Assembly (NCBI GenBank): GCA_026692735.1
Contig: JAPLOD010000082.1
Span: 1-43,540 of the forward strand
Source of the DNA: Planctomycetota bacterium
GTDB lineage: Bacteria > Planctomycetota > SZUA-567 > H5-PLA8
Length of the DNA: 43,540 nt
Direction of reading: 5' to 3'
Shown here: positions 1 to 43,540 of the stretch, one piece after another
Numbering within the stretch: position 1 is the stretch's first letter
Layout of the letters: each line of letters starts with the position of its first letter
The notes under the pieces: generated by a model
The model's database searches: none
Told to the model about the DNA's origin: nothing
The model's input: the letters and a program-made list of their open reading frames with translations, nothing else
Translations under genes and position numbers: made by a program

Positions 1-1448
1 ATGGCGATGTCCGTCTGGAACGCTTTGAGATACTCCGCGGCGGCGGCCTCGACCTGGCCGCCCATCAGCAACGCGTCGCCTGCCAGCACCTTGGGGCCGG
101 GCGCCAGGGGGTAGCGTGCGGCTCCGGCGGCGTAAGCCTTGGCTGCCACGAGGAACAGCACGCTGGGCGGCTGGTTGCGGCGCCGTTCGCGTATCGCCTT
201 CACGAACAGGTAGTCGCCGCGCATCAGTTTCGGGGCGGGGGACACTGGGCGCAGCCGCTCGCCCTCATCCAGGCACGCAAGGATTTCCTGGTGTACAGAC
301 GTGGAGCGATGTGCGCGCTGCATGCCTTCGTAGGCGACCGCCACGTCAAGCCACGCGCTGCCGTCGAACGGCGCCGCCCGCGCGGCCTTCAAACGCAGTT
401 CGGCAATCTCGCGCCGCAGTTCGCGGTACTTCTTGTCCTTGGCCAGGTCCCTGCCGTCGGGCGGCTTGGCGCGCAGCAGGCTGCGGGCTTCTTCCTCGAG
501 CGCCTCGGCGCCGCCGCGCGCCACGCCCGAGAACATGGGAATCCATGCCGCGCCGAAGAATAGGACCACCGCGAGCGCCGGCAGCAGATAGCGCGACGCG
601 CGGCCCAGCGCCGTCGGGGAACCGGCGCCAGTCTCCTGCGGTGGGGGGGCTGGCTGGCTGTCCCCCGGCGCCTCGTGCAACGCAAACATCATCCCGCCCA
701 GCAAGAACAACGCGCCCATGACAGCCTGCGCTTTGAAGTCGAAGTCAACAAGCTGGTGGACCAGCACCGCGCCCGCCGCCGCGCGCACGCTGTGCGTCCA
801 CGTGACCAGGTCCACGCCGGGGACGGAAGCGACGCTGGTCTCTTGCTGTCTGGGAACCGGCTGACTGTCGCCCGACACCGTTGGTGCCCTTAGCCCCACC
901 ACAACACACACGAAGATCCCGGGCAGGGCCAGCGTGTGCAGCGTGGAGCCGATCGTCTCCAGGTCCACTGTTCCCGCCAGCAGGCGGACAATATCCGGGC
1001 TGTTGAACACCCGGAACGCCACAAACATCAGCACGAAGCCGACAATGCCGCCGGCAATGGCCAGGTGTTCGAGCGCTGGCGCGCGTCCCCCTTTCTCCGT
1101 CGCCGGCCCTCCGCCGGTCTCCTCCACCGGCGCGCCTGCTGCGGCATCGCCATGCAACCGGCGCCCGCCGGCGTGCAGCAGCAGGCCCCAGAGCGCCAGG
1201 TAGACGAGCGGGCCGAGCACGCCGAGCTCCGCCCAGAGATGGATGTAGTCGTTGTGCGCCTCGCGCGTCTCGGTGCCCAGAGCCGTCTTAAAGTACGAGT
1301 AGTTCTCGGCGAAGCCGCCGAGGCCCATGCCGTCGAGCGGATGGTCGCGGATCATGCGGAGAGCCGCTCTCCAGTATTCGAAGCGAACTTCGAGCGAACG
1401 CGGGGCCGGAATCACGCCTGCCATGCCGAGCGCCAAGACGACAAGCAT
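1..1448 (-). CDS. O-antigen ligase/polymerase, C-terminal part with TPR-like tail (frame-shifted, runs off window)
   Basis: This reading frame is open from an ATG at 1448 to the window edge and continues the protein begun in the next entry. Just after the junction come a hydrophobic segment (LALGMAGVIP), then the Wzy_C-type stretch with RFEYWRAALRMIRDHP, GMGLGGF and EAHNDYIHLWAELGVLGP, which is the conserved periplasmic loop and following helix of the O-antigen ligase (WaaL/RfaL, Wzy_C) family. Further membrane segments follow, then a hydrophilic alpha-helical, TPR-like tail (SAWLDVAVAYEGM, GDALLMGGQVEAAAAEYLKAF), common in these proteins. The family joins or polymerises undecaprenyl-linked oligosaccharides on the outer face of the inner membrane. 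The ATG overlaps the upstream stop as TGATG, so reinitiation is possible; a one-base loss in a formerly single gene is likelier. The stop codon lies outside the window. Confidence 0.75.
   Translation of the reverse strand, partial: MLVVLALGMAGVIPAPRSLEVRFEYWRAALRMIRDHPLDGMGLGGFAENYSYFKTALGTETREAHNDYIHLWAELGVLGPLVYLALWGLLLHAGGRRLHGDAAAGAPVEETGGGPATEKGGRAPALEHLAIAGGIVGFVLMFVAFRVFNSPDIVRLLAGTVDLETIGSTLHTLALPGIFVCVVVGLRAPTVSGDSQPVPRQQETSVASVPGVDLVTWTHSVRAAAGAVLVHQLVDFDFKAQAVMGALFLLGGMMFALHEAPGDSQPAPPPQETGAGSPTALGRASRYLLPALAVVLFFGAAWIPMFSGVARGGAEALEEEARSLLRAKPPDGRDLAKDKKYRELRREIAELRLKAARAAPFDGSAWLDVAVAYEGMQRAHRSTSVHQEILACLDEGERLRPVSPAPKLMRGDYLFVKAIRERRRNQPPSVLFLVAAKAYAAGAARYPLAPGPKVLAGDALLMGGQVEAAAAEYLKAFQTDIA
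612..673. repeat. degenerate repeat inside ligase C-terminal part, copy B
   Basis: On the minus strand this encodes GDSQPAPPPQETGAGS. It resembles the stretch at 827-880, which encodes GDSQPVPRQQETSVAS. The two DNA copies share GACAGYCAGCC and a GAGACY core. They fall in hydrophilic loops between membrane segments, so this may be a repeat tolerated within the gene. I judged the similarity by eye. Confidence 0.45.
827..880. repeat. degenerate repeat inside ligase C-terminal part, copy A
   Basis: Partner of the 612-673 stretch. On the minus strand it encodes GDSQPVPRQQETSVAS in a loop of the O-antigen ligase. It is diverged from the other copy but aligned along most of its length. Confidence 0.45.
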
Positions 1449-2269
1449 CAGGGCCAGGCTACGTACTGCGCCCCGTAGAACCACGCTCCGGCGACCAACG
1501 CCACGTAGCCGCCTTTGGAATTGGTTGCCAGGAGCGCCATGAGCATGAGGACCAGCAGCAGCATGCGGAGAACGCGCTGCCTGCGGGACGCGCTCCCGCC
1601 GCCTTCGCGCGGCCAGCACAGCCCGGGAAGCAGCCAGGTGCCCACGAGGAGATACGCAGCCAGCGAATTCGGATTGCCGAACGAACCGAAGGCGTCATCG
1701 CCGTACAGGCGGGCCTGGCCCATGGCGCTCTGCAGCGCCTCCGGGAGTACCTCGCGCCCGGCTTTGACCTCGGCCCACAGCCGCGGCAGTTCGACGTAGC
1801 GCTGCCACAGCGCGGCGAACGCTTCCACGGCGATCATGGCCACAAGCACCCGGCTGAAGACGCCGACCAGGGCGCGATCCCGCCGGGCAACGAAATACCC
1901 GCACAGCATCAGTACCAGGTAGATGGCGGCGTCGCACGCCTGCGGCACGGCCGTGCCGAGGTTGGGCGAGCGGAGGCCGCCCCACACGAACAGGCCCAGC
2001 CAGAGCACTGCCGCCAGCACCAGACGGTCGGGCGCATACAGCGGGCGCTGGCTCAGGAGCATCTTCACGCCCACGCAGAAGGCCAGCAGGACAGCCACCA
2101 GCCCGGCGAACGCGGCGTCGCCGCTGTACGGCATGAACTGGCTGGCGATGGGCCGCACGACAAGGTACGTCCCGCCCAGCAACGCCACACACAGGGTCAG
2201 AGCGCGTTCCATGTCGCCGGCGGCGCTCTGGGGCGGAGAGGATTCGGCGGCGCTGGCAGGCATTCTCAC
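1448..2269 (-). CDS. O-antigen ligase/polymerase, N-terminal part (interrupted by frameshift)
   Basis: This 273-residue frame starts with GTG inside the stop of the upstream transferase gene (GTGA overlap), which suggests translational coupling; an ATG two codons downstream is an alternative start. It holds a run of membrane segments (for example LTLCVALLGGTYLVV, AFAGLVAVLLAFCVGV, AIYLVLMLCGYFV) and ends at TNSKGGYVALVAGAW, the TxSRGG/TNSKGG turn typical of the O-antigen ligase family. The stop comes in the middle of the next membrane helix. The rest of the domain, including the large periplasmic loop, continues in the -1 frame, so on its own this product would lack the active loop. Its neighbours are a WecA-type and a WbaP-type transferase, so it belongs to a surface polysaccharide cluster. 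Confidence 0.75.
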   Translation of the reverse strand: MRMPASAAESSPPQSAAGDMERALTLCVALLGGTYLVVRPIASQFMPYSGDAAFAGLVAVLLAFCVGVKMLLSQRPLYAPDRLVLAAVLWLGLFVWGGLRSPNLGTAVPQACDAAIYLVLMLCGYFVARRDRALVGVFSRVLVAMIAVEAFAALWQRYVELPRLWAEVKAGREVLPEALQSAMGQARLYGDDAFGSFGNPNSLAAYLLVGTWLLPGLCWPREGGGSASRRQRVLRMLLLVLMLMALLATNSKGGYVALVAGAWFYGAQYVAWP

Positions 2270-3378
2270 TTCCGCAGTTCTTGTGGCGAGTGGTGCTCAT
2301 TCGCAGCACGGGCATCCTGCCCGTGACTCTCCGCCCGCGTCCGGCCGGCATGTTCGAGCAGCGCCACGATAGTCAGCACGAGCAGCGCCTGCCCGATAAT
2401 CAGGAAGCCGTGTGTTTCCGGCAGCCAGCGCAACGTCGTGGCGGGCAAGCCGATGGCCAGACACGCCAGGTGGATGGTCATCACCGCCTGGCGTCTGTTC
2501 ATGCCCAGATCCACGAGCCGGTGCGAGAAATGCGACGTGTCGCCGCGCATGATCGGGCGGTGCTCCCGGATGCGGATGAGCATCACCGAGAACGTGTCAT
2601 AAAGCGGTATCGCCAGGATCAGGAACGGTATCCCGATCGCCAGGTGGCTGGGTTGCCCCCGACGGTAATACGTGACCAGAACTGTGGAACAGGCCAGCAG
2701 GTAACCCACAAACAGCGACCCCGCGTCGCCGAGGAATATCCGCGCGGGCGAGCGGTTGTACCTGAAGAAGCCCAGACATGCGCCGGCCAGCGCGGCGAGG
2801 GCGAGCGTCAGTGCCCACTGGCCGTTTTCCATGGCAAGGAAACCCAGGATGCCGGCCGAAATCGCGGTGGCCCCGGCACAGAGACCATCCATGTTGTCCA
2901 GCAGGTTCAAGCTGTTGGTGATGAGCACGATCCAGAGGACAGTGGCAACGCGCATGAACCAGTAATCGCCGACGAAGGCCGTGATGCGGGCTCCGCCCGC
3001 CACGGCGCCGATGGCGAGCACGACCTGCACCGCCAGTTTCATCCAGGGCGAGAGTCTGCGCTTGTCGTCCACCAGTCCGAGCGCCAGCGCGCCCAACGCG
3101 CCTAAGGCCACGACAAGCAGCGTGGTGCCGCGCAGGTCTTCGGGATCCGACGACAGTGTGAGTGTTGCTTGCGCCAGCGGGACGCTGGCGGCCACGCCGG
3201 CCACCAGGGCCAGAGCGACAGCGATTCCGCCGCCGTAAGCGACAGGGCTGGTGTGGATTTTGCGTTCACCGGGCTGATCCATGAAGCCGATCTTCAGAGC
3301 CACGGCCCGGACCAGCGGCGTAAGAACCAAGGCCGCGAGGCAGGCAGCAGCGGCGGCGGCGAGAGCAATCAGTTCCAT
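2266..3378 (-). CDS. undecaprenyl-phosphate GlcNAc-1-phosphate transferase, WecA/TagO type (GT4)
   Basis: A 370-residue polytopic membrane protein of the MraY/WecA family, which moves a sugar-1-phosphate from a UDP-sugar to undecaprenyl phosphate on the cytoplasmic face and so starts synthesis of a lipid-linked polymer. Visible motifs: GERKIHTSPVAYGGG near residue 38; LVDDKRRLSPWMK near 102; NSLNLLDNMDGLCAG near 155 with the catalytic-loop Asn/Asp residues; ARIFLGDAGSLFVGY near 212; and HFSHRLVDLG near 283, the HxxHRL-type loop that separates WecA/TagO from MraY. The last 20 or so residues (SHGQDARAAN...) are encoded by a palindromic repeat rather than by family sequence. The stop overlaps the start of the ligase gene by 4 nt. 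No Shine-Dalgarno site is obvious before the ATG. Confidence 0.92.
   Translation of the reverse strand: MELIALAAAAAACLAALVLTPLVRAVALKIGFMDQPGERKIHTSPVAYGGGIAVALALVAGVAASVPLAQATLTLSSDPEDLRGTTLLVVALGALGALALGLVDDKRRLSPWMKLAVQVVLAIGAVAGGARITAFVGDYWFMRVATVLWIVLITNSLNLLDNMDGLCAGATAISAGILGFLAMENGQWALTLALAALAGACLGFFRYNRSPARIFLGDAGSLFVGYLLACSTVLVTYYRRGQPSHLAIGIPFLILAIPLYDTFSVMLIRIREHRPIMRGDTSHFSHRLVDLGMNRRQAVMTIHLACLAIGLPATTLRWLPETHGFLIIGQALLVLTIVALLEHAGRTRAESHGQDARAANEHHSPQELRK
2307..2325. repeat. 19-nt palindromic repeat, family A (first copy)
   Basis: CACGGGCATCCTGCCCGTG has 7-nt arms CACGGGC and GCCCGTG around ATCCT. It lies inside the last codons of the WecA-type gene. A second copy with one base changed is at 37448-37466. 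Confidence 0.85.
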
Positions 3379-3521
3379 AGTTGTCTGCTGGCTGTTGGCT
3401 CCTCGTCACCCGTCACACGCCACCCCTCACCATGCCCCAAGTGTAATACGTAGCGCTGGGCTTGTGTGGTTGAAAAATGCGGAAAGGCCGTGTGCGCGTG
3501 CGGCGCGCTGCCGGACCGCGC

Positions 3522-4961
3522 CTACACGCCGCGCGCGCCGTAGACCGTCGTGGTGAGGATAATCATCAAGTCCAGGAAGAAGCTCTGCTTCTCAATATAG
3601 TACAGGTCGTAGTCAATGTTCTCGTGGATGGGGTTCTTGCGGTCGGCGGAGATTTGCCAGATGCCCGTGATGCCGGGCTTCACGCAGAGGCGCTGGCGCT
3701 GGATGGAGTTGTACTGCGCCACGATGTGCGGCATCTCCGGCCGCGGGCCGACGACGGACATATCGCCTTTCAGCACGTTCCAGAATTGCGGCAGCTCGTC
3801 AATGCTGAGCTTGCGCAGCCAGCGGCCCGCGGCCGTGATGCGCCGATCGCCGGCATGCTTGGGGGTTTTGGCGTAGGCCGGCGCGTCCTCGAACATGGTG
3901 CGGAACTTGTACATGATAAACGGCTTGCCGCCCTGGCCGATTCTTTCCTGCGTGAACAGCGCCGGGCCGCGGGAAGCGGCCCGTATCAGGATGACGATGA
4001 TCGGCCAAAGGATCAGCGTGATGGGGTTGAGGAGCACGATCAGCGAGAAGATGATGTCGAAGACGCGCTTGGTGATCGGCATGCGGTGGACCGTCGCGCG
4101 CGGTTTGATGGACAACAGCGGCACACCCCCGACCGACTCCACGGACAGCGTCTCCAGCGGGATCTGGTAAAGGTTGGGCACGAAGCGGCACGGGACGCCG
4201 CAATCGCCGGCGGCCAGAGCGATATCAATGATGGCGTTCTGGTCCGCGCGGGTGATCGCGATCCAGACTTCGTCAGCGTCGTATCTCTGGAGGACTTCGT
4301 CAATCTGCGGCAGGCGCCCGGCCACGGGGATGGGAGCATGACCCGAAAGGCATTCGACCTCGGTGTTGAGCTTGGACTTGTCGTCGTCCAGAAACGCCAC
4401 CGGCAGAATGTGGAACTTCGGGCTGTGCAGAAGCTTGCGCGCGATCGTGCGGCCGGCTTCGCCGGCGCCGCAGATCACCACCCGCCGGAAGAAATGCCCG
4501 CGTGACTGCAGATAGCGGCGCAGCTTGAAACCTGCCGCCCGGCCTACCAACACAAGGACGCAGCCGAGGAAGACCCCCAGACCCAGGATCAGGCGCGAGA
4601 TCTCAGACTTGCTGGGATCCTTAATAAGGAAGAAACTGCCGCAGAGCACCAGCGCGGAGGCAAGGAACAACCCCTGCAGAACCTGCGTGGCCTCATCCAT
4701 GTTCATCAAGCCCGTCTCGCGGCTCTGGTACAGATGCCTGACGGTGAAGGTCACCAGGACGACGACCGTGAACGCCCACATTGCCACGTAGTAACTGGCT
4801 GGCTTAGGAACGTGCGGATGGTGGCTGAGGCCCTGAAGGAGCTCGGCGTGTTCGTACAGCCAGAGGGCGAGCACGAACCCCCCCAGACACGCGCACAGAT
4901 CTGTGGCGAGCTGCAGGATATTCAACAGCAGAGCGGCATGACTTGCGCGCCTGTGCGGCAT
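3522..4961 (-). CDS. polyprenyl glycosylphosphotransferase (WbaP/WcaJ-like exopolysaccharide initiation enzyme)
   Basis: A 479-residue protein with four N-terminal membrane segments, a central Rossmann-like domain (VVICGAGEAGRTIARKL; DADEVWIAITRAD), a further membrane hairpin (DIIFSLIVLLNPITLILWPIIVILI) and the C-terminal bacterial sugar transferase domain. The last shows FTQERIGQGGKPFIMYKFRTM, LRKLSIDELPQFWNVLKGDMSVVGPRPE and KPGITGIWQI. The family transfers hexose-1-phosphate from a nucleotide sugar to undecaprenyl phosphate to start repeat-unit synthesis. I chose the ATG at 4961, which follows a GGGAGTGG stretch; a GTG at 5021 would add 20 residues but has no ribosome site. It lies 143 bp upstream of the WecA-type gene on the same strand. 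Two initiating transferases side by side suggest two polymers or two branches. Confidence 0.93.
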   Translation of the reverse strand: MPHRRASHAALLLNILQLATDLCACLGGFVLALWLYEHAELLQGLSHHPHVPKPASYYVAMWAFTVVVLVTFTVRHLYQSRETGLMNMDEATQVLQGLFLASALVLCGSFFLIKDPSKSEISRLILGLGVFLGCVLVLVGRAAGFKLRRYLQSRGHFFRRVVICGAGEAGRTIARKLLHSPKFHILPVAFLDDDKSKLNTEVECLSGHAPIPVAGRLPQIDEVLQRYDADEVWIAITRADQNAIIDIALAAGDCGVPCRFVPNLYQIPLETLSVESVGGVPLLSIKPRATVHRMPITKRVFDIIFSLIVLLNPITLILWPIIVILIRAASRGPALFTQERIGQGGKPFIMYKFRTMFEDAPAYAKTPKHAGDRRITAAGRWLRKLSIDELPQFWNVLKGDMSVVGPRPEMPHIVAQYNSIQRQRLCVKPGITGIWQISADRKNPIHENIDYDLYYIEKQSFFLDLMIILTTTVYGARGV

Positions 4962-5318
4962 GGCCAACCACCACTCCCGGACCCAGCCGTGGAGAAACAG
5001 CTCAACGGCTCCAGTGGTCACTACAGGGCCGCGAACAGCTCGATGGCCCGTAGTTAGTGTAACTCATAGGGTTAGAGATTAGCACGGCTAACCGCAAAAA
5101 CAACGCAGAAGCCGCCGGCCTGCAGCAGTGCTCGTACCGTGTCCAGAAGTGCACGTGTGCATAACTCCTTGCCCCTAAGTCCTTTGTATGCCTGCCACTT
5201 GCATGGTCTCACAGAAGGCCTCATTGTGTCTGTGATTCCGGCGCTGGCACCACTATTTATGCACGCGGGCATGGACTTGCTGGGGTAGTCCCAAAGCGTG
5301 GAAGGGGGAAGGTTTCCA
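4962..5318. other. divergent intergenic region between polysaccharide and pseudopilin genes
   Basis: This stretch separates the minus-strand glycosylphosphotransferase from the plus-strand GspK-like gene and must hold promoters in both directions. I see two small inverted repeats, GTTA-gtg-TAAC near 5053-5063 and GGTTAG/CTAACC at 5070-5075 and 5088-5093. No promoter with both boxes close to consensus was found. The Shine-Dalgarno site GGGGGAAGG at 5304-5312 serves the ATG at 5319. The 111-codon minus frame across this region has no support as a gene. Confidence 0.5.
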
Positions 5319-8300
5319 ATGCTGGGCTTCCGACCTACGTACGGCCGTAGCCGACGCGGCGTGACGCTTATCATGGTCGCCGCTGTTCTCGCCATTCTGG
5401 CCGCCATGGCGACCGGCTTCTACACCCTGATGCTGATGCAGACCAAGTCCGCCGTCCGCTACGCTGACACCGTGCGCGCCGAGATGATGGCTCGGGCGGG
5501 CATTGAATACGCGATCGCTCACGTCCGCGAGGAAACCTACAGGCGCATGGAGGACACCAGTGCGCCCTGGTATACCACCGACTACACCCGCGGCGCCGTG
5601 AAACGGCCTTCCTTCCCGGACAGCGAACTGCTCCATAACGGCTCCGACGACGATAACGACGGCCAGGTCAACAACCTGGAAGAAGCCTGGGGTGATCCCT
5701 TGAAGATGAAGTCCTACAGCGTCGCCCTCTCCAATTCGGCCAATGCCGACGTGACAGGCGAGGGCGGCAGCGACCGCTTCACGCTGAACGTCTTTGACGC
5801 TGCCAGCCGGATCAACATCAATGCCGGCGACAACCTCGCGGTCCTTCTCGACAATCTGTGTCGCGTCATCGGCCCGCCGCTTGTGGCAGCCGACCCGAAC
5901 GCGGTCCTCCCGCGGTGCTGGGCGCCCCCGGGCAACGGCGGCGCGTGGGGCGAGGTCGTGGGCCTGTTCGACAATGCGTACAACGTGGACGACACGAAGA
6001 ACAACAAGGACGTGTATTACTGGCTTAAGGACACCGCCGGCAACCCGGTCTGGAAGAAGTACGGTGACCCGGTGAACGGCCGTCCCACGCTCAACCCCGA
6101 CGACAGCAAGACCGCACTGTTTGGCGATGGCTACGCCATCGCCGGATACCGCGCCCGCAACGGACGTTTCGGCAATATCGAGGAAGTCAAGCAGGCGCTC
6201 ACGTACGTCGAGCGCAACAACAACCTGACGCCCGACGATCCCATGGAGCAGTTGGAGATCGAGGTCAAGTTCGCCGCGTTGCGCGACTACATCACCATAG
6301 ACTCCTGGGTTGACACCAACACCGTGTGCGTGGGCAAGTTCGAATGGGTCACCGACCCCAACAAATCGGGGCTCTTCGAGATCGGGATTGACCGCGACAA
6401 GAGCTGGATTCCGGACGACGTCGCGGGCGATCCTTATAACCGGCGCGGCTCCCTGCGCGGCTGCTACATCTCGATCATCAACGGCCACGGCGCGGGGCAG
6501 GTGCGGCGCATCAAGACGAACGGGGTTGACTGGATCCAGGTTGAGACCTTCAAGACTCCGCAGGGCCTCATGGACGGGTTCACCATCCCGCCCGGCCCTA
6601 TCAGTTCCTACATGATCATCCCCCCGGAGAACGCCCAACTGGTGGACGTCAACGGCAAGGACGTGCCCTATAGCTACCCGGACAACCCCCCGCCGCCGAA
6701 CAACAAACAGAACCATCTGTTCTTCCCCAAGACCGACGCCAAGGGCAACTTCGTGCCCGCCATCTACAGTGACGGCCCGCTCAAGGGCTCTCCGAAGATT
6801 GACTACTCGCTGCGTCCGCTGTGCATCCACCGCGCCCCCGTGAACATCAATACCGCCTCCGACAAGGTGCTGGCGGCCCTCTTCATGGGCATCAATGTGC
6901 AGCAGGGACACCATCTGGCCATTGGCACGGAAGCCGACTTGGAAGGCACCCGCAACAAATGGAAGATGGCCGACGTCCATGAGCTCGAGTCGTACCTGCT
7001 GACCGGCCAGGGCCTCAAACGTGTCCCCGTCGTCGCCGGCAGACCCGTGCTGGACCGCATCTGGGGTAGCAACGCCTCCGACCCCGCGCAGGTGGTGCCG
7101 CCTCCCTCGCCGGAATACGACGTGGCCTACATCAACAACAACGACACCCTGGGCAGCCCCAGTTACATCGTGCGCAAGAGCAAGGACGGCGCGGACTGCA
7201 CGATGAACGAGGCCCACGAGCTGGCCTACCGCATCATCATGGTCCGGCAGTACGACAAGAACTTCCCCTACATTAACCCGTGGACGGGCGCGCCCACCAA
7301 CTCCAAGACATACTCGTTCACGGATGCAAAGAACGCTGTCACCTTCAAAGGCTCCACCCTGGTGCGCGGTCCCATCAAGAGCTGGGACGACTTCTACTTC
7401 CGCATCGTCAAGCCGTGGGATGACAAGCGCGTCATGGATGGCTGGACGGACGTGAACGGCACCAAGGCCATGGACGGCTGGGTGGATGTCAACAAGAACC
7501 AGTTCGCTGAGATCAATGAGATTGATACCTATAAGAACGCCACCCGCGCCCGCATGCTCATGGCCCACTTCAACTCCAACACCGACATCCTCAAGTTTAA
7601 CCCGAACATCGAGTGGATAGACCGCTGGGGCCGCAACTTCTCGGAACTGGAGCCAATCCACATCTACCCCAAGGGCGACAGCCTCCCCAACACTACCCCG
7701 CCCATCTATGTGCAGTACGGCCGGACTGCCGACGAGGGCGGAAGCGGCGAACGCCATTGGTCGGGCAAGTACGACTGGTGCCCCGCCGTGCTCGAGGACT
7801 TCGATTCCCGGAAGAGCGGCGCGTACGTCACGCGCGGCTTCCGCTACAAGTCCGACGAGATGATAGACAAGACCGACATGAACCGCTCCACCACCGAATT
7901 CTGCTTCGATTCCGGCGGCATCTTCGAGATTCATTCCACCGGCCGCGTCGAACGGCGCGGCGAGATGCTGGCCGAACGCAAACTGCAGGCGCTGGTCAAG
8001 GTCTACGATGTGTGGCGTGAGTCCACGCAGCGCCAGTTCACTCAGGGCGTCATTGAGGTCGGGCCGGGCGTCAGAATCATTGGGCCTCCAGGGTCCAGCC
8101 ACAGCGGCCAGATCGCGCGGGATGCCAAGAACGGCGACAAGGGCTCGCAATCGGTGCTACGCCTCCCGCTGACGACTCTGCCTGAGCCGCTTGTGCCCGT
8201 CCTGTACAGGATCACCAGGCCGTCCAAGCAGAGCCTGGGGATTAACGCCGAACTGGTGGACGTGGAAAACGGCAGGGGGATCTGCCGCGACGCCTTCGGC

Positions 8301-11081
8301 AACGAGCGCCGCAACCCCTACGACAAGACGGCCAAGTCCATTGAGGTGCCGGACGTGGTCGCCAACCAGATACCGCCCGCCGGCTATGACGGCCAGATCG
8401 TCCTGGCCACCAATACGCTGCAGTTCGACCCCGATCCAGACCAGACCGACTCCAAGAGCGACAGGGATTCATTCCTGGCCAGCTTCGATGGCGACTTGGA
8501 TACGGGAACCTGCCTGGGCAATGGCCGCGAGCAGGCCAAGGTGCCTGGGGTTCCTGGAACCCACGATGGCTACAAGTACCGCGTCCTGGACACGACTGGT
8601 CTCCTCGGTGTCCTCAACGACAACCTCTGGGACCAGGACCCCATGGCCTCCAACGTCCCTAACACCTACATGTGGGGTTCGAAAGTCGGCGCGTACGACG
8701 CGAACGACACCAAGCTCGACGGCGTAACGTACCCCAAGAGCACCGCCTCCATCGTCGGCGAAATGCTGCGCGGCATTGACAGGAACCATTACTGGGAGGA
8801 AGCCAAGATCCGCCAGGGAGACCTGCGCAACGATGGCGTGTACCTCACCAGCCCCGGCGTGGGCGGCAACGACGCCACCCTGAAATACACGATAGGCTGG
8901 ACCGATGAGAGTGGAACGCCACATCCCGCAAGCGTTACGGAAGACACGCTGCCCCCGGGCAATTACCCTCAGCCCGGCGTCCCCCCCAAGGGGAGTTCAT
9001 ACTGGAATCGCGCCAACTTCGACATCATGCAGAGCTTCAAGGGTTCGCAAGAAGGCGAAGGCTTCCTGCTCACCATGTGGGCCAAAACAAGCTGGAAGCA
9101 GAACGACAACCGCTCGCATGAGTTCTTCAGCGCCGTCAACCCCGGCCACTACCTGAGCGCCCGCGGCTTCGTCTGGTATAAGGCCGGCCGCTATGCGTAC
9201 GCGAACTGGGGTGATGGCGGTGGGTTCTCCGGTTGCACCAGGCGCAAGAACGACCTCTATTTCGGCATGGAGGGCGAGCACAGGGATATTCTCGACCGCG
9301 ATAACGTCGTCCAGCTTCATGGTGGCACCAACCGCGTGAGATACTCCGAGCCGCCCCAACACACGGAATCTCCCGCCTACCGGGTTCAGCCGTTCCGCTG
9401 GATGTACATGGGGATCCGCCTGAACTACTGTCAGACCAAGCTGACCCAGCCCGGACAACTCGGACACTGGTATCGGGGCGGCGGGAGAAACAGCGACCTC
9501 AGGAAGCTGATCAACTGGCTCAACAGGCCTTTTACCAGCACCGAAGTGTACCCCGAGGATGCTGTGTATAAATGGGACGGCAGTCCTGACGACGGCTCCA
9601 TGTGGACCAATTGGATTAACAGTGACTACTACATGTACCAGTGCAACACCCTCATCAACGACAGCTATTTCGCCCGCGCCCCGGACATTAGCCGCACCTA
9701 CCAGGTGAGCGGGTTGCCGACGTTCCTTCAGAACGGTGGAAACGCGTGGTATGCGGCCACTGATGATAAGGGGAATAGCAGGTGGAGCGGGACACCCTTC
9801 GTGGATTGCTCCAAAGGCGCCGACTACGGCGGACGAACCGCCCAGGACGTGCGCTGGGACTGGGCTGACCACTTCGAGAATCCCCAGAACACCGATGGTC
9901 AGATCGCCCGCGTCAAGAACAACGCCAAGGTCTTCAGCATCAATAACCTGTGCTTCGGCGAGTTACTCGACAGTGAGCCGGACCTCAACACAAAGGAGAC
10001 TGAGAACTCCGACGGCAACGCCTGCACGAAAAGCGCCTGGATCTACAGGCAAATGCCGGAGGACGGCACCTACGCCGTGATTGACGAGCTGAAGATTTCC
10101 AAGCGTGAGAAGACCATGCAGACTAACGACATCAGCGTACGCAAAACGGACCGCGTCACCGGCACCGGTGGCGGAACGGCCTACGGCGGCAAGTGGATGG
10201 GCGGCGAGATACGCACCAGCCGCTACTACCTGCCCCCCGATCCGCACAAGGCCGTCAACTGCCCCACCTTCACGTCCCAGACCATGCTCCAGTCGCTCAA
10301 GGGCACCGGCCAGGTCGGCAAAGGGGAAGCCGTGTGCGTGGCCCGCGTCACCTGGACCGTCTTCACGCCGCGCTTCATGAGCGAGTACAAGTACGCCACG
10401 AAGAACGGCAAGTTTAAGCGGAGCGAATACTACTTCGAAGGCGACTATTCAGGCGGCGGACAAATCTCGTCCGGCAACCAGCTTGAGCACAAGGACATGC
10501 CCTACAACGGCCCGTACGATTTTGAGCGCTACAACGCAGACATCTACAACTGGGATGAGACGGTTGACCGGAACGCCGCCAAGAACCGTTACTACAGCGT
10601 TAACCGGCCTACGCCGACCGACTACAACGGCCAGGCTCACGCCACCAAGGGCGTCGAGGTCGAGATCGGCACGCTTAGCGGGGGTAAGTTCACAGCGGAC
10701 AATCACGCCACCGTCGTCTGGTACGATGGCACGGGGAAGCTGCAGGGCGGCGACGCCGTCAACATGACGACCTTTACCGACCCCGATACAGTGAACAGGC
10801 TTGGCTCGATCAATGTCCCCGTGCGCATCATGAGCGGCGAGTTGGCCTATCGCGTCCGCTTCCGCTATCCCGTGGATCAGCTCGTGGACAGGGCCGGCGG
10901 CTTGCCGGACATTCCAGCCAATTCGCTCGATCCGAGGCGCCGGTCAACGAACAGCGGGCATAACACCGCTGAAGGGGACCAGACTTCACAGTTCCTGCTC
11001 GACACGCCCGTCTTCGATGATATCTCCATCACCTATTTCACCAAGCCGCGTATCCTGTCATACCGGGAAGTGCTGGAGTAA
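5319..11081 (+). CDS. giant GspK/PilX-like minor pseudopilin (1920 aa)
   Basis: The start is the ATG at 5319, six bases after GGGGGAAGG; an upstream in-frame GTG lacks a site. The N-terminus, RSRRG then VTLIMVAAVLAILAAMATGF (residues 11-34), is a prepilin-type signal and membrane helix without Glu at +5, as in GspK, the tip pseudopilin of type II secretion. Residues 110-121 (DDDNDGQVNNLE) fit the EF-hand loop DxDxDGxVxxxE, matching the known calcium dependence of GspK. GspK-like helix-hairpin-helix motifs are at 164-170 (RININAG) and near 508 (VNINTAS). Ordinary GspK is about 300 residues. Here more than 1000 extra residues follow, rich in Trp, Tyr, Asp and Asn, looking like secreted beta-sandwich/LamG-type sequence. 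A tandem DGWTDVN/DGWVDVN lies near 7438-7490. It probably acts in a pilus or type II-like machine in the envelope; substrate unknown. Confidence 0.8.
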   Translation: MLGFRPTYGRSRRGVTLIMVAAVLAILAAMATGFYTLMLMQTKSAVRYADTVRAEMMARAGIEYAIAHVREETYRRMEDTSAPWYTTDYTRGAVKRPSFPDSELLHNGSDDDNDGQVNNLEEAWGDPLKMKSYSVALSNSANADVTGEGGSDRFTLNVFDAASRININAGDNLAVLLDNLCRVIGPPLVAADPNAVLPRCWAPPGNGGAWGEVVGLFDNAYNVDDTKNNKDVYYWLKDTAGNPVWKKYGDPVNGRPTLNPDDSKTALFGDGYAIAGYRARNGRFGNIEEVKQALTYVERNNNLTPDDPMEQLEIEVKFAALRDYITIDSWVDTNTVCVGKFEWVTDPNKSGLFEIGIDRDKSWIPDDVAGDPYNRRGSLRGCYISIINGHGAGQVRRIKTNGVDWIQVETFKTPQGLMDGFTIPPGPISSYMIIPPENAQLVDVNGKDVPYSYPDNPPPPNNKQNHLFFPKTDAKGNFVPAIYSDGPLKGSPKIDYSLRPLCIHRAPVNINTASDKVLAALFMGINVQQGHHLAIGTEADLEGTRNKWKMADVHELESYLLTGQGLKRVPVVAGRPVLDRIWGSNASDPAQVVPPPSPEYDVAYINNNDTLGSPSYIVRKSKDGADCTMNEAHELAYRIIMVRQYDKNFPYINPWTGAPTNSKTYSFTDAKNAVTFKGSTLVRGPIKSWDDFYFRIVKPWDDKRVMDGWTDVNGTKAMDGWVDVNKNQFAEINEIDTYKNATRARMLMAHFNSNTDILKFNPNIEWIDRWGRNFSELEPIHIYPKGDSLPNTTPPIYVQYGRTADEGGSGERHWSGKYDWCPAVLEDFDSRKSGAYVTRGFRYKSDEMIDKTDMNRSTTEFCFDSGGIFEIHSTGRVERRGEMLAERKLQALVKVYDVWRESTQRQFTQGVIEVGPGVRIIGPPGSSHSGQIARDAKNGDKGSQSVLRLPLTTLPEPLVPVLYRITRPSKQSLGINAELVDVENGRGICRDAFGNERRNPYDKTAKSIEVPDVVANQIPPAGYDGQIVLATNTLQFDPDPDQTDSKSDRDSFLASFDGDLDTGTCLGNGREQAKVPGVPGTHDGYKYRVLDTTGLLGVLNDNLWDQDPMASNVPNTYMWGSKVGAYDANDTKLDGVTYPKSTASIVGEMLRGIDRNHYWEEAKIRQGDLRNDGVYLTSPGVGGNDATLKYTIGWTDESGTPHPASVTEDTLPPGNYPQPGVPPKGSSYWNRANFDIMQSFKGSQEGEGFLLTMWAKTSWKQNDNRSHEFFSAVNPGHYLSARGFVWYKAGRYAYANWGDGGGFSGCTRRKNDLYFGMEGEHRDILDRDNVVQLHGGTNRVRYSEPPQHTESPAYRVQPFRWMYMGIRLNYCQTKLTQPGQLGHWYRGGGRNSDLRKLINWLNRPFTSTEVYPEDAVYKWDGSPDDGSMWTNWINSDYYMYQCNTLINDSYFARAPDISRTYQVSGLPTFLQNGGNAWYAATDDKGNSRWSGTPFVDCSKGADYGGRTAQDVRWDWADHFENPQNTDGQIARVKNNAKVFSINNLCFGELLDSEPDLNTKETENSDGNACTKSAWIYRQMPEDGTYAVIDELKISKREKTMQTNDISVRKTDRVTGTGGGTAYGGKWMGGEIRTSRYYLPPDPHKAVNCPTFTSQTMLQSLKGTGQVGKGEAVCVARVTWTVFTPRFMSEYKYATKNGKFKRSEYYFEGDYSGGGQISSGNQLEHKDMPYNGPYDFERYNADIYNWDETVDRNAAKNRYYSVNRPTPTDYNGQAHATKGVEVEIGTLSGGKFTADNHATVVWYDGTGKLQGGDAVNMTTFTDPDTVNRLGSINVPVRIMSGELAYRVRFRYPVDQLVDRAGGLPDIPANSLDPRRRSTNSGHNTAEGDQTSQFLLDTPVFDDISITYFTKPRILSYREVLE

Positions 11082-11150
11082 ACGGAAACGGACAAGGGTG
11101 ACACAAAGTAAGGGAAGCACTGCTTCAACGGCCGACGAGGGAGATGAACC

Positions 11151-11612
11151 ATGAAACGCATGAGCAGGCTTTGGATGCTGACGGCATGCGCGCTGGTGCC
11201 GTTTGCCTTCTGTTTCCTGAACGCGTCTGTTTGCGCCGCCGAGAAGAAGGACCCAAAGAAAGAGACTGAGGAGGAGAAGGAGGCGAAGAAGGCCGCCGAA
11301 GAGGAAGCGCGGGAGGCGGCAACGAGCGGGCTGGCGTTCAAGCCCGTAACGCTGAAAGGCCGCGTGGAGTTGATTCCCATCCAGGATGGCGACACGATCA
11401 ACACCGTTGCCGGCGCCTTCACCACCAACCAAGGCTCGTTTCTGCTCAGGTTCGAGACGATGGCCCTGCGCCGGGCTCTTCTAAGAGAGAACCCAAAAGA
11501 GGCGGTTCTTAATGGCAAAATCAGGAACGACGGGAAGTATTTCGTCGTGACCAGTATTGAGGGCGGCAACGGCCAGCGTCCCACCCCGGTCGTCACTCCC
11601 GGCAGCCTGTGA
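11151..11612 (+). CDS. small secreted or periplasmic protein with charged helix
   Basis: A 153-residue protein 69 bp downstream of the giant pseudopilin on the same strand, probably cotranscribed. GAGGGAGATG precedes the ATG. Residues 5-28 form a signal peptide (LWMLTACALVPFAFCFLNASVCAA). A Lys/Glu-rich, alpha-helical stretch (about 29-56) follows, then a compact beta-rich domain (FKPVTLKGRVELIPI... GSFLLRFETMALR... DGKYFVVTSIEGG). The C-terminal domain looks like a short beta-barrel or OB-like fold, but I do not recognise a family. Its position suggests a partner of the pseudopilin system; that is inference. Confidence 0.75.
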   Translation: MKRMSRLWMLTACALVPFAFCFLNASVCAAEKKDPKKETEEEKEAKKAAEEEAREAATSGLAFKPVTLKGRVELIPIQDGDTINTVAGAFTTNQGSFLLRFETMALRRALLRENPKEAVLNGKIRNDGKYFVVTSIEGGNGQRPTPVVTPGSL

Positions 11613-11629
11613 TGCCCGCCACCGTTCAT

Positions 11630-11650
11630 CCTCTCCCCTTGCGGGAGAGG
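11630..11650. terminator. 8-bp GC hairpin after the secreted-protein gene
   Basis: Arms CCTCTCCC and GGGAGAGG flank the loop CTTGC. It lies 17 bp past the stop at 11612 and faces a convergent minus-strand gene. There is no T-run, so it could be a repeat element or an RNA-stabilising or Rho-assisting hairpin rather than an intrinsic terminator. Confidence 0.5.
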
Positions 11651-11666
11651 GTGGCGCGCCCCTACT

Positions 11667-11683
11667 GCCGGCGTCCCGCCGGC
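11667..11683. repeat. 17-nt palindromic repeat, family B (copy 1)
   Basis: GCCGGCGTCCCGCCGGC has arms GCCGGC around GTCCC. The same 17 nt occurs inverted at 25841-25857, and a near copy at 25809-25825. It sits between convergent genes. Confidence 0.8.
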
Positions 11684-11759
11684 GGGGTGTCGGCGTTCAC
11701 CCGGGCTGCGCATTCCCCGCTTTAGCGATCTTCTGACACCCGCCGCGCCATTGGCCGGT

Positions 11760-12437
11760 TTACTCGGGAGGAGGACAGAGGCTGTAGGCCACGCGGTAGA
11801 CGGAGCCGCTGGTCACACGCCGCAGCGCCTCCGCGTTGTCAATCGTCACATAGCGCAGGAACGGGTTGATGATCTCGCTCTCGCGGCGCAGCATCCCCGC
11901 CTGCGCCCAATCCGCCTCCGTGGCTTCGTCCAGGGGCGCGTGCAGAAGGCAGTAGCAGTTGAACGGCTTCCCGTCGGCCGGAAGCTTCAGATCCAGCGGC
12001 GTGAAGAACCGCGGCGCCTTGCCATCCACCTCCAGGCTCTTCAACACGCGCTCTCGTTCCACGCTCTCATTGCGCTGTTCCGGTTCCCAGCGTGCGGTTG
12101 CCGCCCGCGGATACTTGCTCTCTAACACCCGCGATACCGCGTGGATCCGCGCCAGGTCCTCGGCACTCACAGGCGGGTCGGCTGGCGTTGCCGCTTCAGC
12201 CTTCGCGGACGTTTCCGGCGGTCGCACAATGGCTTGGTGCCCGCTCCACAGGGCGCCCACGGCCACCAAAGCGATGCCGGCTCCCAGGAACAGCCACTTG
12301 CGGCGCCGCAGCCGCCGCCGCTCCTTGGGGTGGAGCTTCTTCTGCGCCCGCTGTGCGCCGCTTTCCGGCGCTGCCCGCAGCGTTCGCAAGGCGTGCTCCA
12401 GCTTCATTCTGGCGAGTTCCGCCTCGTGGTCGCTCAC
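11760..12437 (-). CDS. membrane-anchored protein of unknown function, end of pseudopilin cluster
   Basis: A 225-residue protein starting with GTG; a GAGGGG stretch about 8 bases upstream can serve as ribosome site. About 46 charged residues (PKERRRLRRRK just before the membrane) are followed by a single membrane segment near residues 48-66 (WLFLGAGIALVAVGALW). An Ala/Pro linker and a soluble domain of about 130 residues with two close cysteines (NCYCLLH) come next. The topology (short basic cytoplasmic head, one helix, periplasmic domain) is like that of assembly proteins such as PilN/GspM or FtsQ, but no family motif was seen. It is the last gene after the PilV-, PilW- and PilX-like genes on the same strand, 46 bp downstream of the PilX-like stop. 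Confidence 0.75.
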   Translation of the reverse strand: MSDHEAELARMKLEHALRTLRAAPESGAQRAQKKLHPKERRRLRRRKWLFLGAGIALVAVGALWSGHQAIVRPPETSAKAEAATPADPPVSAEDLARIHAVSRVLESKYPRAATARWEPEQRNESVERERVLKSLEVDGKAPRFFTPLDLKLPADGKPFNCYCLLHAPLDEATEADWAQAGMLRRESEIINPFLRYVTIDNAEALRRVTSGSVYRVAYSLCPPPE

Positions 12438-12483
12438 CTTCCTCGCCCCTCCCGTCCTGCTCCCAGGCCGCGAAAGCGCCGCC

Positions 12484-14517
12484 TTATGGCCACCACTGCA
12501 TCTGCCGCCCGCGCCACCAGACCACGCGCGTCTCGCCGATCGAGCACAGGAAGCCCGGCGGCGCGTAATCCGGGTTCAGAAACTTGGTGTTGAAGTTCCA
12601 GTTCCGCACCGGCGCCGTGTACCGGTTGCTGCCGTACACCCAATTCCCCTTGGCATAGGCGGAGGCGAACAGGCTCACGAACGACCCCAGGATGTTGACC
12701 GCTCTGCCCGCACCCGTCCAGTCCTCGTGGAACCGCACGAAGTTCTCAAAACCGCCGTTATACTGCCCGGCCGTGCCCCCTTGCGCCTGCGTGGTCGCAG
12801 GGGCGCCGGCCATCACTGCCGCGTTGAACTCCAGGTCGGCGGTTGGGGCCGGCAGCCCGCTGCTCGCGGTCTTGCTGTCATTCCATTGGTTCGAGAGCAG
12901 GTTGATGGCATCCGCGACAATCGCACACCCTTTGTCTCCGCCGGCCACGGTGTTGAAGTTCCCTTTCACGTACACGGGGTCCTCGCTCACCACGGTCAGC
13001 TTGTTATTCAACGTGGCGCCGTTGGTCAGGCGGATGCCGTAGGGCTGCGCAGGGTTGCTGCCGGTGGCGTCATATGCATCGGTGCGGTAGCCATACAGCG
13101 TCAGGCCCGCACCCGCGGTCGGGTAGATCTTCTGCCCGGTGTCCACATCCTTCGCGGCGTTGAGCAAGGCCATGTCTATCTCAGTGACCTTCACGGTCTT
13201 CCCCTCGCGGGCGTCGTACATTGTCTTCTCGCTGAGTGGGTTGATGGTGGCGTTGCTGGCGTTCCTCAGCTTGTTGACCGCCGGCGAGCCCGTGTCCACC
13301 AGCACCTTTCCTTCCGCCGATCCGTCCTTCATGATCAGTTTGGTCCTCGTGCCGGTGCCGACCACAACAAGGTCGGCGGCGCTCAGGAACTGGCCAGGCA
13401 CGTGCGTCGCCCCGCTCCCGCTGGCCGGCTCCCACAGTTTGGTCGTGGTGTTGTACCTGTGCGTGGGCGTCTCCCCGTGGACCGGCGCCCGGTACGCCTT
13501 GATGTCCGTGAGGGCCTCGAGGGACGGCACGCCGTTGTAGCCCACTTCAAGCGTCTTCTCCCAGCGGTCCTGCACGCCGTCCACGAAGCTCTTCAGGTCG
13601 GAGTTGCCGCTGATGGTGCCGTCATTGTTGCCGTCGTAGCCGTCGAAATTGCTGTCGTAGCCTGACGGCGCAACAGAGGTCGGAACCGTGGTGTTGTTCG
13701 GTGTCTTCAGCGTGCCGCGTGCCTCGATGGCCGGATAGTTGCTGCTGTTCACGGGCGCGGTATCCTTCGCGCTGGCCTTCCGTACCTGTACGGTCCCGGT
13801 CATGTAGTAATTGCCTGCCGTCGTCGGCGCATCCTTGCGGTGCCGCTCCAGCCTGCCGTAGGATTTCATATAACCGGTGTTGACCGTGAGCGTCTTCCCG
13901 GCTTCCGCGCCGACGTAGATATCGTAGTTCGAGTGAACGCGGCCTTTCAACGTCACATCGTTGCCCGGCAGCATCTCCAGATCGAAGCGGTTGTAAAACG
14001 CCAGGTACTGGAACAACGGCACGAAGTCCACGTCAATCACCTTGTTCACGTAGACCTCTCCAAACTCCCGCGTGCCTTGAGGGTCCGGCACGTAGCCGCG
14101 GCCCGTCACCGCGTATTTCTGGTACTTATGCGTCACACCGTCGGGGTCAATGAAGTCCCGGCCCGGCGCCATCTCAAGACGGATTACCTTGTACTGCGCC
14201 GACGCCTTCGGCGGCTGCCCCGTGGCTTCAGGCTCAAAGTGCGGGATAGAGCCGGAAAGGACCGCGGCGCCCACCGTGCCATTCGTCATTATGTACTCGT
14301 TGGCGATGTTGACTTTGAGCTGCCTGATGGCGTACTCCGCCGCCGACTCTGCCAGGTAGCGCGCCTGCGTGTTCAGCATCAGGGAGTCCGTGCTCATGCT
14401 CTCCGTCATCACCGCCTGGAACATAACGGTGACCAGCACTGCCAGAAGCAGGGAGATCCCAAGAGACAGGAAGAGCGCACTGCCACGGGGCGCCTGAGCG
14501 TGTGTTGCGTGTGCCAT
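12484..14517 (-). CDS. PilX-like minor pilin / pilus assembly protein (677 aa)
   Basis: GGGGAGGG precedes the ATG. The N-terminus, PRG then SALFLSLGISLLLAVLVTVMF (residues 10-33), is a PilX/GspK-type signal with no Glu at +5, followed by YLAESAAEYAIRQLK, the 'AEsaa/YA' helix typical of PilX-like proteins. A middle part reads YLAFYNRFDLEMLPGNDVTLKGRVHSNYDIYVG, a pattern seen in large pilus-assembly proteins with a beta-rich passenger. Near residue 290 GYDGNNDGTISG resembles a calcium-binding loop (DxNxDGxI). The C-terminal half carries PVYVKGNFN and VILADAINLLSN-like beta-helix sequence. It is 26 bp downstream of the PilW-like gene on the same strand. Expected in the inner membrane before assembly and at the pilus tip after it. 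Confidence 0.8.
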   Translation of the reverse strand: MAHATHAQAPRGSALFLSLGISLLLAVLVTVMFQAVMTESMSTDSLMLNTQARYLAESAAEYAIRQLKVNIANEYIMTNGTVGAAVLSGSIPHFEPEATGQPPKASAQYKVIRLEMAPGRDFIDPDGVTHKYQKYAVTGRGYVPDPQGTREFGEVYVNKVIDVDFVPLFQYLAFYNRFDLEMLPGNDVTLKGRVHSNYDIYVGAEAGKTLTVNTGYMKSYGRLERHRKDAPTTAGNYYMTGTVQVRKASAKDTAPVNSSNYPAIEARGTLKTPNNTTVPTSVAPSGYDSNFDGYDGNNDGTISGNSDLKSFVDGVQDRWEKTLEVGYNGVPSLEALTDIKAYRAPVHGETPTHRYNTTTKLWEPASGSGATHVPGQFLSAADLVVVGTGTRTKLIMKDGSAEGKVLVDTGSPAVNKLRNASNATINPLSEKTMYDAREGKTVKVTEIDMALLNAAKDVDTGQKIYPTAGAGLTLYGYRTDAYDATGSNPAQPYGIRLTNGATLNNKLTVVSEDPVYVKGNFNTVAGGDKGCAIVADAINLLSNQWNDSKTASSGLPAPTADLEFNAAVMAGAPATTQAQGGTAGQYNGGFENFVRFHEDWTGAGRAVNILGSFVSLFASAYAKGNWVYGSNRYTAPVRNWNFNTKFLNPDYAPPGFLCSIGETRVVWWRGRQMQWWP

Positions 14518-14543
14518 GGTGCTGCCCTCCCCTTACACCGCTG

Positions 14544-15332
14544 TTACTGCCAGCTCGCGTTGCGCATGTCCATGATCGTCGAGAGCGCAACCGTGATCGT
14601 GGCCTGTCCCACCACTCTCGAGACGTAGACCGTCACGCGCAAGTGGCGCCTGGTGAGCGTCGGATCCGATGAACCTGCAGTGTTGTAGTCCTGGATCTGG
14701 ATGCGGTCCACAAAGCGGCACACGATCTCTCCCTGGACGGGGCGGCCACCGTCAATCTGCTGCTGCGACTCCGAGGACTTGCGCAATTCGATGTTGTTGG
14801 TCCCATCGGCTGCCGGGCAGATGAAGAAGCCCCACTCCTCCGCCTTCCAGACGATGCTGTCGCCGCTCGTCGTCGGCAGCCCCGTGGCGGGGTCCATCTC
14901 CGGAACCTTGAAGATGATCTCGTCGGAATCGAGCGTCGGATCGCCGCCGTTGACATTGGAGCCCGGGCGCGCCTTTGGATTCGTCTTCGCGGGATGGCTA
15001 TTGGCGTGAGCGTAGCCTTGTGCGGACGGCAAGCCATCCAGACTCTTGTAGATCTTCGGGTAGACGCGGTCCTTGGGAGTGGCCGACTCCGTCAACCTGC
15101 CGGTCTTCTGTAGTTCCTCCCCGATCTTCTCCAGGGCATGCCGCGCTTCTTCCTGGAGCTCGACCTGTGTCACGTTGGTCCGGGTGAAACTCCGCGCCGA
15201 CTGCAGCGCTCCGTACGCCACCAGCAGTATCACCGAGAAGATGGCCATTGACACGCACAGTTCGAGCAGCGTCATGCCTCGTGGCTGTGGAGCAGCGTGA
15301 AGCCAGAGGATGCGCTCGGAACAAGCCCGCAT
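14544..15332 (-). CDS. PilW/GspJ-like minor pseudopilin
   Basis: I chose the ATG at 15332 because GGGAGGGAAGGAG lies three bases upstream; a longer frame begins at 15392 without such a site and overlaps the preceding gene. The protein (262 aa) has a leader of about 19 residues ending PRG, then MTLLELCVSMAIFSVILLVAYGAL, a type IV prepilin signal with Glu at +5. The following helix (VELQEEARHALEKIGEELQKTG) and a mixed beta domain of about 200 residues fit PilW/GspJ minor pilins. The gene is 43 bp after the PilV-like gene and 26 bp before the PilX-like gene, the order pilV-pilW-pilX known from type IV pilus minor-pilin operons. Confidence 0.87.
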   Translation of the reverse strand: MRACSERILWLHAAPQPRGMTLLELCVSMAIFSVILLVAYGALQSARSFTRTNVTQVELQEEARHALEKIGEELQKTGRLTESATPKDRVYPKIYKSLDGLPSAQGYAHANSHPAKTNPKARPGSNVNGGDPTLDSDEIIFKVPEMDPATGLPTTSGDSIVWKAEEWGFFICPAADGTNNIELRKSSESQQQIDGGRPVQGEIVCRFVDRIQIQDYNTAGSSDPTLTRRHLRVTVYVSRVVGQATITVALSTIMDMRNASWQ

Positions 15333-15375
15333 GTTCTCCTTCCCTCCCATCGCGTTGGCCATGCTTTGACCCCGG

Positions 15376-15999
15376 CTAACGGCTGCGCACAAACGAGATC
15401 CGCTGGACCATGTCGCGGACGTAGCCGCCGTGCCCGTCCAGCACTTTGTTGACAGGCCCGACCCACGTCACTTCCACGGTCACGTACAAAGGCTCTGGGG
15501 TTATGAACTCCGAATTGTCGTATGAGTTGTTCGCCGGGCGATACCTCTCCAGTGGCACCGCGTCGTCGGGGTGCGCATCCGTGCCTGCGACCCACGGTAG
15601 CGGCTTCGCCACAGTAGGATCGGGCCTGAAGGAACAAGTGGTGTCCAGTGCCGTGCCGTACCAGACCTGGACCAGTTCCCCCTCGAGATGCGGCTGGCCG
15701 CCAACACCGTACAGCCGATCGTTGCTCACGTACTGCAGGTGGCGGAAGCGCGGCTTGGGGTTGGTATAGCTGGGATAGTCCGGGTCCATTATCTCATCGA
15801 ACGGCAGGCCCTGCATCTCCTCCACAATGCTCTGCGCGTCAAACAGGGCGATCTTGACCTGCTTATCGGTCTCGCTAAGCACCAGTGCGCGGCTATAGGT
15901 CGTGTAGAACGCCAGAAGAGCGATGGCGAGGACAGTTAAGGCCAGAACCACCTCAACGAGTGTGAACCCGCGGTACGCCGTTCTCCAGGCAAAGACCAT
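15376..15999 (-). CDS. PilV/GspI-like minor pseudopilin
   Basis: A 207-residue protein with GGAGGG upstream of the ATG. A 10-residue leader ending YRG is followed by FTLVEVVLALTVLAIALLAFYTTY, a type IV prepilin signal with Glu at +5 that is cut and N-methylated by prepilin peptidase. The remainder is an alpha/beta pseudopilin domain ending VTVEVTWVGPVNKVLDG, close to the PilV/GspI C-terminal strand pattern. First gene of the minor-pilin group; 96 bp separate it from the stop of the upstream secreted protein, so it may have its own promoter. Confidence 0.87.
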   Translation of the reverse strand: MVFAWRTAYRGFTLVEVVLALTVLAIALLAFYTTYSRALVLSETDKQVKIALFDAQSIVEEMQGLPFDEIMDPDYPSYTNPKPRFRHLQYVSNDRLYGVGGQPHLEGELVQVWYGTALDTTCSFRPDPTVAKPLPWVAGTDAHPDDAVPLERYRPANNSYDNSEFITPEPLYVTVEVTWVGPVNKVLDGHGGYVRDMVQRISFVRSR

Positions 16000-16095
16000 C
16001 GGGTTCCCTCCAAGTTGTCTATATGCAACCTTGCAAGTTTAGTGCCTACGTGACTGAATCAGCAACTTCAGGCGAGAATTCATCGCTGCCACCCG

Positions 16096-18999
16096 TCAAC
16101 GCCCCAGTCTCTGCCGCACGTAAACACGTAAACTGCTGTCTATCCTTCTGGCGGACGGTGCAGGCTCAAAGCCTTTGGCTGCTGATGGCCAAACGCTTAT
16201 ATCCCAGTTCAGTTCGGAAAGCAAGAGCCTCCATGCCGGAAAAAGGCTCGGCTTCTCAAGGTTCTCGCGCAGTGTCCCTTCCCGTTCCGCCTGCAATGTG
16301 CCCAGAGCGCGCTGCACGCGCGGATGCTCAAAGACGCGCCGCGCCACGGGCTCGCATCCAGGCACCTCGAAGACCAGGCTTCCGGATGCCGGCAACTCGA
16401 TCCTGAAACGGCCCGCGTTGTCCGTCGCTACCTGTCGCGGCGGCGAGCCAGGCACGATGGCGGTCACGGTGCCGGCCGCCGGCGTCAGCCCGCGATGCAG
16501 CGTGCCGCTGACCCGCGAAACGGCGGCTGTCGGCGGCGAGAACGATGGCCCTCGGAAGAATATCGGGCTGGTCCACGCCGTCCCCGGCTTGTGCTGCGGC
16601 GCGGTCGCGCTGCGCCGCTCGGTAACACGGACCACATACCACGCTGACGACGTCTCACTGACGGACCAGGACAGGCTCCCGATCAGCGACTCGCCTTCGG
16701 CCACCGGGTGCGTTTGCACCACTTCGCCGTTACGGATGATCTCGATCCTCTCCAGTTGCGCGCCCTGCGTCATGGGCGCGTACGCCTGGATCTGCAGCGT
16801 CAGCCCGCGCCCGTCAGCAGGCAGGACCGATCCGGGCCCCTTGTCACGTTCCACTATCTTACAGAATACCGCCGGCCCAAAGCTGATGCCGGTGCGCCCT
16901 TTCCGTATCGCCTCCAGGACATTCTCGCGAGTAGGCTTGCCTTCCACGTTGATGAACGTCTGCCCGTACGGCAGGCGGCCGCCCTCCAGACTGCCGCCCC
17001 CGGCCCCGATCACGCCGAGCATGTAGCCCTGGTTCAGGAGGTTGAACCAGAGCCGCTCTGCGTACGGCGAGCCATCGAAGTCCAGCACGTCGTACGCCGG
17101 CCCGGCAACGGTGTCGAACGGCAGTTCGTTGGCAGCGTACAGACGCGCCGTCCCCTCCGGCTGTGCGTAGAAGCCCGTTCTCATCAGGTGCGGGAACAGC
17201 ATCAGCACATCGCGTCTGATGTCTACCGCCCTGCCGCCAGTCAGATCTCTGTAGACCGCCACGCCGCCGCGCGCGCGAATCTCCTCGAACGCCTCGCACA
17301 GCGGAGTCTCCGGCACGCTGATCTCAGCGGGCAGCCCCGTCCACGACTTGACGCCCAGCCCCATGCCGCAACCGTAAAACGCGTGCCGCGGACCGGGGAA
17401 CACTGGCAACAGCAGAACGCCGCTGACGCCCGCAGCTTGCGCCGCAACCTCCTCCTCGGACTTGCTCTCGCCCCAGGGAACAGGCACCCCCAGTATCTGC
17501 ACACCTTCCGCCTGAGCGGCCAGGGCCAGGTCGTTCATGGAGGGCGGACCCGAAAGCCACGCACCCCGCTCGCCAGGCCGCACGCCCAACCCTATGTCCA
17601 GGTCCGCCAGGTACCACCCTTGGGCCGCGAAGTTCAGCGCCCCGGGCCGCCCTGTTATCATCTCGCACGGCGTGACACCCTTCGCCTTCGCTTCCACGCC
17701 CTGGATACACTGCGGGTAGAAGCGGCCCCGGCTGACCTCTATCTTCACCGGCCCGCTCACCGCCTTCACGCTGAACTGCCCCGGACACCAGAAGCCTTCG
17801 GCAAGCGGCGCCTCGACTGTCGTGTCCGTGCTGTCCGTGATCCGCACGCGCGCCGCCACGGGCTGCTTGCCCGGCCCCTCGGTGATGATGCCGGCAATGG
17901 TGCCGAGCGGCTTGTCGTTGAGCAGCACCTCCAGGGCCCGTGCGGCGCGGGCATTGCGCACGCGTATCCCCGTCTCTGCGCCGCCGGGCCCGTGCACCAT
18001 GGGATCCGTGGCCTTGCTGGTGAGCTCACTCCATTGCTGCCGGTTCTTCTTGACGAGCTGGATCAGCTCCTCATATTGCTTCTGCGGATCCAACGGCTCG
18101 GCTTTCTTCTTCGACTTCTTGACCTTCGCGCCGGCTTCGGCCTCATTTGCGGCGGCCTTTGCGGTGTCGTCGGCGCCGGCCGCCGCCTTGCCGGTGGCAT
18201 CGCCATCGGCCGCGTCCGCCGCCTTCGTCGCGTTGTCTTCCGTGTCGCGGGGGAGCTGCGCGGCCTGCGGACCGGCCAGAGCGATATCGGCCACGACTTC
18301 GGCAGCATCGCTGTCCAGCCCCTCGCCGCTGGCGAAACGGGGCCTGTCGCCGCCCGCCGTCGTTGTGGTGCGATCCTCCCGGTCGCGACGCAAGCCGGCG
18401 CCTTGCGCTGACTGGTTCTCGTTCACCACCTCGGCTGGTTCGTCGGCGTCCGCGCCCGCCCACTTTCGGATGGCCTCGGGATCGCCGGGGCTTACGCGGA
18501 CGACTCGCGGGCTCGAACTCGGCGTTGGCGCCTCAACCTTTGCGGGTGGCGCGTCGCCGTCGCTGGGAAAACCACGAACCCACTCCGGGTCGGCGGGCAG
18601 CGAAACGCGGGGGCGCGACTGCGGCGCTGCCTGCGCGGGCGCCGCCGCAGCAACCGCGTCGCCGTCGCCTGGAACGGCGCGAACCCACTCCGGATCGCCC
18701 GGGCGGATGACGGCGTGCTTCACCTGAACCGATGGCGGCGCTGCCTCCTCGACGGGCATCGCCCAGGGCCCCTTGATAGGTGGCAGATACTCGCGCCCGT
18801 CACCCAGCTCAACGACAGCAGCGTTGGCATCGGCGTCCCCGCCTGTTTCAGGAGGTGGGGGGTTCGGCTGCTGGCTCGGGGCCGCAGTTACGACCACCTC
18901 TGCCGGAGCGTCCGCCTCACTGGCGAGAGCCCCGCACATTATGGCCAAGAGGAATACCAGTGTCAGGAGACGGCATGACCCGCGCAGAAGATAACGCAT
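16096..18999 (-). CDS. secreted CehA/PHP-fold protein with lost metal ligands
   Basis: A 967-residue protein with a signal peptide (residues 8-26). Residues 99-186 hold three repeats of about 35 residues (PGDPEWVRAVPGDGDA, PADPEWVRGFPSDGDA, PGDPEAIRKWAGADAD). An Ala/Lys/Asp-rich low-complexity stretch (about 240-300) follows, then a carboxypeptidase-regulatory-like beta domain (365-450), a domain laid out like CehA/McbA PHP hydrolases (455-710), and a second regulatory-like beta domain (about 825-885). In the PHP-like part the layout is kept: GWY at 461, WFNLLNQGYMLGVIG, and KPTRENVLEAIRKGRTGISFGP. However, the metal-binding positions read DLDIG where DLHxH is usual and GAGGGS where SDxH is usual, so hydrolysis is unlikely. 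It may instead bind glycan or protein in the envelope. It lies 114 bp downstream of hemW. Confidence 0.7.
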   Translation of the reverse strand: MRYLLRGSCRLLTLVFLLAIMCGALASEADAPAEVVVTAAPSQQPNPPPPETGGDADANAAVVELGDGREYLPPIKGPWAMPVEEAAPPSVQVKHAVIRPGDPEWVRAVPGDGDAVAAAAPAQAAPQSRPRVSLPADPEWVRGFPSDGDAPPAKVEAPTPSSSPRVVRVSPGDPEAIRKWAGADADEPAEVVNENQSAQGAGLRRDREDRTTTTAGGDRPRFASGEGLDSDAAEVVADIALAGPQAAQLPRDTEDNATKAADAADGDATGKAAAGADDTAKAAANEAEAGAKVKKSKKKAEPLDPQKQYEELIQLVKKNRQQWSELTSKATDPMVHGPGGAETGIRVRNARAARALEVLLNDKPLGTIAGIITEGPGKQPVAARVRITDSTDTTVEAPLAEGFWCPGQFSVKAVSGPVKIEVSRGRFYPQCIQGVEAKAKGVTPCEMITGRPGALNFAAQGWYLADLDIGLGVRPGERGAWLSGPPSMNDLALAAQAEGVQILGVPVPWGESKSEEEVAAQAAGVSGVLLLPVFPGPRHAFYGCGMGLGVKSWTGLPAEISVPETPLCEAFEEIRARGGVAVYRDLTGGRAVDIRRDVLMLFPHLMRTGFYAQPEGTARLYAANELPFDTVAGPAYDVLDFDGSPYAERLWFNLLNQGYMLGVIGAGGGSLEGGRLPYGQTFINVEGKPTRENVLEAIRKGRTGISFGPAVFCKIVERDKGPGSVLPADGRGLTLQIQAYAPMTQGAQLERIEIIRNGEVVQTHPVAEGESLIGSLSWSVSETSSAWYVVRVTERRSATAPQHKPGTAWTSPIFFRGPSFSPPTAAVSRVSGTLHRGLTPAAGTVTAIVPGSPPRQVATDNAGRFRIELPASGSLVFEVPGCEPVARRVFEHPRVQRALGTLQAEREGTLRENLEKPSLFPAWRLLLSELNWDISVWPSAAKGFEPAPSARRIDSSLRVYVRQRLGR

Positions 19000-19032
19000 A
19001 TGATCGCCGTCCCCCGTGCCCGTCTCAAGTTC

Positions 19033-19071
19033 TTTGGGCTTACTGACTTAATAAACGGAAGAGAGCCCAAA
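19033..19071. promoter_or_regulatory. inverted repeat between hemW and the PHP-like gene
   Basis: Arms TTTGGGCT (19033-19040) and AGCCCAAA (19064-19071) are separated by an AT-rich 23-nt loop. It lies in the 114-bp gap in front of the minus-strand PHP-like gene. It could be an operator, a leader hairpin or a weak terminator for hemW; the sequence does not decide. Confidence 0.4.
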
Positions 19072-19113
19072 AGCAAGCCTCTGTTGTCCGGCGTCCTGCC
19101 TGATTGCTGTACC

Positions 19114-20292
19114 TCACACAAACTCCGCCAGAATCCCGTCAGCCACGGGCAGGCCTCGTCTGCTGATCCGGTATCGTCCGTCTTCGGTTCTCTCCATAAG
19201 CCCTTCCCGCAGGAAACCATGCGCCGGCGAACACGCTGCGGCGAAATCCAGCCCCCAGCGGTTCTTGAACTCCGCCAGCTCCACGCCGCGGCGGAGCCGT
19301 AGCTCCAGGACAAGAGCTTCGCGCGCGCGGGCTTCGGGGGTGAGCACCTCTGACGTCGCGGAGGCTTTCCCCGTCGCTTCCACCGCCTCCACATAGGCGT
19401 CCACGTCTTCGTGGTTGGTGCTTCGCTGCCACTGGATGAAGCTCGCCGCCGACGCGCCCACGCCCAGGTACGCTTCGTTGCGCCAGTACATCATGTTGTG
19501 CCGGCACTCGCGGCCGGGCCGGGCATAGTTGCTGATCTCGTACTGAAGCAAGCCCGCTTGCTCCAGCGTTTCCATCACCGTCATGTAATGGGCCGCTTCC
19601 TGTTCGGGCGTCAACGGGGCAATCTCCCCGCGCTGCACGGCCGCATGCAGCGGCGTGCCTTCTTCGTACGCAAGCCCGTATGCCGACACATGCTCGGTCT
19701 GCAGCGCCGCCACCGCATCCAGGTCGCGGCGCAGATCGTCCGGCGACTGCCCGGGCAGGCCGTGGATCAAGTCCACCGAGATATTGTCGAATCCCGCGGC
19801 GCGCGCCAGCGGGACCGCTTCCCTTCCCTGCTCCGCACTGTGAACCCGGCCCAGCAGACTCAGGAAGCGCGGCTGGAAGGACTGCACGCCGAGGCTGATG
19901 CGGTTGACGCCACGCCGGCGCAGCAGTTCGAGTTTTGCCTCATCCGTCGAACCAGGATTGGCCTCGATGGTGAACTCCACGACGCGGCTGGCATCCACAT
20001 GCTTCCGCAGAATGTCGAAGAACCGCGTCAGTTCGGCGATGCTCAGCGCCGTGGGCGTTCCGCCGCCTACATAGATCGTTCGTGGCGCGAAGCGCTCGTC
20101 CGGCAGGAGATCCGCCACGCGCACGCTCAGTTCCGTCTCCAGCGCGCCTAGGTACCGTTCCGCGCGCGCCGCCGTGTGGATCTCGCTCGCGAAATCGCAG
20201 TACCGGCACAGCGACGCACAGAACGGAACGTGAACGTACAGGCCCTCGGGGAACGTCTGGGCCTTGGCAACGGTCAACATAGACATCGTCAT
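19114..20292 (-). CDS. hemW: radical SAM heme chaperone HemW
   Basis: A 392-residue protein from the ATG at 20292, which begins one base after the stop of the toxin gene (TGA-g-ATG); a GTG at 20313 inside the toxin gene is an alternative. The radical SAM cluster motif CxxxCxxC appears in HVPFCASLCRYCDF near residue 30. IYVGGGTPT, FTIEANPGS, RISLGVQSFQ, SVDLIHGLPGQ and QYEISNYARPGRECRHNMMYW follow in the order typical of HemW. The family, often misnamed oxygen-independent coproporphyrinogen oxidase, holds a 4Fe-4S cluster and SAM and hands heme to membrane targets; unlike HemN it is not expected to decarboxylate coproporphyrinogen. The close junction with the toxin gene suggests translational coupling. 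Confidence 0.93.
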   Translation of the reverse strand: MTMSMLTVAKAQTFPEGLYVHVPFCASLCRYCDFASEIHTAARAERYLGALETELSVRVADLLPDERFAPRTIYVGGGTPTALSIAELTRFFDILRKHVDASRVVEFTIEANPGSTDEAKLELLRRRGVNRISLGVQSFQPRFLSLLGRVHSAEQGREAVPLARAAGFDNISVDLIHGLPGQSPDDLRRDLDAVAALQTEHVSAYGLAYEEGTPLHAAVQRGEIAPLTPEQEAAHYMTVMETLEQAGLLQYEISNYARPGRECRHNMMYWRNEAYLGVGASAASFIQWQRSTNHEDVDAYVEAVEATGKASATSEVLTPEARAREALVLELRLRRGVELAEFKNRWGLDFAAACSPAHGFLREGLMERTEDGRYRISRRGLPVADGILAEFV

Positions 20293-20293
20293 C

Positions 20294-20605
20294 TCATGTT
20301 GTAGGGCGCCCACGCATCGCCTTACTGAGCAGTCGCGCGCTGTGGATCACTGCGACGATCGTAACGCTGTGGGAGTCAACGCGGTAGATAAGGCGGTGAT
20401 TGAGAATCACAAACTGGCGTAGAGCCCGGCGCCTGATGGTCACAGGGTGGCCAACGTACGGAAAATCACGCAGCATCCTGGTACTCAGGACGATCTCGCG
20501 TATCACGCCACGGGCGTTCGCCGGCGAATCCTGGCTGATGTACGCGTGGATACCCCTGAGATCCTGCAGCGCCGGCGTCGTCCAGGTGACCGTGTATTGA
20601 GGCAT
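20294..20605 (-). CDS. ParE/RelE-superfamily toxin
   Basis: A 103-residue protein with the ParE/RelE pattern: YTVTWTTPALQDLRGIHAYISQDSPANARGVIREIV at the start (two-helix hairpin), then GHPVTIRRRALRQFVILNHRLIYRVDSHSVTIVAVIHSARLL, the C-terminal beta-sheet with the usual YRV...V.I..V.HSAR ending. Toxins of this kind inhibit gyrase (ParE) or cut mRNA on the ribosome (RelE); the sequence does not decide which. The antitoxin gene overlaps its 5' end and hemW follows one base after its stop. Confidence 0.87.
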   Translation of the reverse strand: MPQYTVTWTTPALQDLRGIHAYISQDSPANARGVIREIVLSTRMLRDFPYVGHPVTIRRRALRQFVILNHRLIYRVDSHSVTIVAVIHSARLLSKAMRGRPTT

Positions 20606-20778
20606 TCCTTGAACTCTTCTTCGACCTGTTCCTGTGACACGACCTCGCCCCGATCAAGGGCCTCGAGTCCGCACTCGATCCTGTCAATCACGTACAACTC
20701 GTAGATCGCGTCTTCGATCGTGCAATCGTTCGGAAGTCTCTTAATCAGCGTGCGCAGGTGCTCTTTGACGGTCGCCAT
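20503..20778 (-). CDS. antitoxin of the ParE/RelE-type pair, with unusually long 3' overlap
   Basis: I start this at the ATG at 20778, preceded by GGAGAAGAG. The first 65 or so residues (MATVKEHLRTLIKRLPNDC, then TIEDAIYELYVIDRIECGLEALDRGEVVSQEQVEEEF) match the short acidic helical antitoxins found beside RelE/ParE toxins. The frame then continues about 100 nt into the toxin gene as an Arg-rich tail (GRRRRCRISG, RTSARIRRR), which looks like out-of-frame toxin sequence. In relatives the antitoxin normally ends near the toxin start. Either the tail is genuinely made or a stop or frameshift has been lost. The total is 91 residues as read. Confidence 0.78.
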   Translation of the reverse strand: MATVKEHLRTLIKRLPNDCTIEDAIYELYVIDRIECGLEALDRGEVVSQEQVEEEFKECLNTRSPGRRRRCRISGVSTRTSARIRRRTPVA

Positions 20779-20845
20779 ACTCTCTTCTCCAAAAAGCCGC
20801 TGTGAATATACCACGCGCCACGCCGATTGGCTACGGCGCGTCGCC

Positions 20846-21823
20846 TCATTTCACCGCCACTTCGACGAGCACCTTCAGGGCCCCTTGCCGCCCCGCCAGC
20901 TCGAAGGCTTCCACGCCCTGGTCCAGCGTCTTGCGGTGGTCAATCAGGCTGCGCACGTCCACGTTCCCCCGCGCAAGCAGACGGAGCGCCGGCGCAAGGA
21001 GTCCGCAGCGGCTGCCCACCACCGTGATCTCCTCCACCACGACCTTGGCCCAGTCCACCTGCGGCGCGGTGCCCGGCGCATACGTGCTCTTCAGGAAGAG
21101 GGTGCCTCGCGGCGCGGTCCACGCCATGGCCTGACACAGTGCGCCCGGCGTGCCGGAACACTCAACGCAATACGGAAAGCGTTCGTCGTGCCTCGCCGGA
21201 CCGCTATCGCCGCCGACGACCGCCTCAACGCCCCAGCGGCGTGCCAGCGCGAGTTTCTTCTCATGATGGCCGAACACGGTCACCCGCGCCCCCATGTGCG
21301 CGCAGACCTGCGCCTCCAGCAGGCCGATCTTGCCGTCGCCGATGACCAGCATCCGGCTGCCGGGGCGGATGTGGACCTGTTCGAAGATCTCCAGCGCCGC
21401 GGCAAGCGGCTCGGTGAACGTCGCTTCTTCATCGCTGACATTGTCGGGCACGCTCAGCAGATTCTGCGCCGGCAGCGAAAGGAACTCGGCGAACGCCCCC
21501 GGCCGCCGGTAGATGCCCAGCACGGTCCGCTCCGGGCAATGCCGCCCCATGCCGCTGCGGCACGCCGCGCACAGCCCGCACGACGCGTTGATCTCCCCAA
21601 CGACCCGCCGCCCCGCGAGCCGCTCGGAACCTTCCACCACCGAGCCGACAAACTCATGGCCGGGGATGCCCGAGAACCCCATGTACCCCTTCGCCAGTTC
21701 CAGATCGGTCCGGCAGACACCCGCGATGTGCACTGCCACGCGGCACTCGCCGGCCGCCAGCGGCGGCAGTGGCACGTCGCGCAATTGCAGTGCTCCGCTG
21801 GGCTCAATCCACAAGGCTTTCAT
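20846..21823 (-). CDS. zinc-type alcohol dehydrogenase (MDR family)
   Basis: A 325-residue medium-chain dehydrogenase/reductase. Seen in order: GVCRTDLELAKGYMGFSGIPGHEFVGSV (catalytic zinc Cys, then the GHE motif near residue 55); INASCGLCAACRSGMGRHCPER, which holds the four structural zinc cysteines; TEPLAAALEIFEQV; and the Rossmann nucleotide site LVIGDGKIGLLEAQVCAHMGARVTVFG near residue 160. The family oxidises alcohols or polyols with NAD(P). The substrate cannot be told here. It is the first gene before the toxin-antitoxin pair on the same strand, 67 bp upstream of the antitoxin start. Confidence 0.9.
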   Translation of the reverse strand: MKALWIEPSGALQLRDVPLPPLAAGECRVAVHIAGVCRTDLELAKGYMGFSGIPGHEFVGSVVEGSERLAGRRVVGEINASCGLCAACRSGMGRHCPERTVLGIYRRPGAFAEFLSLPAQNLLSVPDNVSDEEATFTEPLAAALEIFEQVHIRPGSRMLVIGDGKIGLLEAQVCAHMGARVTVFGHHEKKLALARRWGVEAVVGGDSGPARHDERFPYCVECSGTPGALCQAMAWTAPRGTLFLKSTYAPGTAPQVDWAKVVVEEITVVGSRCGLLAPALRLLARGNVDVRSLIDHRKTLDQGVEAFELAGRQGALKVLVEVAVK

Positions 21824-22013
21824 GCCTCGCGATTGTAGCAGCGGACGGCAGGTCTGTCGCGTGTAAGGCAGCGTTGAAGGTGGTGGTTTGTCGCGCGACT
21901 ATCATATGGCGGGGCTCGCGAAAAGCCGTTGGCGCTGCGCGGCGCTGAAGATAACATGAGCCCGTTCGCATGGTGCTTCAAGGAGGGGCAGCACGAAGAG
22001 GAGGTAGACAGTT

Positions 22014-22712
22014 ATGGCGCTATCACTGACTGACATGTCTCTGGAGGAACGCTTTGCAGCGTTAGACGACGACAAGGCCCGTTTTGTATCGAAAGTATAC
22101 ACGGGCCTGACCTTGTCATTGGTCCTCGCCGCTGCCTGCTGTGGCGTGGGATTGGCGTGGTTCTCGAAGATGGCGCCTGCGGACATGGTCGCCACCTGGC
22201 GCATGCTGTGGTGGATCGAACTGGCCATCATCCTGGTCGCGGTGTTCGCCCGTATGCAGGGCACCCTCGGCTGGATTCTGCTGACGGCCTTCGTTGCCAT
22301 AACCGGCATCACGCTGGCGCCGGTCCTGCTGATTTACGAAAAGCTCGCGGGGGCGAGCACCATCGCGGTCGCGTTGGGGTTCACGGCCGCCATCTTCCTG
22401 ACGCTCACAGCCTACGTCCGCTATTCCGGCAAGGACTTCTCCTATCTCGGCGGATTCCTCTGGGTGGGCACCATCGCCCTGATCCTGACAGGCATCGGAC
22501 TGCTGATCTGGCCCCACGCCAACGTGAGCTACTGGCGGGCCTGTATCGGAGCGCTGATCTTCTGCGGCTGGATCCTGTTCGATACGTCGGCCGTCACGCG
22601 CCAGTACTACCGCGACAACAACGTGCCCGGCGCCATCCTGAACCTGTACGTGGACATCCTGAACCTGTTCCTGTTCATCCTGCAGATTCTCGGCGGCCGA
22701 CGACGGGACTGA
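22014..22712 (+). CDS. Bax inhibitor-1/YccA family integral membrane protein
   Basis: A 232-residue protein with seven predicted membrane segments, beginning after a short acidic/basic head (EERFAALDDDKARFVSKVY). The family signature is clear at the C-terminus: ILFDTSAVTRQYYRDNNVPGAILNLYVDILNLFLFILQILGGRRRD, with the paired Asp residues linked to proton-sensitive calcium leak in BsYetJ. GAGGAGGT lies 7-8 bases before the ATG. The gene stands alone on the plus strand and is closed by a strong terminator. In bacteria the role of this family (YccA, YbhL, YetJ) is ion leak or protease regulation. Confidence 0.9.
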   Translation: MALSLTDMSLEERFAALDDDKARFVSKVYTGLTLSLVLAAACCGVGLAWFSKMAPADMVATWRMLWWIELAIILVAVFARMQGTLGWILLTAFVAITGITLAPVLLIYEKLAGASTIAVALGFTAAIFLTLTAYVRYSGKDFSYLGGFLWVGTIALILTGIGLLIWPHANVSYWRACIGALIFCGWILFDTSAVTRQYYRDNNVPGAILNLYVDILNLFLFILQILGGRRRD

Positions 22713-22732
22713 GCGCAGCAATGCCGGATGAC

Positions 22733-22777
22733 GGATGATGGACGAGCTCGCACGGCCGCTCGTCCATCGTCCTTTTT
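22733..22777 (+). terminator. Rho-independent terminator after the Bax-inhibitor gene
   Basis: A stem of about 15 pairs (GGATGATGGACGAGC against GCTCGTCCATCGTCC, one G-T pair) with a 10-nt loop is followed at once by TTTTT at 22773-22777, 20 bp after the stop codon. This is the best intrinsic terminator in the window. Confidence 0.9.
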
Positions 22778-22793
22778 GTGCCGCCAGCCCGCC

Positions 22794-23723
22794 TCACGGC
22801 AACCCGCGAAGAAATGCCGCAATCTCCGCGTTGACGATCCCGTGGTGTGTGAAAAACACCGCGTGCCCGGAATCTTCCACCGTGACCAGCCGCGCGCCGG
22901 GGATGTTCCGCGCCAGTTCCACGCCCGCCTTATGTGGCAGGACGTGGTCACGGGTCCCGTGCAAGACCAGCGTCGGCACGGTCAGGCTTCGCGCCGCCGC
23001 TATCTGGTCCTGGCGCGTAAGTCCGATGGCGGCCCGGATGTAATACCCGCGGGTGCGGTCGAGTTTGCACGACACCAGCCAGTCGGCTTCGCCGGGCGCG
23101 ATCCTGCCGAAAAAGTGCGTCCGCGCCACAACCTGCCGCACGAACCTGCGGGCCAGGCCGAACGGCAGGCACCGCGCCAGCAGTGGCCCCCACATGCGGA
23201 GCGGCCAGGACACGTGAGCGCAGTTGCCGAAGGACCCAATCAAAATCAGGCCGCGCAGCTTCACGCGCCCCCGAATGGCAACCGCCAGGCTGACGGCGCC
23301 GCCCATCGAGCAGCCTCCCAGCACCACGCCGCCGGCGCGCTGGTCCAATCGGCGCGCTTGGATGTATGCCTCCACGTGCCACGCAAAATGGCCAAGGCCG
23401 TCCTCACCCTCGGTGGCCTCGTTCGGCGTCTGAAACAGATGCAGGTCGGCGACGGCGCCGAGCGGAAGCTGGCGGATGAACCCCAGCCCGTCCATGCCCA
23501 GCCCCGGCGCCAGCACCAGCGCGGGCGCCCGCGCGTCCGCGCAGAGATAGGGCTGCTCTGCCGGGACAAGCGCCTCCAGTTCCACCGGCGAGCGGGACGC
23601 TCCTGTCCCGCCCTCCGTCACGCATTCCGTACGCAGGTGCTTCAGATCAAGGGACGGTACGGGTGGCAGTGACGGCGCTCTGCGGTCTGCTGTGGAGTGC
23701 TGCGCGGCGCCGGGCTGTTCCAT
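22794..23723 (-). CDS. alpha/beta hydrolase
   Basis: A 309-residue alpha/beta-hydrolase fold protein. The nucleophile elbow is GGCSMGG (Ser near residue 143), the acid is in LHGTRDHVLP (Asp near 263) and the catalytic His is in EDSGHAVFF (near 289). An HG-type oxyanion stretch reads LVLAPGLGMDG near 72. The substrate is unknown; it could be an ester, a peptide or a C-C bonded substrate. The first 45 or so residues look unlike the family and include a palindromic repeat (23593-23612), and no Shine-Dalgarno site precedes the ATG. The true start may be a GTG near residue 47 (VELEALVP). It follows the HEAT-repeat gene by 8 bp. Confidence 0.83.
   Translation of the reverse strand: MEQPGAAQHSTADRRAPSLPPVPSLDLKHLRTECVTEGGTGASRSPVELEALVPAEQPYLCADARAPALVLAPGLGMDGLGFIRQLPLGAVADLHLFQTPNEATEGEDGLGHFAWHVEAYIQARRLDQRAGGVVLGGCSMGGAVSLAVAIRGRVKLRGLILIGSFGNCAHVSWPLRMWGPLLARCLPFGLARRFVRQVVARTHFFGRIAPGEADWLVSCKLDRTRGYYIRAAIGLTRQDQIAAARSLTVPTLVLHGTRDHVLPHKAGVELARNIPGARLVTVEDSGHAVFFTHHGIVNAEIAAFLRGLP
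23593..23612. repeat. 20-nt palindrome, family D, inside a coding region
   Basis: GCGGGACGCTCCTGTCCCGC has arms GCGGGAC and GTCCCGC around GCTCCT. It is read as GGTGASRS within the N-terminal extension of the alpha/beta hydrolase. Confidence 0.7.
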
Positions 23724-23731
23724 GCGGGGTT

Positions 23732-24430
23732 CTACTGGTCGAAGGAGTCCTTCGGCAGGCCTTGCGGCCGTGGCGGCGGTTCCTTCTCGCGGGCCTGGCG
23801 TTCCGCCGTCTGGATCTCCGTGCCGCGTTTCCGCCAGTAGTCCATCCAGAAGGCGCCGAGCGCGCGCGCATCCCGCGCCTCGCTCTTCTCGCCCGTGAGT
23901 TTCTGCAGCGCCCGGTCGTACGCGTCAATCAGCCTCGCATCCGCCACGGCGTTGTCGGGCTTTGAGCTCCCCGCGGCGGCGGCGAGCGCAAAGGTGAGCG
24001 CCTTGATGGCGTCCCCGCGCACGGTGGCCGCGCCCAGGGCCTCCGCGGCCGCGAGGCGCACAGCCTGCGAGCGGTCCGTCAACATGCCCATCAGCGGCTT
24101 GACGAAATAGCCGTCCGGGTCAGCGGTGGCCGCCATGACGGCGCAGGCTTTGCGGCGGACGAGTTCGCTTGAGTCGCCCAGCATGCCCGTGATGAGGCGC
24201 AGCGTCGCCTGTTCCTTGGCGCCGCGCAGCATCTCCACGGCCTCAGCCTTGCGGTCGGGGGTCCGCCCGGTCTGGTACGCGATCAGAAACCGCTGGCGCA
24301 GAGCCTGCTCGGGAGAAGCGTCTTCCGTCCCCCCTTCGGCGGGTGCCTTCTCGACCGGCGCGCCTTCTTCGCCCCGCAGCGGCAGCGCGGCAAGACAACC
24401 GGCGAGCACAGGCAGGAGTGCGAGCCGCAT
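23732..24430 (-). CDS. secreted HEAT-repeat protein
   Basis: A 232-residue protein with a signal peptide (residues 1-20, LALLPVLAGCLAALPLRGEE). Helical repeats of HEAT type follow: LRLITGMLGDSSELVRRKACAVMAATAD (about residues 76-103) and VKPLMGMLTDRSQAVRLAAAEALGAATVRG (about 110-139). The C-terminal helix ends FWMDYWRKRGTEIQ, with a basic, Pro-rich tail. HEAT repeats form binding surfaces; no catalytic motif is seen. It starts 4 bp after the cupin stop, with AAGGAA as ribosome site, so the two are in one operon. Confidence 0.78.
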   Translation of the reverse strand: MRLALLPVLAGCLAALPLRGEEGAPVEKAPAEGGTEDASPEQALRQRFLIAYQTGRTPDRKAEAVEMLRGAKEQATLRLITGMLGDSSELVRRKACAVMAATADPDGYFVKPLMGMLTDRSQAVRLAAAEALGAATVRGDAIKALTFALAAAAGSSKPDNAVADARLIDAYDRALQKLTGEKSEARDARALGAFWMDYWRKRGTEIQTAERQAREKEPPPRPQGLPKDSFDQ

Positions 24431-24434
24431 GGCG

Positions 24435-24797
24435 TTATTCCTTGACAGTCTGCCGTTCGGCGGACGAGAAGCAGATCAGGAGGATGGCGTCCAGATCGCC
24501 GACGTTCCGGGCGTTATGGACCGCGTTGGCCGGAATGGTGATCGTATCGCCGGACAGCATTTCCACTTCCTTGCCGCGCTCCGTGCTGTGGACGATCTTG
24601 CCCTGCAGCACGTGCAGGATCTCTTCGCAGTTGGTGTGGCTGTGGCGCGGGTTGGCGAAACCGGGGTTCAGGACGCAGCGGCCCACGGTCATCGTCTGCG
24701 AATTGCCGAGCGCCTTGGAGGCAAACCAGGTGATCTCGCCCCAGTCATATCGCTCGACCGCGCAGTCATCCGGCCTGGATACGATGGTCTTCTTCAT
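24435..24797 (-). CDS. single-domain cupin protein
   Basis: A 120-residue cupin. I chose the ATG at 24797 (MKKTIVSRPDD), with GGAAGG upstream, over a start 24 codons earlier. Cupin motif 1 is RHSHTNCEEILHVLQGK near residues 49-65, giving the two His and one Glu metal ligands with PxHxH-like spacing. Motif 2 is GDTITIPANAVHNARN near 80-96 with the fourth His. Such small cupins bind a metal and act as isomerases, dioxygenases or sugar-binding proteins. It is downstream of a TIM-barrel sugar isomerase-like gene, which favours a carbohydrate role; that is inference. Confidence 0.85.
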   Translation of the reverse strand: MKKTIVSRPDDCAVERYDWGEITWFASKALGNSQTMTVGRCVLNPGFANPRHSHTNCEEILHVLQGKIVHSTERGKEVEMLSGDTITIPANAVHNARNVGDLDAILLICFSSAERQTVKE

Positions 24798-24879
24798 GGC
24801 AGGCCCATCCTTCCGGTGGGCGGGGAGAAGCTTCCTCCCGCCACGGCCCGGCACGAGTACCAGGCCCACGGTCCCCCTC

Positions 24880-25770
24880 TTAGACCTGTATCATTAACTT
24901 CCGCGCAAAGTCAATATCCCTTTCCGTGAGGCGCTTGTAGCTGTAGCCGGGCTTGGCCGCGCCACTGCAGCGGTTCAGGCAGATGATAGGGCTGACGCGG
25001 TCCCGCACGATCCGCCGCGTTATCTCCGCCACGGGCCAGCTTGCATCCGCCAACGCTGTGCGCCAGCGCAGAGCGGTGCTGGTGAGGCCGTGCTGGCCGC
25101 CCTTCAGGTAACAGTAGCCGATCACGCTCTTCAGCGCTTCATACACGGTCACGCTGGGGAACGTGCCGCACTGCCAGAGGTTCTGCACGTCCCACGTAAG
25201 ACAGATGCGTTCGCGGAAACCCAGCGCCTGGAAGAAATCGTGGAGTTCCGCCGGCGTTGAAAGCAGGCAGTCCCCCGCCTCATTCACGATTGTGGTCTTG
25301 GAGCCCGCGGTGTCTATCCTGTCCGCCGCCTCGTCGTAGAGCGGGATCAGCCACGGCTGGCTCCGGCGGACATAGGCGACGGCGTCCTTCAGGTCGCGGC
25401 GCTTGGACGAGGAAGCCGCGACCAGACTGATGAGGCGGGGTTTCAGGACGTCCGCGATCTCGAGAACATGCTTCAGCGGGCCGAAGTGCAGACGCCGGAA
25501 GAGGTCCTCGCCGCGCTCCACATCATCGTGAAAGAGCGACGTGGAGAGGCAGTACACCGACAGACCGCGCTCCCTGATCAGAGCCCCCGCCCGACGCGCG
25601 TCGTGGCTCGTGAGATCGCTGACGTTCTTGCCGAAGATGCAGTCCTTCAGATCGAGGACGCTGAGGCCCCAGGCAACGTGCTGGTCCAGCGCCTTGGCAA
25701 AGCTGCCGTCGGCCATGGAGCTGACGAGAGTCAGGTTCGTCTTGGCCACGGCAACGATATATCCGATCAT
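24880..25770 (-). CDS. sugar phosphate isomerase/epimerase-like TIM barrel protein
   Basis: About 296 residues from the ATG at 25770 (a GTG four codons earlier is possible). The pattern is that of the xylose isomerase-like/AP endonuclease 2 TIM barrel: ALDQHVAWGLSVLDLKD near the N-terminus, HVLEIADVLKPRLISLV, TTIVNEAGDCLLSTPAELHDFFQALG (Glu ligand), ICLTWDVQNLWQCGT (Asp ligand) and SVIGYCYLKGGQHG (metal-site loop). The family isomerises or epimerises keto-sugars, inosose and related compounds with a divalent metal. It precedes the cupin gene by 82 bp on the same strand. Confidence 0.8.
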   Translation of the reverse strand: MIGYIVAVAKTNLTLVSSMADGSFAKALDQHVAWGLSVLDLKDCIFGKNVSDLTSHDARRAGALIRERGLSVYCLSTSLFHDDVERGEDLFRRLHFGPLKHVLEIADVLKPRLISLVAASSSKRRDLKDAVAYVRRSQPWLIPLYDEAADRIDTAGSKTTIVNEAGDCLLSTPAELHDFFQALGFRERICLTWDVQNLWQCGTFPSVTVYEALKSVIGYCYLKGGQHGLTSTALRWRTALADASWPVAEITRRIVRDRVSPIICLNRCSGAAKPGYSYKRLTERDIDFARKLMIQV

Positions 25771-25808
25771 CCCGCGCAACACAACCTCGGGACAACGAAA
25801 CGCTCCGG

Positions 25809-25857
25809 CCGCCGGGACGCCGGCGCTGCGGGGCGCTACTGCCGGCGGGACGCCGGC
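25809..25857. repeat. two tandem copies of palindromic repeat family B
   Basis: A near copy lies at 25809-25825 and an exact inverted copy of the 11667-11683 unit at 25841-25857, with GGGACGCCGGCGCT shared by both. The exact copy forms the last codons (APASRRQ) of the two-TM protein, whose stop at 25836-25838 follows directly. Confidence 0.8.
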
Positions 25858-26336
25858 GCTACAGGAGCGCCCTCCGCGCCAGTCCCCGCCGTCTGAGCCT
25901 GCTCAGGTGGCGGCGCTTCCGCTGGCTGCGGTTCCTCTACTGTAGGTTCGGTCGCGGCGAGTTCGGATAGCGAGACGAGGGGCACGGCATCGGCGGCCGG
26001 CGGGGCGCCAGGTGCGGGAGGAGGCGCGCCGTCCACAGCCGCGGCAAACGTGCGGTCGCGCAGAGCGGCTATGAGCAGCAGGAACGTCGCCAGGAAAAGG
26101 AACGCCAGGGAGACCAGACCAAGCGCGTGAGCAGCCAGGAAATTGAGGACCGCACCGTCGCCCTGGGTTGAGCCGCTCAGGAGGACGTTCCGCCCCGCCT
26201 GCGAGCCTGCGGAGACGGTACTGAGCAGCGCGGCGCTCTCCGCCTCTTTCAGCCGCCGGTACATGTCCGCGGCCAGAAGCAGCGCGCCACAGGCGCCCAC
26301 GGCGCAGGCCAGGAGGAGGACATGGCGGAGTCTCAT
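25836..26336 (-). CDS. two-TM membrane protein of unknown function
   Basis: About 166 residues from the ATG at 26336; a TTG five codons earlier is the alternative. One membrane segment is at the N-terminus (VLLLACAVGACGALLLAA, about 5-22) and a second near residues 67-90 (FLAAHALGLVSLAFLFLATFLLLIAAL). A loop of about 40 residues between them and an Ala/Pro-rich tail complete it. No family was recognised. Its last seven residues (APASRRQ) come from a palindromic repeat. It sits between rplS and the TIM-barrel gene, separated from rplS by an AT-rich inserted element. Confidence 0.68.
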   Translation of the reverse strand: MRLRHVLLLACAVGACGALLLAADMYRRLKEAESAALLSTVSAGSQAGRNVLLSGSTQGDGAVLNFLAAHALGLVSLAFLFLATFLLLIAALRDRTFAAAVDGAPPPAPGAPPAADAVPLVSLSELAATEPTVEEPQPAEAPPPEQAQTAGTGAEGAPVAPASRRQ

Positions 26337-26344
26337 AGAGAACC

Positions 26345-26436
26345 GTCTCAAGACAATTCAAAATGCAAAATGCAGAACCAAGAATCAACGGGCTTCATTT
26401 TCATTTTGCATTTTTCATTTTGCATTGTGTCTCAAG
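26345..26436. mobile_element. MITE-like AT-rich element with 8-bp target duplication
   Basis: The direct repeats GTCTCAAG at 26345-26352 and 26429-26436 bound a 76-bp AT-rich insert that begins ACAAT and ends ATTGT. The insert contains inverted ATGCAAAATG and CATTTTGCAT blocks that can form a long hairpin. The surrounding DNA is GC-rich. The right-hand duplication contains the rplS stop codon. No transposase is encoded, so it would be a non-autonomous element moved in trans. Confidence 0.7.
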
Positions 26437-26887
26437 CCTTTGCCTCTTCGGCTTTCGCTTCCGGCTTGGCTTCCTTGTGTCTCTTGGGCTGCGGAGGCGG
26501 CACGCTGTCGGCCACGCGCGGCTTGACGGCCATGTCCTGCTGCTCGGCAACGCGAGTCGCCTTGCCGACGCGGTCACGAAGGTAGTACAGCTTGGCGCGC
26601 CGCACCTTGCCGCTCTTCTTGACTTCGATCTTCTCTATGGACGGGCTGTGCAGCGGCCAGACGCGCTCCACGCCCTCGCTGCCCACCAGTCGCCGCACCG
26701 TGAAGGACTCGTTGATCCCCCCGCCTTTCCGGCTGATGACGATGCCGCTGAAGATCTGGATGCGCTCCTTCTCGCCTTCCACGATCTTCACGTGCACGTC
26801 CACCGTGTCGCCGATCTTGAAAGCATCCAGGCGCTCAGGCTTGAGCGCACTCTTCTGCACTATCTCTGCAAGGTTCTTGCTTGCCAT
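26432..26887 (-). CDS. rplS: 50S ribosomal protein L19
   Basis: 151 residues from the ATG at 26887, with AGAGGAAG upstream. The L19 core is clear: [64 protein letters not shown] and [18 protein letters not shown]. The protein sits at the 30S-50S interface. The core is followed by an extra tail of about 35 residues, basic and Pro/Ala/Lys-rich ([19 protein letters not shown]), absent from Escherichia coli L19. The stop lies within the target duplication of the AT-rich element, so the last residues could have been changed by that insertion. Last of the ffh-rpsP-trmD-rplS group. Confidence 0.97.
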
Positions 26888-26922
26888 GGCTCGCTTCCTC
26901 TCTCGCACTCAGTAACGAACAT

Positions 26923-27621
26923 TCAGCACCCGGCACTCAACAAGTCCGGCCTTTGCCGCGCGGAAAGCAGGCGCGCCTGTTCCCGCCGCCACGCGGCGAC
27001 CTTCGCGTGATCGCCGGAACTCAGCACCTCCGGCACCGCGCGTCCTTCGAACACCGCAGGCCGCGTATACTGCGGATATTCGAGCAACCCCTCGTTTCCC
27101 GGCGAGAACGACTCGCTCACCGTTGACTGCTCATCGCCCAGCACGCCGGGCAGCAGCCGCGCGACGGCGTCCAGCACGACCATTGCCGGCAGTTCGCCGC
27201 CGGTCAGCACGTAGTCGCCGATCGAGACCAGCTCCGGCTGCAGGCACTCGACGATCCGTTCGTCGTACCCCTCGTAATGCGCGGCGACCATCACTAACCG
27301 CGATGCCTGCGCCAGCTCCCGGGCGAACGGCTGGTCGAAGACCCGCCCCCGCGGGCACAGCAGCAGCAGGCGTCCGGGATCAGCGGGCTCCGCCGCCCGC
27401 ACGGCCCGCACCGCCTGCACCACCGGGCCGGCCATCATCACCATTCCCGGCCCGCCGCCATAGGGCCGGTCGTCCACCTTCTTATGCCTGTCCGTGGCGA
27501 AGTCCCGCATGTCGGTCACCACGACGCGCAGCTTGTTCTTCTCCTGCGCGATCTTCAGTATGGACTCGCCCAGCACCCCGATGAACATGCTCGGGAAGAT
27601 AGTGAGTATGTCCACGCGCAT
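26923..27621 (-). CDS. trmD: tRNA (guanine-N1)-methyltransferase TrmD
   Basis: A 232-residue SPOUT-class enzyme that methylates N1 of G37 in tRNAs, preventing frameshifts. Motifs: MRVDILTIFPSMF at the start; DDRPYGGGPGMVM near residue 50; AHYEGYDERIVE near 114; and IGDYVLTGGELPAMVVLDAVARLLPGVLG near 134, which forms the trefoil knot that binds SAM. ESFSPGNEGLLEYPQYTRP follows. It starts 16 bp after the rpsP stop and ends 35 bp before rplS. The usual partner rimM does not lie between rpsP and trmD. Confidence 0.97.
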   Translation of the reverse strand: MRVDILTIFPSMFIGVLGESILKIAQEKNKLRVVVTDMRDFATDRHKKVDDRPYGGGPGMVMMAGPVVQAVRAVRAAEPADPGRLLLLCPRGRVFDQPFARELAQASRLVMVAAHYEGYDERIVECLQPELVSIGDYVLTGGELPAMVVLDAVARLLPGVLGDEQSTVSESFSPGNEGLLEYPQYTRPAVFEGRAVPEVLSSGDHAKVAAWRREQARLLSARQRPDLLSAGC

Positions 27622-27637
27622 GCGCCTGCGGTGCCTC

Positions 27638-27946
27638 TCACTTCTTCGCCGGCGCCACAGCCTTGGGCGAAGGTGCCTTCGGCTTCACGGGCTTTGGCGG
27701 CATCTTGAAGCCGCACTTCTGCAACACGTTTTCCACAGCCTCGGTCGGCTGCGCCCCCTGAGCAATCCAGTGCGTGACCCGCTCAGTGTCCACCGCGAAT
27801 TTCTTCGCGTTGTCCTTCTGGACGGGATCGTACTGGCCCAGTTTTTCGAGATAGGCGCCCTGCCGCTTCACGCGCGCATCCGTCACCACGATGCGGTAAC
27901 ACGAACGATTGCGCCGCCCCAGCCTCTGCAAACGAATCCTCACCAC
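27638..27946 (-). CDS. rpsP: 30S ribosomal protein S16
   Basis: 102 residues, starting GTG (a second GTG follows at once) after AGGAG. MVRIRLQRLGRRNRSCYRIVVTDARVKRQGAYLEKLGQYDP is the S16 core; the C-terminus is a Lys/Pro/Ala tail (KPVKPKAPSPKAVAPAKK). It lies 13 bp downstream of ffh and upstream of trmD on the same strand, a standard order. Confidence 0.97.
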   Translation of the reverse strand: MVRIRLQRLGRRNRSCYRIVVTDARVKRQGAYLEKLGQYDPVQKDNAKKFAVDTERVTHWIAQGAQPTEAVENVLQKCGFKMPPKPVKPKAPSPKAVAPAKK

Positions 27947-27959
27947 TGTCGTTGCTCCT

Positions 27960-29375
27960 TTACCTTCTGTTCCTCTTCCGGTTCGTCTTCTCCAGCTTCC
28001 GCCGCCTCTTGATCGTTTTCCTCTCCTCGGCGCTCAACGTCCGGCCCTCGCCGGGCCGGGTGCCAGGGACCATCCTGTCCACCAGCTTGGCCGCGCGTGA
28101 GAAACTGGAGAGCTGCCGCGTGACTTTCTCAAACTCCTTCAGCAGATGCGATACCGCGTTGACGTTGGTGCCCGAGCCGGCGGCAATGCGCTTCTTGCGG
28201 CTGGCGCCGATGATCTGCGGGTTGCGCCGCTCCTCGGGCGTCATCGAACAGATGACCGCCTCGACCGTGGCGAACTGTTCGTCCGACGAATCAAGCTCTT
28301 TCAGGCCCGCAAAGCCGGGGATCATCCCCAGGAGGTCCTTGATCGAGCCCATTTTCTTGACGGCCCGAAGCTGGGTGAGGAAGTCGTCCAGCGTCAGCCG
28401 GTCCTTGACCATCTTCTCCTGGAACTGCGCGGCCTGGTCCTTGTCGAGCACGGCCTGGGCCTTCTCGACCAGGCTGACGATGTCGCCCATCCCCAGGATG
28501 CGCGTCGCCATCCGCTCCGGGTGGAATTCCTCCAGGCGGTCAAGCTTCTCACCGACGCCCACGAACTTGATCGGCTTCCCCGTGACCTGCTTCACCGACA
28601 GCGCGGCGCCGCCGCGCGAATCGCCGTCGAGCTTCGTCAGGATCACGCCGGTGATGGGCAGCTTCTCGTTGAAGACCTTGGCCGAATTCACCGCGTCCTG
28701 GCCGACCAGGCTGTCCACCACGAGGAACACCTCGTCCGGCTTGGCCCGGCTCTGGACCTCCGCCAGCTCGTTCATCAACGGTTCGTCAATCTGCAGCCGG
28801 CCGGCGGTATCCAGAACCACGGTATCCCGGCCGTTTTGCCGAGCGTACTCCACGGCCTTGGCGCACAGATCCGGAGGTCGGATGTTGGTCTCGCTGTAGA
28901 CGGGCGTGTCGATTTGCTCGCCGAGGATCTTGAGCTGCTCAATGGCCGCGGGGCGCTGTAGGTCCGCCGCAACGAGGAGCGGGCGGCGGCCTTTGCTTTT
29001 CAGGTATTGCGCCAGCTTCGCACAGGTGGTCGTCTTGCCGCAGCCCTGCAGACCAGCCATAAGGATGACAGTCGGCCCGTCGGGACGGTAGCTGATGCGG
29101 GAGTCTACGGGACCCATGAGGTTAATAAGCTCGTCGTGCACTATCTTCACCAGTTGCTGCGATGGCTCGACCGCCGTCAGCACGTCCGCGCCGACAGCCT
29201 TGGTAGTAACCTTGTCAATAAACTCCCTGACAACCGGCAAAGCCACGTCGGCTTCCAGCAGCGACATGCGGACCGTGCGCAGACCCTCGCGCACGTCAGC
29301 CTCCGTCAGCTTGCGGCCCTTCCCGCGAATGCGCGTGAAGAAGGACCCGAGTGAACTGGTCAGACTCTCGAACAT
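27960..29375 (-). CDS. ffh: signal recognition particle protein Ffh
   Basis: 471 residues from the ATG at 29375 (MFESLTSSLGSFF), the usual Ffh start; a longer frame to 29423 runs into a palindrome and is unlikely. The N-domain helices come first, then the G domain with P-loop LQGCGKTTTCAKLA near residue 110, DTAGRLQIDEPLM, VDSLVGQDAVNSA, TKLDGDSRGGAALS and KFVGVGEKLDRLEEF. The M domain starts near 330 (FLTQLRAVKKMGSIKDLLGMIPGF). Ffh binds 4.5S RNA and signal peptides and docks with FtsY. The C-terminus is basic (KRRRKLEKTNRKRNRR) and lacks the Met-rich, Gly-rich end of many Ffh proteins. Confidence 0.96.
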   Translation of the reverse strand: MFESLTSSLGSFFTRIRGKGRKLTEADVREGLRTVRMSLLEADVALPVVREFIDKVTTKAVGADVLTAVEPSQQLVKIVHDELINLMGPVDSRISYRPDGPTVILMAGLQGCGKTTTCAKLAQYLKSKGRRPLLVAADLQRPAAIEQLKILGEQIDTPVYSETNIRPPDLCAKAVEYARQNGRDTVVLDTAGRLQIDEPLMNELAEVQSRAKPDEVFLVVDSLVGQDAVNSAKVFNEKLPITGVILTKLDGDSRGGAALSVKQVTGKPIKFVGVGEKLDRLEEFHPERMATRILGMGDIVSLVEKAQAVLDKDQAAQFQEKMVKDRLTLDDFLTQLRAVKKMGSIKDLLGMIPGFAGLKELDSSDEQFATVEAVICSMTPEERRNPQIIGASRKKRIAAGSGTNVNAVSHLLKEFEKVTRQLSSFSRAAKLVDRMVPGTRPGEGRTLSAEERKTIKRRRKLEKTNRKRNRR

Positions 29376-29390
29376 ACGGCCCCACCACCA

Positions 29391-29409
29391 CGCGGTCCGG
29401 AAGACCGCG
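29391..29409. repeat. 19-nt palindrome, family F, upstream of ffh
   Basis: CGCGGTCCGGAAGACCGCG has arms CGCGGTC and GACCGCG around CGGAA. It lies 16 bp upstream of the ffh start, inside the region that would hold its promoter or leader. Confidence 0.65.
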
Positions 29410-29619
29410 CCACTAAACAACAAATCGCGAACCTGCGCGGCGCCCGCCCCTCTGCCTCTGCCAACTGGCAGGCACGAGGGCGCGCCCCGCCGGAACGCGA
29501 CCGGGAAAGAAACTTATAGCCGCAACCCGCGGCGTCTGCAAGCCAATTCAGAAGCCCGCGCGCGCTGCCGGCCACCGGGCGTCGCGGGAGATTCTGTTCG
29601 CCCGGCCTGTGGAGGTGTC

Positions 29620-29648
29620 TTGACAGCCTCGGTGCACAAGGCTACCCT
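29620..29648 (+). promoter_or_regulatory. sigma70-type promoter for the Ig-like protein gene
   Basis: TTGACA (29620-29625), a 17-bp spacer, then TACCCT (29643-29648). The -35 box is perfect and the -10 box weak (3 of 6). Transcription would begin near 29655, just before AGGAGG at 29656-29661. The same short-leader layout is seen before the SNF2 gene. Confidence 0.55.
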
Positions 29649-29671
29649 CTGCAGCAGGAGGAATGCCTACA

Positions 29672-31555
29672 ATGAGAACACCGCATGCATCCCGGTGGCT
29701 TCGCGGCGCCTGGTTGGGGGTCTTGTTGGCCTGTCTGGGGTTCTCGTTCGCTCTCGCTACCTCCGATAGCCCAGCCATTGGGGGCGCGTCCGCGCGCGGG
29801 ATCTCGAGTATTTGCAGCCGGCCCCTCGCCAGGATCATCACTGATGGCGACCTGGGTGTCGTGGTGATGGGCACGCAGTTCACGCGGCAGATCATCGCCG
29901 TTCTGGGCTTCAAGCCGCATCACTTCGCGTTTGGCTCGAATAAGCCGACCAGCGATCTGACGCTCTCCGACAGCGGCACCCTGAGCGGCGTCAAGGCCGA
30001 CCTGGCCAAGGAGATATTCGACGTTAAGGTTGCCGACGACATCAACGGAAAGCTCGTCGTCTCAGACACGAAGTTCTTCACCATCACGGCTGTTGAGTCC
30101 AAGCAGTTCCCGCCCCTGCGGCTGCAGATAGTCACCAATAAGCCGGGCCCCGTGATCGCGCTGCCCGTCGCCGTGGCCAATGAGCCGTATTCGTACACGG
30201 TCCAAGCCAATGGCGGCCAGCCGCCCTACGTCTTTGGTTTCGCCGGCGAGGATGACTTCCTGGGGATGCCTGTGGGCCTTTCGCTGAGCAGCACGGGCTT
30301 GATCATGGGCAAGCCCATCGTGCCGACGGGCAGCACCCCGGCACAGTTCTCACTGACGGTGACCGACGACTTCGGGGCCCAGGTCACGCAGAAGTTCTCG
30401 CTGGTGGTGTTGGCTGGCACGATCAGTTCCGAGTTCGTCGCGACCGCGGGTAACTTCAAGCTGAGCTTTGGCAAGGAGCGCTCGCGGGATTCGCTCCGGC
30501 TGACCGTCATCCTTAACAAGACGGACCTCGGGCGCGGCAATATCCGGACCGTCGCCGATCTGGCGGGCGTGCCCTTCGCTATGGACTTTGGCGGCGTCGC
30601 CCTGCCGCCCTCTCTATCCCAGGGGGGGACGTCGGGGCAGACAACCGGCACGAGCACTGCTGCGTCCGTGTCGTTCGACAAGAACGGCAGGATCCATTTC
30701 CCCGACAGATTGGCAGGGGTGATACCAGCCAAAGGCGTGACGACGGCGTACGAGATCAAGCTCAACCCCCGCACCGGCGTCTTGACCGCGACCTTCTCCG
30801 GCATTGACATGATCGAGACACTCGGCGCCGACTTCAAGAGCTTCGGCAAGCCGCGCGGCGGCGTCAGCGTTGCGGGGGCGGTCATACCGGTGAATATCCG
30901 CATCGGCACCCCGGCCGCCTCAGTCACTGCGACGCCGGCCGCTGCCAGGCAGACAACCGGGTCATCGGTCGCCTTCGACCGAACCGATGTTGTGAATTTC
31001 TTCTATGTGCGCAACGGGTCCGTTGGCAAGGGCAACGCGCGGAGCAACGACAAGAAGCCCCCGGGCGGCTCGTTCCTGGTCACGAAGGTGCAGGGCAAGG
31101 AAAAGCAGGTGGGGGCGAAGGTGCCGGGGCCGGGCAGCGGCGACCAGCTTTTCCTGCGCGTGACGGGATTCATGCGGAAGGTCGCGGGCGAGAAGTTCAA
31201 ACTGGAGGACTTCAAGACCACGGACGAGGTCTCTATCCTGTTCGGCAAGACGTGCCTCGGCTGCATCCCGTCCAGCCTAAAGCAGGAGGGCGACAAGATT
31301 CAGTTCGTCAACGAGGATGTCGCCGCCGCCCCGCTGTTCAACTTCGTCATAGACAACAAGAAAGGCACCTTCTTCATAGACACGCACGGCATTCCGCCCG
31401 GACTTCTTTTTGCGGAAGATATCCTGTTGGCCGGCGAACCGTACGTCATGACCGTCACAGTGACGATCTACACACCGGGAACCGACACCCCGACGTTCGA
31501 CGGTCAATCCTCCGTGACGTTGTTCCGCAAGGGCAACACCATCAGAAATAAGTAG
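29672..31555 (+). CDS. secreted protein with putative Ig-like domain
   Basis: 627 residues from the ATG at 29672, which is 10 bases after AGGAGG; an ATG at 29663 is too close to it. A signal peptide covers about residues 9-30 (LRGAWLGVLLACLGFSFALA). A putative Ig (cadherin-like He_PIG) domain reads NEPYSYTVQANGGQPPYVFGFAGE... GLIMGKPIVPTGSTPAQFSLTVTDDFGAQ, about residues 170-245. The later part has two related beta-rich units, each starting SFDKNG/AFDRTD and containing long polar strands (KERSRDSLRLTVILNK; FDLKTTDEVS-like). No enzyme motif was seen. It probably works at the cell surface. It is convergent with the giant protein at 31602. Confidence 0.75.
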   Translation: MRTPHASRWLRGAWLGVLLACLGFSFALATSDSPAIGGASARGISSICSRPLARIITDGDLGVVVMGTQFTRQIIAVLGFKPHHFAFGSNKPTSDLTLSDSGTLSGVKADLAKEIFDVKVADDINGKLVVSDTKFFTITAVESKQFPPLRLQIVTNKPGPVIALPVAVANEPYSYTVQANGGQPPYVFGFAGEDDFLGMPVGLSLSSTGLIMGKPIVPTGSTPAQFSLTVTDDFGAQVTQKFSLVVLAGTISSEFVATAGNFKLSFGKERSRDSLRLTVILNKTDLGRGNIRTVADLAGVPFAMDFGGVALPPSLSQGGTSGQTTGTSTAASVSFDKNGRIHFPDRLAGVIPAKGVTTAYEIKLNPRTGVLTATFSGIDMIETLGADFKSFGKPRGGVSVAGAVIPVNIRIGTPAASVTATPAAARQTTGSSVAFDRTDVVNFFYVRNGSVGKGNARSNDKKPPGGSFLVTKVQGKEKQVGAKVPGPGSGDQLFLRVTGFMRKVAGEKFKLEDFKTTDEVSILFGKTCLGCIPSSLKQEGDKIQFVNEDVAAAPLFNFVIDNKKGTFFIDTHGIPPGLLFAEDILLAGEPYVMTVTVTIYTPGTDTPTFDGQSSVTLFRKGNTIRNK

Positions 31556-31566
31556 TGCGTTCTGTA

Positions 31567-31588
31567 GGGCAAGCTTTCCAGCTTGCCC
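31567..31588. terminator. 9-bp hairpin between convergent genes (family C palindrome)
   Basis: Arms GGGCAAGCT (31567-31575) and AGCTTGCCC (31580-31588) flank a TTCC loop. It lies 12 bp after the plus gene and 14 bp after the minus gene end. There is no T-run, so it may act in both directions with help, or be a repeat parked in a shared 3' region. Confidence 0.6.
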
Positions 31589-31601
31589 TTCCGGTGCCCG
31601 G

Positions 31602-34600
31602 CTACTGCCCGAGGTCCACGCGCATCGTCCGCGTCGGCCCCCAGTTGCCTGCCTGGTCGCAGCCCCGCACGTGAAGGTACCACACGCCTGTGCGCGAACC
31701 GATGGGCGCGGAAGGGGCGGAGCTGGTGAGGGCTTCCGGCGGGACCGTCGTGGGAGCCTGGTCTATGACATAAGAGTAGCCCGCGATCCCGCTCGGGTCG
31801 GCCTCCGCCAGCCACTCGAAGCGGCCGCCCGCGGCGTGCGGCCGTGCGAGGTCCAGATTGTCAATCGTTATGCTGGCGCCGCGCTTGCAGCCCTCGCGGC
31901 CCTGAGCGCTCAGGACAACCTTGTTGACGATCCGTACCGGCAGGTCGGGCCACGCGGCGTCAATGAGGCTTTTCAGATCCACGCTCGCATGCCGCCAGCT
32001 CCCGTCCGCCATCACGGCCTCCACGCGTCCGATCGCCTTTCCGCCGGCCGGCGCGCTGCCGTCGCCTGTAAGCCGGATGCTCAGCCACTGGCCCAGCACT
32101 TCCGCCAGGATGTCCACGCGCATGCCCGGGTCGGCTCTGTAGTCGAACTGCAGCAGCGGCGCGTTGTCCAGATACCAGGGATTCTTGTGGAGCATTACCT
32201 GCACGTCGGCATCGTCGTCCAGAGCCGTGATCTTCACCGCCCGGCGCCCGAAGCAGGCCTGCTGCGGGTCGTCGAGCCACTCCATCCGGCAGTCCCGCAT
32301 GGCGCGCACGTGTCCCGTGTGCTCCTCGAAATCAAGGCCGAAGCTCGTCTCCATGTCCATCTGGCGGTTCTGGCCGGTGTGGAACAGGGGCGAGACGAAA
32401 CGCATCTGCGCGATGGCCGGCCCCTTCTTGTCGCCGCTCCGGTCCGCCTTGAAGCTGAAGCTGTACGGCGCGGCCGCCTGGTTGCCGAGCTGGTCCTTGA
32501 GGCCGTACAGGTCCACGCTGACCCGCGTGCCATCCGGCCATGCAGCGCGGTTCGCCGCTGCGTTATAGCTGAGGCAGTTGGCGGCCGGATCGTACTCCAG
32601 ACCGCCCCGCCACGTCACGGCCTCGCCGTTGACGCTCAGGCGCACCGCGAGCAGGTCAACCCCGTGCTCCTCTTCGAGGAATATCCTGAGCGTCTGGCCG
32701 CTGCACGAGCCGCCGTCCGGCGGCGCCGTGCGCACCACTCGCGGCGGCGTGTTGTCGAGGAAGAACTTCCTGTGCGAGGCCGCGGACCACACGCCGGGGC
32801 CGTTCTTGACGCGGACATGAAGATAGTGCCAGCCGTCGTTCAACCCGGCTCCGCGCCTCTTGGCATACGCCTCCAGCGTGTCGCCGGACGCGATCTCCTG
32901 CTTTCCCGCCGGATCGGTCTCGGGTTCCTGGTCAAGGCAGGATGCGTAGTCCGTGACGCCGCTGATATCCCCCTCCTGCCAGGCAAAGCGGAAGTCCGCC
33001 GTGCGTCCCGCCGGCACCGGCTGAAGGCGATGCACCCAGTACTGCATGGCGCGCCGGCTGCCCCGCCAGCCATTGTCGTGCAGGCTGAAGCCTCTGACAT
33101 CCGTGATGGGCATCCGCCGGCTGGCCGCGGCAAAGAGGCGCTGTACGGGGATGGTCGTCCGCCGCCATGTCCCGTCGCAGATGAAATCCGGCGGCGGCCC
33201 GGCGCGCGCGGCGATCTCCTGCGACAGAGGATCGCGTCCGTCCCCGGTATCGCCCAGGATCACGGCGTGCATGGTGCCGCCCTGATCGTACACGTGCAGG
33301 TTGACCGGCGTCTCCGCAGGCATCTTGTACTCAAGCTGCACATACGGCCAGTGGCGCAGACTGTACGCCACGCTGCCCATCGCGAACCCGAACGCCGATC
33401 CGTCGTTCATGTTCACCACCTGCAGGCTGCGCCTCTGGCCGTAGGGCGCCCATGGCGGCGCGTCCGTGCTCTCCTGCAGCCGGGCCACCGGCGACACTGC
33501 TTCCACGTCCGACAATGCGAGCGGACCGGCGCCGGGAACGGCCTCCGCGGCGCCCGCCATCTCCACTGTCACGCGCGGCGCCGCAACGGGTTTCGCGGCC
33601 TTCAGGGCTTCCCGTGCGTCAAACGTGTACGAAGCGCTGAAAGGACCGGCGCAGGAGTTCTGGGCGCGATCCTGGAACGGCAGAAGCGTCAGTTTCAGCG
33701 TGGGCGCGGATGTCAGCGGCGGGAGGTTCAGCTTCAGCAAGTCCAGCCTCAGTGTTTGCCCCACGTGATCGAACGCCGTCAGGGCCGGCTGAATGCTGAC
33801 CTCGTTCAGGATCGCCTGCAGGGATTCGTCCGCGATGCCGGCACCGCCGCTGTCGCTGAACACGATTGCCACTGAGCGCCCGTCGCCGTCGGCGTCGTAC
33901 GGCCAGACGACGCGCGCCACCTGGGGCGGCGCCCTGTCAACCTCCCGCGGGGTCAGGGCCATGATATCGCTGACCGAATAGGCCGCGCCCGCGTGGTTGC
34001 CGTTCATGCCCGCCAGCAGGTAGCCGTGGTTATCGAGATTGCCCATCATGAGACGGAGCATACGCCGGCCCGGTCGGTTGTACCCCCGCGCCTGCCACAG
34101 CGCCCGCCAGGACGGGTTGAGGTCAAACTGGACGGCGTGCCACCGTCCGTCGGCCTGCACGCCCGGTATCTCGCCCACCAGCGGCGCAAACTCGTCAGAC
34201 TCGCGTGGGCCGGTGAGACGCCAGCGGTAGGCGCCCTGCCGGCGCGGGTCAAAGGAGCGGCCGCCGACATCGAGCAGGTACAGATCCACGTTGGCGCCTG
34301 GCTCGATGCAATAGGCGAAGCGCAGCACGCCGCGCGCGTCGGGGTCTATCAACTGGTTCTTCCACTGCAGCGCGAAAGGCCCGCCCCCTATGCCATTCAC
34401 CACTCTGTACGCCGGTGCTCGGCCGCCCGCCTCGGCATTCGGAGCGCCCTTGGCGGCATCCAGCGGCAAGGGGTCTGCGTCCGCCGGCTTGAACGCGTCC
34501 TTGGGAGACGCCAGCGCGGCCTCGATGGCCGGAGGCAGCGCCTGCGGCTCGACCGCGGTCAGAGTCTCGCCGTCGAACAGGTTGACAACGCGCGCGTCCT

Positions 34601-37403
34601 CGTACAGGTTCGATAGCCGGGGCTCAAACCGCGCGGCTCTCATGCCGCCATGAGCGATCCGCACGCGGGACAGCAGGAACCCGTTGTCCATCGTCCAGAA
34701 CGCGACGCGTCCTTCGGGCAGCGGGTCCGGGTCGTTGAAGGTGAAGGCGCGGACGTTGTCGCGGTAGAACGACACGCTGTTGCCGATCTTCTCGAGCTTC
34801 AGGTGGAACCAGCGCTGATGCAGCTCCGGCTTGTCTGGATGCCGGATCCTGTCGCTGAACACGCGGTGCGCCTCTTGCGTGGACTCGGCGACCAGTTGCC
34901 CCTTGCGGTACAGGCGTGTCCAACTGTTGTTGTCGCCGCCGAAGATGAGGGTGTAGCCGGAATCCAGGTTCACGCCGTCGCCGCAGATGGCAATGCTGTA
35001 ATCGCCGGAGCGCTCATACGGCGGGTCCTCCTGCTGCATCATCAACGAGACGTGCGCGTCCACGCTGATGTCGCCGGAGAAGATGCACTTATTCCAAAGC
35101 GCGGCCAAAGTCTTCGAGCGCGCGCCGAACCACGACCAGCGCGGGTCGCAAATCCACTTGTTCAGAAGCCCCCAGCGCCCGCACGCGACTTTCCAGTCGG
35201 TCGGCGCGCCGTTGAACGTGTACTCGATCGTGTTCGACGAGGACACTCGCGCCGTCTCCGGATTGCCCAGGTTCCTGAGCCCGTGGATGGCGACATGCTC
35301 GTCGGGGATACGCCCAAGCTTGGCCGGCGCGGCGGCAATGCCGGCGCTGCTGGCCGAGACCCGCACGCCGTCAATGTCCGCCTCCGCCGCCGATGGGGTG
35401 GCGCGAACCGCGATGCGCTGGAACGGGCCGTCCCCCACCCGCACGGCCGCCGATTCCCAGGCTGCGCTTCTCAGCCGGGCCTGCCCATCCTTGACAAGCA
35501 ACTCGCCAAACCGGTCGTTGGGCGCCTTGCCACAGAACAGCGCCACGGTGAGGTCCTTGAACCGCGGCTTGGACAACACCACGGCCTCCTCGCCCGGGAA
35601 GCATTGCTCGTGCACGGCCCAGCCCGTGGCGATGTCGCGGCACCATTCCAGCGCCGGGTTGGCCCACACCTCCATGTCTTGCTCCGCGGCGAAGATCTCG
35701 TTGATGGCGCGTTCCGGGTGGTGTGCGGCGGCCAGCGCGGCCCGGTCGGAGTATACGTGCACATCGTCGAAGAACACAGGGTCGCCCTTCAGGGCGTACA
35801 ATGCGATCTGGCCGCGCTTGAGCTCCGGCACATTGGCTTTGAGCACCTCGTTGTCGTCCACGGTGCAGCGGACGCTGTCCCCGCTCCAATCCACGCCAAG
35901 GCGGTAGAACTCGTACGGGCGGTAGCCCGCTGCGTGTTCAGCCAGCACGGTCTCCTTGCCGCCCGCGACGCGCACCAACTGCAGTCTGTCCGTCACGCCT
36001 GCCGGCCGCCGCGCCGTGACGACGCCGGGTGCGGCGGCGGACGCCATCTGGCGGCCCGCCGGGCCGCGCCACCGGAACACGAGGTAGTCCTGGGGCGACA
36101 GCACACCGAAGGCCAGCCCCATCCCTCCCGTGCCCAGGGCTTTGACAGCAACCTCGGCGGCATAATCGGACCAGCCGGCCTCGCCGGCGCCGATCAGCGC
36201 CACGCGGTCCCCGCCCATCGCACCGGGCTCGCGCACGGGAGGGATAGGCACGCCCTCCGCCGGCGTACCCCAGCGGAAATCCTCGCGCGTTATGCGAAAG
36301 TCGCGCGGCTGCTTCTCGCCGGGACGCAACATGCGCAGGCGCATCTCTCCGCCAAAACCACGCAGGAGCAGTTGGTAGATATGCCGGGGGTCGAAGTCGT
36401 TCACCGGAACGCCGTCCACTTCGAGGAAGATGTCATCCTCGGCCAGACCGGCGCGCGCCGCGGGGGCACCACCGGTGATCCGTCCGATGTGCAGGGTCCC
36501 TTCCATGGCTGACAGCACGATGCCGATCCCGGGTTGGTTCTCGTGCGTGCGGCCCTGATAGAGCTTGTCATCCACGGGCCGGTCGTCGCCGAAGGCTGCG
36601 CGCAACGAGAAGGGATTGGCGCTGCGCTCCGGGAAGGCCAGCGCCGTCAGCTCCCACTTTCCGAAGAAGGGCCGCCAATCGCCGTTGGCCGTGTCGCGCA
36701 TGAACGTGTCGTCGAAGCGAATCGCCCCCAGTGACAGCGTGCGCCGCGCCCCCAGCCAGATCCCGTTGGCCAGCACCTTCACGGCGCTGGGCCCTCTGAA
36801 CAGGCCGGCTATGTCGCCGGCGGGGGCCCACTGCAGGATCTGCTGCGGGCCATTCCACACGCTCAACTGGCCCTTGCGCCACAACACGCCCACCACGACC
36901 TCGCCCGTCAGCGGCTCCGCCAGGGCGGCCTTGGCGTGGACAATCGGCGCGGGTGCGGCGCCGTTGGCCGCCGCGGCGGGGAGTTGCTCCAGCGCCACTT
37001 CGCCGTTCTTCAAGCGGACGCGCACGCCGGCCTGCGTGCGCGCATCGAGCGCCAGGTAGAGGTCCAACAGTTCCTTCCCGGCCGGCGGCGCCGTGGCCGC
37101 GTTCGTCAGCTCCAACGCTTGTTCGAGCCAGAAGTCGCCCTGCTTGTTGTCTGCATCGTCCGCGAGCCGCACTTCGCCAGGGGTGACGGGGGCGCCTCGG
37201 TCACGGGGCGGCGTGGTGCCACTGTCCGCAGAAAGGGGGGCGGGCGACGTCCGCTTGGCCTGGGAACCGGCGGCGGGCTGTGCGGGCGAAGCCTTCACCG
37301 GCGGCTTGTTCGCGGGCGGTGGCGGAGAATGCAGGCACAGCTTCACCACCAGCGCCGCCAGCACGCAGAGCACCAGAAGCCAGGCTATGACCCGCGACTT
37401 CAC
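31602..37403 (-). CDS. giant signal-anchored PDZ and beta-sandwich protein (1933 aa)
   Basis: The N-terminus is a signal anchor (residues 7-24, AWLLVLCVLAALVVKLCL) followed by a Pro/Ala/Ser linker (26-75). A PDZ domain spans about 285-376 (GIGIVLSAMEGTLHIGRITGGAPAARAGLAEDDIFLEVDGVPVNDF), like those in Deg/HtrA and C-terminal proteases, but no protease triad follows. Beta-sandwich units of laminin-G/3-keto-disaccharide-hydrolase type come after it (for example YYFYRLGVDW-like and HQRWFHLKLEKIGNSVSFYRDN), then three units ending in WHAVQFDL, WRRTTIPVQ and WRHASVDL. Two Ig-like units share SGIxxYxxxxDQxPxT and WxYLHVR. It is most likely an envelope protein exposed to the periplasm or outside, acting in carbohydrate or protein binding. 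There is a family A palindrome upstream. Confidence 0.72.
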   Translation of the reverse strand: MKSRVIAWLLVLCVLAALVVKLCLHSPPPPANKPPVKASPAQPAAGSQAKRTSPAPLSADSGTTPPRDRGAPVTPGEVRLADDADNKQGDFWLEQALELTNAATAPPAGKELLDLYLALDARTQAGVRVRLKNGEVALEQLPAAAANGAAPAPIVHAKAALAEPLTGEVVVGVLWRKGQLSVWNGPQQILQWAPAGDIAGLFRGPSAVKVLANGIWLGARRTLSLGAIRFDDTFMRDTANGDWRPFFGKWELTALAFPERSANPFSLRAAFGDDRPVDDKLYQGRTHENQPGIGIVLSAMEGTLHIGRITGGAPAARAGLAEDDIFLEVDGVPVNDFDPRHIYQLLLRGFGGEMRLRMLRPGEKQPRDFRITREDFRWGTPAEGVPIPPVREPGAMGGDRVALIGAGEAGWSDYAAEVAVKALGTGGMGLAFGVLSPQDYLVFRWRGPAGRQMASAAAPGVVTARRPAGVTDRLQLVRVAGGKETVLAEHAAGYRPYEFYRLGVDWSGDSVRCTVDDNEVLKANVPELKRGQIALYALKGDPVFFDDVHVYSDRAALAAAHHPERAINEIFAAEQDMEVWANPALEWCRDIATGWAVHEQCFPGEEAVVLSKPRFKDLTVALFCGKAPNDRFGELLVKDGQARLRSAAWESAAVRVGDGPFQRIAVRATPSAAEADIDGVRVSASSAGIAAAPAKLGRIPDEHVAIHGLRNLGNPETARVSSSNTIEYTFNGAPTDWKVACGRWGLLNKWICDPRWSWFGARSKTLAALWNKCIFSGDISVDAHVSLMMQQEDPPYERSGDYSIAICGDGVNLDSGYTLIFGGDNNSWTRLYRKGQLVAESTQEAHRVFSDRIRHPDKPELHQRWFHLKLEKIGNSVSFYRDNVRAFTFNDPDPLPEGRVAFWTMDNGFLLSRVRIAHGGMRAARFEPRLSNLYEDARVVNLFDGETLTAVEPQALPPAIEAALASPKDAFKPADADPLPLDAAKGAPNAEAGGRAPAYRVVNGIGGGPFALQWKNQLIDPDARGVLRFAYCIEPGANVDLYLLDVGGRSFDPRRQGAYRWRLTGPRESDEFAPLVGEIPGVQADGRWHAVQFDLNPSWRALWQARGYNRPGRRMLRLMMGNLDNHGYLLAGMNGNHAGAAYSVSDIMALTPREVDRAPPQVARVVWPYDADGDGRSVAIVFSDSGGAGIADESLQAILNEVSIQPALTAFDHVGQTLRLDLLKLNLPPLTSAPTLKLTLLPFQDRAQNSCAGPFSASYTFDAREALKAAKPVAAPRVTVEMAGAAEAVPGAGPLALSDVEAVSPVARLQESTDAPPWAPYGQRRSLQVVNMNDGSAFGFAMGSVAYSLRHWPYVQLEYKMPAETPVNLHVYDQGGTMHAVILGDTGDGRDPLSQEIAARAGPPPDFICDGTWRRTTIPVQRLFAAASRRMPITDVRGFSLHDNGWRGSRRAMQYWVHRLQPVPAGRTADFRFAWQEGDISGVTDYASCLDQEPETDPAGKQEIASGDTLEAYAKRRGAGLNDGWHYLHVRVKNGPGVWSAASHRKFFLDNTPPRVVRTAPPDGGSCSGQTLRIFLEEEHGVDLLAVRLSVNGEAVTWRGGLEYDPAANCLSYNAAANRAAWPDGTRVSVDLYGLKDQLGNQAAAPYSFSFKADRSGDKKGPAIAQMRFVSPLFHTGQNRQMDMETSFGLDFEEHTGHVRAMRDCRMEWLDDPQQACFGRRAVKITALDDDADVQVMLHKNPWYLDNAPLLQFDYRADPGMRVDILAEVLGQWLSIRLTGDGSAPAGGKAIGRVEAVMADGSWRHASVDLKSLIDAAWPDLPVRIVNKVVLSAQGREGCKRGASITIDNLDLARPHAAGGRFEWLAEADPSGIAGYSYVIDQAPTTVPPEALTSSAPSAPIGSRTGVWYLHVRGCDQAGNWGPTRTMRVDLGQ

Positions 37404-37447
37404 TGTGGCCCTCTCGCAACCGTCTGTCCGCTACCGTGTGTTCGTGG

Positions 37448-37466
37448 CACGGGCATCTTGCCCGTG
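37448..37466. repeat. 19-nt palindromic repeat, family A (second copy)
   Basis: CACGGGCATCTTGCCCGTG differs from 2307-2325 by one base in the loop. It lies 45 bp upstream of the minus-strand giant protein gene. Confidence 0.85.
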
Positions 37467-37600
37467 TCGGGAGGGATTCGCCCTCACCCCTTTTAGACGG
37501 ACATCAAGGAGAGTCCGCCACGAAATCCCATGCAGTATAGCGCCCCTGGAGCGTTAGTATAGGGGCTGCCGGCACCAATGTGTGCCCGTCGCACGCGATA

Positions 37601-37629
37601 TTGACGATACAGACTGGCGACAGTAGAAG
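37601..37629 (+). promoter_or_regulatory. sigma70-type promoter for the SNF2 helicase gene
   Basis: TTGACG (37601-37606; 5 of 6), 17-bp spacer, TAGAAG (37624-37629; 4 of 6). Initiation near 37636 would give a leader of about 14 nt to the ATG at 37650. Confidence 0.6.
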
Positions 37630-37649
37630 TCACACTGCAGGCGGCATTC

Positions 37650-40600
37650 ATGAAGAACCTGAATTGCGTTGTTGCTCCGGAATCGTCATCTTTCGACTGC
37701 ACGGCGAAAGGCACACAGCCTCTGAACCTGGACATCGCGGTCTGTGAGGGCGTCCCCTGGCCTGCCCTCGAAGTGCGCATTCGCGCGCTGCGCTCCGAGG
37801 ACGCGGTATCACGCAACGCGTCCTCGGCGGGGAATGCCCTTCGCCTGCCTGCACGCGGCTGTCTCACGACCGACGCCGTTGACGCTTTGCTGCTGCGCGC
37901 CTTGGCGCCACATCATAGACCCGACGGCGATTCGTACCGCGTCGGACCGCACGATTTCGCTGCTATCCTGGCGCTCTTGCGGCAGCATTCGTCGGCGTGC
38001 CGCTACCAGGAAAGCCCCCGGGTTTCGCGGGTTGGGATCCTGGCCGCGCCCGTTGAGACCGTGCTCGAGATTGCGCCCCCCGCAGGACCATCCGACGAGT
38101 TGCCCTGCGCAGAGCTATCCGTCTCCGCGCGGGCCCTGTTCCGCCGTCCGGAGACGGCGGAAATGCTCGGTGAGCCGCTCGTCCGCACCTCCGCCTATTG
38201 GACGTTCATCAACCACGTCGCGCCACCGCCGCTCCTGCCCGACGACCCCGTGCTCAGGCGCATCGTCGAGGGCACGGAGAGCGCGGTGCGCGTCTACCGC
38301 GGGAGCGACGCACTGGACCTGCTGTGCCGCGCCCGCATTGCCATGCACAGCGGCTCCCTGACGGTCCGCCTCGACAACCGCCTCCTGGCCCTGAACGTTT
38401 CACCGCAGCCGCTGCGGACACGGGCGCAGGTGTTCTTCGACAGCGCGGGCGATCTGATCGTCCGGCATGAACTGCTCACGCCGGAAGGAACGGTCATCCC
38501 GCCAGAGAGCCTGGCCAGCGCGGCGACGCAACCCGGCAGCGGGGATGAGTGGGTTACCTGTGATGGCCGCACCTATCGTCTGCTGCGAACGTCTGGCACC
38601 CCTCGGCTTCCGGAGGAGCGAAAGCTCACAGGTGACGCCATTGCCAGTTTCCTGACCACCGAACTCCCGGCCTTGCGGGCCGCGGGGGCCCGGATTGCGC
38701 CGGAAGTCGAGAGCGCTTGTGTGTACGAAAGCGTGAGGCCGTGCGTGAGCATCGGCGCATCCGAGACCGGCCGCGAGGACATCGTGGCGCGCTGGTTCTT
38801 TGAGCCCGCGAACGCGATAGTGAGCCGCTCCACTGCGCGGGAGGGGGCGGAACCCGAGGGCAACGCGCCGTGGGCCATCGCCCCGGTGGAGATCCTGGGT
38901 GCGGCGGCAAAAGGTCAGCAGTACCTGCGCCATGGCAACCGGTTCGTGCGCGTGGATCGTGATGCGGTGACCGCCGCCCGCCGGCAGTTCGCAAAGACCG
39001 GCGCGCTAAGGGACGATGCCGGCGGCCCCCGTGGCGAGCAGATCCCGGAGTTGCTCGCCTGGAGCCGGAAGGCCGCCGCGGATGCGCAGACGCCGTGGAA
39101 CGTGTACATCGCCGAGGCCGTGGCCGGCGCGCACAAGGTCAACGATGATCCGGCCACGGTGCGCCTGCAGTTGGACGCCGAGGAAGAAGGCGGCAGCGCG
39201 TGGTTCACACTCGATGCCGCCTTCGATCATGGCGGGGAAATGCTGAGCGAAGAGGAATTGCGCGAGCTCGTCCGCCAGGGGCGGAAATGGTTCCGCAGGG
39301 GCAACACGTGGCTCAGAGTTGATGCCGCCGCGCTGCAGAGATTCGACCGCGGGATCCGCCGCAGCGGTGCTTTCCCGAAGCGCGGTCCGGCGGGGCAGCT
39401 CCGTTACCGCTTCCGTCCCGCGGCGCGAGAGCGGGTGACGGAGATTTTCAGCCTTGCCGGCACCATCGCGCATGCGAGGCAGTACTGCAGGTTCCTGGAC
39501 CAGTTGCGCGGCTTTGAGCGGCTTGAACCGGCGCCGCCGCCGGCAACGCTGCGGCTGAGCCTCCGTTCCTACCAGCAGCAGGGGTATGAGTGGCTCGCGT
39601 TCCTGGCGCATTACGGGCTCAACGGCATTCTGGCGGACGACATGGGCCTGGGCAAGACGGCGCAGGCGCTCGCCGTCGTCGCCAGGTTGAAGGAACAGCT
39701 CGGCCCCGCTCCTGCGCTGGTGGTGACGCCCACATCGCTGATAGACAACTGGCGCGCCGAGGTGCTGAAGTTCTGCCCGTCCCTGCGCGTCATGGCCTAT
39801 CGCGGGTCGCCTCGGCGGCGCGATGAACTGCGGCGGGAGATGCATGCCTGCGACATCGTGCTGAGCACGTATGGAACCGTGCGGAACGACGCCTCGCTCC
39901 TGCGCGGCATCGAGTGGCGCTACGTGATCCTGGACGAAGCGCATTTCATCAGGAACTCCACGGCCGCGACAACCAAGGCCGTCAAGACCATCCCGGCAGC
40001 GCATCGCCTGGCGCTCACCGGCACGCCCGTCCAGAACCGGCTCGCCGAGCTGTGGTCGCTCTTCGACTTCCTGATGCCCGGTTTCCTGGGCCGGCAGGCT
40101 TCGTTCCGCCAGTCGTGCGAGGAGCCCATCGCGCGCCTGCAATCCGGCCGTGCGGAAACGAGCGAGGAGCAGGCGGCGGGGGAGGAGGCCGTCGAACGCC
40201 TGCGCGAACGCCTCCGGCCGTTCATCCTGCGGCGCCTCAAGACGGACGTGGCCCGCGAGCTGCCGCCCAAGATCGAGAACGACCTCTTCTGTGCGCTCTC
40301 GCCGGAACAGGCCGCCCTGTACCGCGCCTTCGCCGGGTCCGCCGAGGCCCGCACGGCCCTGCACGAGCTGGCGGCCAAGGGCGCCGGGCGCGCGGCCACT
40401 GCCATCCTGGCCGCGCTGACGTCGCTCCGCAAGATCTGCAATCATGCCGACCTCATGTGTCTGCCCCGCAACGAAGGCCGCCAACGGATTGCCGTCCCGC
40501 TGCCCGGCTACGAGAGACGCTCCGGCAAGCTTGAGCCGCTTGGCGAGCTGCTGCAGCAGTGCCGCGAGGGCGGGCACCGGGCGCTCGTCTTCTGCCAGAG

Positions 40601-41057
40601 CACGAGCATGCTGGACATCCTCGGGCATTACCTGACCGCGAACGCGCTCGCGTGGCTGCGCCTCGATGGCGAGACCCCCGGCGCCGCGCGGCAGGGGCTG
40701 GTCGAGCGCTTCAACGCGGACCGCGCGGTGGATGCCTTCCTGATATCCACGCGGGCCGGCGGCACCGGACTCAACCTCACCGGCGCGGACACGGTCATCT
40801 TCTACGACCACGACTGGAATCCGGCCGCCGACCAGCAGGCCCAGGACCGCGCCCACCGCATTGGCCAGCAGCGCGTGGTCAACGTGTACCGTCTGATCTG
40901 CAAGGGCACGCTGGAAGAGAAGATCCTGCGCCGCCAGGAACTGAAACGGCTGCTGGCGGATGCGGTAGTCCAGCCCGGGCCGAACGCCCTCCACGACTTG
41001 ACACGCGAGGAGCTCTTGAGCTTGTTTGCCTTGCCAACGGATGCCTCGGACGCTTGA
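37650..41057 (+). CDS. SNF2-family helicase/ATPase
   Basis: 1135 residues. The C-terminal 500 residues form the SNF2 two-lobe motor: LRSYQQQGYEWLAFLAHYGLNGILADDMGLGKTAQAL (motifs Q and I, Walker A near residue 668), VVTPTSLIDNW (Ia), VLDEAH-type box read as ILDEAHFIRN (II), LTGTPVQN (III), LVFCQSTSMLDILGHYL (IV), LISTRAGGTGLNLTGAD (V) and QAQDRAHRIGQQ (VI). The N-terminal 640 residues are a bacterial SNF2-associated region with no zinc-binding SWIM motif visible. Such proteins move along double-stranded DNA using ATP and remodel DNA-protein complexes, including stalled RNA polymerase in the HepA/RapA branch; the branch here is not assigned. The helicase stop is 9 bp before the methyltransferase gene. 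Confidence 0.93.
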   Translation: MKNLNCVVAPESSSFDCTAKGTQPLNLDIAVCEGVPWPALEVRIRALRSEDAVSRNASSAGNALRLPARGCLTTDAVDALLLRALAPHHRPDGDSYRVGPHDFAAILALLRQHSSACRYQESPRVSRVGILAAPVETVLEIAPPAGPSDELPCAELSVSARALFRRPETAEMLGEPLVRTSAYWTFINHVAPPPLLPDDPVLRRIVEGTESAVRVYRGSDALDLLCRARIAMHSGSLTVRLDNRLLALNVSPQPLRTRAQVFFDSAGDLIVRHELLTPEGTVIPPESLASAATQPGSGDEWVTCDGRTYRLLRTSGTPRLPEERKLTGDAIASFLTTELPALRAAGARIAPEVESACVYESVRPCVSIGASETGREDIVARWFFEPANAIVSRSTAREGAEPEGNAPWAIAPVEILGAAAKGQQYLRHGNRFVRVDRDAVTAARRQFAKTGALRDDAGGPRGEQIPELLAWSRKAAADAQTPWNVYIAEAVAGAHKVNDDPATVRLQLDAEEEGGSAWFTLDAAFDHGGEMLSEEELRELVRQGRKWFRRGNTWLRVDAAALQRFDRGIRRSGAFPKRGPAGQLRYRFRPAARERVTEIFSLAGTIAHARQYCRFLDQLRGFERLEPAPPPATLRLSLRSYQQQGYEWLAFLAHYGLNGILADDMGLGKTAQALAVVARLKEQLGPAPALVVTPTSLIDNWRAEVLKFCPSLRVMAYRGSPRRRDELRREMHACDIVLSTYGTVRNDASLLRGIEWRYVILDEAHFIRNSTAATTKAVKTIPAAHRLALTGTPVQNRLAELWSLFDFLMPGFLGRQASFRQSCEEPIARLQSGRAETSEEQAAGEEAVERLRERLRPFILRRLKTDVARELPPKIENDLFCALSPEQAALYRAFAGSAEARTALHELAAKGAGRAATAILAALTSLRKICNHADLMCLPRNEGRQRIAVPLPGYERRSGKLEPLGELLQQCREGGHRALVFCQSTSMLDILGHYLTANALAWLRLDGETPGAARQGLVERFNADRAVDAFLISTRAGGTGLNLTGADTVIFYDHDWNPAADQQAQDRAHRIGQQRVVNVYRLICKGTLEEKILRRQELKRLLADAVVQPGPNALHDLTREELLSLFALPTDASDA

Positions 41058-41066
41058 GCAACCACA

Positions 41067-41741
41067 ATGCTGACGCAATGCCCCAATCCGCTCTGCAAGC
41101 TGTGCTTTGACGTGCCCGATGACCGGGAAGGCAGGAATGGTCCGTGTCCCGCCTGCGGACAGGTCATCACCTATCGCTCCCTGTCCGTGATCCGGGAGAT
41201 CGAGCGCCAGCATGATCGGCGCACGCGGGCGGCAAGCGCGAGCCCGTCGCGTGAGCGAGGGCTGTTCTCGGCAGTGCTGGAGAATATCCGGAGCCTGTGG
41301 AACGTCGGCTCCATCTTCCGCACCGCCGATGGCGCGGGATTCGCGCCGCTCTACCTGTGCGGCATCACCGGCTGCCCGCCGCACAAGGCCATCGCCAAGA
41401 CCAGTCTGGGCGCGGAGAAGCACATACGCTGGGAGCACCACGCCAGCGCGCTCGACGTCCTGCCGCGGCTGAGCGCCCAAGGCGTGCAGGTCGTGGCGCT
41501 CGAACAGACCCCGGCCAGCGAGCCGCTGCAGGCCGCGCTGGCTCGGGGCGCGATCAAGCCGCCGCTGTGTCTGCTCGTGGGGAATGAGGTGGCCGGCATA
41601 TCGGCGGAGACGCTGGCGCAGGCGTCGCTCCACTGCCACCTGCCGATGCGCGGCATCAAGGCCTCGCTGAACGTCGCCGTGGCATTTGGGATCGCCGCCT
41701 ACGCAATCCGTGAACGGACGGGCGCTATTTCCTCTGCTTAG
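41067..41741 (+). CDS. SpoU/TrmH-family RNA methyltransferase with N-terminal zinc ribbon
   Basis: 224 residues. The N-terminus carries paired cysteines (CPNPLC near residue 5-10, then CPACG near 27-31), a zinc ribbon fused in front of a SpoU methyltransferase. The SpoU motifs follow: VLENIRSLWNVGSIFRTADGAGF (motif 1), CLLVGNEVAGIS (motif 2) and MRGIKASLNVAVAFGIAAYAI (motif 3), giving the knotted SAM site. Members 2'-O-methylate ribose in tRNA or rRNA. The zinc ribbon may help bind the RNA; the target base cannot be told. It is cotranscribed with the SNF2 gene. Its last 17 nt overlap the convergent gene end. Confidence 0.88.
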   Translation: MLTQCPNPLCKLCFDVPDDREGRNGPCPACGQVITYRSLSVIREIERQHDRRTRAASASPSRERGLFSAVLENIRSLWNVGSIFRTADGAGFAPLYLCGITGCPPHKAIAKTSLGAEKHIRWEHHASALDVLPRLSAQGVQVVALEQTPASEPLQAALARGAIKPPLCLLVGNEVAGISAETLAQASLHCHLPMRGIKASLNVAVAFGIAAYAIRERTGAISSA

Positions 41742-42447
41742 CCTTCTCCGCCACACGCTTGGCGGCGGCCTCAACAGCACTGAGCGCAGGGGTGTTCGTG
41801 TCTGCGAGGACCTTGACGCTGACAGGGAAGCGCGCGCGGGCTTCTTTCATGTTCTTATCCATCTGGTCGGCCGGGTCCACTTTCTCTGGCACCGTTGCGG
41901 CCTGTATCTGCTCGGCGAAAAGGCTGTTGACTATGCCGTAGGCTTCGGCACGTATCTCCTTGTACTGTTCCCTGGCAAGCGTGTCCCGTACCTGTTCCAT
42001 GTTCTTCATCAGCATGTCAAAGCACTGCTGTGTCGTCCGGGCATCGGCGTAGTCGGCAGCCTGCATGTACTCGCGCTTGTAGCAGGCGGAGCACCCTCTG
42101 ACGTACAGATTGCGTTCATTGCGCACCTTCTCGACGGGGAAAAGGGAGGGAGAGTTTTCGAGGCCGCTCAGGTAGAAATCCAGGGCCTTCTGTAATCTCA
42201 GGTTCTTGGGGACTTCGGCGTCGCGAATATCCTTTGTGAAACTGGTGTTGAGTTCATTGACGGTTTGCTCGCGAACGGCCTTCTGGCTTACGGTGCCGTA
42301 CTTCTCCCAGACCGACTTCAAATCGTCCACAAACTTCGCCAGAAGCTGGCGTGTGGTCATCGTCTTGGGTTCACCTGCCGAGGCAACAGCGCCCGTCAGA
42401 ACCAGTCCCGCAAGCAGCGCTAACGAAAAAGAGCAGAGCTTAGCCAT
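41725..42447 (-). CDS. secreted protein of unknown function
   Basis: 240 residues with GGAGG upstream of the ATG. The signal peptide is residues 3-24 (KLCSFSLALLAGLVLTGAVASA). The mature part is all-alpha: repeated helices with charged and aromatic residues (TMTTRQLLAKFVDDLKSVWEKYGTVS; KALDFYLSGLENSPSLF). There is a Cys pair in the middle (RGCSACYKREYMQAADY, near residue 118). A TATAGA box lies in the upstream gap, but its -35 partner is poor. No family is recognised; the Cys pair could form a disulphide or hold a metal. It is convergent with the methyltransferase gene. Confidence 0.7.
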   Translation of the reverse strand: MAKLCSFSLALLAGLVLTGAVASAGEPKTMTTRQLLAKFVDDLKSVWEKYGTVSQKAVREQTVNELNTSFTKDIRDAEVPKNLRLQKALDFYLSGLENSPSLFPVEKVRNERNLYVRGCSACYKREYMQAADYADARTTQQCFDMLMKNMEQVRDTLAREQYKEIRAEAYGIVNSLFAEQIQAATVPEKVDPADQMDKNMKEARARFPVSVKVLADTNTPALSAVEAAAKRVAEKAKQRK

Positions 42448-42581
42448 GGCGCCATGCCTCCTGTTGGTGCAGCCTGCATTGCCACTTCACTCTATAGCGG
42501 CAGCCGGCCACACACAAGCCCATCTCGCAAGTAGGGACGAAACAGGAAGAGGCTTATTCACCAGGAATCGCTCGCCCTCGT

Positions 42582-43232
42582 TCAGAGTGTCCGGCTAAGG
42601 ATGCGCTGTATCTCCTGGACAAGCGTCTCCACGGCCACCGGTCGCTTCAGGAAGCCCTGCGCCTCAAGCCGCAGCGCCTGTTCCGTGTCCGCCTCGGAGA
42701 GTTCCGCGCTTGCCAGCAGGAGAATCGGCACGTTCCTGAGCGCCTTCGTCGAGCGGACTTTCTCCGCCAGCTTCCACTGCTCAACCTCCTTCGCGGAAAA
42801 GTTGAGGATGAGCAAGGCGGGGTGCTGGTCCAGACACTTCAGCAAACCGTCGGCATAATTGTGCGCGCAGATCGCCTGATGGCCCAGTTTCTCGATGGCC
42901 TGCAGGACGTCGCCCGGCGTGCCCTCCGGGGTGTCCGTCACGAGAATGCGGCGGCGCCCGATGTCATGTCGAGCCTTCAGGAAAGCTTCAAAGTCGGATA
43001 CGCGTATCTTCCAGTATCCGTTGGCCAGTTTGACTGCGGGCAAGCGCCGGTGGTAGATCCACTGTTTGACCGCCTCGCCGGTGATGTCCAGAATCTTGCC
43101 AATGTCGTTCGGCGACAAGTACCGTTCAGCAGCCGACAGTTCCTTTGGCAGTGTGACACCGTAGGCGGCCGCTTGCTCCGCGATCACCGTTTGCGAGTCG
43201 CCGCGTTTTTTCCGGCGTCTGTGCGATTTCAT
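42582..43232 (-). CDS. HTH regulator with degenerate receiver domain
   Basis: 216 residues from the ATG at 43232, behind GGGGGAGG; a longer frame to 43280 is less likely. After a basic start (KSHRRRKKRGD), residues 38-86 form an excisionase/MerR-like DNA-binding domain (YLSPNDIGKILDITGEAVKQWIYHRRLPAVKLANGYWKI). Residues 95-214 have the beta-alpha layout of a CheY-like receiver (RRILVTDTPEG... NVPILLLASAEL... GFLKRPVAVETL). The phosphoacceptor position is Asn144 (LLILNF) where Asp is expected, the second acidic residue is Thr101 and the switch Thr is Ala174; Lys196 is kept. It is likely a regulator that does not depend on phosphorylation. It points away from the structured leader at 43352. Confidence 0.82.
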   Translation of the reverse strand: MKSHRRRKKRGDSQTVIAEQAAAYGVTLPKELSAAERYLSPNDIGKILDITGEAVKQWIYHRRLPAVKLANGYWKIRVSDFEAFLKARHDIGRRRILVTDTPEGTPGDVLQAIEKLGHQAICAHNYADGLLKCLDQHPALLILNFSAKEVEQWKLAEKVRSTKALRNVPILLLASAELSEADTEQALRLEAQGFLKRPVAVETLVQEIQRILSRTL

Positions 43233-43330
43233 GCCTCCCCCTTTTCCCGTTGTCCGTACACCAACGTCAAGGTGTTCCATATGCTGGACAACACATCGTG
43301 ATGCTTGACCATTACCTCAACCCACCAACC

Positions 43331-43336
43331 TGTCAA
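43331..43336 (-). promoter_or_regulatory. possible -35 element for the HTH regulator
   Basis: TTGACA reads on the minus strand about 100 bp upstream of the regulator start. No matching -10 box at 16-18 bp was found (TAATGG is the nearest), so this is weak. Confidence 0.25.
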
Positions 43337-43351
43337 CCGGCAAAATCGCGT

Positions 43352-43496
43352 AAACCCGTAGCCGACAAAAACTTACAAGAGCACCTCAAACCTGACACTA
43401 AATGGGCTGAACGGGTTTCCACACGCACAAGTCCTCATTTTTCAAAGGCTTCCTGACGATACCCAACAAGGGGGGGTAGCGTCAGGAGAGCCTCTC
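43352..43496 (+). promoter_or_regulatory. structured leader RNA with hidden ribosome binding site
   Basis: An outer inverted repeat pairs AAACCCGTAGCC (43352-43363) with GGCTGAACGGGTTT (43405-43418). A second hairpin of about 17 pairs joins 43447-43464 and 43474-43492 around a 9-nt loop; its 3' arm contains AGGAG (43484-43488), the ribosome site of the ATG at 43497. CCTGAC occurs twice (43391 and 43452), and either copy can pair with GTCAGG at 43481-43486, allowing two exclusive folds. No known riboswitch class was recognised. Confidence 0.5.
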
Positions 43497-43540
43497 ATGC
43501 GTACGTCCTCCCCCTTGAACCTCGAAGACACAGTGACGGC
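43497..43540 (+). CDS. start of a gene running off the right edge
   Basis: ATG at 43497 with AGGAG eight bases upstream opens a frame read as MRTSSPLNLEDTVT before the window ends. Fourteen codons are too few to name a product. It is divergent from the HTH regulator and follows the structured leader. Confidence 0.5.
   Translation, partial: MRTSSPLNLEDTVT

What the first reader, a model, noticed from the sequence alone, without database searches (positions are those of the whole stretch)
43352..43499. Leader hairpin that buries the ribosome binding site of a gene divergent from a pseudo-receiver regulator
Seen: a hairpin of about 17 pairs (one mismatch, one bulge) whose 3' arm includes AGGAG, eight bases before an ATG. 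An upstream inverted repeat (43352-43363 with 43405-43418) encloses a second CCTGAC that can compete for the same GTCAGG. This is the layout of a translational switch: an upstream domain, then an expression platform. I recognised no known riboswitch class. Inference: the leader controls translation of the gene at 43497 in response to a ligand, temperature, a protein or an antisense RNA. The neighbouring HTH/pseudo-receiver protein is one candidate for a partner.
Basis: partly seen in the sequence, partly recalled or inferred. Interest (0 to 1): 0.72.

Follow-up and report, generated by a model that had tools for sequence, protein, structure and literature searches.

The report
Hairpin lock on jumping-gene transposase start
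The hairpin is real, but it is not a ligand-sensing switch of a neighbouring gene: it sits in the first 95 bases of a small multi-copy jumping element (IS982 family) that landed here, where it hides the start signal of the transposase so that stray transcripts cannot make it, and similar hairpins recur in IS982 elements of quite different bacteria.

Summary
The hairpin exists as described (17 pairs, one mismatch, one bulge; AGGAG in the 3' arm, 8 nt before ATG 43497) and is far stronger than chance. Its setting was misread. From 43402 the sequence is the left end of an insertion sequence: eight near-identical intact left ends occur in this genome, each with different flanks, with an 18-bp perfect terminal inverted repeat and 5-6 bp target duplications (here ACTAA, matching contig C994). 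A complete 82% relative in the same genome (C242) and homologues encode IS982-family transposases. The window shows only the first 14 transposase codons. The "upstream domain" (43352-43363 with 43405-43418) and the competing CCTGAC lie partly or wholly in host DNA and are absent at the other seven insertion sites, so riboswitch and HTH-partner readings fall. Best explanation: the hairpin locks transposase translation, as shown experimentally for IS200 and ISPpu9. Unexpectedly the feature recurs: 12 of 21 IS982 elements from other phyla bury the start region significantly (6% of 70 control genes; p=1.5e-7), and in six a promoter-like -10 lies in or just beyond the 5' arm, so the element's own transcript would escape while read-through transcripts stay locked. 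That last step is inference, and is unproven for the window's element.

The parts
43397..43401 (.). Target-site duplication ACTAA, left copy
   Evidence: Right flank of the element on contig C994 (L017) begins ACTAAGTGAAAG; other left/right pairs share 5-6 bp.
43402..43540 (+). Left end of an IS982-family insertion sequence, cut off by the contig end
   Evidence: 98-100% identical stretch on seven other contigs, at contig ends, with unrelated flanks; complete 82% relative L009:4021-5073.
43402..43419 (+). Left terminal inverted repeat ATGGGCTGAACGGGTTTC, 18/18 match to the right ends
   Evidence: Right ends read ...GCCGCCTGAAACCCGTTCAGCCCAT.
43434..43443 (+). CTCATTTTTC, conserved spacer block; possible promoter part or transposase contact (unknown)
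   Evidence: Identical in C242; CTCATTTTTC also in the leaders of L058 and L059. No sigma-70 promoter match.
43447..43492 (+). Hairpin of 17 pairs burying the Shine-Dalgarno sequence
   Evidence: unchanged in the other intact copies; arms unchanged in C242 apart from the outer 4 pairs and one innermost pair.
43484..43488 (+). Shine-Dalgarno AGGAG of the transposase gene
   Evidence: 8 nt before ATG; same in C242.
43497..43540 (+). First 14 codons of the transposase (MRTSSPLNLEDTVT...), open at the contig end
   Evidence: In-frame match to C242 ORF MPTSSALSLEDTVTALYCALDDALAEA; 5 of 8 differences at third codon positions (from the alignment).

Best explanation
The feature is the translation-control hairpin of an IS982-family insertion sequence. 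In any transcript that contains both arms, AGGAG (and, through neighbouring pairing, the start region) is paired, so 30S subunits cannot load and little transposase is made; this keeps transposition rare and protects the host from transposase made when outside transcription runs into the element. Shown here: the element, its ends, copies and target duplications; the hairpin and its non-random strength; its independence of the flank; recurrence of start-burying hairpins of unrelated sequence across IS982 elements. Inferred: that it represses translation in the cell, and that the element's own promoter starts transcription inside or after the 5' arm so that only its own transcript is translatable (supported by promoter-like sites in other IS982 elements, not visible in this one).
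For: Mobile element: near-identical left ends at contig ends, matching right ends, 18-bp TIR, TSDs; IS982 transposase match NF033520 at about 1e-23 to 1e-35 per ORF2 fragment of relatives, Pfam DDE_Tnp_1_3. Hairpin: SD opening energy 11.1 kcal/mol, p=0.002, 10.0-11.1 in all eight flank contexts; falls to about 4-5.5 only if the RNA starts at 43454 or later. Core stem unchanged in C242 while the rest differs (0/34 arm columns against 23/93 elsewhere, Fisher p=0.0005, columns counted by hand; test). Recurrence: 21 non-planctomycete IS982 elements mean z 3.06, 12 at p<0.05; 70 control genes mean z -0.18, 6%; Mann-Whitney 1.5e-7; planctomycete group without the window p=0.011; foldings. Promoter-like sites whose start would free the site: Xenorhabdus, ISPsma1, ISEfm1, ISAba9, A. 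lwoffii, ISLll1, opening energy 13-19.5 down to 0.7-4.8; enrichment p=0.026, none upstream of the arm p=0.96. Precedents with experiments: ISPpu9 (PMC8450116: weakening the structure raised expression 26-fold), IS200 (PMC12594629, PMC3196728).
Against: No expression data. No recognisable promoter in this element or C242. C242 is only weakly non-random (p 0.06-0.22) and L058/L059 are not significant. No base-pair covariation between the two close copies because the core stem does not vary.
Confidence: 0.8

Rival explanations
1. Specific read-through lock (IS10/IS50 logic; a stricter form of the best explanation): outside transcripts carry both arms and are silent; the element's own promoter lies in the 5' arm so its transcript lacks that arm and is translated.
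For: In six IS982 elements the best promoter-like -10 lies in or just after the 5' arm with the start beyond most of it, and the start region opens (enrichment p=0.026). In the window an RNA must start at 43454 or later to open; a -10 at the conserved CTCATTTTTC would start RNA near 43450.
Against: Promoter statistics are weak, three of nine elements tested lack a site in the open zone at 8/12 or better, and no promoter is recognisable in the window's element; promoter rules in this phylum were not tested.
Confidence: 0.5
2. Constitutive damper: native and read-through transcripts both fold, translation is always low, perhaps relieved or enforced by an antisense RNA as in ISPpu9 or IS200.
For: ISPpu9 and IS200 precedents (PMC8450116, PMC12594629); no promoter found inside the arm here.
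Against: No antisense promoter found in the visible part (simple scan); rest of the element is not in the contig.
Confidence: 0.35
3. Riboswitch, thermometer or protein-controlled switch of a resident gene, with the neighbouring HTH/pseudo-receiver protein as partner.
For: Layout resembles an expression platform when only this window is seen.
Against: The unit is mobile and multi-copy; upstream domain is host flank and absent elsewhere; no Rfam match.
Confidence: 0.02
4. The palindrome acts as DNA (transposase binding or end structure), and its overlap with the start region is incidental.
For: It lies close to the left end; core arms are unchanged between copies.
Against: Nothing like it at the right end; in other IS982 elements the sequence differs completely while the position over the start stays.
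Confidence: 0.08

Closest known systems
IS200 tnpA leader hairpin (IS200/IS605 family)
   Same: Stem-loop in the 5' part of the transposase transcript hides the ribosome binding site and represses translation (PMC12594629, PMC3196728).
   Different: IS200 has an unrelated transposase chemistry and lacks terminal inverted repeats; it has a second hairpin that stops impinging transcription, not seen here.
ISPpu9 tnp 5'-UTR (Pseudomonas putida)
   Same: Leader structure buries the RBS; weakening it raised reporter expression 26-fold (PMC8450116).
   Different: Leader of about 245 nt opened by an antisense RNA; here the whole leader within the element is 95 nt and no antisense RNA is known.
IS10/IS50 inhibition of read-through expression (from general knowledge; primary papers not held in the library)
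   Same: Inverted sequence near the element's end locks the transposase start only in transcripts coming from outside.
   Different: Unrelated family; for this element the internal transcription start is unknown.
IS982 family (Fayad et al. 2020, PMC7335449)
   Same: About 1 kb, one transposase gene, terminal inverted repeats, variable direct repeats, frameshifted members known.
   Different: Inverted repeat begins AT, where 57 of 69 listed elements begin AC and 5 CC. A term search of that review found no description of leader hairpins ('untranslated' and 'ribosome' absent, 'hairpin' once, about frameshifting).

Membership tests
IS982 insertion sequences | IS982-type DDE transposase | tested here: met
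   Tested on relatives, as the window holds 14 codons only: NF033520 E 2e-29 (C242) to 7e-35 (L058) on ORF2 fragments, best match by far; 85-121 bits against a whole-protein cut-off of 130, which split ORFs cannot be expected to reach.
IS982 insertion sequences | Length near 1 kb with terminal inverted repeats | tested here: met
   C242: 4021-5073, 1053 bp with inverted ends; window's element 18/18 bp TIR between left and right ends; its full length is not assembled.
IS982 insertion sequences | Inverted repeats starting 5'-AC | tested here: not met
   Starts ATGGG; relatives mostly start ATGC or ATGA. The review reports AC in 57 and CC in 5 of 69, so this feature is usual but not universal and not defining. 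Filed as a divergent IS982-like subgroup.
IS982 insertion sequences | Direct repeats of variable length | tested here: met
   5 or 6 bp in four left/right pairs and 5 bp in C242.
Riboswitch (any Rfam class) | Match to a covariance model | tested here: not met
   No match at gathering score; weak hits only to miRNA/snoRNA families.
RBS-sequestering transposase leader (IS200/ISPpu9 kind) | SD paired in a stable leader structure more than chance | tested here: met
RBS-sequestering transposase leader (IS200/ISPpu9 kind) | Mutations that weaken the structure raise translation | not testable with these tools
   Needs a reporter assay.
IS10/IS50-type read-through lock | Native transcript starts inside or after the 5' arm | tested here: inconclusive
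   Promoter-like sites fit in six other IS982 elements; none recognisable here.

The most novel reading that the evidence does not exclude
Many IS982-family elements, across several phyla, carry a hairpin of unrelated sequence but equal position over the transposase start, with the element's own promoter nested in the 5' arm, so that one short palindrome discriminates the element's own transcript from read-through transcription. This would be a general, so far undescribed control rule of the family.
Probability: 0.5. Interest if true: 0.55.

Novelty: new member of a known kind. Interest (0 to 1): 0.45.

Why it matters
It turns an apparent orphan riboswitch into an explained part of a mobile element and warns that contig-end leader structures may be insertion-sequence ends. 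The wider result suggests that well-known elements such as those annotated ISLll1, ISAba4, ISAba9 and ISEfm1 hold their transposase silent by a start-site hairpin, which reporter assays in laboratory strains can test at once.

Tried and rejected
Rfam search at gathering score and permissive: no class. Upstream competing domain: rejected, straddles the element boundary. Covariation on close copies: only one close relative found in the genome collections, and its core stem does not vary; nothing in viral contigs or plasmids at DNA level. Planctomycete leaders alone: mixed, L055, L056, L058, L059 not significant, so the feature is not universal. The Streptomyces, Corynebacterium, Pseudanabaena, Cyanobacterium and ISLgar3 elements also lack it; some of these may have misannotated starts. 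Sigma-70 scan on the window: nothing. No structure prediction was run: the transposase family is clear from sequence and the window holds 14 codons.

Full report
What is there. A hairpin of 17 pairs occupies 43447-43492, with AGGAG (43484-43488) in its 3' arm and ATG at 43497. The region folds better than 198 of 200 dinucleotide shuffles; opening the Shine-Dalgarno sequence costs 11.1 kcal/mol against 4.0 +/- 1.8 in leaders shuffled upstream of a fixed start region (p=0.002).

Where it lies. A search of the window's own genome with 43300-43540 found ten matches. Eight of them, the window's included, are 98-100% identical, begin at window base 43402 and run to contig ends, with unrelated DNA on the other side of 43402. 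Corresponding right ends, also at contig edges, finish in GAAACCCGTTCAGCCCAT, the exact reverse complement of ATGGGCTGAACGGGTTTC at 43402-43419. Left and right flanks share 5-6 bp for four pairs; the window's left flank ACTAA matches contig C994. This is an insertion sequence, and the window (contig C82) ends 139 nt into it because repeats break assemblies.

Which element. Contig C242 carries a complete relative (4021-5073 of L009, 1053 bp, TSD TACTC) that is 82% identical over the shared 139 nt. Its ORFs match IS982 transposase models (NF033520) and DDE_Tnp_1_3. Homologues at 43-60% identity (best segment of the catalytic part) were found in seven loci of five Planctomycetota MAGs and in one Omnitrophota MAG. 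The inverted repeats start AT rather than the usual AC reported by Fayad et al. (PMC7335449), so I call it an IS982-like subgroup.

What this does to the first interpretation. The inverted repeat 43352-43363/43405-43418 and the rival CCTGAC are wholly or partly host DNA. The other seven intact copies lack them, yet the hairpin there is the same and the opening energy of AGGAG with 100 nt of native flank stays 10.0-11.1 kcal/mol. The HTH_17/receiver-like gene is simply the neighbour of this insertion. A two-domain switch is therefore not supported.

Is the hairpin maintained? Between the window's copy and C242 the core arms are unchanged, with differences only in the loop (including the innermost C-G pair) and the outer four pairs, while the spacer and the coding part differ (0/34 against 23/93, Fisher p=0.0005; columns counted by hand). 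Strictly, that shows constraint, not base-pair covariation.

Wider test. I asked whether IS982 elements in general bury the transposase start. With one fixed rule (80 nt upstream, start region -18..+15 held constant, upstream shuffled, opening energy of -15..+3), 21 elements from Gammaproteobacteria, Bacteroidota, Leptospira, lactic acid bacteria, cyanobacteria and Actinomycetota gave mean z 3.06, with 12 of 21 at p<0.05. Seventy ordinary genes from two plasmids gave mean z -0.18 and 6%. Mann-Whitney p=1.5e-7; the planctomycete group without the window gives p=0.011. The foldings show unrelated sequences with the same position, for example GGTAGTTAGAGCC...GGCTCTAACTACCATG in the element annotated ISAba4 and GGACATAACC...GTTATGTCC in that annotated ISAba9. 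Two cautions: this test was designed after six elements had been looked at, five of which are among the 21; and related elements (ISPsma1, ISAba9 and others) are not fully independent.

Promoters. In six of these elements the best sigma-70-like site puts its -10 in or just after the 5' arm and the predicted start beyond most of it; the start region then opens from 13-19.5 to 0.7-4.8 kcal/mol. Against shuffles the enrichment is modest (p=0.026), with none upstream of the arm (p=0.96). That is the layout of a lock against read-through transcription. In the window's element no such promoter is visible; an RNA would have to start at or after 43454 to open the site.

Literature. Hairpins hiding a transposase RBS are known and tested in IS200 (PMC12594629; PMC3196728) and ISPpu9 (PMC8450116). 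I found none described for IS982: term searches of the IS982 review and of the open-access library gave nothing, but most subscription papers are not held. IS10/IS50 read-through inhibition is cited from general knowledge.

Verdict. Ordinary in kind, explained in place, and more widespread than expected in its family. Membership of the riboswitch class is rejected; working like an IS200-type start-site lock is likely (0.8); the stricter read-through lock is open (0.5).

Noticed in passing
L009:4471-4486; L055-L058, L062 just before the DSHPV codons: Transposase reading frame changes by -1 at a run of C5-9 T3-5 shortly before the first catalytic Asp in most relatives (in frame in L061, which has five T). 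L055 offers a canonical heptamer C CCT TTC. Probable programmed frameshift, a possible second layer of control; -1 and +1 cases are known in IS982 (PMC7335449).
   Followed up: partly
L010 (G000:C7) 178-251, minus strand: A left end cut off after 74 nt, in the G run of the hairpin loop; the rest of the element is replaced by unrelated DNA.
   Followed up: no
left flanks of L001 (window 43352-43359) and L005: Two of nine left flanks hold an 8-10 nt inverted match to the terminal repeat within 60 nt (0.5% of random 60-mers of the window do).
   Followed up: partly
L055, about 140-230: A right-end-like repeat AACTGGAGCAACGCAT abuts a left end ATGAGTTGCTCCAGTT, separated by two bases: two elements end to end or a tandem insertion in an Omnitrophota MAG.
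   Followed up: no
43434-43443: CTCATTTTTC is conserved between the window's subgroup and the otherwise different leaders of L058/L059, function unknown.
   Followed up: no
   Followed up: partly
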